Shown: positions 1 through 35,192 of the stretch, piece by piece
How the letters are laid out: each line of letters begins with the position of its first letter
How positions within the stretch are numbered: position 1 is the stretch's first letter
Assembly (NCBI GenBank): GCA_026995265.1
Contig: JALWPC010000636.1
Span: 1 to 35,192, forward strand
Length of the DNA: 35,192 nucleotides
Source: Paracoccaceae bacterium
GTDB taxonomy: Bacteria > Pseudomonadota > Alphaproteobacteria > Rhodobacterales > Rhodobacteraceae
Direction of reading: 5' to 3'
Position numbers and translations under genes: made by a program
Notes under the pieces: model-generated
The model's input: only the letters and a program-made list of their open reading frames with translations
Databases searched by the model: none
What the model was told of the DNA's origin: nothing

Positions 1-127
1 TTGACCATGGGTTTGGTTGTGTTGATTATAAAATTGGCAAATATGGCCCATTTGTGCCCGGCTTTGGCGAGCCGGATGGGCGCTATTATTTTGATAGCGA
101 AGCGCTTGCCACCGCCGCTAAAAAATT
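1..127. repeat. Left copy of 127-bp terminal repeat
   Basis: These 127 bases are identical to 35066-35192. A coding sequence reads through the join without interruption, so the two ends are one locus on a circle. A length of exactly 127 equals a common maximum assembly k-mer, so this is more likely an assembly overlap of a circular or circularly permuted genome than a physical direct terminal repeat. Confidence 0.95.
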
Positions 128-140
128 ACTGAAACTTTAA
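3..140 (+). CDS. 3' part of junction-spanning hypothetical gene
   Basis: This is the C-terminal part of the 156-residue protein that starts at 34735, with the stop TAA at 138-140. The reading frame entering at base 3 is the frame leaving the right end through the shared 127 bp. The tail is rich in aromatic and glycine residues (YGPFVPGFGEPDGRYYFD) and ends with a lysine-rich helix. I do not recognise the family. It is the first gene of a short rightward block with 354-802. Confidence 0.75.
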   Translation, partial: DHGFGCVDYKIGKYGPFVPGFGEPDGRYYFDSEALATAAKKLLKL

Positions 141-146
141 TCCGAG

Positions 147-164
147 TAGGGGCGACGGCCCCTA
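147..164. other. Hairpin after the junction-spanning gene
   Basis: A perfect 7-bp stem (TAGGGGC / GCCCCTA) with a GACG tetraloop begins seven bases after the stop codon at 138-140. No T-run follows on either strand, so it is a weak terminator candidate or an mRNA-stabilising hairpin. The rest of 165-342 holds no gene I can support. It contains one TTGGCC motif (about 319-324) like those in the 5.6-kb control region. Confidence 0.4.
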
Positions 165-353
165 GTAAAACTTGGTGAACCCTACCAAGCGGAGAAACAG
201 GGCAAGACAGGCAATCGGTTCGGGCGGGCTTCGTTTCCGCTCAGCAAAATGGGAATCGACGAATTCGATCGTTGGCGGGAAAACCGCTAGGCTTTGCAAG
301 GCCGGTCCTATAGCGCCGGTTGGCCTGTCACCAAAACCAAATAGGAGATGAAA

Positions 354-590
354 ATGACCAATAACAAACAAATGACCCATGAATGCAGGGTGGTTATGAA
401 GCGGCGAAATGGCGATATAGTGAGGGTGATGATCGTCGAGTGCTTGGAGAGCGCGACCACGGCGCAGGCAGAAAAACATTACAGCGACTTCGCCAAGATT
501 TTTTGTGGCCGCGAGCAAATAGCACGCGTTGAGTGCGAAATACGCCCCAAGGGCACGCATTGGGACGACCCGAGCAGGGCAACCGCATGA
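354..590 (+). CDS. Hypothetical protein, 78 aa
   Basis: I chose the ATG at 354 over the in-frame ATG at 348 because AGGAG (343-347) lies 6 bases before 354 but abuts 348. The protein is small, with mixed charge and two central cysteines (VECLES, IFCGRE). No family is recognised. Its stop overlaps the start of the next gene in an ATGA junction, so the two are translationally coupled. The upstream 200 bp is the likely site of a promoter or of read-through from the junction-spanning gene. Confidence 0.65.
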   Translation: MTNNKQMTHECRVVMKRRNGDIVRVMIVECLESATTAQAEKHYSDFAKIFCGREQIARVECEIRPKGTHWDDPSRATA

Positions 591-802
591 CCCCCGCTAG
601 GATGACACCCGAAATGATGGAGAAATCCCGCGAGCGCCTTGGCCTTGGGGCCGAGGCTTTCGCGCGGATGCTGGCCGTCAGCTACCAAACTTATTATAGC
701 TGGAAATCTGGCAGAACGCAAATCCCCGTGCGAATCCAGCGGCTTATCTATCTTGCCGAGCGGGCAGACCCGCGCCTTGTGGCTAGTTGGTCCGCGAAAT
801 AA
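587..802 (+). CDS. Small helix-turn-helix DNA-binding protein, 71 aa
   Basis: It starts at the ATG overlapping the upstream stop (ATGA). Residues from about 8 on (EMMEKSRERLGLGAEAFAR, then SYQTYYSWKSGR) read as a Cro/XRE-type HTH: a helix, the scaffold residues LGLGAEAFARMLAVS, and a recognition helix QTYYSWKSGR. It is probably a transcription regulator of the phage switch or of this rightward block. Its last 20 bases overlap, convergently, the end of the leftward operon gene at 783-1250. The target operator is unknown. The TTGGCC repeats at 5.6 kb are a candidate, which is inference only. Confidence 0.75.
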   Translation: MTPARMTPEMMEKSRERLGLGAEAFARMLAVSYQTYYSWKSGRTQIPVRIQRLIYLAERADPRLVASWSAK

Positions 803-1250
803 TCCCCGCCTCTATCCGGTCCATCGCCCGCGCTTTAACTCGCCGCACCGTAGTGTGCGAACGGCGCTGAATGTCGCCAACCCGCCGCGATGATAGCCCC
901 TTCGCCAGCAAAACCAACGTGCAGCGGTCGCATGTGCAATGTTTCCGGCGGTGCCGGTAGTTAATCGCGTAGCGGAACCATGTCATAACCTCGCTGTGGC
1001 GGTCGAGTGCGTCCGCCGTGGGCTGATGGCGGGGGCGTTTCTCGGTTTCCTCGCCGACCCCAACCTCGCCAACATGCTCGTGAAAATAGTCCGGCCCGTG
1101 CTGGCGCCGGACCTTGGGCCACGGGTTGCGCAAAAAACGCTCGGTTTCCATACATTCCCGCAACAGCCACCAGATGCAATCTTGCGGCGTGTGTGGCTTG
1201 CCCTCTAGGGCAAGCCTTGACCGGGCGTAGTCCATGCAGGCGTTAATCAT
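783..1250 (-). CDS. DUF6362-like HTH protein, 155 aa
   Basis: This is the last gene of the leftward operon. Its ATG follows directly on the stop of the upstream gene (TAAATG). Residues 75-100 (PTADALDRHSEVMTWFRY) followed by a C-terminal HTH-like segment (LSSRRVGDIQRRSHTTVRRV) resemble the DUF6362 layout found in alphaproteobacterial phages. DNA binding is likely and the role is unknown. A CTCDRC pair in the middle could bind a metal. I am moderately sure of the family and confident that it is coding. Confidence 0.7.
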   Translation of the reverse strand: MINACMDYARSRLALEGKPHTPQDCIWWLLRECMETERFLRNPWPKVRRQHGPDYFHEHVGEVGVGEETEKRPRHQPTADALDRHSEVMTWFRYAINYRHRRKHCTCDRCTLVLLAKGLSSRRVGDIQRRSHTTVRRVKARAMDRIEAGIISRTN

Positions 1251-1610
1251 TTACGGGCCGTCCAATATTTTCACCGGTGGGCTTTCCTCCCGCAATAGCC
1301 ATGCGCGCCTTTCGGATTCCGCTTCAAGCAACTTTTGGGCCCAGAGCATCCGTTCCCTAACGGCCTGTATTTTTTCATCAAGGGCCGCCGCCGACAGTGA
1401 TCCCGGCACCTCTTCAACAAAACCAACCGCGCAATCGTTGGGGCCGTGGTATGAAAATACAATTTTTCTTGTTTCGCCGCGCATTTCAGACGACGCCGTC
1501 CACCCCGGCATCAGGAATTTATCCACAACATCGCAAAACCCTTCCGGGGGCGCACCGCTTGCTTTGCCGCCCCTGAAAAGGCCAAAAATATCTAGAATTC
1601 TTCTAATCAC
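1251..1610 (-). CDS. Hypothetical protein, 119 aa, GTG start
   Basis: I chose the GTG at 1610. It overlaps the stop of the upstream gene (GTGATTAG) and has AAGGGGCGAG just before it. The longer reading from 1682 would overlap the neighbour by 80 bp and adds an unlikely basic leader. The protein has an N-terminal amphipathic segment (VIRRILDIFGLF), a central beta-rich part and a charged C-terminal helix (EKIQAVRERMLWAQKLLEAE). No family is recognised. Its place just after the replication genes suggests an accessory role in replication. Confidence 0.6.
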   Translation of the reverse strand: MIRRILDIFGLFRGGKASGAPPEGFCDVVDKFLMPGWTASSEMRGETRKIVFSYHGPNDCAVGFVEEVPGSLSAAALDEKIQAVRERMLWAQKLLEAESERRAWLLREESPPVKILDGP

Positions 1611-2061
1611 TTCTCGCCCCTTCCGGTGCCATCCAATTAGCAAGCGCCGCCTGATAGCGCCGCCGGAGGGCTGTTTTTTCATCCAACCGCGCTACCAGTT
1701 CGGCCCACGCCGGAAACCATTTTTGCGTCCGGCCCCAATGTTCTAGAACATCCCGCACGATGTCCGCCGGATAGGCCTGCAAATCGCGGGCGTAAATTTT
1801 AATCGTCGCCTCCATGTCCGGCAATTTCCGGCCCGTGTTGGTCCGGAGCGTCAATTCTCCCAGCCACGCCAACACTTGCCCTCGGTCCGGTCCGGCAAGC
1901 CATGGCCTCAATCTGGCGCTGATCGCGTCCGCCTCGGCCTGATGGCGACATACCGCCCGCCATCCCTCCCATGGCTTTTGGCTCGATTTGTGCAATTTCA
2001 CCTCGGATGAAATCCACGATTCCGGCGGGCTGTTGCCCATTTTTTCCAGCGTTTGGGGCAT
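1603..2061 (-). CDS. Helicase-loader-like replication protein, 152 aa
   Basis: The ATG at 2061 has a very good ribosome binding site (GCGAGGAAAG) inside the upstream initiator gene. The C-terminal half (AYPADIVRDVLEHW, then KWFPAWAELVARLDEK) matches the YPADxVRxxL...FWPxWxEL signature of small phage proteins encoded after initiator-like proteins. By position these are probable helicase loaders, comparable in role to lambda P, but that function is inference. Its first 88 codons overlap the upstream initiator ORF in another frame. The signature lies outside the overlap, so this frame is surely coding. Confidence 0.75.
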   Translation of the reverse strand: MPQTLEKMGNSPPESWISSEVKLHKSSQKPWEGWRAVCRHQAEADAISARLRPWLAGPDRGQVLAWLGELTLRTNTGRKLPDMEATIKIYARDLQAYPADIVRDVLEHWGRTQKWFPAWAELVARLDEKTALRRRYQAALANWMAPEGARSD

Positions 2062-2752
2062 TTTCTTTCCTCGCTTGGTCTAGGTCAATGGCCGTTTTCC
2101 AACATTCCTGATTGAGCCATGTCGCCATCATTTTAGGTCGTTGCCATTGGGCAATTTCCAGATAGTCGCGATAGTTTTCTAGGTTCCGCTCAAACCGTGA
2201 CCGTTCGGCGATTGGTATTTTGGCCAGCTTCGCAAGCACAGATTTACGGCTGCCCCTATTGGCAGGGTGGGGGTAGGCGTCCCAAGCGGCCATGGGCCAG
2301 CTATCAGGTTCTGGGTTTTCCGGTTGGCCTAAAATGTCAAACTGACTATATATATTTCTATTGGGTATGTTCTTTGGGTATGTTCTATTGGGAAGTGACG
2401 CTGGCGTCACATCAGATGTGACGGAGGAATCACATTCGGAAGTGACGCTAGAATCACATTCGACTTCAAACCGAGCCTCTAAATTGACTAGATACGCCTT
2501 GTGGCGGCCCGGCCTCCCCTTAAACGCCTTCTGGCTTTTGACATATCCCCGCTTCTCCAGCACCCCTAACGCCCTGACCACGCTTTCGCGGGCACAGCCT
2601 ATCCGGTCTGCAAGGGTTTGCTGCATTGGCCATGCCGCCTCGCCGGACTTGCCTAGATAGGTTCCAAGCGTCACGAGAACGCGAAACTGAAGATCAGTCA
2701 GGGTTTTGTCGTCAACTGCCGCCGCTGGCGTGATGGAATACCTTGCGCTCAT
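1799..2752 (-). CDS. Winged-helix replication initiator-like protein, 317 aa
   Basis: The start ATG overlaps the stop of the HNH gene (ATGA). Residues 12-75 (TLTDLQFRVLVTLGTYL, then MQQTLADRIGCARESVVRAL) form a winged HTH of the kind at the N-terminus of phage O-type initiators. A low-complexity linker with the repeat ECDSSVTS twice (about 98-113) coincides with a dense DNA repeat array at 2391-2462. A helical domain follows (about 165-225). The last 87 residues are Gly/Arg/Ala-rich and are read out of frame with the loader gene, so the true C-terminus is uncertain. It probably binds the origin inside its own gene and recruits the host helicase through the loader. Confidence 0.75.
   Translation of the reverse strand: MSARYSITPAAAVDDKTLTDLQFRVLVTLGTYLGKSGEAAWPMQQTLADRIGCARESVVRALGVLEKRGYVKSQKAFKGRPGRHKAYLVNLEARFEVECDSSVTSECDSSVTSDVTPASLPNRTYPKNIPNRNIYSQFDILGQPENPEPDSWPMAAWDAYPHPANRGSRKSVLAKLAKIPIAERSRFERNLENYRDYLEIAQWQRPKMMATWLNQECWKTAIDLDQARKENAPNAGKNGQQPAGIVDFIRGEIAQIEPKAMGGMAGGMSPSGRGGRDQRQIEAMACRTGPRASVGVAGRIDAPDQHGPEIAGHGGDD
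2334..2466. repeat. Putative intragenic replication origin (iteron-like array, AT-rich tract, 13-mers)
   Basis: Within the initiator gene, GTGA or TCAC half-sites occur at 2395, 2407, 2418, 2430, 2442 and 2454, alternating in orientation every 11-12 bp. They include a perfect 19-bp palindrome (2405-2423), GTGACGC-TG-GCGTCAC (2395-2410) and two copies of GAATCACATTCG 24 bp apart (2427, 2451). Next to them lie an AT-rich tract (about 2334-2360) and two tandem identical 13-mers TTGGGTATGTTCT (2361-2373, 2374-2386). Iterons plus an AT-rich unwinding element inside an initiator gene is the lambda ori arrangement. Its use as an origin here is inferred. Confidence 0.6.
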
Positions 2753-3306
2753 TTCTGGCTAACCTCCGGTTTCGGCCACCAGCTGTTTTCTGGGCCGGGG
2801 ATTGTTTTCCCCTTTTTGCAATTACATGTCCGACAAACAGTAAAGAGATTATCAATATCGTTGGTACCACCAGCGCAAACAGGCATAAAGTGGTCAATGG
2901 TCTGATTCTCATCCGAACCACACCACACGCACCTAAAGCCGTCTCTCGCGTAAACCTTGATTCTGAGGCTGTTCGGTATTGTCTCGCGAGCGGGCGATTT
3001 GCTCTTAATTGGGACAGGGTCATCAAATAATTCACCCTCAACCCACAGCCAGAAATATCTGTCTGGGCCGCGCTTTGGTATCCTAACTATCAGATTTTGC
3101 TGAGATAAGCTTTTGATAATTGGCTCCAAATCATCAACACAGCACCACGCCCGCCAACTGCCGATATTATCCTCGCTAATCATAAAATATCGGTCCATTG
3201 GGCGCTCATTCCAGCAATAACCGTCGGCGGCTTTTAACAAAAACAGCCTCTCGCTGGGGCAGCTAAGCTCTTGTTGGGCGGCCCAAGCAAACTCTGCTAA
3301 ACTCAT
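2749..3306 (-). CDS. HNH endonuclease with N-terminal winged-helix-like region, 185 aa
   Basis: The start has a strong AGGAGG site. The C-terminal half carries a complete HNH/beta-beta-alpha metal signature: CVWC at 126-129, DH at 138-139, NL at 153-154 and CRTCN at 158-162. The N-terminal 95 residues resemble the small replication-associated domains fused to HNH in phage operons (SLSQQNLIVRIPKRG). It stops in an ATGA overlap with the initiator gene. A nicking role at the nearby origin, recombination or homing are all possible. The operon context favours a replication-linked role over a free-standing homing enzyme. Confidence 0.85.
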   Translation of the reverse strand: MSLAEFAWAAQQELSCPSERLFLLKAADGYCWNERPMDRYFMISEDNIGSWRAWCCVDDLEPIIKSLSQQNLIVRIPKRGPDRYFWLWVEGELFDDPVPIKSKSPARETIPNSLRIKVYARDGFRCVWCGSDENQTIDHFMPVCAGGTNDIDNLFTVCRTCNCKKGKTIPGPENSWWPKPEVSQK

Positions 3307-3434
3307 AACTCCCTCCTAAATTAAGCGCTATGGGGGTAAATTTGGCCCGTCATGCGCGTTTTTCGTTTTAATAGCCCAAGGGGCCGGAATTCATAAACGG
3401 CTATCTGGGTGCTTCTGTGGCGGTTGTGTCGCGC
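3307..3434 (-). other. Short gap with micro-ORFs
   Basis: No gene of normal size fits here. A 15-codon ORF (3391-3438) starts in an ATGA overlap with the stop of the 66-aa gene, and its own stop overlaps a further 8-codon ORF in the same way. These could be coupling peptides that carry ribosomes across the gap, or chance. The Shine-Dalgarno of the HNH gene lies at the end of the gap. Confidence 0.25.
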
Positions 3435-3635
3435 TCATATCGTCCCGCCCCTCTGTTTGCCAGCATAGGGCAGGCGCTTGTGGGCCTTGGCCCTTTCGTC
3501 CTCGCGCTCTACCGCGCGGGCAAGTTCCACCTCCGCGCAAATCTCATGCTCCGGAACGCGGTAAGCTTTGGCCAGTTCAGCCGTGTTGAAGCCCCGCTTT
3601 AGGCCCTCTAGATATTTGCGGCCCATGTAACTCAT
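3435..3635 (-). CDS. Small HTH-like protein, 66 aa
   Basis: The start overlaps the stop of the GcrA-like gene (ATGA). Residues 8-32 (YLEGLKRGFNTAELAKAYRV, then PEHEICAEV) look like a helix-turn-helix of the short phage type, followed by a basic tail (KAHKRLPYAGKQRGG). It is probably a DNA-binding regulator or a replication accessory protein. The family is not recognised. Strict overlap with the gene before it shows membership of the leftward operon. Confidence 0.65.
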   Translation of the reverse strand: MSYMGRKYLEGLKRGFNTAELAKAYRVPEHEICAEVELARAVEREDERAKAHKRLPYAGKQRGGTI

Positions 3636-3901
3636 GCCCGCCTCGCAATCATGGCGCCTGCCGCTATGTCGGCCTCATCATATCCAGTGAATTTTATTTT
3701 TCTGGGCGGTGACGGCTGCCGGTCTTTCAGGCTTAGCAGGTTCCGGCGATCAACGATGCTGGCCACGGCCTCCCTTGTCCGGCGCTTGCCCGTTCGGGTT
3801 GTCAATATGGCCGCAATCTCCCGATAGGTCTTGCCGGTAGGTAGCAAGCGCTTAAGTTCCGCTATATCGCCATCCGTCCATTCCTGCCAATCATTCCTCA
3901 T
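3632..3901 (-). CDS. GcrA-like / SANT-type DNA-binding protein, 89 aa
   Basis: Residues 7-54 (EWTDGDIAELKRLLPTGKTY, then REIAAILT and TREAVASIVDRRNLL) match the N-terminal homeodomain-like part of GcrA: a leading WT, a hydrophobic helix, the G-K/S-turn, IA..L and TR.AV near the recognition helix. GcrA is an alphaproteobacterial cell-cycle regulator that works with sigma70 at methylated promoters. The sigma-binding C-terminal region is absent or replaced by a short basic tail, so this could be a DNA-binding mimic or simply a Myb/SANT-fold phage regulator. It overlaps the nuclease stop by 11 bp. Confidence 0.65.
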   Translation of the reverse strand: MRNDWQEWTDGDIAELKRLLPTGKTYREIAAILTTRTGKRRTREAVASIVDRRNLLSLKDRQPSPPRKIKFTGYDEADIAAGAMIARRA

Positions 3902-4172
3902 GCCGGAGGCCCTTCATAAATTCTGCCACATCCTCAACAGACCGCAATACCTGCATTGGCGACCCTTTCCAGCTGTCCCGAAATTCCACCTGCGCCTTGT
4001 TCAGCTTGGCACCCTCAATTTTAACCTCAACCAAATGCGTTTGGCCACGGTATCCAACGAGCAAATCAACGGGGGTATTCAGCCGCTCAACGCTGGCCCC
4101 ATAGGCCCTAAGCGCATCAACGATTAGTTTCTCGTTCGCGTCACGCTTAGGGTTGTAGCGGTTAAGGCTCAT
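3891..4172 (-). CDS. PD-(D/E)XK (Holliday-junction-resolvase-like) nuclease, 93 aa
   Basis: I chose the ATG at 4172 because it overlaps the stop of the small membrane protein gene (ATGA). The longer reading from 4286 would run antiphase through that gene. The core is NEKLIVDALRAYGASVERL, then PVDLLVGYRGQTHLVEVK: a conserved D and the ExK of a PD-(D/E)XK fold, followed by AQVEFRDSW and QVLRSVEDVAEF. This pattern is common to a compact phage nuclease family found beside replication genes. It probably resolves or trims branched DNA during replication or packaging. No catalytic residue appears to be missing. Confidence 0.75.
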   Translation of the reverse strand: MSLNRYNPKRDANEKLIVDALRAYGASVERLNTPVDLLVGYRGQTHLVEVKIEGAKLNKAQVEFRDSWKGSPMQVLRSVEDVAEFMKGLRHEE

Positions 4173-4330
4173 GCGGCGGCCACATCCCTTATGTTCAATA
4201 AAAAATATAGGACCATAAAAAGGGCCAAGGCCGCCGCCGACCCGTATTTCTTTTTTGACACACGCGCACCAATCATAACCGACCACATAATGGCCACGAC
4301 CAAGGAAATATAATACTCAAAATCACTCAT
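4169..4330 (-). CDS. Small two-helix membrane protein, 53 aa
   Basis: This ORF fits perfectly between its neighbours: its ATG overlaps the stop of the HTH gene and its TGA overlaps the nuclease start, both as ATGA. It has two hydrophobic stretches (YYISLVVAIMWSVMIGA, about 6-22, and AAALALFMVLYFLLNI, about 32-47) separated by a basic turn (RVSKKKYG). It is therefore a small hairpin inner-membrane protein. No family is recognised. A membrane protein in a replication operon could affect host metabolism or exclude competing phage, or it could tether replication. All of these are inference. Confidence 0.65.
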   Translation of the reverse strand: MSDFEYYISLVVAIMWSVMIGARVSKKKYGSAAALALFMVLYFLLNIRDVAAA

Positions 4331-4536
4331 GCGCTCTTTACCAAGCAATACCGCGCCCAGTGCTTTTCGCCGTCGGGGCTTGGCTCGTTCACGGTTTTAA
4401 TATCGTGCCCCTCTTTGCGCAGGTCGTAAATCCTTGCGCCCAATCGGAAGCATCCGAATTTACGCAGTGCGTCAATCGGCGTAATCCCCCTTTTGTGCGT
4501 TTGCAAATATCTTAAAATCTGTTCGGCCTGCGCCAT
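4327..4536 (-). CDS. Phage HTH_39-like helix-turn-helix protein, 69 aa
   Basis: It starts with a good AGGAGG site inside the preceding stop (TAGGAGGGACTTATG). The sequence QILRYLQTHKRGITPIDALR, then FGCFRLGARIYDLRKEGHDI, matches the small phage winged-HTH family with the pattern I..L......G.T...A......RL..RI.DLR..G..I. Such proteins probably bind DNA next to nuclease or replication genes. The molecular role is unknown. The family call is fairly secure from the spacing of GARIYDLRKEG. Confidence 0.75.
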   Translation of the reverse strand: MAQAEQILRYLQTHKRGITPIDALRKFGCFRLGARIYDLRKEGHDIKTVNEPSPDGEKHWARYCLVKSA

Positions 4537-4545
4537 AAGTCCCTC

Positions 4546-4650
4546 CTATTTTAGCTTTTTCATCTCCACCGGATACACCACTAAAATTATTGCCCCGAAC
4601 AGGCAAATATGATAAACAGACGCCAGCACTATCATGGTTTCAAGCGTCAT
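4546..4650 (-). CDS. Small single-helix membrane protein, 34 aa
   Basis: The ORF begins 11 bases inside the end of the DnaA-like gene and ends in the Shine-Dalgarno of the next gene. It has one transmembrane helix (MIVLASVYHICLFGAIILVV, about 6-25) and then a short basic tail (EMKKLK). With the 53-aa gene it makes two small membrane proteins in this operon, separated by one HTH gene. No family is recognised. Tight coupling on both sides is the main argument that it is real. Confidence 0.5.
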   Translation of the reverse strand: MTLETMIVLASVYHICLFGAIILVVYPVEMKKLK

Positions 4651-5311
4651 TCGGAACCCCCATAATTAGGCGCATCAACCCCGCTAATTTTAGAAATCTT
4701 TGCACTTTCCAATGGCCACTGTCGGGCCGGTCGTAATAACCAAGCCCGACTAAATACTGGTCCCGCACCGTGGTGTGGTCGCGGTTCAATGTGTCCGCAA
4801 TCTGGTAATAGGTGGCCCCCATGCGCCTAAGCGTGTCGGTGACGGCCATTCTGGCTACAACAATCTGGTGGCTGCGTGTCCGGCCACGAATGGAGGCCAT
4901 GGGGTAGCCGGTGATTAGTTTGATAGTTTCAAGGGCCGCGCGTTGGGCCTCCCCCAATTTGGCCAATGGAACCATGCGGGCGTTGTAATTTATGCGGGGC
5001 TTGCCGTTGCAGGTAATGGATTCAGGGGATGGCTTGCGGGGGTGGGTGTGGTAGTCCGCCAATTTATCATAGGGGCGGGCGATGTCACCACCGCCCGCCA
5101 GAGGGGGGCCAATTACTGCCTGATAGACCGTCCGCCCCGCCATGGCAGTTTCACGCTTGGCGCATTGGCCCTGTCGCCGCCCCTCAACGGCGCTTAGGAG
5201 GTTGACGGGACGGTAAGGGTGGCCAGCGGTTAATCGGGGAGGAACGCAACCGCTGGCCTCGCCGGACCTTGTGCAGTCAACAAGGAGTGATGGCCCGGCG
5301 AAATCTGTCAT
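4640..5311 (-). CDS. DnaA domain IV-like DNA-binding protein, 223 aa
   Basis: I chose the ATG at 5311, which overlaps the stop of the repressor-like gene. The C-terminal part (about 147-185: SHQIVVARMAVTDTLRRMG, then YYQIADTLNRDHTTVRD) matches the duplex-binding domain of chromosomal DnaA. It includes the signature RDHTTV at 177-182, which reads DnaA boxes. The AAA+ ATPase of DnaA is absent. The first 140 residues have no recognisable domain. Stand-alone domain IV proteins in alphaproteobacterial phages probably bind origin or promoter DnaA boxes, either to use or to block host initiation. Confidence 0.8.
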   Translation of the reverse strand: MTDFAGPSLLVDCTRSGEASGCVPPRLTAGHPYRPVNLLSAVEGRRQGQCAKRETAMAGRTVYQAVIGPPLAGGGDIARPYDKLADYHTHPRKPSPESITCNGKPRINYNARMVPLAKLGEAQRAALETIKLITGYPMASIRGRTRSHQIVVARMAVTDTLRRMGATYYQIADTLNRDHTTVRDQYLVGLGYYDRPDSGHWKVQRFLKLAGLMRLIMGVPNDA

Positions 5312-5526
5312 GCCGCTTTCACTTTCCGCCAAGATTCGGGGGTTTCCCGCTCCATTATCTTAACGGCTTTGGCGTAGGTGTCCATCATAATTGGGCGCCC
5401 GTTTGATAGTCTAGCATAAAGCTTTGGATTATTGAAGTGACGCAAACCCCAGACCGACGGAGCGCATCCAAGGGTTTTGCAGTGGGCCTTAATCTTGGCC
5501 GCCAATTGTTTTGCTGTGTAAATCAT
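5308..5526 (-). CDS. Small repressor-like regulator, 72 aa
   Basis: This is the first gene of the leftward operon. I prefer the ATG at 5526 because the upstream in-frame stretch carries the promoter. The C-terminal part (GLRHFNNPKLYARLSNGRPI, then DTYAKAVKIM) fits the short Cro/XRE-like family of alphaproteobacterial phages with F.NP......L..GR....T...V..FM. Its place next to two divergent promoters makes it the likely repressor or Cro-like switch protein. Promoter spacing puts the transcript start at or next to the ATG, so the mRNA may be leaderless, like lambda cI from PRM. No protease-sensitive or dimerisation domain is present. Confidence 0.7.
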   Translation of the reverse strand: MIYTAKQLAAKIKAHCKTLGCAPSVWGLRHFNNPKLYARLSNGRPIMMDTYAKAVKIMERETPESWRKVKAA

Positions 5527-5533
5527 GCCTTCC

Positions 5534-5562
5534 CCTATATTGGCTGTTGCCCACAATGTCAA
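5534..5562 (-). promoter_or_regulatory. Leftward early promoter
   Basis: Read on the minus strand, a perfect -35 TTGACA (5557-5562) is followed by a 17-bp spacer and a -10 TATAGG (5534-5539). The expected transcript start is about 5527-5526, at the first base of the repressor-like gene. The GGGGAAGG stretch resembling a Shine-Dalgarno overlaps the -10 and would not be transcribed from this start. Confidence 0.65.
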
Positions 5563-5580
5563 TAATATTTTTTTACTAGG

Positions 5581-5613
5581 GGCCAAACTTTTTTCTTGAC
5601 CTTGGCCTTGGCC
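5581..5613. promoter_or_regulatory. TTGGCC half-sites: candidate operators
   Basis: GGCCAA at 5581-5586 is an inverted match to TTGGCC, which occurs twice in tandem at 5602-5613 between the -35 and -10 of the rightward promoter. A related TTGGCTG lies near the leftward -10 (5540-5546). The placement fits repressor operators covering the rightward promoter and flanking the leftward one. The number of sites and the binding protein are inferred. Confidence 0.45.
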
Positions 5614-5624
5614 CAATATATAAG
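5596..5624 (+). promoter_or_regulatory. Rightward early promoter
   Basis: TTGACC (5596-5601), a 17-bp spacer and TATAAG (5619-5624) give a near-consensus sigma70-type promoter, with the start expected near 5631. It drives the operon beginning with the gene at 5646. The transcript start falls just before the GGAGG Shine-Dalgarno of that gene. Confidence 0.7.
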
Positions 5625-5645
5625 GGGTTATCAATGGAGGTTGAT

Positions 5646-5948
5646 ATGCAATATTACGACTTTAACAAGGATGGCCTGTTATTTGAGGACTTGGTCATCG
5701 AATGGACCGTCACCGGATTGGAAGAACCGGAGGCTAATGTCACATATATAGCGCAGTTTGAGGGCGAGCCGAATATGCTAGAAAGCAAAAACCCTGTTGT
5801 CAAGGCATTGGCCGAATGGATGCGCGGCGTTATCGAAGGCGACACTGACGCAGAAGCCGAGGCCATCGAGGGCGCTGGTTTTTCGTTTCGCAATAGCCCA
5901 GACGGGAATCCATACACAGGAAGCTGGAGGATTACAAATGGAAAATAA
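5646..5948 (+). CDS. Hypothetical acidic protein, 100 aa
   Basis: This is the first gene of the rightward early operon. I chose the ATG at 5646 because GGAGG (5636-5640) sits 5 bases before it. The in-frame ATG at 5634 would be only a few bases from the transcript start and has no site. The protein is acidic and beta-rich (EWTVTGLEEPEANVTYIAQF) and contains KALAEWMRGVIE. No family is recognised. As an immediate-early acidic protein it could be a host-takeover or defence-inhibiting factor, but nothing in the sequence proves this. Confidence 0.65.
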   Translation: MQYYDFNKDGLLFEDLVIEWTVTGLEEPEANVTYIAQFEGEPNMLESKNPVVKALAEWMRGVIEGDTDAEAEAIEGAGFSFRNSPDGNPYTGSWRITNGK

Positions 5949-6117
5949 TATTATCCGCGAGGTCGGTATTTACCGATTACTGGAAACCCCCGACGGGAAA
6001 TACTTCCTAATCAACACACATACAGATGACGAACGCAGGGTGTCACAAAGGCTGGCTTTCTTGTTGAAGGCAGAGGGCGACTCTAGTTTTGTTGAACAGT
6101 GTTCTTTTTTTCTTTGA
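5938..6117 (+). CDS. Hypothetical protein, 59 aa
   Basis: A GGAGG site before the ATG at 5938 and an 11-bp overlap with the gene before it support this start. The sequence is beta-strand-like at the start (REVGIYRLLETPDGKYFLIN), followed by a helix (RRVSQRLAFLLKAEGD). No family is recognised. It is the second gene of the early operon. Confidence 0.6.
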   Translation: MENNIIREVGIYRLLETPDGKYFLINTHTDDERRVSQRLAFLLKAEGDSSFVEQCSFFL

Positions 6118-6132
6118 TGCAGGAGAAAGCTA

Positions 6133-6489
6133 ATGACTAATATAGCACGCCTACCCCTTTCCTATCGCCAATTTACGGACACGGAACTTGAAGCGGCCTT
6201 CTGGCACCTGTCCACCGCCGCCCGCGCGGTTGATGAACTTATCTTGAACCACAAGCGCGTTCTCCCCTTCACTGGCGGCATGGGGTTCCCCGGCCAGTTA
6301 ACACCAATGGTTGCGCGCTGGGAGAAAGACCTAATCGAATTGGACCAGCATATGCAAAGGGTGATTAAGGAAATGACCTTGCGCAAGATGAAAATGCCGG
6401 ACTACGCGGCGGAAAAACAAAGCCCTGCCGATGAATGGCAGGCGCAATTTGAAAGATACGAAAGCCATCTTGGAGGATGTAATGACTAA
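6133..6489 (+). CDS. Hypothetical helical protein, 118 aa
   Basis: The start follows AGGAGAAAG. The protein is largely alpha-helical: one helix near residues 15-38 (DTELEAAFWHLSTAARAVDE) and another near 62-85 (KDLIELDQHMQRVIKEMTLR). It overlaps the ERF gene by 8 bp. No family is recognised. Its position directly before the annealing protein suggests a recombination or early function, which is inference. Confidence 0.65.
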   Translation: MTNIARLPLSYRQFTDTELEAAFWHLSTAARAVDELILNHKRVLPFTGGMGFPGQLTPMVARWEKDLIELDQHMQRVIKEMTLRKMKMPDYAAEKQSPADEWQAQFERYESHLGGCND

Positions 6490-7216
6490 AGAAAATGCGC
6501 AAGAACTCGCCGTGATGAACCAAGCGCCAACGCCGATGGAGTTAATCCAGAGCGCCATATCAAGCAATGTAACGCCGGAAGCCTTGGGCCAGCTAATGGA
6601 CCTGCAAGAGCGCTGGGAGGCCAACAATGCCAGAAAGGAATTTGACCGCGCCATGGTGGCCGTTCAAGGCGATATGCCGGAAATTGTTAAAACCAAGCAG
6701 GTGTGCTTCAAAAACAAGGCAGGCGGCTTCACCGAATATAAGCATGAAGACTTAAGCGAAATGGTGGAAATCCTGCGCCCAGTTCTCGCAAAACACGGCC
6801 TTTCGTTCCGGTGGCGCACTGCAAGCGATAAAAACCTTGTCACCGTGACCTGCCTTCTTTCCCATCAAATGGGCCATAATGAAGAAACATCTCTAAGCGG
6901 CGGCATAGATACCAGCGGCGGCAAGAACGCAATACAGGGCGTGGCTTCCGTTGTCACCTATTTGCAGCGCTATACCCTGAAGGCGGCTTTGGGCATTGCG
7001 GCGGGGCATGATGACGATGCACAATCTGTTGTCGAGCCTGACGCATCAAGTGATTGGATCGCCAAAATCGAGAACGCATCCACGGCAGCGGAGTTGCACG
7101 AAATCGGCCAAGAATTGAAGGGCGTAAATATGCCGCAAAACTCGCTTAACGCCGTCAAGAAAGCATATTCGGTGGCCCTGAAATCGCTTAGAGAGGCCGA
7201 CAATGGAGCAGCGTAG
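6482..7216 (+). CDS. erf: ERF-family single-strand annealing protein, 244 aa
   Basis: I chose the ATG at 6482, which has GGAGG six bases before it. The ERF domain spans about 50-180, with the conserved N-terminal EFDRAMVAVQGDMPEIVKT, the segment EYKHEDLSEMVEILRPVLAK and the characteristic GVASVVTYLQRYTLKAALGI. P22 Erf-type proteins pair complementary single strands during phage recombination and genome circularisation. The exonuclease that makes the single strands is the next gene, overlapping by 14 bp, so the two form a recombination pair like Bet/Exo. A short C-terminal helical domain (195-240) follows the catalytic core. Confidence 0.9.
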   Translation: MTKENAQELAVMNQAPTPMELIQSAISSNVTPEALGQLMDLQERWEANNARKEFDRAMVAVQGDMPEIVKTKQVCFKNKAGGFTEYKHEDLSEMVEILRPVLAKHGLSFRWRTASDKNLVTVTCLLSHQMGHNEETSLSGGIDTSGGKNAIQGVASVVTYLQRYTLKAALGIAAGHDDDAQSVVEPDASSDWIAKIENASTAAELHEIGQELKGVNMPQNSLNAVKKAYSVALKSLREADNGAA

Positions 7217-7811
7217 CGCAGAATGGATGGCGGCAAGGGCGGGCAAATTCACGGCTTCGCGCGCCTCGGCCTTGATGGCCAAGATACGGTCCGGCAAGCC
7301 CGCCAAAAGCCGAGAGGAACTAATCGTCACGCTGGCGGTCGAGCGCATCACGGGAGCATGTGTTGAGACCTATAGCAATGCGGCGATGCAGCGCGGGGTT
7401 GAATTGGAGGCCGAGGCTAGGGACGCCTATGTGTTCGAGACAGGGCAGGCGGTCGACGAGGTGGCGTTCATTGAATTTGACGGCCTGCCAAATACCGGAT
7501 GCTCGCCGGACGGCCTGATAAGCAAAGACGGCATGGTTGAAATCAAGTGCCCTGCCTCTATGGCCAAGCACGCTGACGCCATCCGCAAGGCGTCGCACGC
7601 GCAAGAATATCGCTGGCAGTTGCAGCATCAGCTTTTATGCGCCGAACGAGACTGGGTGGATATTGTTTCTTATGACCCGCGCTTTCCGGCGGGAATGCAG
7701 TTGGCAATCCACCGCGTCGAACGCGACAACGGCATGTTGGAAGAACTGGCCGAAGCCATCGAGGTGGCAGACAAGGAAGTCATTAAGATCATGAAGGAGT
7801 TGAAGAAGTGA
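7203..7811 (+). CDS. YqaJ-family recombination exonuclease, 202 aa
   Basis: The sequence matches the lambda-exonuclease fold. It has RSAEWMAARAGKFTASRASA at the N-terminus, RGVELEAEAR at 64-73, the catalytic SPDG (D103) and EIK (E113, K115) motifs, and YRWQLQHQL at 136-144. It degrades one strand of double-stranded DNA to give the substrate for the ERF annealing protein next to it. Length and motifs are those of an intact enzyme. The gene starts inside the ERF gene and its stop overlaps the GTG of the next gene. Confidence 0.92.
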   Translation: MEQRSAEWMAARAGKFTASRASALMAKIRSGKPAKSREELIVTLAVERITGACVETYSNAAMQRGVELEAEARDAYVFETGQAVDEVAFIEFDGLPNTGCSPDGLISKDGMVEIKCPASMAKHADAIRKASHAQEYRWQLQHQLLCAERDWVDIVSYDPRFPAGMQLAIHRVERDNGMLEELAEAIEVADKEVIKIMKELKK

Positions 7812-8140
7812 TAGCACAGAAGGATATAGAGAGATGCTTTGACTTCCTTAGGGATAGCGCCGCGCAGATAGCGGATGCCCGCATGAACAAGGTAAGAACC
7901 GAGGAGATGCGCAAGGTTATCTGGTCAGAAATGCGGCGCGCGTGCAATGAAGGAACGCAGGCTGAACGAGACGCTTTCGCTTATGCCTCCGAACAATACA
8001 AAAGCCATATCGAGGAAATGGCACAAGCCGCGAGGGCGTTTGAATTGCTAAAAGCCCAGCGCGAAGCGGCGATTGCGAAGATCGACGCATGGAGAACGAG
8101 CAGCGCGAATGAGCGCGGTGCGCAGAGGGCCATCAGCTAG
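7808..8140 (+). CDS. Hypothetical helical protein, 110 aa, GTG start
   Basis: The GTG at 7808 overlaps the exonuclease stop (GTGA), and AAGGAG lies 9 bases before it. The whole protein is predicted helical and highly charged (DARMNKVRTEEMRKVIWSEM and EEMAQAARAFELLKAQREAA). It may be a coiled-coil accessory of the recombination pair. No family is recognised. Confidence 0.65.
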   Translation: MIAQKDIERCFDFLRDSAAQIADARMNKVRTEEMRKVIWSEMRRACNEGTQAERDAFAYASEQYKSHIEEMAQAARAFELLKAQREAAIAKIDAWRTSSANERGAQRAIS

Positions 8141-8193
8141 GCGGGACTATTGCGCCCGTGAGGGCATAGAAATAAACCCAAAGGAGAACAGCA

Positions 8194-8418
8194 ATGTTTA
8201 AGATTGAAAAAGGAATTGAGGCCCCAAAAAGCAGGGTCGGGAGATACCCATGGAATGAGATGGAGGTTGGCGATAGTTTTTTGGTCCCATGCCGCGATGA
8301 CGAAAAGCGGGTGGTGCAAACGAAGCTGTGTGGTGCGTCGAGCAACAGGCGCAAATTCGGAGAACGATACAGGGCGGCGCAGGCAGAAGGCGGCGTTCGT
8401 ATTTGGAGAGTGAAGTGA
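8194..8418 (+). CDS. Small conserved phage protein, 74 aa
   Basis: AGGAG precedes the ATG. The sequence YPWNEMEVGDSFLVPC, then RRKFGERYRAA and a terminal EGGVRIWRVK, recalls a small family common in phage early regions with VGDSF and a basic centre ending in RVWR. The function of that family is not established; nucleic-acid binding is plausible from its basic centre. Its stop overlaps the next start (GTGA). Confidence 0.65.
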   Translation: MFKIEKGIEAPKSRVGRYPWNEMEVGDSFLVPCRDDEKRVVQTKLCGASSNRRKFGERYRAAQAEGGVRIWRVK

Positions 8419-8708
8419 CTGATAAACTCTACAAAATCAAGAAAATTACATGGAATGTTAAAAGGCCCGAATGCGAATGGAACGCCGTCCTTTATTCATT
8501 CATTCCCGTTGATTTTACAATCGTGCGCTTATCCAATGATGACTTTGTTTTGATCGAGACAACATACCTTCATAATTCGTATGTCGGAAAAGACGCACCG
8601 AGCCATATTGTCACATTACATAAATCAGAAAGAGAGGCAAAGAACGAAGCTAACCATCGCCTGGCGGTTAGGCTACAACCAACATATTTACAAGAGGTGG
8701 AGATATGA
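8415..8708 (+). CDS. Hypothetical protein, 97 aa, GTG start
   Basis: I chose the GTG at 8415, which overlaps the upstream stop and has GGAGA before it, over a longer upstream reading that runs through the previous gene. The sequence is beta-rich (DFTIVRLSNDDFVLIETTYL) and then a charged helix (SEREAKNEANHRLAVRL). No family is recognised. It overlaps the next gene by 4 bp. Confidence 0.6.
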   Translation: MTDKLYKIKKITWNVKRPECEWNAVLYSFIPVDFTIVRLSNDDFVLIETTYLHNSYVGKDAPSHIVTLHKSEREAKNEANHRLAVRLQPTYLQEVEI

Positions 8709-8962
8709 AAAAGCGTTGCAGAAACTGCAAGCATTGGGAACTTACAGAAGATTTAACTGATTGCCCCGTTCGACGATGCTTGGGCGAATGTTCCGCTACC
8801 CCTCATGTTGATGAGGCAAGTGATTGGACTGCGGATTTTTCGCGCATGGTTGAGGCCAAAGAGCATAAAAAGACAACGGCCTTCGCCGCAGATTCGAGCG
8901 GTTATTATGCCGGTCTACTAACCAAACCAAAGCACTATTGCTCAATGTGGGAGGAGAAGTGA
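8705..8962 (+). CDS. Small cysteine-rich protein, 85 aa
   Basis: Six cysteines are arranged as CRNCKHW near the N-terminus, CPVRRC and LGECSA in the middle, and HYCSMW at the end. This is the pattern of small phage metal-binding proteins with CxxC..W at one end and C.. W(E) at the other. It probably binds zinc. The role is unknown. It overlaps both neighbours in the early operon. Confidence 0.7.
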   Translation: MKKRCRNCKHWELTEDLTDCPVRRCLGECSATPHVDEASDWTADFSRMVEAKEHKKTTAFAADSSGYYAGLLTKPKHYCSMWEEK

Positions 8963-9339
8963 TGACCGACCAAGAATTTCAGAACTATATGATGGACTTG
9001 TGGAACATGTCAGTAGGCACCCATTTCACGCGCCCTAGAATCCATTGTGCTGATGGTTTCAGTGTGTCAATTCAGGCGGGGTGGGGAAAACATTGCTACC
9101 CTCGACCATCCGCTGATGGTGAAAGTATACATGAAATAAAACACGCCTACAGAGGACCATTCCATGAATGGGAATTGGGGTTTCCATCAGCACACCCGGG
9201 TGATGAAATTATGAAATATATAGACGGCAACCCTGAAACCACCGACCCTACACAAACAGTTTATGGTTATGTGCCAACGGTGGCGGTTTTAAGATTGCTT
9301 GAAGAACATGGCGGAATAGCAAAGGAAAAACAAAAATGA
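8962..9339 (+). CDS. Hypothetical protein, 125 aa
   Basis: I chose the ATG at 8962, just behind GGAGGAGAAG and touching the upstream stop. The sequence contains RPRIHCADGFSVSIQAGWGK, then CYPRPSADG and HEWELGFPSAHPGDEIMKYI. This resembles a small phage family whose members carry the CADGFSxSVQA/…YCxPR motif. Its function is not known to me. It lies in a run of small early genes with 1-4 bp overlaps. Confidence 0.65.
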   Translation: MTDQEFQNYMMDLWNMSVGTHFTRPRIHCADGFSVSIQAGWGKHCYPRPSADGESIHEIKHAYRGPFHEWELGFPSAHPGDEIMKYIDGNPETTDPTQTVYGYVPTVAVLRLLEEHGGIAKEKQK

Positions 9340-9698
9340 CAGACAGTATGGACGAAAAAGTAATGGAGGCGGTGGAAACACTGGTTAAGGTAAAGGTGGC
9401 CAAAGCGCTTGAGGAAGAAGATGCGCTAATTGAAAAAATGGTGATTAAAATACTTGAGGCCCCAATATATAGCAGCCGAGGCAAAAAAACATTCATCCAA
9501 GACGAGCTTGAGCATAGAGTTCGGGCCGTCGTGCAAAAAGAGGTTGAATTGTGCCTTGCTGCGCAAGCCGAAGTAATCAAACAAACAATACACGCTAAGG
9601 CTAAGCCTATCATGGACAAGTTGGTTGAACAGGTAATCAACCACTTCGACGAGGACGATTGGCGCGTTAAATTTGATATTCATTTGGGGGGCAGGTAA
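9336..9698 (+). CDS. Hypothetical coiled-coil protein, 120 aa
   Basis: The protein is almost wholly helical and charged (DEKVMEAVETLVKVKVAKAL, then EHRVRAVVQKEVELCLAAQA), which suggests a coiled coil or helical bundle. It starts in a 4-bp overlap with the previous gene and ends in a TAATG junction with the next. ATG at 9348 is an alternative start. No family is recognised. Confidence 0.6.
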   Translation: MTDSMDEKVMEAVETLVKVKVAKALEEEDALIEKMVIKILEAPIYSSRGKKTFIQDELEHRVRAVVQKEVELCLAAQAEVIKQTIHAKAKPIMDKLVEQVINHFDEDDWRVKFDIHLGGR

Positions 9699-10132
9699 TG
9701 GCCCTACGCATCGTATCAGGACCGGCCCTGCAAAAGGACGCTTATGCCAAGCGAGGCGTGAGGGAAAAGCCCTTCCGGTCGCAATCCTACATGGCTTGGG
9801 TGGCGTCACTGCCTTGCTGCGTCACGGGCTGCACAGCGGCCAAGAGAGACGCACACCATGTGAGGCTCGGGCTATTGCAAATGGGCAAGAGGCCGCCGGA
9901 CGATAAAACAGTGCCGTTGCTCCACACGCTTCACATAGACCAATACACGGGCGCTTTGCACAAGGTTGGTGAGGCAAGGTTCTGGACCATCCACGGGATT
10001 GATCCGCACCGCTTGGCAGACGGGCTTTTCGAGATTTGGGAAACGGCCTTGCCCATGCCCACAAAAACAGACTTGGCCACTAAATTTATAGCGCTTCGCT
10101 CGGCAATCAGCGCTTCAAGGAGGGTGTCGTGA
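9698..10132 (+). CDS. DUF968/Ref-like HNH-fold recombination protein, 144 aa
   Basis: The core has CCVTGC at 40-45, AHH at 52-54, a conserved PDD...VPL..L....H (67-79) and GEARFWTIHGIDP at 91-103. This spacing is that of the Ref/DUF968 group, small HNH-fold nucleases related to the P1 recombination enhancement function. Ref cleaves DNA at RecA filaments. Activity here is inferred from the conserved Cys/His set. It sits in the same operon as ERF and YqaJ, which fits a recombination role. Confidence 0.75.
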   Translation: MALRIVSGPALQKDAYAKRGVREKPFRSQSYMAWVASLPCCVTGCTAAKRDAHHVRLGLLQMGKRPPDDKTVPLLHTLHIDQYTGALHKVGEARFWTIHGIDPHRLADGLFEIWETALPMPTKTDLATKFIALRSAISASRRVS

Positions 10133-10398
10133 CATACGCACGAGTATTGGTATTCCAGGAGGGCAACCAATGGATTGCGCAGTGTCTTGATTTTGACATA
10201 TGCGCCCACGCGAAAGATGAGGCGACTCTGTTGTCGCGCTTTTCTGCCGTTTTTTCGTTTGAGCGGAATTTGAGTATTGAACGAAAAGGCAACCCCTTTG
10301 CTGGCCTAGACCCCGCTCCGGAAGAATACCACGAAATGTGGCGAGACGGAGGGCCTGCCAAAAGGGTCGTTATTTTGCTACAAGGAGAAGTAATATGA
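10129..10398 (+). CDS. HicB-like small protein, 89 aa, GTG start
   Basis: The GTG at 10129 overlaps the upstream stop (GTGA) and follows AAGGAGGG. The sequence RVLVFQEGNQWIAQCLDFDI, then CAHAKDEATLLSRFSAVF, has the strand-strand-helix layout of a HicB partial RNase H fold (W.A.C.D..I.A...). No HicA toxin neighbour is visible, so it is probably not a complete toxin-antitoxin pair. It could act as a regulator or as an antitoxin against a host HicA. The stop overlaps the next start (ATGA). Confidence 0.6.
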   Translation: MTYARVLVFQEGNQWIAQCLDFDICAHAKDEATLLSRFSAVFSFERNLSIERKGNPFAGLDPAPEEYHEMWRDGGPAKRVVILLQGEVI

Positions 10399-10970
10399 CC
10401 CCCCAACAAATGATACATTACGACATAGAAGGCGTTATATTAGATATTAAGGAGGGCCAAGCGGATAAAGTTTGTATTGAAACTTTGCGCCGCGTTCAGG
10501 ATTTTATCTTTAACCCATGGCAGCCTATTGAGGCCGCGCCGGAAGATAAAGAACTGCTCTTAATTAGGGTTAAAGACGGGCGGGTGGCCTGTTGTCCTTG
10601 GGTAGCGAAAATACCTAACCATTTATTTCCTAACCCAACTCACTGGATGCCCCTGCCCGAACCACTAATGGAGAAGAAAAATGAAAAAGACACAAACCCT
10701 TGGGCAGGTAAAAGCACCGAGGAGATTGTGCCTGATGCTGGCCTCGGGGTTTCAGAAAATCAAAGCTGTTTTTCTCATGTCGAAAAAAGAATATATATTT
10801 TTTCTGGGTTAACTGACTGTTTGAAGGGCGCTCACATATACAATTATAGGCGAATGTTGATAGAAAAATTTGATTTAGCGTTTCTTGATGCCTCTTGGAG
10901 GCTCACCAAAAAAGGCAAAGCCTATCTCTACGCAGCTTTGCGTGAAAAGATAGGGGGTGAGGAAGAATGA
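10395..10970 (+). CDS. DUF551-containing protein, 191 aa
   Basis: I chose the ATG at 10395, which overlaps the preceding stop. Residues about 37-85 (WQPIEAAPEDKELLLIRVKD to THWMPLPEPL) match the DUF551 module, with the W-x-P...P opening and the closing THWMPLPEP. A second region after about residue 100 (VEKRIYIFSGLTDCLKGAHI, then RRMLIEKFDLAFLDASWRLT) is unrelated and unrecognised. The protein may be a fusion of a DUF551 unit with a second small phage protein. Function is unknown. Confidence 0.65.
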   Translation: MTPQQMIHYDIEGVILDIKEGQADKVCIETLRRVQDFIFNPWQPIEAAPEDKELLLIRVKDGRVACCPWVAKIPNHLFPNPTHWMPLPEPLMEKKNEKDTNPWAGKSTEEIVPDAGLGVSENQSCFSHVEKRIYIFSGLTDCLKGAHIYNYRRMLIEKFDLAFLDASWRLTKKGKAYLYAALREKIGGEEE

Positions 10971-11141
10971 CAGACGCCATCAAAAGACTGCGCGATGCGT
11001 GCCGTTTGGAAATTCCGTCAAGAAGTAATCATGGAAGATGGCGACATTGATATTCTGCGCGGGCAAAATCTAGCCTGCTGGTGCAAAATCGGTGAACCCT
11101 GCCACGCAGACGTGCTGCTTAAATTAGCTAATGAGGAGTAA
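10967..11141 (+). pseudogene. Truncated, probably frameshifted DUF4326-type gene
   Basis: A start with a strong site (GAGGAAGAATG at 10967, overlapping the upstream stop) opens a 27-codon frame that ends at 11050. The +1 frame from 10995 to 11141 encodes 48 residues containing LRGQNLACWCKIGEPCHADV, the hallmark C-terminal motif of DUF4326, and it ends LLKLANEE. The usual N-terminal half of that family is missing. Either a single-base shift broke the gene, or the short 48-residue protein is made on its own from 10995 with a weak site. DUF4326 function is unknown. Confidence 0.6.
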
Positions 11142-11145
11142 GCAC

Positions 11146-11358
11146 ATGGCCACGAATATGAATATCAAGATAGTTTACCACAGGCTGCGCAATCTGCGCA
11201 TAAAATATAACGAAGGGCTGCACGAGCAATCGCAGAAGCTTGGCATAAGGCCCGTTACCATTTCTGCTATCGAGCGCGGGAAAATACAGCCACCAGAGGG
11301 TTTAGATGAAAAAATTAAAAACTGTTATCCAGAGGAACTAACCCATGACCAAGATTAA
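11146..11358 (+). CDS. XRE-like HTH protein, 70 aa
   Basis: GAGGAG precedes the ATG at 11146. The sequence RLRNLRIKYNEGLHEQSQKL, then GIRPVTISAIERGKIQPPEG, is a classical Cro/XRE helix-turn-helix: L...R......Q...A..LGI....IS.IE.G...P. It is probably a transcription regulator acting inside the early operon. The recognition helix carries PVTISAIERG. It overlaps the next gene by 14 bp. Confidence 0.8.
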   Translation: MATNMNIKIVYHRLRNLRIKYNEGLHEQSQKLGIRPVTISAIERGKIQPPEGLDEKIKNCYPEELTHDQD

Positions 11359-11572
11359 ATTAACCGACGAACAGAAATTCGAGAACCATTTGCGTAAATT
11401 GAATCGCGTCCCCTACAGACTATTGCTTCGCGCGCTTATCAGAACCCCCGTGCCACTCGACCTGAAAAACCCAAACGCACTCGGGTATAAAATATTCGCG
11501 TGGCAATGCTGCACAGCGCACCTATTGGAATCGTGGGAAATACAACGCGCAGAAAACAATCGGCGGGAGTAG
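11345..11572 (+). CDS. Hypothetical protein, 75 aa
   Basis: The ATG lies in the end of the HTH gene, with AGAGGAAC upstream. The protein is basic at the start (KFENHLRKLNRVPYRLLLRA) and has a CC pair (WQCCTAHLLESW). No family is recognised. It may be a partner of the HTH protein, but this rests only on the overlap. Confidence 0.55.
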   Translation: MTKIKLTDEQKFENHLRKLNRVPYRLLLRALIRTPVPLDLKNPNALGYKIFAWQCCTAHLLESWEIQRAENNRRE

Positions 11573-11576
11573 TGAG

Positions 11577-11846
11577 ATGAGCAGCAAACAGATTAACTTT
11601 CAACCAATCGACTATGAGAAAGTTGAATATGGCAAGCCATATTACCTTATGTTTCAAAATGGCGACATTATACGCGCCAGCCTTATAAGAGACCATGTGG
11701 TTGATGGTGACGATATTTGGCAGGACCAGTGGGTTGCCGTCGAGGGATCGCCATATCCAGAATGCTGGAGTAATGGTGCGTGCTGGGATTTTAACGAAGA
11801 CGGCGAACCGTCCATGCTGCCAAAGCTGATAGCGGAGATTCAGTGA
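11577..11846 (+). CDS. Hypothetical acidic protein, 89 aa
   Basis: The ATG at 11577 is 4 bases after the previous stop. The sequence is beta-rich and tryptophan-rich (YYLMFQNGDIIRASLIRDHV, then WQDQWVAVEG and ACWDFNEDGEP). No family is recognised, but the style is that of small phage proteins with one SH3-like or OB-like fold. Its stop overlaps the next start (TGATG). Confidence 0.6.
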   Translation: MSSKQINFQPIDYEKVEYGKPYYLMFQNGDIIRASLIRDHVVDGDDIWQDQWVAVEGSPYPECWSNGACWDFNEDGEPSMLPKLIAEIQ

Positions 11847-12010
11847 TGGTAGCCTTTAACTTCACTGTCTTTACCGACAAAATTCTCAACAGCAGCAAAA
11901 CCAAAACATCGCAAGGCCGCATGTGCGGCAATGCCGTTTGCCCACAACTCGCAGAAGCGCTCGCCCGGGCAAATTGCCAACATTTAGCACTCAACAAATG
12001 CGCAGCATGA
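11846..12010 (+). pseudogene. C-terminal stub of a DNA methyltransferase, 54 aa
   Basis: The ORF encodes only NFTVFTDKILNSSKTKTSQG, then RMCGNAVCPQLAEALARANC. This matches the C-terminal end of phage and bacterial cytosine-type DNA methyltransferases (…SKTxTxQxRMCGNxVxPxxAEALxRAN). The SAM-binding and catalytic motifs are absent from the upstream DNA. It has its own ATG with GGAG before it and sits in a TGATG junction. It is either a decayed remnant kept in the operon or a repurposed mini-protein. The family assignment rests on this motif alone. Confidence 0.6.
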
Positions 12011-12021
12011 GGAGATAGGTA

Positions 12022-12075
12022 ATGAATAAAAAACCCAAAAATCCACTCCCTCCCCCACCACCACCCCACCAATAG
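12022..12075 (+). CDS. Proline-rich micro-ORF, 17 aa
   Basis: This short frame has a good upstream site (GAGGAGATAGGT) and encodes MNKKPKNPLPPPPPPHQ. Six consecutive prolines would stall ribosomes strongly unless EF-P acts. It may be a leader peptide controlling the gene 12 bases downstream, or chance. Evidence is limited to the ribosome site and the composition. Confidence 0.35.
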   Translation: MNKKPKNPLPPPPPPHQ

Positions 12076-12087
12076 TGAGACAAAACA

Positions 12088-12417
12088 ATGGCCAAACCTA
12101 ACCGGTACGACCCGTGGCAATATACAGAAGAAGAAAAGAAGAATCTGGCCGAAAAATATCCGACCACAGAGGATTGCTTGGCCGCTATAGCGGAGATCAA
12201 CTCGCGCTTAGTAAATTTGGGCTGGAATAACGCAATCTATTGTCCAAAGGACGGCACGAGTTTTGATGCGATTGAATTTGGCTGCTCTACCATTTTTGAT
12301 TGTTGGTATGACGGCGAATGGCCGAACGGGCGTTATTGGGCATGTTATGGAGATGATATAGATATATGTCGCCCTGTTCTTTTTAGGCCGAGGAAAGAAA
12401 AACATGACCAAGATTGA
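12088..12417 (+). CDS. Hypothetical protein, 109 aa
   Basis: The ATG at 12088 has only a weak site (GTGAGAC). The N-terminal part is charged and helical (YTEEEKKNLAEKYPTTEDCL, then AAIAEINSRL). The C-terminal half is aromatic and cysteine-rich (FGCSTIFDCWYDGEWPNGRY, then WACYGDDIDICRP). No family is recognised. It overlaps the DUF5131 gene by 14 bp. Confidence 0.6.
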   Translation: MAKPNRYDPWQYTEEEKKNLAEKYPTTEDCLAAIAEINSRLVNLGWNNAIYCPKDGTSFDAIEFGCSTIFDCWYDGEWPNGRYWACYGDDIDICRPVLFRPRKEKHDQD

Positions 12418-13498
12418 ATGGACTCACGCGCCGGGCTTCAAGGGCGAGACATGGAACCCGATAGTTGGCTGCGACATCGAAAGCGCAGGCTGTAAAAATT
12501 GCTATGCAATGAAGCAGGCCCATCGCATCGAGAAGATGCAACCGGGCGGCCACTATAAAGGCACAACAAAACTGGTGAAGGGCAAGGCCGTGTGGACGGG
12601 AAAGGTCAAGCAAGCGCCAAAGAAAAACCTCACCGCGCCCCTGCGCTGGAGCAAGCCGCGCTTGGTTTTCGTCAACTCCATGGGCGACCTGCTCCACCCT
12701 AATGTGCCGGTCGAATGGATTGACAGGGTTTTCGCCGTCATGGCACTGGCCCCGCAACATAAATTCCTTGTGCTGACAAAACACCCCAAACGGATGCGGG
12801 AATATCTAACAGCTTTTAAGCCAGCCAAGTCGGGGCACCCGCACGACCCACAAGACCATTATCCATATGTTACACGCCATGGCACGGATGTGCCAGACAG
12901 GCCGAAGGGTGAAGTATGCTTCCACAGTAACGATTGGCCGCTCCCCAATGTCGGCCTCGGCGTATCGGTCGAAAACCAAGAGACCGCAGATAAGCGCATC
13001 CCAAAACTACTGCAAACGCCCGCCGCCATGCGCTTTGTGTCTTATGAGCCTGCACTTTGTCCGGTGGATTTTACAAACATCACGGCCTCAACGCCAACCG
13101 GCGATGAACAATGGAATTGCCTCGACAAAGTAGAAGCGCGAGATGCAGAAGGTCCAGCGCCTAAAACAGTTATTGACCAGATTATCATGGGCGGCGAGAG
13201 CGGCAAGAACGCTCGGCCATTACACGCCCATTGGGTGCGACAGACACGCGACCAATGCGCTGCCGCCGGAACACCGTTTTTCCTCAAACAGTTGGGAAAT
13301 CAGGTAGGTGAGCGGCCTGAAAATTTCAAAGAGTGGTGGACCGATAGCGCAAAAAATATTGCCGCACGCGAGCGTGAAATAATAACCCTCAAGCATCGCA
13401 AAGGAGCGGACCCATTGGAGTGGCCGGAGGATTTCCGCATCCAACAATTCCCGGAGTGGATAACCACGCCATCGCAGCAACAGGAGAGTGAAGAATGA
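12404..13498 (+). CDS. DUF5131 (phage Gp37/Gp68 family) protein, 364 aa
   Basis: The N-terminal motif EWTHAPGFKGETWNPIVGCD, with C23, then C30 and C33 (SAGCKNCYAM), together with VFVNSMGDLLH, VLTKHPKRM, GLGVSVENQETADKRI, RFVSYEPAL and MGGESG, is the full signature of the DUF5131/Gp37-Gp68 family. The three cysteines recall a radical-SAM-type iron-sulfur site, but the chemistry and substrate are not established. Members occur in many phages and genomic islands, so nucleic-acid modification is a reasonable guess. Length is normal. It has a GAGGAAAG site. Confidence 0.88.
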   Translation: MTKIEWTHAPGFKGETWNPIVGCDIESAGCKNCYAMKQAHRIEKMQPGGHYKGTTKLVKGKAVWTGKVKQAPKKNLTAPLRWSKPRLVFVNSMGDLLHPNVPVEWIDRVFAVMALAPQHKFLVLTKHPKRMREYLTAFKPAKSGHPHDPQDHYPYVTRHGTDVPDRPKGEVCFHSNDWPLPNVGLGVSVENQETADKRIPKLLQTPAAMRFVSYEPALCPVDFTNITASTPTGDEQWNCLDKVEARDAEGPAPKTVIDQIIMGGESGKNARPLHAHWVRQTRDQCAAAGTPFFLKQLGNQVGERPENFKEWWTDSAKNIAAREREIITLKHRKGADPLEWPEDFRIQQFPEWITTPSQQQESEE

Positions 13499-13560
13499 CT
13501 AACTGGCAAGGAAAGCCAAAGAATGACTAAACCAACGAATGCACGGAATTAACGGGGCTT

Positions 13561-13767
13561 GTGGTGATTTGGCTGGTTCTAGTTATCACTTTCACAGATA
13601 GCGAGGGGCTGTTGTTTCGTGGATTGGGAATCTGGCTCACTGTTTTGTGCGCAGGACTCTGCCTTCGTGCTAGTTTCGATAATGGCTTTCAACCCGTTGT
13701 TAGAATGTTTTTCTATACCGCGTGTGTGATTAGTATTATCATTTTTGCCTTTTTGTTCAACGGCTGA
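13561..13767 (+). CDS. Small membrane protein, 68 aa
   Basis: Three hydrophobic segments can be seen: VIWLVLVITFTD (about 2-13), GIWLTVLCAGLCLRASF (about 22-38) and MFFYTACVISIIIFAFLFNG (about 49-68). The frame is open upstream to 13531 (TNECTELTGL) without an ATG, so the start may be GTG at 13561 or 13564, or the original start may have been lost by a frameshift. It is the penultimate frame of the early operon. No family is recognised. Confidence 0.5.
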   Translation: MVIWLVLVITFTDSEGLLFRGLGIWLTVLCAGLCLRASFDNGFQPVVRMFFYTACVISIIIFAFLFNG

Positions 13768-13776
13768 CGGCGCGCC

Positions 13777-13917
13777 GTGGGCTGGTTGCTTCTAATATAT
13801 GTTTTAGTGCTTCTTTTTGAAAGCTGGGTGCGGCGGGTTAAGGCGCGGTTGGGCAAAGAGAACCCCACGGGCCGAAACCCGTGGGGGCCACCCGATAAAT
13901 CAGGTGGGTGGTCTTGA
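13777..13917 (+). CDS. Possible small membrane protein, 46 aa, GTG start
   Basis: The frame encodes one clear transmembrane helix (GWLLLIYVLVLLFESWV) followed by a basic segment (RRVKARLGKE) and a Gly/Pro-rich tail. The tail is encoded by the hairpins at 13863-13911, so the frame may simply run into a terminator. There is no good ribosome site before the GTG. The hydrophobic start is protein-like, but I keep this call tentative. Confidence 0.35.
   Translation: MGWLLLIYVLVLLFESWVRRVKARLGKENPTGRNPWGPPDKSGGWS
13863..13886 (-). terminator. Strong hairpin between converging operons
   Basis: A perfect 9-bp stem CCCCACGGG / CCCGTGGGG has a 6-base loop (CCGAAA on plus). On the minus strand it is followed by TTCTCTTT, so it best fits the intrinsic terminator of the leftward late operon, whose last gene ends at 14211. 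No T-run follows on the plus strand. Confidence 0.55.
13888..13911. other. Second hairpin in the convergent region
   Basis: CCACCC (13888-13893) pairs with GGGTGG (13906-13911) across a 12-base loop, directly after the first hairpin. On the plus strand it is followed by TCTTG. It may help terminate rightward early transcripts. It is weaker than its neighbour. Confidence 0.35.
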
Positions 13918-13975
13918 ATGAGGATAGCAAGCTAGAGCCTCGGACCTGTTGAACCTTCAAGCTGTCAGATTGCGT

Positions 13976-14116
13976 ATGAAGCAAACTCTAGAATCCGCCA
14001 AAACCTTCTATCCGGAAAATCATAATATGCCTCCTGACACTGTAGCCCGCCATATCGGCCGTCTTGGCTATCTATATGACGGCCGAGGGGCCACTTCACC
14101 AAGCAAGAGCTACTAA
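13976..14116 (+). CDS. Doubtful ORF, 46 aa, in the convergent intergenic region
   Basis: The frame from ATG 13976 encodes a plausible-looking peptide (AKTFYPENHN, then TVARHIGRLGYLYDGRGATS) but has no ribosome site. The region 13918-14210 otherwise holds hairpins and AT-rich stretches. The open frame extends upstream to 13928 without a better start. I see no tRNA in this stretch. It could be a small late-added gene or chance. Confidence 0.25.
   Translation: MKQTLESAKTFYPENHNMPPDTVARHIGRLGYLYDGRGATSPSKSY
14056..14085. other. Hairpin, 8-bp stem
   Basis: CGGCCGTC (14056-14063) pairs perfectly with GACGGCCG (14078-14085) around a 14-base loop. It lies between the converging operons, inside the doubtful 46-aa frame. 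No T-run follows on either strand, so a role in mRNA 3'-end protection is as likely as termination. Confidence 0.35.
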
Positions 14117-14210
14117 TCCTATATAGAGAAAATTAATCCTTGGCTCAAGTAAAAATTTATGGCCATATGTTAAGTAACGCCGGACTTTCTGACATAAAGG
14201 AAACTATATG

Positions 14211-14717
14211 TCATGTTTGCGCCTTTCGTTTAACCTTTTCGCTATTCGCATCAAGCGCGGCACGTGGCATAGACCAAGACCAAACAGCAGCCCTACGGCG
14301 GATAAAATTATCAAGAGCATTGGCTATATGACCACCCGTTGAGATTAAGACCGTCGCTAGTGCGAGAATGAAAAGCCCGTTGTATGCCCACATATGGGGC
14401 AGGGTGGGGAATAGCAGGGCCGCAAAATGCAGGCCAATCATGGTCAAATGCAATAATGACATGGTGGCCAGCCACGCTAGGCCATACCGAAAGGCAAGGC
14501 TTGAAAATATAACCATCGCGGCCCCGTCAATAGTCGAATATGCTAACATCCTAAGAGGGTACGCAAGATTATCCCCTATCCATATGGTTGCAACCCATGT
14601 TGCCGCCACAACCGCCCACGCCGTGAAGGTAAACGGGCGGGTGCTGGATAGAACAACGCACAGAAGCATAATCTGCGCCACCCCATACCACATTGCCGTG
14701 TATCCTATGTCGATCAT
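14211..14717 (-). CDS. Multi-pass membrane protein, 168 aa
   Basis: This is the last gene of the late operon, starting in an ATGA overlap with the gene before it. About four hydrophobic helices are visible (IMLLCVVLSS, FTAWAVVAATWVATIWIG, AMVIFSSLAFRYGLAWLATM, GLFILALATVLISTGGHI), followed by a basic cytoplasmic tail (EKVKRKAQT). It lies downstream of the spanins, so it may be a holin, pinholin or antiholin. No family is recognised and the topology is predicted only by eye. Confidence 0.65.
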   Translation of the reverse strand: MIDIGYTAMWYGVAQIMLLCVVLSSTRPFTFTAWAVVAATWVATIWIGDNLAYPLRMLAYSTIDGAAMVIFSSLAFRYGLAWLATMSLLHLTMIGLHFAALLFPTLPHMWAYNGLFILALATVLISTGGHIANALDNFIRRRAAVWSWSMPRAALDANSEKVKRKAQT

Positions 14718-14977
14718 TGCCCGTCCGGCGGGTTTTTGTCGTCCCCGCCGCCTAGAAGTGTTGCAGCGTCATTCAGCGCCTTGTGGCCTTGCGCTACGGC
14801 AATGCACATTTTCTTGCACGCCGCTTGCGCCGCCTTTGCGGGCTCGTGGGCCCTGGGATTGTCGCTGAACGCCGCCGCCTGCGCCGTTACCGTATCGGAA
14901 ATCTCGCCAAGCAGGCGCTCCACCGTGGCCAAGTCAGCCCTTACCTTGTCTTGCCGTCTTTTGAAGTTCTCGTCCAT
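14714..14977 (-). CDS. Hypothetical helical protein, 87 aa
   Basis: The protein is soluble and helical (RRQDKVRADLATVERLLGEI, then AQAACKKMCIAVAQGHKALN), with a Gly/Asp-rich tail. It lies between two membrane-protein genes in the lysis region, with a 4-bp overlap to the 168-aa gene. It may interact with a holin-type protein, but no family is recognised. Confidence 0.6.
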   Translation of the reverse strand: MDENFKRRQDKVRADLATVERLLGEISDTVTAQAAAFSDNPRAHEPAKAAQAACKKMCIAVAQGHKALNDAATLLGGGDDKNPPDGQ

Positions 14978-14989
14978 GAAACCCTCTTT

Positions 14990-15469
14990 CTACGCCCCTA
15001 TGAGCGCTTTGGCTATAATCATTATGATGATATAGGCAATTCCGATGCCGATTGAGAACCTTAGATATTTGTTCTCGGACATAATAAGCCTTCCCCGCAC
15101 ATCTTCAATGCTTTTCGTCTTTTTAATGATTGAGGAATGGTAATGCAGATAATAGGTCAAGGCCCCGCCTATGGCCCTGAATAACAGGTTAGGATAGACC
15201 CCGTATTGAATGAATGTGTTTCCCAAGGGTTCGTCCATGTAATAAAGCGACCAAGTGAAGAACCAATAGAGACTATCGCCGAATTCCGTCATGGCCCCGA
15301 CCGTAATGGCGAGGGCCAGAATTTTCGCGGATGACGGGGCTTCGCGCCGGACCAGCCAGTGCCTTGCCGATGAATAGGCCGCCGGACCCCATGTCCTGAC
15401 AACCATTATAATCAGCGCAAACATGGTCAGGGCGATGCCGTTTTGCATCAATAAAACTATATCAAGCAT
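14990..15469 (-). CDS. Multi-pass membrane protein, 159 aa (holin-type candidate)
   Basis: Hydrophobic segments lie at about 4-24 (NGIALTMFALIIMVV), 47-75 (AKILALAITVGAMTEFGDSL), 85-110 (YPNLLFRAIGGALTYYLHY) and 135-158 (RFSIGIGIAYIIIMIIAKAL). A basic loop (SSIIKKTKSIEDVRGR) precedes the last. The start overlaps the stop of the 55-aa gene. Its place just after the endolysin-spanin set makes it a holin or antiholin candidate. It is longer than typical class I holins. Confidence 0.65.
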   Translation of the reverse strand: MLDIVLLMQNGIALTMFALIIMVVRTWGPAAYSSARHWLVRREAPSSAKILALAITVGAMTEFGDSLYWFFTWSLYYMDEPLGNTFIQYGVYPNLLFRAIGGALTYYLHYHSSIIKKTKSIEDVRGRLIMSENKYLRFSIGIGIAYIIIMIIAKALIGA

Positions 15470-15629
15470 GACGCCCCATCTTCAAAACATCGTCGCAAAG
15501 GTCTAATATCTCTTTTTTAGAGCGTTTGCTTATCTGCTCAAGGATTAGTTCGTGTTTCCGGCGCTCGGCTTCCGTTTCCTTGTTTATCTTTTCGATGGGG
15601 ATTGGCTTAACCCTTGGCCGCATGAACAT
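15462..15629 (-). CDS. Small charged protein, 55 aa
   Basis: The frame starts in a TAATG overlap with the 65-aa gene and ends overlapping the ATG of the 159-aa gene, so it fits the gap exactly. It is a highly charged single helix (EKINKETEAERRKHELILEQ, then ISKRSKKEILDLCDDVL). An ATG two codons later is an alternative start. No family is recognised. It may partner the coiled-coil membrane protein encoded before it. Confidence 0.6.
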   Translation of the reverse strand: MFMRPRVKPIPIEKINKETEAERRKHELILEQISKRSKKEILDLCDDVLKMGRHA

Positions 15630-15826
15630 TATTGCCCTACCTTTTCGACTACACGCTTGTAAATCTCATCCCGCTGCCTTTGATATTCGGCAATCTGTTC
15701 CTCTAAAGCCTTTATTCGGGCGTTCTTTTCCTTGATCATCTCGCGGACTAAGTGCCCCAGAACCAGCATAATAATTCCGGCTGGCCCATATTCAACCAAG
15801 GCTTGTGATATAATATCAGGCTGCAT
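15629..15826 (-). CDS. Single-helix membrane protein with coiled coil, 65 aa
   Basis: The ATG at 15826 overlaps the stop of the small lipoprotein gene (TAATG). Residues 14-31 (GPAGIIMLVLGHLVREMI) form one membrane helix, followed by a long charged coiled coil (NARIKALEEQIAEYQRQRDE). This layout resembles small phage membrane proteins annotated as holin-like or hemolysin-XhlA-like. Direct evidence for holin action is lacking. Confidence 0.65.
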   Translation of the reverse strand: MQPDIISQALVEYGPAGIIMLVLGHLVREMIKEKNARIKALEEQIAEYQRQRDEIYKRVVEKVGQ

Positions 15827-15978
15827 TATATTTCCCAAGTCCTTGCGCAGTGGGCGGTATAGCCGTGCATTATGTTCCCGTTTTCAAGCCAAAAACATTC
15901 CGTAAATGTTGGCGGCGGGTTTTGTGTTGGGACCGTTGCGCATCCGGCCAAAACCAAAGCCATCACCGCCGCCTTCAT
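15826..15978 (-). CDS. Small lipoprotein, 50 aa
   Basis: The ATG overlaps the o-spanin stop (ATGA) and the TAA overlaps the next start. The N-terminus MKAAVMALVLAGCATVP has a short hydrophobic stretch and a lipobox LAGC, so Cys13 is likely acylated. The short mature part is proline-rich and then contains two cysteines (TECFWLENG, GYTAHCARTW) that may form a disulfide. It is a second lipoprotein in the lysis cassette. It may be an extra spanin-like or superinfection-exclusion lipoprotein, but no family is recognised. Confidence 0.65.
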   Translation of the reverse strand: MKAAVMALVLAGCATVPTQNPPPTFTECFWLENGNIMHGYTAHCARTWEI

Positions 15979-16259
15979 TGCTCTAGATACTCCACGAGGG
16001 AATTATGTGTTAATCGGCACTTATGGTATGCCACAGCCCAGTCGGCTGCCGCAAGGTTGACCATGGTCTGCACCTGTTCCCGCCCTGTCATGGCGTCCCA
16101 GCGCTCTTGTGGGATGTCTAGCACAGGGAGTGCGTCAGGGCATCGTTCCATCATGCTCGGCGTTGGTGCGGGCTTAGGGGCGTCCCCAATAGGCGCCCAG
16201 CGGGTTGAGCAAGCGGCGAGAAGCGGAATCAAAACCACCAATGATAAATGTCGCATCAT
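15975..16259 (-). CDS. Outer-membrane spanin (o-spanin) lipoprotein, 94 aa
   Basis: The N-terminus MMRHLSLVVLIPLLAACST is a lipoprotein signal with lipobox LAAC (acylated Cys17). A proline-rich stretch follows (GDAPKPAPTPS) and then a helical periplasmic domain. It begins in the stop of the inner-membrane spanin gene. With that partner it would span the periplasm and disrupt the outer membrane in the last step of lysis. The identification rests on lipobox, size and gene order, as spanins are poorly conserved in sequence. Confidence 0.8.
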   Translation of the reverse strand: MMRHLSLVVLIPLLAACSTRWAPIGDAPKPAPTPSMMERCPDALPVLDIPQERWDAMTGREQVQTMVNLAAADWAVAYHKCRLTHNSLVEYLEQ

Positions 16260-16615
16260 CCACCCCTCGCTGCCTTGTTCAGAACCTCGACGGTCCCGAA
16301 GTCTATTTTACATTCACCACGCACAATCACGGGATTGTCCCGCACCACCTCACGAATGACGGTCTGGACATTGCCACGGGCTAGAGTCAGGTCAGTTGCC
16401 AGCCGATCCCGTTCATCCTCTAATCGGGCGTATTTGTCCTCCCATTCGGCCTGTATTCGTTCAATAGCGGCTTCCTGAGCGCGTTTCTCGATGGACCGGC
16501 CTTGCGACACGCCAGAGGCCCAGACGGCCACCAGCAGGCCCACAGCCGCCAATATCGCCCATATTTGCCATGGGGCACCTTTTAGAAAGTTCACCACGGC
16601 AAGGAAGATGCTCAT
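16256..16615 (-). CDS. Inner-membrane spanin (i-spanin, Rz-like), 119 aa
   Basis: I chose the ATG at 16615, which overlaps the endolysin stop (ATGA). One N-terminal membrane helix (WQIWAILAAVGLLVAVWASG, about 16-36) is followed by a long periplasmic coiled coil (AIERIQAEWEDKYARLEDER) ending in a short beta-like tail. This is the Rz layout. It lies between the endolysin and the o-spanin gene, as expected for a Gram-negative lysis cassette. Confidence 0.85.
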   Translation of the reverse strand: MSIFLAVVNFLKGAPWQIWAILAAVGLLVAVWASGVSQGRSIEKRAQEAAIERIQAEWEDKYARLEDERDRLATDLTLARGNVQTVIREVVRDNPVIVRGECKIDFGTVEVLNKAARGG

Positions 16616-17151
16616 TTCAAAATCCCTTCCAGAAACTTGCACCCCGACCGGAGGCCGCCGGGGGCTTCAACATGGGCGTCACTTGTGACCTCATCGGCGG
16701 TCAGATATAGCGCCCGTTCGGCCTTGCGGCGGCGCGTTAGACCGGCGACCGGCTGCAACTTGCCGTCGATGCGGGCCTTGTTCCAAAGCAGGAAGCTGTC
16801 AGCCGCCTTTTCGTCGTCATTCCGGCGGGCGTATCTAGCCACACTGGAACCCTTGAACGCGCCAATACCGACATTATAGGCAAGCGAGACCATCGCGCTA
16901 AATTCATTTTCCCCGATAAACCCCTTTTCTATGGCTTCATACAAGGCGGATTCCACCCCTTCCTCAAAGCTGGCAATATCCCGCCTTAGAAGCGTCTCGG
17001 CGTCTGTTTCCAATATTTCCATGCCCTCGACAACATCCGGCCCCGTGTGGCCGTAGCCGATGGTCAGAACGCCCGCTATGTCGCGATAGGCTTTTAATTC
17101 AAGCCCCTCGAAGGATTTGACCAGGTCAATGCCCGCTTGGTTTATTTTCAT
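16612..17151 (-). CDS. Endolysin, GH24 lysozyme (T4/P22 type), 179 aa
   Basis: I chose the ATG at 17151, which overlaps the stop of the DUF1353 gene. The catalytic triad fits E15-x8-D24-x5-T30 in VKSFEGLELKAYRDIAGVLT, followed by IGYGHTG. Later motifs AMVSLAYNVGIGAFKGSSVA and PVAGLTRRRKAERALYL are typical of the family. It cleaves the glycan backbone of peptidoglycan. There is no signal peptide or signal-anchor, so release needs a holin. The length is normal and all catalytic residues are present. Confidence 0.93.
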   Translation of the reverse strand: MKINQAGIDLVKSFEGLELKAYRDIAGVLTIGYGHTGPDVVEGMEILETDAETLLRRDIASFEEGVESALYEAIEKGFIGENEFSAMVSLAYNVGIGAFKGSSVARYARRNDDEKAADSFLLWNKARIDGKLQPVAGLTRRRKAERALYLTADEVTSDAHVEAPGGLRSGCKFLEGILK

Positions 17152-17510
17152 TTTTGCTTCCACTTCACCGTATTCGTGAACCAAAGCACCGCGAAAAATG
17201 CAAGCCACGACCTGACAGAACCAATACCAACCGATCTTAACACGCGCCTAAATTCCGCAGCCGCCACATTCTTCTCGGTGCCGTTGACTAAAAGATAGTC
17301 ATGCACAAGGGCGGCTTCCAACCAGCGCAAATCATGGGGGTTTATTATTTTACGGATACCGGGAACGCGCGGCAAGGTCACATCAAATTCAAAACCGCGT
17401 GGAATGTCGATGCGATGGGTGAGTTTGCCACCGCCCATATACCAATAATATGGGTGTTCCAGACGGAATTTGTCACCGCCGATATTGGTTATGAGCGAGC
17501 CTATTGCCAA
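17148..17510 (-). CDS. DUF1353 protein, 120 aa, probable TTG start
   Basis: The sequence RLEHPYYWYMGGGKLTHRID, then IPRGFEFDVTLPRVPGIRKI and AALVHDYLLVN, is characteristic of DUF1353, a small phage family found beside lysis and tail genes. The motif AALVHDYL...... with charged follow-up is well conserved. A hydrophobic segment near the C-terminus (SWLAFFAVLWFTNTVKW) may associate with membrane. No ATG fits, and TTG at 17510 with AAGGA upstream is the likely start. Function of the family is unknown; a peptidase-like role has been suggested from its conserved His-Asp. Confidence 0.8.
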   Translation of the reverse strand: MAIGSLITNIGGDKFRLEHPYYWYMGGGKLTHRIDIPRGFEFDVTLPRVPGIRKIINPHDLRWLEAALVHDYLLVNGTEKNVAAAEFRRVLRSVGIGSVRSWLAFFAVLWFTNTVKWKQK

Positions 17511-18013
17511 TGAATGTCATCCTTATAATTTTGAGGGATTGGTGACATGGCAAGCAGCGCATCCATCTTTGCGTCAATACTCGCAAACAACGCATCAAAT
17601 TGTTCAAGCTGTGTTTTGCGAGCCTGCTCGGTCGCGGTCAATGTCGCACCAGACGTGACTTTGTTAGTGAGACTTGTCCCTTCCGCCAGCGCCTTCATAT
17701 AATCTAAGTTAAATTCTTCTTCATTCGTCTGCCCAATAGCAGCCATCTTGCGGCGCTTGGCTTCGCGCTTCACATGCACAGGTTTAACGATAGGGCCTTG
17801 GAGTCCGTATTTTTCTAAGACATCGGTTAATCCCTGCTCGTTTGAGATGCGGGTCGGTGTGTTTGGTACGGGGGCGTCTGTTAAAGGGTCAAGACGATTT
17901 GAATCATTTAACCAATTTACATATTCTGCGTCATCTATTGGAAAATATCCAACCCGTTTGCTAGACCAAACCTTCGTCTCGTCCGCACCAACAATCCAAT
18001 AATAATCAAACAT
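17501..18013 (-). CDS. Tail-spike-associated protein or fibre chaperone, 170 aa
   Basis: It lies directly downstream of the tail-spike gene. The N-terminal part (FDYYWIVGADETKVWSSKRV, then IDDAEYVNWL) resembles proteins that accompany tail fibres (strand, then ...W.....V.....Y..WL). The C-terminal part is helical (ARKTQLEQFDALFASIDAKM). A role in folding or attaching the spike is likely from position. I do not recognise a specific family. Confidence 0.6.
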   Translation of the reverse strand: MFDYYWIVGADETKVWSSKRVGYFPIDDAEYVNWLNDSNRLDPLTDAPVPNTPTRISNEQGLTDVLEKYGLQGPIVKPVHVKREAKRRKMAAIGQTNEEEFNLDYMKALAEGTSLTNKVTSGATLTATEQARKTQLEQFDALFASIDAKMDALLAMSPIPQNYKDDIHWQ

Positions 18014-18022
18014 GAATTTCTC

Positions 18023-19639
18023 CTATAGGTAATATGCACCATCGCTCGAAAACAATGTTGCTGAATCGCCGGGGATAAAGTCCGCTGCACCGCCCTCGGT
18101 GTCCAACATGCTGCCGCTGCCTACATTATATCTTAGTCCGGTCCCTGTCCCGGTGAGAGAGAATACCGTATTTTTTAACCAGCAATATGTTTGCTGTCGC
18201 ATGTAAAATGCACCGGCGGCGCCCCATGCGTGGCTGGCAGTGAGTGTAATTGTTGTGCCGAATAGTGTTAAATAGCTTTGCCCATACATTGACGCGATGT
18301 TCGTATTGTTTGCGAGTATTTCTAAATTGGTGGAGGATGCAATGACATTAGCCCCGCTTTCAATATAGAACATGCGCGTTCCAACATTAGATTTGCAATC
18401 CTTGCAAGTGACAACAGACTTAGTTTGTGCTCTAACCCCCGATGCCGTTGCGTCAAATTGAAAACCTTGAATGGTCACAAAGGCACCATTTTTAACTAAG
18501 AATGAATTGGTTTGTCCGCTCCCAACCTTCACATTGGATGGCGTAGTTGTGTCGCCAGTTATGACGCAATCGCCGGACCCCAAAAGACCGCCTTTAATTG
18601 TGACCTGTTCATTATAACTACCGGCAGCGACGGATATGGATATTTGATAAATTGAATTATCAATGCTTTGAGCCGTATCAACCGCTTTTTGAATGGTGGC
18701 AAACGCCCCAGAACCGCTTGACATGCCATCATTGGAGTCTGAACCATTTGTTCCGTCGACATAGTAGGTTCTGGCCGCCGTTAATTTTTCGCGCGTAATC
18801 GTTCGGAGCGCGAAGGTATCCCCCAAGGCGACCCAAGAGGTTCCATCATATTGCATCCAAGCAGATGTCCCTTGGTCGTAGTAAATTACACCTGTTGCGG
18901 GGGCTAGAAAATTCCACTTGGAGTTACTCCAACCAGCAAGTTGACCGTCCTTGCCCGCCCATTCTCCCGTGGCGCCGGTCCCGACAACATATTTGTCCCC
19001 TTCTGCCGGAGAGGCTGGCGGGGTCGTTGTGGTGGAATTCTTATATACTTTATCTCGCCAAATAGAGACTTTCATCGGGACAAGGCTTGTGGTCGTGCTG
19101 GAGAAACCAATCACATCATCGACCGAACCAGAGCCCGGGCTGACGGTAACGCCATTAACAACAATATCTTCAGGAAACGACATATAAGGCGCGGCGGCGT
19201 CGTAAACTGCCTTTGCCGTCACAACCCCATTAACCGCAGTTGAAACCGACCCATCCGTTTCCCTGAAAAATCCCGTTGTTGAATCCGCTGTGTAGAACAA
19301 ACCGGGGGCGCTAACGGTTCCGTTTGGCAGGCCTACGCCTTGTCCGTCTAGCCATGTGTTGCCGACACCATTGGAGGAAAAGGCAATCCGTCCGGATGTT
19401 TTCCAATAGAATCCCGTGTTTGTGTCAGAGGTGAATGTTATTGAGGGCAGGCTTGATGTCCCATCAGGAAAATTAACCGGCCCCACAAAGGGCACGCTGC
19501 CCGCTATAATAGCCGTCAAGGCATCGGCAATGTCCTGATCGTGCGTATCATGGGCATCTGCTAATATAAGGATATTGTTATCCCTATCGTCTGTCCAATC
19601 GCGATTGCGCGAAAAGACACCGGCTCCGCTAAAGGGCAT
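18023..19639 (-). CDS. Tail spike / receptor-binding protein with beta-helix, 538 aa
   Basis: Residues 65-93 and 112-139 are repeats of a fibre motif (SDTNTGFYWKTSGRIAFSSN and TADSTTGFFRETDGSVSTAV). A DUF2793-like region follows at about 205-272 (PPASPAEGDKYVVGTGATGE, then WAGKDGQLAGW). From 292 the sequence TYYVDGTNGSDSNDG opens a right-handed beta-helix of pectin-lyase type that runs to about 520. The first 50 residues probably attach to the tail. It would bind and perhaps depolymerise a surface polysaccharide. Catalytic residues cannot be named from sequence alone. Confidence 0.85.
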   Translation of the reverse strand: MPFSGAGVFSRNRDWTDDRDNNILILADAHDTHDQDIADALTAIIAGSVPFVGPVNFPDGTSSLPSITFTSDTNTGFYWKTSGRIAFSSNGVGNTWLDGQGVGLPNGTVSAPGLFYTADSTTGFFRETDGSVSTAVNGVVTAKAVYDAAAPYMSFPEDIVVNGVTVSPGSGSVDDVIGFSSTTTSLVPMKVSIWRDKVYKNSTTTTPPASPAEGDKYVVGTGATGEWAGKDGQLAGWSNSKWNFLAPATGVIYYDQGTSAWMQYDGTSWVALGDTFALRTITREKLTAARTYYVDGTNGSDSNDGMSSGSGAFATIQKAVDTAQSIDNSIYQISISVAAGSYNEQVTIKGGLLGSGDCVITGDTTTPSNVKVGSGQTNSFLVKNGAFVTIQGFQFDATASGVRAQTKSVVTCKDCKSNVGTRMFYIESGANVIASSTNLEILANNTNIASMYGQSYLTLFGTTITLTASHAWGAAGAFYMRQQTYCWLKNTVFSLTGTGTGLRYNVGSGSMLDTEGGAADFIPGDSATLFSSDGAYYL

Positions 19640-19704
19640 ATTTTACTCCATTCGGTTTTGTGTTAGCTTCGGAATGTATTAGAAGCCATCCCGCGAGGTG
19701 ATTT

Positions 19705-19875
19705 ATGGTCAGGGCAATTTCTTACCCGCTAGGGATTTATCTAGTTCACTGGTTGTTCAATAATTGGGGCTGGTGGGCAATCGGTCTATTCTTTGCCATC
19801 GGCGTCCCAATTGGCTTAATTCTTGAGGTCTTCTTTTACCCTGACGGAAGCCGCCGCCCCCGTCGCGGGCAATAG
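19705..19875 (+). CDS. Opposite-strand small membrane protein, 56 aa
   Basis: This rightward ORF occupies the gap between the leftward spike and ejection-protein genes and overlaps the latter by 60 bp tail to tail. It has a GAGGTG site 5 bases before the ATG. The protein has a hydrophobic, tryptophan-rich core (YPLGIYLVHWLFNNWGWWAI, then GLFFAIGVPIGLILEVFFYP) forming one or two membrane helices, and a basic tail (GSRRPRRGQ). It is the only plus-strand gene in 20 kb of late genes. A moron-type role such as superinfection exclusion is a reasonable guess. No clear promoter is seen. Confidence 0.6.
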   Translation: MVRAISYPLGIYLVHWLFNNWGWWAIGLFFAIGVPIGLILEVFFYPDGSRRPRRGQ

Positions 19876-21972
19876 TGGGCTGCTGGTCGGTATCGGTCTT
19901 GGGGCACCCCTTACCGCTCTCGCCGCTTCTTCGGCTGCGGGGCTAACCTCTTTCAATATGCGCGTTCCTATCATTTGAGGCACACGCCCGCCAATGCGCA
20001 TAAAGCTATTCAGCATCGCCAAGATATGTGTTCCGGTGTCTGAATTATTAACCGCCCCCGGTAATGGCTCGATAAAGCCCAAGACCTTCTCGAATTGTTC
20101 CATGCGCGACAATTCATCGGGGGTGAATAATTCCTTCATAAGGTGCCGCCCCTCCCCCTTTAGCTGGCGGTTCCATACCTCACGGAATGTCCCTATTTTC
20201 ATCTGCGTGCCGCCACGGGCGAAGCCTTGCTTGATCATTCTATCAAGCGCTGCTTCCCGCACCGCCTGCCATTCTTGGCTTTCAGGCCCCAGAATTTCCT
20301 TTAACCGGCGCACCGCTAGTTGAGACCCGCGCTTTTGCCCCAAGGCCGACGATGAGCCGAATATAAGGTTAACCGTCTCGGAAGGCGTCAGGTCATCGCT
20401 GACAATATCGTTTATAATCTTCCCGGCGAAGTCTTTATTGTTCTGGACCTCGAACTTGCTACCATAAAGCCGCCGTGCGCCACGGGCCTTTTTCAGGGCA
20501 TCCAAGAAGCCGGGGTCGCCTTCGATAATCCCTTTGGTGGTGGCCTCGTCTAGCCATCCGTCGAGCGACGCCTTGGCCAGCAGAACCCCGCGCCGGTCCT
20601 CCGGCGTCTTGGCGGCGTTGTAGGCGGCGTTAAGGTCTTTTCTGAATTTCTCAATTTCCCGCCAATCTATGCCCTTTAATTCCGCAGGCTCGACCTCGCT
20701 TCCCGGTGTCGTTAAGGCTCTTTCAGAATCCGCTATAGACGCGCGGGCGCGGGCAAGATTTTGGTCAAATCTGTCCAAGTCCTCCATAACCCTGAATGTT
20801 TGCTCATACCGCCTAGCCGTCGATTGGCGGGAACTAAACAGGGAAGGATTAACTACCTCCTCCGGCAACGAATCACGGATGATGTCCCTTAGTTGTCTTG
20901 CGTCGTGAATATCCACCGAAGCGCTATACTCTGCCGCCTTCTTGTAAGCGGTCTGTATCTCGCTTGAGAGCGCTTTTTCCTTGTTCCGGAGGCCACGGGC
21001 AATCATGGCGCCTGCGGTTTCCGTGTCGGGGGCTACCCGCGCGCCCAGCATATTGTTCGCCGCCTGCCTAACCTGATTGGCCTGCGCGCCTTGGAATGAC
21101 CGCATGGTCTCCATGGCCGGGCCACCCTTAACGCCTTTGGCCATCTGGCTTTCAATGCGTTGCTGGACAACATCGCCCGTGGCTTGGCCCGCCGTCAGGT
21201 CAACATCAAATTGCCGCGCTAAATCCTCGGCGGCGATAGCGGCTTCCATATCGCGGGCCCCCGATGGCCGCGTGCCTTTTTCTAGGGCCTCTAACACGGG
21301 CGGCTTTGTGCTTGTAATCCCCCGCGCTTCTTTGATTTTCTTACCCAAATAGCGGCCCATGGGGCGTGCTATAGGCGAAATAGCGGCTGAAATAACCTCC
21401 CCCGCGCCGCCACCAGCGGCGGCCATGCCAACATCGCCCAACTTAACCCCTTGCTCGGACCCGAAAGCCTGCGAAGCCTTTTGTGATGCCGCCTCCGTTG
21501 CGCCGGAAGCCGCCGCGCCGATGCCCATCTTGGACAGAAGCCCCGCGCCCATGGTCGCGGCCTTGCCTGCGGGCGCGAACTTAATCACATCACCGGCAAA
21601 GTCCGTCACATCTTGGGCGTCAATGCCGGGCTTGTTGATATAGCGCCATTTGTCGCCGGGCAACTTAACCAGTGTCCGGCCCTCGCTATCGCGACCAACC
21701 GCGGCATCTGGATATTGCTTCTTTATCATATCCGCGCGGGCATCTTGATTGCGGTTTAGGAAATAGCCGCCCGCGATTTTTGCATTCTTGGCCGTGTTCT
21801 GGAAAAAGCCACCATCCGGTCTTCCGCTCATGCTCACGGTCTGCCCCGCAATCATGCTGTCGGGGACCGGTGCGTTATTCAACAGCCCGTATTGGATAGA
21901 CTGTTCAGCGGCGCGACGCCTTGCGTTGGCAATCGCTATCGCCTTTTTTTGTTCTGCCGTTAATTCGCCCAT
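19816..21972 (-). CDS. DNA-ejection / internal virion protein, 718 aa
   Basis: I chose the ATG at 21972, overlapping the end of the 413-aa gene with GAGGAG upstream. The N-terminal segment is helical with many Ala/Arg (TAEQKKAIAIANARRRAAEQ). Gly/Ala-rich membrane-active stretches follow (KMGIGAAASGATEAASQKAS, DVGMAAAGGGAGEVISAAIS), then long coiled-coil regions (EKALSSEIQTAYKKAAEYSA). Size, order and composition are those of the large ejection protein of P22-like podoviruses, which leaves the capsid to form the trans-envelope channel. There is no lytic transglycosylase motif. Confidence 0.7.
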   Translation of the reverse strand: MGELTAEQKKAIAIANARRRAAEQSIQYGLLNNAPVPDSMIAGQTVSMSGRPDGGFFQNTAKNAKIAGGYFLNRNQDARADMIKKQYPDAAVGRDSEGRTLVKLPGDKWRYINKPGIDAQDVTDFAGDVIKFAPAGKAATMGAGLLSKMGIGAAASGATEAASQKASQAFGSEQGVKLGDVGMAAAGGGAGEVISAAISPIARPMGRYLGKKIKEARGITSTKPPVLEALEKGTRPSGARDMEAAIAAEDLARQFDVDLTAGQATGDVVQQRIESQMAKGVKGGPAMETMRSFQGAQANQVRQAANNMLGARVAPDTETAGAMIARGLRNKEKALSSEIQTAYKKAAEYSASVDIHDARQLRDIIRDSLPEEVVNPSLFSSRQSTARRYEQTFRVMEDLDRFDQNLARARASIADSERALTTPGSEVEPAELKGIDWREIEKFRKDLNAAYNAAKTPEDRRGVLLAKASLDGWLDEATTKGIIEGDPGFLDALKKARGARRLYGSKFEVQNNKDFAGKIINDIVSDDLTPSETVNLIFGSSSALGQKRGSQLAVRRLKEILGPESQEWQAVREAALDRMIKQGFARGGTQMKIGTFREVWNRQLKGEGRHLMKELFTPDELSRMEQFEKVLGFIEPLPGAVNNSDTGTHILAMLNSFMRIGGRVPQMIGTRILKEVSPAAEEAARAVRGAPRPIPTSSPLLPATGAAASVRVKEDLKN

Positions 21973-23201
21973 AAGGCGCGCTCCTCTGGCGTCATGTATT
22001 TCCATACTTCCGGATCAACGCCTTGGGGCGGCGGTCCCTGTGGCGCTTGTTCCTGCGCCCCGCCTTTCCTTTGTGCTTTCCATTCCCCGAAAGACTGGCC
22101 ATACACCTTGTCAGCATTCTGCGGCGACAGTGGCTCATAGCCGCCCATGCCGTTCGGCACGCCGTTAACAACAGCATTATAAAGCCTGTCGAGGCGCTCA
22201 AGATTATAAAGGAGGTCATCAGCACTTTGCGATTGGTCCAAACTGCCCTTTACGGCTTGCAGTTGCCTGTTTTCGAAATCAGATACTTGCCCCAATGCGC
22301 CGCCTGTCGGGGAATTGTTCCGCATTTCCTGCAATTTATCAAAACCGATGTTCGCAGTGATTGTTTTAAGTCGATTGGCAACCGCCTTGGCTGGTGTATT
22401 AGGTATTTTGCTTGTGTAAGACAGCGCTCCGGTCGTGGCTACTGGGTTTGCCTCAATCGCATCAATAGCGTTGCGTATTTCTTGTGAAACGAGGGAGCCT
22501 TGTATTTTTGCCGCATCCTCGCGCTTGCTTGGGTCTTGAGGCCCTCCCCGTATCGCCTCCATATAGTAACGCCCGTCATCGTCTTTCGTCAGCGCGAAAC
22601 CTTGAGGAATTGACCCGACCTGCGGGCCGCTTGATCCGGTGTTAACCGTCAAGGAAGTCCCGACGCTAGGTGCTTTGACGCCACCTATGCGGCTCCACTG
22701 CCCCGATTGGGGGTCATATTGGGCCTTGTAGGGCTGGCCTGTTTGCGGATCAAAAAATTCCTGAACCGTTGGCTGCCGGTGCTCCCGCTTGTAATCCTCC
22801 TTAGCCCTAAAGTCCTCAAGGGCATTACGCCGCTGTTGCTCCGCCATTTTGGCGCTATACTGCATTTTTTGCTGTTCCGCCAACATTTGCTGGCCAAGCT
22901 CCGGGTTTAGCTTCATCACCATGGCTATTCTTTCGGGCGTAACGGTCGCATCGCCGTCTTTGCCAAGAAGTAATTCGGATAGGCGCTGATTATAATCTTC
23001 CTTCATTTGCGAGGCTTTTTCCCTCCGCTTTTTGCCAAGATACGCGCCCGCCAACCGCGCCGCCCCTTGGGTCCAGCTTTGCACCGGGCCGCCTTGTAGC
23101 GATTTTTGCAACAGCAATTCGGCCATTTGTTGCTTGCGCTGAATATCGTCAATCGAAGGATAAACTTTAGCCTGTTGTGGGGCCTGTAAATATCTTAACA
23201 T
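21960..23201 (-). CDS. DNA-ejection-type internal protein, 413 aa
   Basis: It lies between the 481-aa and 718-aa proteins. The first 130 residues are helical, Gln-rich and charged (IDDIQRKQQMAELLLQKSLQ, QWLAEQQ-like MLAEQQKMQYSAKMAEQQRR). A beta-rich middle follows (FFDPQTGQPYKAQYDPQSGQ), then a helical C-terminal part (AKAVANRLKTITANIGFDKL). This mixture is common to podoviral ejection proteins. The exact family is not recognised. The call depends mostly on position and composition. Confidence 0.6.
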   Translation of the reverse strand: MLRYLQAPQQAKVYPSIDDIQRKQQMAELLLQKSLQGGPVQSWTQGAARLAGAYLGKKRREKASQMKEDYNQRLSELLLGKDGDATVTPERIAMVMKLNPELGQQMLAEQQKMQYSAKMAEQQRRNALEDFRAKEDYKREHRQPTVQEFFDPQTGQPYKAQYDPQSGQWSRIGGVKAPSVGTSLTVNTGSSGPQVGSIPQGFALTKDDDGRYYMEAIRGGPQDPSKREDAAKIQGSLVSQEIRNAIDAIEANPVATTGALSYTSKIPNTPAKAVANRLKTITANIGFDKLQEMRNNSPTGGALGQVSDFENRQLQAVKGSLDQSQSADDLLYNLERLDRLYNAVVNGVPNGMGGYEPLSPQNADKVYGQSFGEWKAQRKGGAQEQAPQGPPPQGVDPEVWKYMTPEERALWAN

Positions 23202-23203
23202 GA

Positions 23204-24649
23204 TTAACCCCCTATAAATGCCGCGCCAAGATCAAACAGGCCGCCATTGAAGGCGTTAGCGTTGCGTGAGCGCTGGTTGTAATTATTATAGATGTAGCCG
23301 CCAATAGGGGCAGCGCCTATGGCCTGCTGATAGCTGCCTTGAAATTGGGGAACATTCAACTGATTGCCGGAAAGAAGCGCGGCGATTTCATTCAAGGGCT
23401 GGTTTCGCAAGGAAAGCTGTTCTTGCAATGATTGGCCGCGAAGGTTCCCCATGGCACCAAGTTCCTGCAGCAGGGATTGATTGCCGAATTGTGCTTCCGT
23501 CAAACCCTGACCAAATGCTTGGTTTTGGGCTTGGTTATTGAAGCCGCCTTGGCGTAATTCCATGTTCTGCAACCGCGATTGCTCACTACCACCCGCAAGT
23601 ATGGCCTGCATGGCGGCGTCGTTATATTGCTGGCCAAGCAAATCCATCTGGTTATTATAAGCCTCACTTCCCGGCATCAAACCCTGATTGCGCAAACGGC
23701 TTTCCGCCGCATCGCGCTGCCGGTTGAAGTTTCGGCTAAACCGACCCATTAAAGCGTCCTCAACGCGTATCCTGTCCTCGGAATAGTCACTAGGCCCAAT
23801 GCTCCGCTGGATGCCGCGCCCATCAAGACCGCGTGGGGCGTCTATCCCGCCCGGCGGCGTTCCTGCAGGTTTCGGGGTAGCGGGGTCGGCGAAGGGCGAT
23901 GCAGTGACATCGCCCGTCACGGGGTCAATGGTCAGGCGATTATCGGGGCGCCCGACGGCAGGCTGGTTTGAAACCTGTTCGGACAGCAAGCCGGGGTTTA
24001 TCTGCGGCCCGGTGTTCTTTTCGCCCGTTCCGCGACTACGGAACACCAACTGGTCGCCGCCCGTTGTTGGGGGTGTTATAGGGGGCTGGTCGGGCGGGGA
24101 AACAGGCGGTGCCACGGGTGGCTGCGGCACCGTCGGGTCGGCGGGTGTTACCGGGTCCACCGTTGGTTGAACGGGCGGAACCGGCTGGCCCGATGTGATG
24201 GGCAGTTGCGGGTAGCCCGTAGGCGCGTAACCAAGCGAACCGCCGCCTGTCCCCGTTCCGTTTATGTCTATCGTTCTTTGCAGGTTTACGCTATTCGGCA
24301 TTAGCGGCGTGTTTGGGTCGGCTTGGAATGGGCGCCCCAAATAATCATTCAGCATACCGGACTGGTTCACCGCAAGCGTTCCCATATTGGTGCTGGCTTG
24401 GTTCTGCAAATCCAGAAGCTGTTGCTGCTCAGGCGAAAGTGTTTCCGTCCTTACTGTGGTCGGAACCTCGATGCGGTTACCTTGGGCGTCGGTGTAATAC
24501 CGGCTTTCACCGCTTGTATATTCCACCGAACCAAAGGGGGTGTATGTGTTGACATTATTCACCAAAGAACCCGCGATAGACGCATCACGGTTCGCGCCCG
24601 CTTGGGCATTGGCGGTTTGATAGGGATCGGGGGGTCGAGGACTTCTCAT
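23204..24649 (-). CDS. Podoviral tail/ejection-complex protein, 481 aa
   Basis: I chose the ATG at 24649, which overlaps the acetyltransferase stop. The N-terminus (NVNTYTPFGSVEYTSGESRY, then YTDAQGNRIEV) and the pattern LSPEQQQLLDLQNQASTNMG are typical of a protein family found next to ejection proteins in podoviruses. A long Pro/Thr/Asp linker at about 155-230 (PPVQPTVDPVTPADPTVPQP) separates this from a Gln/Asn-rich helical C-terminal half (EDALMGRFSRNFNRQRDAAE). A structural or DNA-ejection role is likely. The biochemical function is not known. Confidence 0.65.
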   Translation of the reverse strand: MRSPRPPDPYQTANAQAGANRDASIAGSLVNNVNTYTPFGSVEYTSGESRYYTDAQGNRIEVPTTVRTETLSPEQQQLLDLQNQASTNMGTLAVNQSGMLNDYLGRPFQADPNTPLMPNSVNLQRTIDINGTGTGGGSLGYAPTGYPQLPITSGQPVPPVQPTVDPVTPADPTVPQPPVAPPVSPPDQPPITPPTTGGDQLVFRSRGTGEKNTGPQINPGLLSEQVSNQPAVGRPDNRLTIDPVTGDVTASPFADPATPKPAGTPPGGIDAPRGLDGRGIQRSIGPSDYSEDRIRVEDALMGRFSRNFNRQRDAAESRLRNQGLMPGSEAYNNQMDLLGQQYNDAAMQAILAGGSEQSRLQNMELRQGGFNNQAQNQAFGQGLTEAQFGNQSLLQELGAMGNLRGQSLQEQLSLRNQPLNEIAALLSGNQLNVPQFQGSYQQAIGAAPIGGYIYNNYNQRSRNANAFNGGLFDLGAAFIGG

Positions 24650-25068
24650 GTTAAAAACCTGCAATCGCTTTTGAGCATCCCAAACATGTGCAAATCATCC
24701 TCGCCATAGCCATAAGCCTTTGGCCGGATACCTTCCGGCTTGAAGCCAAGACCTAAAGCAAGGCGCTGACAACGCTTGTTTGTTCCTGCTATTTCTGCTG
24801 ATAGGCGGGTGAAGGTTTGAGCTTCAAAAACCCACTTGAAAAAATACCGGACAAAGCCCGGCGTAAATGCGGTTGGTGTCTCCGCATATATGCTGACGGC
24901 TATATCGTGGGGCCGATAATCCGTCAATACGAGGCCGCCAACCAGCCTTCCGGCATCGTTGACCGCCCCAAAACAATAATAGGGCTTAAAGCCCGTTTCT
25001 TGGGCAACCGGAAAAGGTAGCGCCACATAGTCCGCTATCCATTGCTGCCGCCCGTGTATTAGCCTCAT
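24646..25068 (-). CDS. GNAT-fold acetyltransferase-like protein, 140 aa
   Basis: The sequence AVNDAGRLVGGLVLTDYRPH, then RLSAEIAGTNKRCQRLALGL and GFKPEG, gives the GNAT pattern: beta4, the N.+.+.....GF+.EG motif that ends an acetyl-CoA site. It starts in an ATGA overlap with the 521-aa gene and ends in another, so it is part of the late operon. Such small acetyltransferases occur within podoviral tail modules. The target could be a virion protein or a host factor. The pyrophosphate loop (Q/R-x-x-G-x-G/A) is degenerate. Confidence 0.8.
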   Translation of the reverse strand: MRLIHGRQQWIADYVALPFPVAQETGFKPYYCFGAVNDAGRLVGGLVLTDYRPHDIAVSIYAETPTAFTPGFVRYFFKWVFEAQTFTRLSAEIAGTNKRCQRLALGLGFKPEGIRPKAYGYGEDDLHMFGMLKSDCRFLT

Positions 25069-26630
25069 AAATGCGTCGATGGCTCATAAGCCACCTCATA
25101 GGATGTCATGGCAACGGGCGCGTTTTCTGAACCAACGCGCATCACCAAAGACCCCACAATTCCGTAGCCACCAATGCTTGTCGTTTGTGACCAGCCGATA
25201 TCACCACCCGCCCACGCGACCAAATCCCACGCCGATGTGTCCCATGCTGCGCCCGCCCCTAGCGCGTTAAACAGCGGCTGGTTGGTAATGCTGCCAGTGT
25301 CCGAATAATTAGTGGCCATTTTAACCCTCACAAACGGGGTGACCGATGTCTGGATATTAAGTCGGCAGGACTTGAATAATTTATTACTTTGGTAGCCAAA
25401 ATAATCCCACGCAGGCTCGACAATCCCAACCGTGTCTTGGCCGTCATCTTGGTAGCCCGTGTCCATCTTGTAAACTTTGCCAAGCGCCGCACCAAAATAT
25501 AGATCGCCATCCAGCGACCCGAAGCAATTAGCATCAATATTGGTAAATTCACACCAGCCAAGGTTATCCGGGGCGGTCGTGTTCCTTACATATTGCATGA
25601 AGTCGCCATTCAATAGCGGCGCGTTCACAAGAAGCAAGCCGCCACGGGCGTAAAAGTATAGTTCCCAACCAAACGCCGTTCTTGCGTTCTCGACCCTTTT
25701 TTGTATTTCAGGGCGGACCATATCGGATACGGTTGCATTGCGGGCCGTCTTGTAAAGCAGCGACATTAGGGAGACTATTCCGGTCTCCGTGTAAATAAGG
25801 AGATCGGCCCCCTGCTTGACCATGCAGCGGCGCGAGATCGGCCTGTCTATATTAAAAATGCCCACCAGTGCCCAAGTCGAAGCCGATGCCGGGTCCGTCC
25901 CCTTATATACTATCACCTCGCCTTCGGTTGTAACCCATGCAAGGTAATCGTCCGGGCCGTCGCCAGCATCAACCGACCACCCGGAGGCCGCCAGAAGTGT
26001 TCCGCCTTTCTTGGCCACCGCGCCTAACGGGAACTTGGTCGCCGCACCCTCGATGGCACCCGTTGCCAAATACCAGGCGTTCATGGTGTTATTTTCAATA
26101 AACCATATTCTTTGCTTGTGGACAGTGATGTGATTCAAGGTGCTGCTAGACACCCCTGTAAGGGCCGACCCGTAGGCGTTCCAGCTCGTTCCGTCAAAGC
26201 GGCGAATCGCGTCGGCACCGTTAACGCAAATAAGGTAATTGGTTGTCCCGTTCGTGAAGTTCACGGATTCAAATTCATCGGATGACAGACCCGTTATTGT
26301 TGTAATAGGCCCGCTTATGCCGGTAGCATCCGCGACCTCGCCACCGCCAGCCGCGAATAGACGCCTTGTGCTTCCGGTGTATTCCATCAGGCTTTTTATG
26401 GTGCCCCCAGATGAAGCCGTGTAGTGCAGGGTGTAGCCCTTGCGCATTTCACAAGAACCGTTATTTGGCACAAAGTTTTCCAGTCGCTTTGCAAAGCCGG
26501 GTATATTGTTGCTTTCCAGCCGGTCGCGGTAGTTCGTTCCTAAATAGGGCGCATCACGAAACACTGACCTTGTGGTCCTTGCCGGGTTATACGGAGCCGC
26601 CCGCCTTCTTATTTGTGCCGCCCGTCTCAT
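25065..26630 (-). CDS. P22 gp10-like DNA-stabilisation / tail hub protein, 521 aa
   Basis: The N-terminal part (NNIPGFAKRLENFVPNNGSC, then EMRKGYTLHYTASSGGTIKS) followed by repeated beta-propeller-like strands with W/F-G motifs (AFGWELYFYARGGLLLVNAP, GSLDGDLYFGAALGKVYKMD) matches the packaged-DNA stabilisation proteins related to P22 gp10. These close the portal and form the tail hub. It follows directly on the adaptor gene (TAAATG junction), as in P22-like genomes. Confidence 0.75.
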   Translation of the reverse strand: MRRAAQIRRRAAPYNPARTTRSVFRDAPYLGTNYRDRLESNNIPGFAKRLENFVPNNGSCEMRKGYTLHYTASSGGTIKSLMEYTGSTRRLFAAGGGEVADATGISGPITTITGLSSDEFESVNFTNGTTNYLICVNGADAIRRFDGTSWNAYGSALTGVSSSTLNHITVHKQRIWFIENNTMNAWYLATGAIEGAATKFPLGAVAKKGGTLLAASGWSVDAGDGPDDYLAWVTTEGEVIVYKGTDPASASTWALVGIFNIDRPISRRCMVKQGADLLIYTETGIVSLMSLLYKTARNATVSDMVRPEIQKRVENARTAFGWELYFYARGGLLLVNAPLLNGDFMQYVRNTTAPDNLGWCEFTNIDANCFGSLDGDLYFGAALGKVYKMDTGYQDDGQDTVGIVEPAWDYFGYQSNKLFKSCRLNIQTSVTPFVRVKMATNYSDTGSITNQPLFNALGAGAAWDTSAWDLVAWAGGDIGWSQTTSIGGYGIVGSLVMRVGSENAPVAMTSYEVAYEPSTHL

Positions 26631-27323
26631 TTATCCGGAAATCGCTTTAGGATAGGCAATGTCGGCCCCGCGGGTGTATGTTTCGCGCCCTACCTTGATG
26701 ATGGAGCTTCCGCCGTTCTCGGTTTTCAGTCTTTCGAGTTCCCGTTCATAGTCCTCCATGTTTTCCTGATAGGGCAGGCCCTTGTCATGACGCCACCGCC
26801 ACAAGACACCCAAGCCAAGCAATCTTTCGCTTAAATTGAATGTGGCCGTATCTTTGGTGTATGAGGACACGGCCACCCCGTCCTCAGTGAATATCTTGTC
26901 CGTGTTATAGTAGTATTTCGCCAAGACACCGCTCGGCAGCGCGGGCTTGAAGTGAATCTGGTCGCCGTAAATTGTCCATGCGTTCACCACATAATCATAA
27001 GAACGAATGTCTAACTCAAGCCAATCATCCGGTTCCTTGATGTGTTGTAACGAGGTTTGATATTCGGAGGAAAACACCTGACCGTTAAGCAAAAGCCGCT
27101 CAAAATCGCTAGGCAGCGAAAAATCCTCCGTGGTGCCGTCACCTGTCACCGTTGCAAGGGTCTGCAATTCCTGCCAGTCGTCCGACTTTGCTATGACGCG
27201 CGCCTCGTCCGCAATCAGGGCGTTTAGTTCTTGGTGCAGGCTGCTTGCGGAGCCGACCAACGCCGTTGGCGATGGCTGGCTTATCCGTGGCGTCACACTT
27301 TGCGCTACCGTGAGGATTGTCAT
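26631..27323 (-). CDS. Head-tail adaptor protein (gp4-like), 230 aa
   Basis: The N-terminal helical part (ALVGSASSLHQELNALIADE, then ARVIAKSDDWQELQTLATVT) and a beta-domain with DFSLPSDFERLLLNGQVF, KPALPSGVLAKYYYNTDKIF and a C-terminal helix (GVLWRWRHDKGLPYQENMED, YERELERLK) fit the portal-bound adaptor family. It starts in a TAATG junction with the 215-aa gene. It probably binds under the portal ring and anchors the gp10-like protein. Confidence 0.75.
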   Translation of the reverse strand: MTILTVAQSVTPRISQPSPTALVGSASSLHQELNALIADEARVIAKSDDWQELQTLATVTGDGTTEDFSLPSDFERLLLNGQVFSSEYQTSLQHIKEPDDWLELDIRSYDYVVNAWTIYGDQIHFKPALPSGVLAKYYYNTDKIFTEDGVAVSSYTKDTATFNLSERLLGLGVLWRWRHDKGLPYQENMEDYERELERLKTENGGSSIIKVGRETYTRGADIAYPKAISG

Positions 27324-27970
27324 TAGGCGGCTTTCCTGTTCATTTCTTCAACCTTCTCGATCAGTTTCTTGCGCCCCGTGTTTTTAGACGGCGCAACGCC
27401 CGTGGCGTCCGCAATCATGTTGCGCAAATCCTCGTTCGAGTAGCTTTGATATTGGTCGTTTTCGGGGGTTTCCTTATCGCCCTCGACCATCTTTCTAAGC
27501 CGGTCAATTTCGGCCTGCATTTCGGAAACCTTGCCAACATCCGAGGCGCTTTCAAGCCATTCCTTCGCTTGGTAAACAAGGTCTTGGACACCCATACCCA
27601 GATTTTTCGCTGCCTTCGGCGATAGCGCCGCAAGTTGCTCAATAGTATGGACGCCCGCGTTATTAAGGTCAGCGGCCCGCGCCACACTAATAAACGGCGC
27701 AATCTCAAGGGCGCTGCCGCTAGCCACATATTCACGGCCATCCTGAAATGCCTTGTATTCTTCCGCAAAGCGCTCGGCGTAAGTCATGCCATGTGAAACG
27801 GATACGTCATGCGCCCGCGCCACAAAAACCGTGTTACGGTCACCGCGCTGGCCAATGCTGACAAGTTCAACTTCGTCATGGATAACCCGCCCCGCTTTTT
27901 CGGACGCCTTCTTGTTAACCTCAGCCTTGACATAAAACTTAACACTCAAGTGTTCATCTTCTTTATTCAT
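27323..27970 (-). CDS. Capsid-region protein with HhH-like and SAP-like motifs, 215 aa
   Basis: The N-terminal 85 residues form a beta-rich region (LSVKFYVKAEVNKKASEKAG). Residues about 97-140 (AADLNNAGVHTIEQLAALSP) look like a helix-hairpin-helix. A coiled coil follows (SEMQAEIDRLRKMVEGD). The C-terminal 35 residues (YSNEDLRNMIADATGVAPSK, then TGRKKLIEKVEEM) are SAP/HeH-like, a small DNA-binding fold. It lies between the decoration and adaptor genes, after a terminator. A minor head protein touching packaged DNA is a reasonable guess. No single family is recognised. Confidence 0.65.
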   Translation of the reverse strand: MNKEDEHLSVKFYVKAEVNKKASEKAGRVIHDEVELVSIGQRGDRNTVFVARAHDVSVSHGMTYAERFAEEYKAFQDGREYVASGSALEIAPFISVARAADLNNAGVHTIEQLAALSPKAAKNLGMGVQDLVYQAKEWLESASDVGKVSEMQAEIDRLRKMVEGDKETPENDQYQSYSNEDLRNMIADATGVAPSKNTGRKKLIEKVEEMNRKAA

Positions 27971-27976
27971 CGTTTT

Positions 27977-27995
27977 TTCCTTTCTGAAAGGGCGT
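27977..27995 (-). repeat. Palindromic ribosome-site repeat, copy 2
   Basis: These 19 bases are identical to 30531-30549. Read leftward they contain CCTTTC-A-GAAAGG, a perfect inverted repeat whose right arm is the Shine-Dalgarno of the 215-aa gene. The same element stands before the scaffold gene. It could hide the ribosome site in a hairpin or bind a translational repressor. Confidence 0.7.
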
Positions 27996-27999
27996 AAAA

Positions 28000-28025
28000 T
28001 GGGGGTGGGTTAATTCCCACCCCCA
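28000..28025 (-). terminator. Intrinsic terminator after the coat/decoration genes
   Basis: A perfect stem of 9-10 bp (GGGGGTGGG at 28001-28009 with CCCACCCCC at 28016-28024) closes a TTAATT loop. In the leftward direction it is followed by ATTTTA. It starts 7 bases after the stop of the decoration gene. It likely ends a share of transcripts so that coat and decoration are made in excess over downstream tail genes. Confidence 0.75.
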
Positions 28026-28031
28026 CCATTG

Positions 28032-28499
28032 TTAGTTGGTTGCACCTACGGCAGCCCAATTGATGAAGGCCGCAACGGATGCAGCGCTCCCACCGGCGGC
28101 TGTGGTCAGAACAATGCCGTCAACATCTTCCGAACCAACGCCTTGGTCGTCATCAAGTTGTCCGGCGGTCCCTGTGGTGTTTAGCACCGCATTGGCCGCG
28201 CAATTCGCCAGAACATTGACCGTGGCGACGCCGTAAACCTGCGCCCATCCATAGTCATTGTCGGCAAAATCAACCGCGATAACGCCGACGCGGTCGCCAA
28301 AAGCCGAGGCGGACGTGGTTAAGCTGGCTGTAACCGCCTGCCCCGCCTCGTCTATGATAACCGCGTCATATTGGCTCAACGCACCACTGGCCTGAACATA
28401 GGTGTAAACCTTGCCGTCTTTGGCAACGTTCGTTCCAAGTGCAAATGTGGGGCTTGTTTCCGTAACGGAAACGTCGACCCCCGTTAGATTTTCATTCAT
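28032..28499 (-). CDS. Head decoration-type protein, 155 aa
   Basis: The sequence is small-residue-rich, beta-rich and free of charge clusters: EDGKVYTYV-like KDGKVYTYVQASGALSQYDA, then VIIDEAGQAVTASLTTSASA and DNDYGWAQVYGVATVNVLAN. It ends in a hydrophobic strand (VAAFINWAAVG). This layout matches small phage decoration proteins encoded just after the major capsid gene (DUF2190-like). It sits 14 bp after the coat gene with an AAAGGA site. Confidence 0.7.
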   Translation of the reverse strand: MNENLTGVDVSVTETSPTFALGTNVAKDGKVYTYVQASGALSQYDAVIIDEAGQAVTASLTTSASAFGDRVGVIAVDFADNDYGWAQVYGVATVNVLANCAANAVLNTTGTAGQLDDDQGVGSEDVDGIVLTTAAGGSAASVAAFINWAAVGATN

Positions 28500-28513
28500 A
28501 GCTTGATCCTTTC

Positions 28514-29515
28514 CTATGGAGCCGAATCATACAGTTTCGCCATATGCAGCGGGTTGCACATCGTCAGTTGGCCTTTGAAACCAATGTGCTGAACGATTGC
28601 GTCCTGATTTACAGGAACGCGCTTCCCGCCGATGCTGGCGAAATTGCGATCTGGGTGGTAACGGAATTTCAATGACTTCGTGTCAATGAAATAGGTCGTG
28701 TTGGCGGGCATGGCAGACCCAATGCCGCCTTCAAGCACCACATCGACAGACTTTCCGCCGCCGTAATACTTAAGCGTTGTGAAGCCCAAAGCACCCAGCT
28801 CGTTTTCGTCTTGAATACGCTGGATAGCCGTTGTGGCCGCCGTGTAAGCGATATAATGCTCTTGCGAACACAGGATCAAATCAGGCCCCTGCATCCCACG
28901 GCTACGCTCGATCATAATCGTGTCAAAGATTTCTTTGACAGAAGATGAATCAACGCCGGTGTAACCGCTGAAATAGCTGTTGGCATCATAACTTGTGGTG
29001 CGCCATATGGCGTTGGCAGAACGGTCAATCCCGCCATAGGTGCCCGTGTTGACCACCGTAGGGATTGCCAGTTGAAGGCCGCCAATTTGGTTAGAGGCGG
29101 TGCCGTCGCTGTGTAAGTCCTCAACAAAACGGTCGATCAGTTCTTGTTCCGCCGCTTCGGTGTGGACTTTCATAATATCCATGAGTTGAGCCTTGCCCGC
29201 ATTGTCGGTCAGCTCGTCGCCGGATAATGTGATCGAAACAGCCGCCATGCGGGGGGTGAACACCGCATCATTGATCAGCTCTTTCGGGGTTGGATTCAAG
29301 AAGTCATAGCGGTTATAGCGCGTATAGCTCCCGGTTTCCTGATACAAAAGGCGCTCGCGGATTTCCGGCCCTGAATAGGGCTTCCATCCTTTGCGCCGCT
29401 TCATGGTATACAGTAAGGCGTTCGCATTGGACACAAGGTCCTGATACCCTTTGGAGCGTTCCTCAAGGGCAAGCGAAAGCGTTTCCTGCAACCGCTCAGT
29501 CGATGTGAGTGGCAT
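28514..29515 (-). CDS. Major capsid protein, 333 aa
   Basis: The position right after scaffold, the length, and segments such as YKPYSGPEIRERLLY-like GWKPYSGPEIRERLLYQETG, PRMAAVSITLSGDELTDNAG, FDTIMIERSRGMQGPDLILC and FIDTKSLKFRYHPDRNF agree with an HK97-fold phage coat protein. The family is common in alphaproteobacterial phages. The N-terminal helix (STERLQETLSLALEERSKGY) would act with scaffold. No cleavage site or protease gene is seen, so maturation is probably without proteolysis. Confidence 0.88.
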   Translation of the reverse strand: MPLTSTERLQETLSLALEERSKGYQDLVSNANALLYTMKRRKGWKPYSGPEIRERLLYQETGSYTRYNRYDFLNPTPKELINDAVFTPRMAAVSITLSGDELTDNAGKAQLMDIMKVHTEAAEQELIDRFVEDLHSDGTASNQIGGLQLAIPTVVNTGTYGGIDRSANAIWRTTSYDANSYFSGYTGVDSSSVKEIFDTIMIERSRGMQGPDLILCSQEHYIAYTAATTAIQRIQDENELGALGFTTLKYYGGGKSVDVVLEGGIGSAMPANTTYFIDTKSLKFRYHPDRNFASIGGKRVPVNQDAIVQHIGFKGQLTMCNPLHMAKLYDSAP

Positions 29516-29548
29516 AGTTTACTTCCTTTCGATTTTAATGGAGATGAA

Positions 29549-30526
29549 TCAAAGACCGGCCCTTGCGAAGGCTTGGTCAAATACATCATCAATGTTTTTG
29601 GGGTCCGGCGATTGCGTGCGGGATGAACCGCTACCCGTTCTGCCTTTCACCTGCTTTGCTCCCTTGCGCGTTTGAGGCGCTGGATTGCCCGTTTCTTGGG
29701 CTCGCGGCGCGGGGTTGATCCGTTCCGCTATTTCATACGCTTCTTCAAGCGTTTTCGCTTGGCCCGACTGGATTTGCCGACCCATGATAACCCGCAACTC
29801 CTCGAACCGTGGATGCTCCGCAGCAAACGCATCTATCTGCGCTTGCGTCCGGCTAGCCTCCTGCTCTTGCAGTGCGCCCGTTATCCGCTGCATTTCCGCC
29901 TGCTGTTGGGCAATCTGGTTTTGCAGCTCGCTTATTTTTGTTTCATATTGCGAAGTTTGCGCCGTCGGCTCCTCATAGACAATCTGCTCGGCCAATTCGT
30001 TCAGTGACTTCCCCATGGTCCTTTGCACAAGAAAATCCAACCCCTTCATAGGGTTTTCAACCAGCATTTGCTCCGCCTGATTAAACCGCTGGAACGCCGT
30101 TTTCAAATCCGTGTTATTCTGGCGGCAAATCTCGTCAAATTCCGCCAATTCATTCCAGCGTTCGGCGGGCTCTTTGTATTTCTCTATCCCCGCCGTCATT
30201 TCGCTAATGGCGCGGTCAATCTCGGCCCTTACAGGGACCGGAACATCTTTCCAAGCATCCTTAGCCAGCTTATTAAAGCGGTCGGGGGCTTCGTCAAAGC
30301 CTGTCTTTTGTTCTTCCTGTTCTTCTTCCGGTTTCTCATCAGCAGGTTCTTCCTCCGCCTCAATCGGATCATCGCGCCCCCGGTCATCGGTTTCCTCCGC
30401 ATCTTCCGCAGGCGGTTCGGTTTTGTCAAACGCCGCGTCGAATATGCCGTCAATGTCCTTCGGCGCTTCTTCGGCTTCGGGCGCGGTTTCATCTTCAGTG
30501 GGCGCTTCTTCTGTAATTTCCGTCAT
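29549..30526 (-). CDS. Scaffolding protein, 325 aa
   Basis: The first 75 residues are very acidic and Glu/Asp/Pro-rich. The middle is a long coiled coil (KISELQNQIAQQQAEMQRIT), and the end is basic (RKGAKQVKGRTGSGSSRTQS). This, with its place between portal and coat, is the scaffold pattern. A motif KDIDGIFDAAFDK at 23-35 recurs as KNIDDVFDQAFAR at 310-322, so both ends may bind coat or portal. It probably directs procapsid assembly and leaves before packaging. Confidence 0.85.
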   Translation of the reverse strand: MTEITEEAPTEDETAPEAEEAPKDIDGIFDAAFDKTEPPAEDAEETDDRGRDDPIEAEEEPADEKPEEEQEEQKTGFDEAPDRFNKLAKDAWKDVPVPVRAEIDRAISEMTAGIEKYKEPAERWNELAEFDEICRQNNTDLKTAFQRFNQAEQMLVENPMKGLDFLVQRTMGKSLNELAEQIVYEEPTAQTSQYETKISELQNQIAQQQAEMQRITGALQEQEASRTQAQIDAFAAEHPRFEELRVIMGRQIQSGQAKTLEEAYEIAERINPAPRAQETGNPAPQTRKGAKQVKGRTGSGSSRTQSPDPKNIDDVFDQAFARAGL

Positions 30527-30530
30527 GTGA

Positions 30531-30549
30531 TTCCTTTCTGAAAGGGCGT
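30531..30549 (-). repeat. Palindromic ribosome-site repeat, copy 1
   Basis: This is identical over 19 bases to 27977-27995. It fills most of the gap between the 108-aa gene (stop at 30551) and the scaffold start (30526). Its inverted repeat CCTTTC-A-GAAAGG includes the scaffold ribosome site. Confidence 0.7.
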
Positions 30550-30550
30550 G

Positions 30551-30877
30551 TTAGTCTAAAAGCCCGGTTTTCTGCGCGGCGTGCTTGAGCGCCGTTTCAA
30601 TCGCAGCCCTATCCGGGATGGGTTTCGGCTTTGGCGTGACGGGCGCGTCATTGCCTAATTCAATAACGCCCGCCTCCCTATAGGTCTTTCTTAGCGCGGA
30701 TTTGCTTTCATATATTTTGCCGTCAAGCTGCGATTGCACGCCGTCCATGGTATCGCTGATGATGTAGGGCGTTGGCCCTGTGCGCATGTCGCGCTTTCTC
30801 GGGTAGCATTCGGACGGCCACGGCTCGTCTAAATCGTGCCAACCGCCACAAACCTTACATAACCGCTCGCGGGCCAT
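30551..30877 (-). CDS. Small zinc-binding-type head protein, 108 aa
   Basis: The N-terminus LCKVCGGWHDLDEPWPSECY has a CxxC and a later Cys/His set suggestive of a metal site. After that comes TPYIISDTMDGVQSQLDGKI, then YESKSALRKTYREAGVIELG, a pattern found in small proteins encoded after portal genes in podoviruses and related phages. It overlaps the portal gene by 23 bp. Function is unknown. A structural or assembly role is likely. Confidence 0.7.
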   Translation of the reverse strand: MARERLCKVCGGWHDLDEPWPSECYPRKRDMRTGPTPYIISDTMDGVQSQLDGKIYESKSALRKTYREAGVIELGNDAPVTPKPKPIPDRAAIETALKHAAQKTGLLD

Positions 30878-32771
30878 TTAGTATCCTCATAGTTTCTGCT
30901 TTCGTTTTTTCAGTGTCCGCCACGGTCTCGCCAATCTCGGCCTTGGCTTTGGCTTCTTCAATTTGAACCTTTTTATCTTCCCGCGCCTGCTTGGCTTTTT
31001 CCAATTCAACACGCGGATTCGGCGCGGGCGGCGTGGGTTGCTCCATAACTTTGATAAATTCGTCAATCGCTTGCGATGTGCTGCGGCTAATCCGGAAGGC
31101 CTGCGCCATGTCTTTTAACAATGACCCCGCCAACTTCGCCATGCGCGGCTCCCCCTGCACCAACGGCCCCATTTGCGCCATGAAGCCGCCAACCGCCCCG
31201 ATAAACTCACTCGCCCGCTGCTTAGCCGCCTGTTCGTCGGGCTGAATTGTGGAATCGGTCTCGATCTCCAACAAGAACGGGCGCATCCGGCCCTGGCGCA
31301 ATATACCCACAGCCCTTTCAAATGTCACCGTTTGGCGTAATTGCGCCGCCTTGGCTTGCGCCTGCTGCATGATTTGCGACGCGTCACCACCCTGCATCAC
31401 CGCTTGTTCGGCTTGGCGGTTGGCCTGCGCAAATATCATCTGCACTTGTCGCTCGATTTGCGCTTCGCGCGGCATTTCCACCATTTGCGACCAGTTAGCC
31501 AATTCTTCGATGCTGGCATTTTCAGATAATATTTCGCCAACCATCTTGGCAATATCGGCGCACATTCGGACCATGCCTTGAACCCGGTCCTTAATCCGCA
31601 CCGAGCCATATTGTGATTTTAATTGCTGCGCCCCAAGCGTTTCATTCGGGTTTGTCGCGCCGCGCATCACATCCGACAGCCCGGAAACCTGATAAACATC
31701 ATCAATAAGCTGCCGCCGTATTAAAATGCACTGCGTTATGGTGTTGGCAACCTCCTGCACGGGCATCCACGACACGGACGCGGCTATGCCGCCCGCCGCC
31801 AGCGCGGCGCTATCCGGAACCGGAACCAGCATTTGCCGGTCCGATAAATTATTAAACGCTTTTTCGATGCTTTCACCGAGATCGGTCCCAGACGCATAAA
31901 ACCCAACCATTCTAAGCGCGTTCGAAAGCGCGGAAATGCGGGCCGTCATGCGGTTTATGTCGTCAAGCTGATCCCGGTAAAATAATTGGTCCGGGACGGG
32001 CAACAGGCTATCCGGTTCGCGGGTTGTGTAAACAGGCTCGGGGCACGGGAAAAACCCCTCCAAATCAAGCGGCGGCTCGCTTTCGTCCAAAACATGGTCA
32101 AGGCCCTGTGCCACCCAGACCACCTTGTTCTTTCCTTTATGCCAGATTTCCCAAATGGCTTTTTTGGGATTTTCTTCCTTCCAGTCTATCGCTTCATTTT
32201 CTTGCTTCTTGCGGGCCTCAATGGTCCGGAACACATCGCCGAACCGCGCCACGCCTTCTTCTTCCGTTAGATACGCCCGCCGCGCGACCCATTCCACATC
32301 GTCCCAACACTCGGCCTGGTTGTGCAAAAAATCCCTTTGCGCCAGCGCCTCGACGGTTAGCCCGTCCCCATCATACACAACCCACGCAACGGCCCGCCCC
32401 GTTAGGGCCAGCCGGTCGCGCAACTGTATAGCAGCCCCGTGGACATTGGCGCCCTCCATCGCCCCAGCGATAGACCGCTCCAAAATTTCCGCAGCCTCAC
32501 GCAAGCCCCCGCCCGTGTTGCCGTGCTTTGTGTCGACAAGCGGGACCGGCGCGCGGGAATATATAGAGGGCTTCATAACCTCTAGATTGGCCCAAAATAT
32601 TTGCATCTCGGTGTCATTCGCCGCGCCGGACAGATTTTTTAGGCTTGCATATTGCTTTTTCAGCTTCTCACAAACATCAAAATATTTGCCAAAATAATCT
32701 TGCGCCCGCTGCAATTCGTCGAGCCAATAGCGCGATGTGCTTTTCTTTTCATCCATTATAGCGTCATCCAT
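30855..32771 (-). CDS. Portal protein, 638 aa
   Basis: It begins in a TAATG junction with the large terminase. Features include EMQIFWANLEVMKPSIYSRA, RDRLALTGRAVAWVVYDGDG, CPEPVYTTREPDSLLPVPDQ, and DQLDDINRMTARISALSNAL, which agree with portals of podoviruses without a tail tube. A long helical C-terminal barrel-type region follows (QIMQQAQAKAAQLRQTVTFE to KAKAEIGETVADTEKTKAET). It forms the DNA channel at one vertex. The first 15 bp of the gene are tandemly duplicated, giving two in-frame starts (residues 1 and 6). Confidence 0.88.
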   Translation of the reverse strand: MDDAIMDEKKSTSRYWLDELQRAQDYFGKYFDVCEKLKKQYASLKNLSGAANDTEMQIFWANLEVMKPSIYSRAPVPLVDTKHGNTGGGLREAAEILERSIAGAMEGANVHGAAIQLRDRLALTGRAVAWVVYDGDGLTVEALAQRDFLHNQAECWDDVEWVARRAYLTEEEGVARFGDVFRTIEARKKQENEAIDWKEENPKKAIWEIWHKGKNKVVWVAQGLDHVLDESEPPLDLEGFFPCPEPVYTTREPDSLLPVPDQLFYRDQLDDINRMTARISALSNALRMVGFYASGTDLGESIEKAFNNLSDRQMLVPVPDSAALAAGGIAASVSWMPVQEVANTITQCILIRRQLIDDVYQVSGLSDVMRGATNPNETLGAQQLKSQYGSVRIKDRVQGMVRMCADIAKMVGEILSENASIEELANWSQMVEMPREAQIERQVQMIFAQANRQAEQAVMQGGDASQIMQQAQAKAAQLRQTVTFERAVGILRQGRMRPFLLEIETDSTIQPDEQAAKQRASEFIGAVGGFMAQMGPLVQGEPRMAKLAGSLLKDMAQAFRISRSTSQAIDEFIKVMEQPTPPAPNPRVELEKAKQAREDKKVQIEEAKAKAEIGETVADTEKTKAETMRILNGPRAVM

Positions 32772-32778
32772 TATAGCG
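32749..32778 (-). repeat. Tandem 15-bp duplication at the portal start
   Basis: The 15-bp unit TCATCCATTATAGCG (plus strand) occurs twice without interruption at 32749-32763 and 32764-32778. It covers the terminase stop and the portal start, so the portal has two candidate start codons, each preceded by the same bases. It looks like a recent duplication in frame. Confidence 0.85.
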
Positions 32779-34096
32779 CCGGCCTCAGTCTAACTTCATC
32801 ATCGGGGTCCGGCAAAATATAGGCCGGGTCAATATGTTTGGGCGGCCTTGGCCCTCGCTCTTTCGGCGGAACGGGCATCCGTGCGTTCACGGCGTATTCG
32901 CCAAATGCGTCCGCGCCGTGGCTATTTTCATCGTGGTTGGCGCCGCCAAACAATCCAGTTGCCCTTATTTGTTTCCGGCTGTAGCCACGCAACCGCTTTA
33001 GCCCGAGCGCGCACTTGGTTTCGTCAAACCAGCAAATGGGCAAAATCTTTCGCGTCGCCGCTATGCGTTCATTAGGGTTCTTGGCCACCCCGATATTTAC
33101 ATTTTTGAGGCCCAAATCATACAGGCCCTGGAGCCGTTGTTTCCCACCGTTGCCCCATTCGCGCACCTTGACGTCATGCGGCAAAAAATGGCGGTCATAG
33201 CGGTGGCCCTTGGGCTCGATCAATTCCGGCCAGAAATAATCAGGCCCCTCGCCGTCTATCTCGAAATAGTCAATCACATTGAGGCGGGTCGCGCTGATCC
33301 GCTGAAAAAACCAAATCGCCGTATAGTCATCTATGCCAATATCCCAAGCCGTCTGGACGGGCAGGCCCGGCAAATGTGGAACCACCCCAATCCGCCGGTC
33401 CCGCTCGGCGTCGCCCATCTGGCGCGAATAATAAGCCGCCTCGGTAAATATCTCATAGCCACCACCCCAAACATGGGCCGCCATGTCGGGGTCGTTTCGA
33501 TAATCGGCCTCCATATCGCGGCGCAACACATCGGGAAACCATGGATTGTCGCCCCAGTTAGCCTTAACAACGGTCATCGTTTCGGGTTCAAAATGCTGGC
33601 GAAACATTTTATCCACGGCATCCGTGTCGTGCCTGGGATTCCAGCTAAACCAAATCTCTGAGCCCTCCTTACGGATGGTTGGACGTAACATTTTCAGCGA
33701 CCGAGCGCTTAGCGTTTGAGCCTCCTCAACCCATGCGCCGTCGAATCCCTCGAGGCTTTTTATGGACTCAGCGTTGTAATTTTGCATCCCGCGAAAAATA
33801 ATCAGCGAGCCATTGCGACCCCTGATTTCACTGTCCGTCACCTCAAAATCAGCGCCAAGCCCGAATTTCTGGATTTTGTCTTCCAGCAATTGCTTGACAG
33901 AATCCTTGATCGTGTTTTGGACTTCGCGGATGCAAACGAAACGATAACCCGATTTTGCTAGCGCGCTTATTATTACCTGTTCGCCAAAAAAATGAGACTT
34001 GCCGGACCCACGCCCCCCATAGGCGCCCTTGTAGCGCTTTGGCGATAGCAGGGGCTTAAACACCCGCGCCGTTTCAATCCTCAAAATTCTGGCCAT
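32771..34096 (-). CDS. terL: Terminase large subunit (PBSX/Terminase_3 type), 441 aa
   Basis: Walker A is GGRGSGKS at 27-34, Walker B plus catalytic glutamate is GAWVEEA at 120-126, and the coupling motif is WFSWNPR at about 149-155. The nuclease domain opens with TAWDIGIDDYTAI (D252) and has the late acidic motif HGADAFGEY. This is an intact packaging motor with ATPase and RNase H-like nuclease. The PBSX-like type usually goes with headful packaging, which agrees with the circularly closed assembly. No ribosome site stands out, so translation may be coupled to the micro-ORF upstream. Confidence 0.93.
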   Translation of the reverse strand: MARILRIETARVFKPLLSPKRYKGAYGGRGSGKSHFFGEQVIISALAKSGYRFVCIREVQNTIKDSVKQLLEDKIQKFGLGADFEVTDSEIRGRNGSLIIFRGMQNYNAESIKSLEGFDGAWVEEAQTLSARSLKMLRPTIRKEGSEIWFSWNPRHDTDAVDKMFRQHFEPETMTVVKANWGDNPWFPDVLRRDMEADYRNDPDMAAHVWGGGYEIFTEAAYYSRQMGDAERDRRIGVVPHLPGLPVQTAWDIGIDDYTAIWFFQRISATRLNVIDYFEIDGEGPDYFWPELIEPKGHRYDRHFLPHDVKVREWGNGGKQRLQGLYDLGLKNVNIGVAKNPNERIAATRKILPICWFDETKCALGLKRLRGYSRKQIRATGLFGGANHDENSHGADAFGEYAVNARMPVPPKERGPRPPKHIDPAYILPDPDDEVRLRPAL

Positions 34097-34111
34097 TTTT
34101 AGCCGTTTCTG

Positions 34112-34195
34112 CTACTGTTTGGCGCCGGGCAATGTGTTCGGCCCATGGGGCCACCGCACTCGGCCCAATAATTTCAATGCCTTAGCGCGGCTCAT
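34112..34195 (-). other. Gap between terminase subunits with a 27-codon frame
   Basis: Between terminase genes (34097-34211) the only leftward frame has 27 codons (ATG at 34195, stop 34112) and no ribosome site. A small inverted repeat TTAGCA-CGATA-TGCTAA (34199-34215) straddles the small-terminase stop. The gap may be regulatory rather than coding. Confidence 0.25.
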
Positions 34196-34211
34196 TTTTT
34201 AGCACGATATG

Positions 34212-34472
34212 CTAAGCTTTGTCTTCCCCGCCGTCAACGATGACCGTTTCAATGCGTTGGACCTGTATGGGCCCGTCATTAGGCCCCGTCAGCTCCATCG
34301 CTTTAAGGTCAGGCAATACTTTGTTTAGCAAAGTCTTTGCGGCATTAACTTGTTGCGCGTCGGCCTCTACCTCGCCCATGGCAATCTTGCTCATGCGATT
34401 GATTAGTTGGCTTGCCCTGATCTTGGCTCGGCAAGCCTCATTGTGCCTGTATCCCTTTTTTCTTCCAGCCAT
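34212..34472 (-). CDS. Terminase small subunit-like protein, 86 aa
   Basis: I chose the ATG at 34472 (MAGRKKGYRHNEACRAKIRA). The sequence is basic at the start, with a helical middle (LINRMSKIAMGEVEADAQQV, then NAAKTLLNKVLPDLKAMEL) that matches small proteins encoded before TerL, in which N(A)AKxLLxKxLPDLKAxE is frequent. It probably forms the ring that recognises the packaging start. Only 86 residues, it is shorter than most TerS. It is the first gene of the late operon. Confidence 0.75.
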   Translation of the reverse strand: MAGRKKGYRHNEACRAKIRASQLINRMSKIAMGEVEADAQQVNAAKTLLNKVLPDLKAMELTGPNDGPIQVQRIETVIVDGGEDKA

Positions 34473-34519
34473 GGTTTTCCGTGTGGTTGTGCGTTGCAAC
34501 ATACGGGCCGACCGTATCA

Positions 34520-34628
34520 GGCCGATTGTGGCTGTGGCGCTTCCTAAAAGCCGTGGTTCGCGACCACCACTAAACCGCCCGCATTGTCTGATTGTGGCCT
34601 ATTGATAACCTGATTTGGCCGATTATGG
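34520..34628. repeat. Three GATTRTGG repeats upstream of the small terminase gene
   Basis: GATTGTGG at 34524-34531 and 34590-34597, and GATTATGG at 34621-34628, lie in the 262-bp divergent gap between the terminase and the 34735 gene. The first and third are extended to GGCCGATTRTGG. A hairpin ATACGG-GCCGA-CCGTAT stands at 34501-34517. Sites for a regulator or for the small terminase (pac) are possible. No late promoter can be named with confidence. Confidence 0.4.
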
Positions 34629-34677
34629 AACCCCCTTAGCATATAATTGTTATTTTCTGGAAACCTACATTTTTCTG

Positions 34678-34705
34678 TTGCTATATTTTTTATAGGTGCT
34701 ATGTT
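34678..34705 (+). promoter_or_regulatory. Possible rightward promoter with extended -10
   Basis: TTGCTA (34678-34683), a 16-bp spacer and TATGTT (34700-34705) preceded by TG (extended -10 TGCTATGTT) would start transcription near 34712, just before the AAGGAG site of the gene at 34735. Both hexamers match consensus at four of six bases. Confidence 0.4.
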
Positions 34706-34734
34706 TGACGGGTGGTTAGCAAGGAGAAAATGAA

Positions 34735-35192
34735 ATGACCATGCACAAACACTCAAACAATTGTGATCTAGCAGGCGGGCGCGATGCTGCCTATATGACT
34801 CTATCCGGTCCAAATGTATTGCAATTGCGTGACATTGCAAAAGCGCATGGGATCGAATGGCATCATGCAGCCGGTCACAATTCAGGGCGCCAAGTAATTG
34901 CGTTTTTTCCCAAAAACGCTGACGAAATTGCAGCCGTCAATAGACTGGCTGAGGCTGTTGACCAAGCGGCAATGGCTGAAAAAGCTAAAAAAGAGGCGCT
35001 CAAAAAAGCGGGCTTGCCAACATCAAAAGCGGCGCTCTGGCGCCATTTAGAATCTAATGGCGATGTTGACCATGGGTTTGGTTGTGTTGATTATAAAATT
35101 GGCAAATATGGCCCATTTGTGCCCGGCTTTGGCGAGCCGGATGGGCGCTATTATTTTGATAGCGAAGCGCTTGCCACCGCCGCTAAAAAATT
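34735..35192 (+). CDS. 5' part of junction-spanning hypothetical gene (156 aa in all)
   Basis: The ATG at 34735 has AAGGAG 8 bases upstream. The frame runs to the end of the window and continues at base 128 (through the repeat, base 3) to the stop at 140, giving 156 residues. Visible parts are a beta-alpha start (TLSGPNVLQLRDIAKAHGIE), a charged helix (AVDQAAMAEKAKKEALKKAG) and an aromatic C-terminal region. I do not recognise the family. Rightward direction and position next to the terminase promoter region suggest an early or regulatory gene. Confidence 0.7.
   Translation, partial: MTMHKHSNNCDLAGGRDAAYMTLSGPNVLQLRDIAKAHGIEWHHAAGHNSGRQVIAFFPKNADEIAAVNRLAEAVDQAAMAEKAKKEALKKAGLPTSKAALWRHLESNGDVDHGFGCVDYKIGKYGPFVPGFGEPDGRYYFDSEALATAAKK
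35066..35192. repeat. Right copy of 127-bp terminal repeat
   Basis: Identical to 1-127. It closes the sequence into a circle of 35,065 bp and lies inside the coding sequence of the split gene. Confidence 0.95.

What the first reader, a model, noticed from the sequence alone, without database searches (positions are those of the whole stretch)
19705..19875. Lone opposite-strand membrane gene inside the late tail module
A 56-codon rightward gene with a good ribosome site fills the gap between spike and ejection genes in a 20-kb leftward operon and overlaps the ejection gene tail to tail. Isolated small membrane genes in structural modules are often morons or superinfection-exclusion factors. 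Antisense transcription could also affect the ejection gene.
Basis: partly seen in the sequence, partly recalled or inferred. Interest (0 to 1): 0.7.

Follow-up and report, generated by a model that had tools for sequence, protein, structure and literature searches.

The report
Reverse-strand membrane gene at phage ejection/spike junction
A tiny membrane-protein gene that points the wrong way inside a phage's structural genes is probably real: related phages carry different small envelope-protein genes, in the same backward orientation, at exactly this spot, the spot where the well-studied phage P22 keeps a gene that blocks rival phages from injecting DNA.

Summary
A 56-codon ATG frame (19705-19875, +) with a GAGGTG ribosome site fills the largest gap (176 nt) of a leftward structural operon and overlaps the last 60 nt of the putative ejection gene. 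It encodes one long hydrophobic helix with a basic tail. No sequence homologue was found, and its codon usage is uninformative. The position is what matters. In 22 relatives the junction of ejection gene and spike/next gene carries reverse-oriented small envelope genes: a 2-TM family (12 loci), a C-tail-anchored family (5 loci), or singletons, often behind a lipoprotein gene, usually converging on the ejection gene. Many are unannotated. Close pairs show purifying selection (pN/pS 0.16-0.39). Eight other relatives have a closed junction, so the locus is a variable insertion site. P22's sieA, an inner-membrane protein that blocks DNA ejection, has the same position and orientation. Best reading: a real accessory (moron-type) gene, most likely for superinfection exclusion. 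Gene reality is well supported; the function is inferred by analogy only. A caveat is that the window genome appears complete but has no recognised integrase, whereas all 12 near-complete carriers tested have one.

The parts
19705..19875 (+). 56-aa membrane protein ORF (P0001), reverse to the late operon
   Evidence: AlphaFold2 single-sequence model: one helix, residues 3-44, mean pLDDT 83.6
19695..19700 (+). ribosome-binding site GAGGTG, 4 nt before ATG
   Evidence: sequence; SD-like plus hydrophobic combination unique among 105 plus-strand ORFs of the late block
19780..19836 (+). most hydrophobic 19 codons (residues 26-44), predicted membrane span, followed by basic tail
   Evidence: Kyte-Doolittle 19-residue maximum 2.34 at residues 26-44
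19640..19815 (.). 176-nt gap between spike and ejection genes, widest in the late operon
19816..19875 (.). tail-to-tail overlap of the ORF with the ejection gene
19816..22005 (-). putative ejection/internal virion protein, 729 aa (P0002)
   Evidence: position after the motif protein and before the spike; no family hit; weak colinear profile match to relatives' ejection proteins, E 0.2
18023..19639 (-). tail spike/fibre protein, 538 aa (P0003)
   Evidence: DUF2793 E 8e-20; PHROG tail-fibre families; N-terminal MPFSGAG anchor shared with relatives' spikes
21960..23201 (-). structural protein with conserved GFDKLQEMR..SPTGGALGQVS motif, used to find relatives

Best explanation
The ORF is a real accessory gene, inserted backwards at the boundary between the DNA-ejection gene and the spike gene, a site that related podophages use repeatedly for small reverse-oriented envelope-protein genes. 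It makes a small inner-membrane protein that most likely acts as a superinfection-exclusion factor: made from its own rightward transcript when the late operon is silent, it sits in the inner membrane and interferes with the ejection conduit of incoming related phages, in the manner of P22 SieA. Shown: the frame, the position, the hydrophobic helix (predicted), the recurrence of reverse-oriented envelope genes at this junction in relatives, and purifying selection on two of those families. Inferred: expression, membrane location, exclusion, and its target.
For: Window: SD plus hydrophobic ORF in the gap, 0.3% by shuffling; unique among 105 ORFs. Recurrence: reverse-oriented small membrane genes at the same junction in RHph_I3_18, Mae-JY35, RHph_N2, RHph_Y25, pCB2047-C, RHph_I1_23 and IMG/VR loci L050, L013, L074-L077, L080-L083, in prophage-like loci of Celeribacter, Roseivivax, Paracoccus and one further contig, and in EBPR podovirus 2. 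L013 and L083 lie on contigs whose capsid protein is 68% and 73% identical to the window's. A profile of the 2-TM family run over 397 whole genomes independently hit one of these junctions (L098). Selection: pN/pS 0.16-0.17 (L080/L081, L070/L081), 0.28 (L075/L091), 0.39 (L077/L092). Gaps: an opposite-strand TM ORF in 16 of 19 open junctions against 1 of 10 other gaps. P22: sieA (13336-13830, -) converges on gene 16 (ends 13313), upstream of spike gene 9; [quoted passage not shown]). Lysis genes are elsewhere (16612-17208 endolysin; 15975-16642 weak Rz-like).
Against: No homologue of the 56-aa protein in viral contigs, phage records, PHROGs, Pfam or 395 genomes of its order beyond marginal hits; it does not match the 2-TM profile. 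Codon usage is no better than antisense frames. No sigma-70-like promoter above chance upstream. The window contig has a 127-bp exact terminal repeat, so it looks complete, yet has no tyrosine integrase or resolvase match, which weakens a prophage role. SieA is about 160 aa with several TM helices; this protein has one.
Confidence: 0.45

Rival explanations
1. Chance open frame in a spacer: the 176-nt gap holds regulatory or leftover DNA and the ORF is not translated.
For: No homologue; neutral codon score; an ORF this long arises in about 10% of shuffled gaps, 2.6% with a ribosome site; eight relatives have a closed junction.
Against: 0.3% when hydrophobicity is added; relatives with an open junction mostly carry reverse envelope genes, some under purifying selection.
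Confidence: 0.2
2. Lysogenic-conversion or host-envelope gene with a role other than exclusion: a moron that changes host surface or stress behaviour.
For: All 12 near-complete carriers tested encode a tyrosine integrase; several cassettes include lipoproteins of unknown function.
Against: Fixed position next to the ejection gene suggests linkage to injection; the window phage itself has no recognised integrase.
Confidence: 0.18
3. Lysis accessory: holin, antiholin or spanin component.
For: Small membrane protein; in relatives a lipoprotein next to a TM protein superficially recalls Rz/Rz1 pairs.
Against: Opposite to late transcription; endolysin and Rz-like genes lie together at 15975-17208; the TM proteins have no long periplasmic domain; no lysis PHROG hit for the window ORF or the relatives' cassette proteins.
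Confidence: 0.08
4. Convergent or antisense transcription that tunes the ejection gene, with the ORF incidental.
For: 60-nt tail-to-tail overlap.
Against: Overlaps in relatives vary and are often only 4 nt; selection there acts on the protein.
Confidence: 0.05

Closest known systems
P22 sieA (Salmonella phage P22, Lederbergvirus), superinfection exclusion inner-membrane protein
   Same: Reverse to the late genes, converging on the last ejection gene and upstream of the tail-spike gene; membrane protein; virion with ejection proteins and spikes.
   Different: SieA is about 160 aa with several TM helices; here 56 aa with one predicted TM. sieA has an annotated promoter; none was recognised here. 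No homology found; function untested.
2-TM reverse-strand family of Sulfitobacter phage pCB2047-C, EBPR podovirus 2 and roseobacter prophage-like loci (found here, largely unannotated)
   Same: Same junction, orientation, size class, overlap with the ejection gene.
   Different: Two helices (3-35 and 45-64 in the model) against one; no detectable sequence similarity.
RHph_N2 EVC05_015 family (Rhizobium phages)
   Same: Same junction, orientation, 56-58 aa.
   Different: Polar N-terminus and a C-terminal anchor; unrelated sequence.
EexN-type entry-exclusion lipoproteins (IncN plasmids)
   Same: The lipoprotein gene that precedes the TM gene in RHph_I3_18 has a sub-threshold match (18.3 bits, cut-off 33).
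   Different: Below cut-off and confined to residues 5-49, which include the lipoprotein signal; the window has no such lipoprotein gene.

Membership tests
Moron (autonomous accessory gene in a phage structural operon) | Present in some relatives, absent with a closed junction in others | tested here: met
   Reverse genes at the junction in 22 relatives, closed junction in 8; shown for the site, not for this sequence
Moron (autonomous accessory gene in a phage structural operon) | Own promoter and terminator | tested here: inconclusive
   Promoter score at chance level; one weak terminator-like match, 0.8 expected
Moron (autonomous accessory gene in a phage structural operon) | Expressed from the prophage | not testable with these tools
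   No expression data; no integrase found on the window contig
P22 SieA superinfection-exclusion protein | Sequence similarity to SieA | tested here: not met
   No Pfam or PHROG match and no tblastn match in phage records, which include P22
P22 SieA superinfection-exclusion protein | Reverse gene between last ejection gene and spike gene | tested here: met
   the ejection assignment here is positional
P22 SieA superinfection-exclusion protein | Inner-membrane protein | tested here: inconclusive
   Predicted helix and hydropathy 2.34; location not shown
P22 SieA superinfection-exclusion protein | Blocks DNA entry of related phages | not testable with these tools
   needs experiment
2-TM reverse-strand family (pCB2047-C type) | Match to the family profile | tested here: not met
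   -1.1 bits, E 2.3
Spanin/holin | In or next to the lysis cassette, transcribed with it | tested here: not met
   Lysis genes at 15975-17208 on the other strand

The most novel reading that the evidence does not exclude
The ejection/spike junction of a broad group of mostly integrase-bearing podophages (hosts in Alphaproteobacteria and Microcystis, plus an EBPR-sludge phage) is an exclusion island: a reverse operon of an outer-membrane lipoprotein and a tiny inner-membrane protein, co-inherited with the ejection proteins it targets, forming a two-part injection-blocking system that arose independently of P22 sieA. The window gene is a minimal one-gene version.
Probability: 0.22. Interest if true: 0.75.

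Novelty: new variant of a known kind. Interest (0 to 1): 0.5.

Why it matters
If true, many podophages keep an unannotated, fast-changing set of tiny envelope proteins beside their ejection genes, in the same arrangement as P22 sieA. That would make the link between exclusion genes and the injection apparatus testable in cultured phages (Sulfitobacter pCB2047-C, Rhizobium RHph_N2), and would give a positional rule for finding exclusion genes too short for homology searches.

Tried and rejected
Homology of the 56-aa protein: viral contigs, phage records, PHROGs, Pfam, 395 genomes of the order; only marginal hits inside unrelated longer or interrupted frames. Homologues of the window's own ejection protein: none, so relatives were reached through capsid, portal and motif proteins and then through ejection proteins of annotated phages. 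Spike-based loci L018-L046 were not usable: there the spike follows the amidase gene. A profile from 13 motif proteins was too diverse to scan with. Promoter consensus upstream of 18 reverse genes: mean 8.1 of 12 against 7.4 in shuffles, not convincing. Codon usage: uninformative. L097 rejected as a false hit with no ejection gene nearby; L099 not confirmed (internal TGA, no ejection match). Lysis role rejected on position. No fold search was run, because single helices and hairpins match everything. Literature: no paper found describing this locus.

Full report
WHAT IS THERE. The window is a whole contig of a metagenome-assembled or draft genome (G000:C636). Its first and last 127 bases are identical, so it probably closes to a circle of about 35,065 bp and is a complete phage. 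The block 14.2-34.5 kb is read leftward: terminase, portal, capsid, tail, amidase, acyltransferase, a motif protein, a 729-aa putative ejection protein, a spike and lysis genes. Its widest gap is 176 nt, between ejection gene and spike. A rightward ATG frame of 56 codons starts there, 4 nt after GAGGTG, and ends 60 nt inside the ejection gene. The protein is modelled as one helix, residues 3-44, most hydrophobic at 26-44, with the tail GSRRPRRGQ.

IS IT MORE THAN CHANCE. In shuffled gaps an ATG ORF this long appears in 10%, with a ribosome site in 2.6%, with both a ribosome site and hydrophobicity in 0.3%. It is the only one of 105 plus-strand ORFs in the late block with an SD-like site and hydropathy of 2.0 or more. 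Codon usage does not help. From the window alone the case is moderate, and no homologue exists in what could be searched.

RELATIVES. Relatives were reached through the capsid, portal and motif protein, then through ejection proteins. The junction between the ejection gene and the next gene was read in each. It is closed, or nearly so, in L047, L049, L055, L057, L065, L066, L084 and L085. It is open and holds reverse-oriented small envelope genes in 22 relatives. (a) A 2-TM family: L072, L074-L077, L013, L089-L092, EBPR podovirus 2 and L098. (b) A family of 56-58 aa with a C-terminal anchor in Rhizobium phages RHph_N2 and RHph_Y25 and in L080-L082. (c) Singletons in Mae-JY35 (XAI96523.1), RHph_I1_23, RHph_I3_18, L050 and a five-gene set in L083. 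In RHph_I3_18, L050, L083, L089, L090 and EBPR podovirus 2 a lipoprotein gene with a visible lipobox precedes them, and L080 has a truncated relative of it. The last reverse gene usually overlaps the ejection gene, by 4 to 152 nt. Many are absent from the deposited annotation (RHph_Y25, pCB2047-C, RHph_I1_23, the TM genes of RHph_I3_18 and EBPR podovirus 2).

ARE THOSE REAL GENES. Pairs within the two families keep the protein while silent sites change: pN/pS 0.16 (L080/L081), 0.17 (L070/L081), 0.28 (L075/L091), 0.39 (L077/L092); distant pairs are saturated and uninformative. An opposite-strand TM ORF is found in 16 of 19 open junctions against 1 of 10 other gaps; same-strand TM ORFs, a noise measure, in 8 of 19 and 2 of 10. 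The 2-TM profile searched over 397 genomes, without reference to position, gave two hits, and the one that could be confirmed, L098, lies exactly at such a junction. Two carriers, L013 and L083, sit on contigs whose capsid protein is 68% and 73% identical to the window's, while L084 and L085 (72% and 74%) lack the insert: contents turn over faster than the capsid.

HOW IT MOST LIKELY WORKS. In P22 the reverse gene sieA (13336-13830) converges on ejection gene 16 (ends 13313), with spike gene 9 beyond. [quoted passage not shown] The window gene and its positional counterparts share position, orientation and envelope nature. By analogy the protein would sit in the inner membrane and disturb the ejection conduit of a second phage. 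This is inference; expression, location and exclusion are all unshown.

LIFESTYLE. A tyrosine integrase was found in all 12 near-complete carrier records tested and in none of five near-complete non-carriers, counting the sub-threshold match in OP596615 as absent. With the window counted as a carrier without one, Fisher p = 0.0007, or 0.008 if that match counts as present; the records are related, so these p-values are optimistic. The window itself lacks PF00589 and PF00239 matches on its contig. It has weak repressor-like (11131-11358) and replication-initiation (1799-2752) matches, so an unintegrated carrier state is possible but not shown. This is the main point against a prophage-expressed role.

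VERDICT. Real gene: about 0.75. Exclusion function of the SieA type: about 0.45. The class of system is known; the gene families at this junction and its recurrence appear undescribed in the papers I could search.

Noticed in passing
window 1-127 and 35066-35192: Exact 127-bp terminal direct repeat: the contig probably closes into a complete circular genome of about 35,065 bp. 127 is a common assembler k-mer, so it may not be a biological repeat.
   Followed up: partly
window 21960-23201 (-): Very conserved motif GFDKLQEMR..SPTGGALGQVS..EN in the protein before the ejection protein, shared with otherwise distant phages; function unknown, useful as a search handle.
   Followed up: partly
window 24646-25068 (-): Acyl-CoA N-acyltransferase-like gene inside the structural block, kept at this place in several annotated relatives.
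   Followed up: no
L083 454-1976 (+): Five-gene reverse cassette at the junction: lipoprotein, 101 aa, 62 aa, 199 aa and 62-aa TM protein, without family matches above cut-off for those tested.
   Followed up: partly
L077 5053-5370 (-): 105-aa membrane protein with a charged C-terminal helix, coupled by overlap to the 2-TM gene.
   Followed up: no
L087: In this relative the junction instead holds a forward-strand gene that looks like an HNH-type endonuclease (judged by eye): the site accepts other inserts.
   Followed up: no
window 11577-11846 (+): Weak PHROG match (E 0.0076) to a type I-E anti-CRISPR family; probably chance.
   Followed up: no
L072, L073, L071, L064, L093: Small reverse-strand membrane genes missing from the annotation of deposited phage genomes pCB2047-C, RHph_I1_23, RHph_Y25, RHph_I3_18 and EBPR podovirus 2.
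   Followed up: yes
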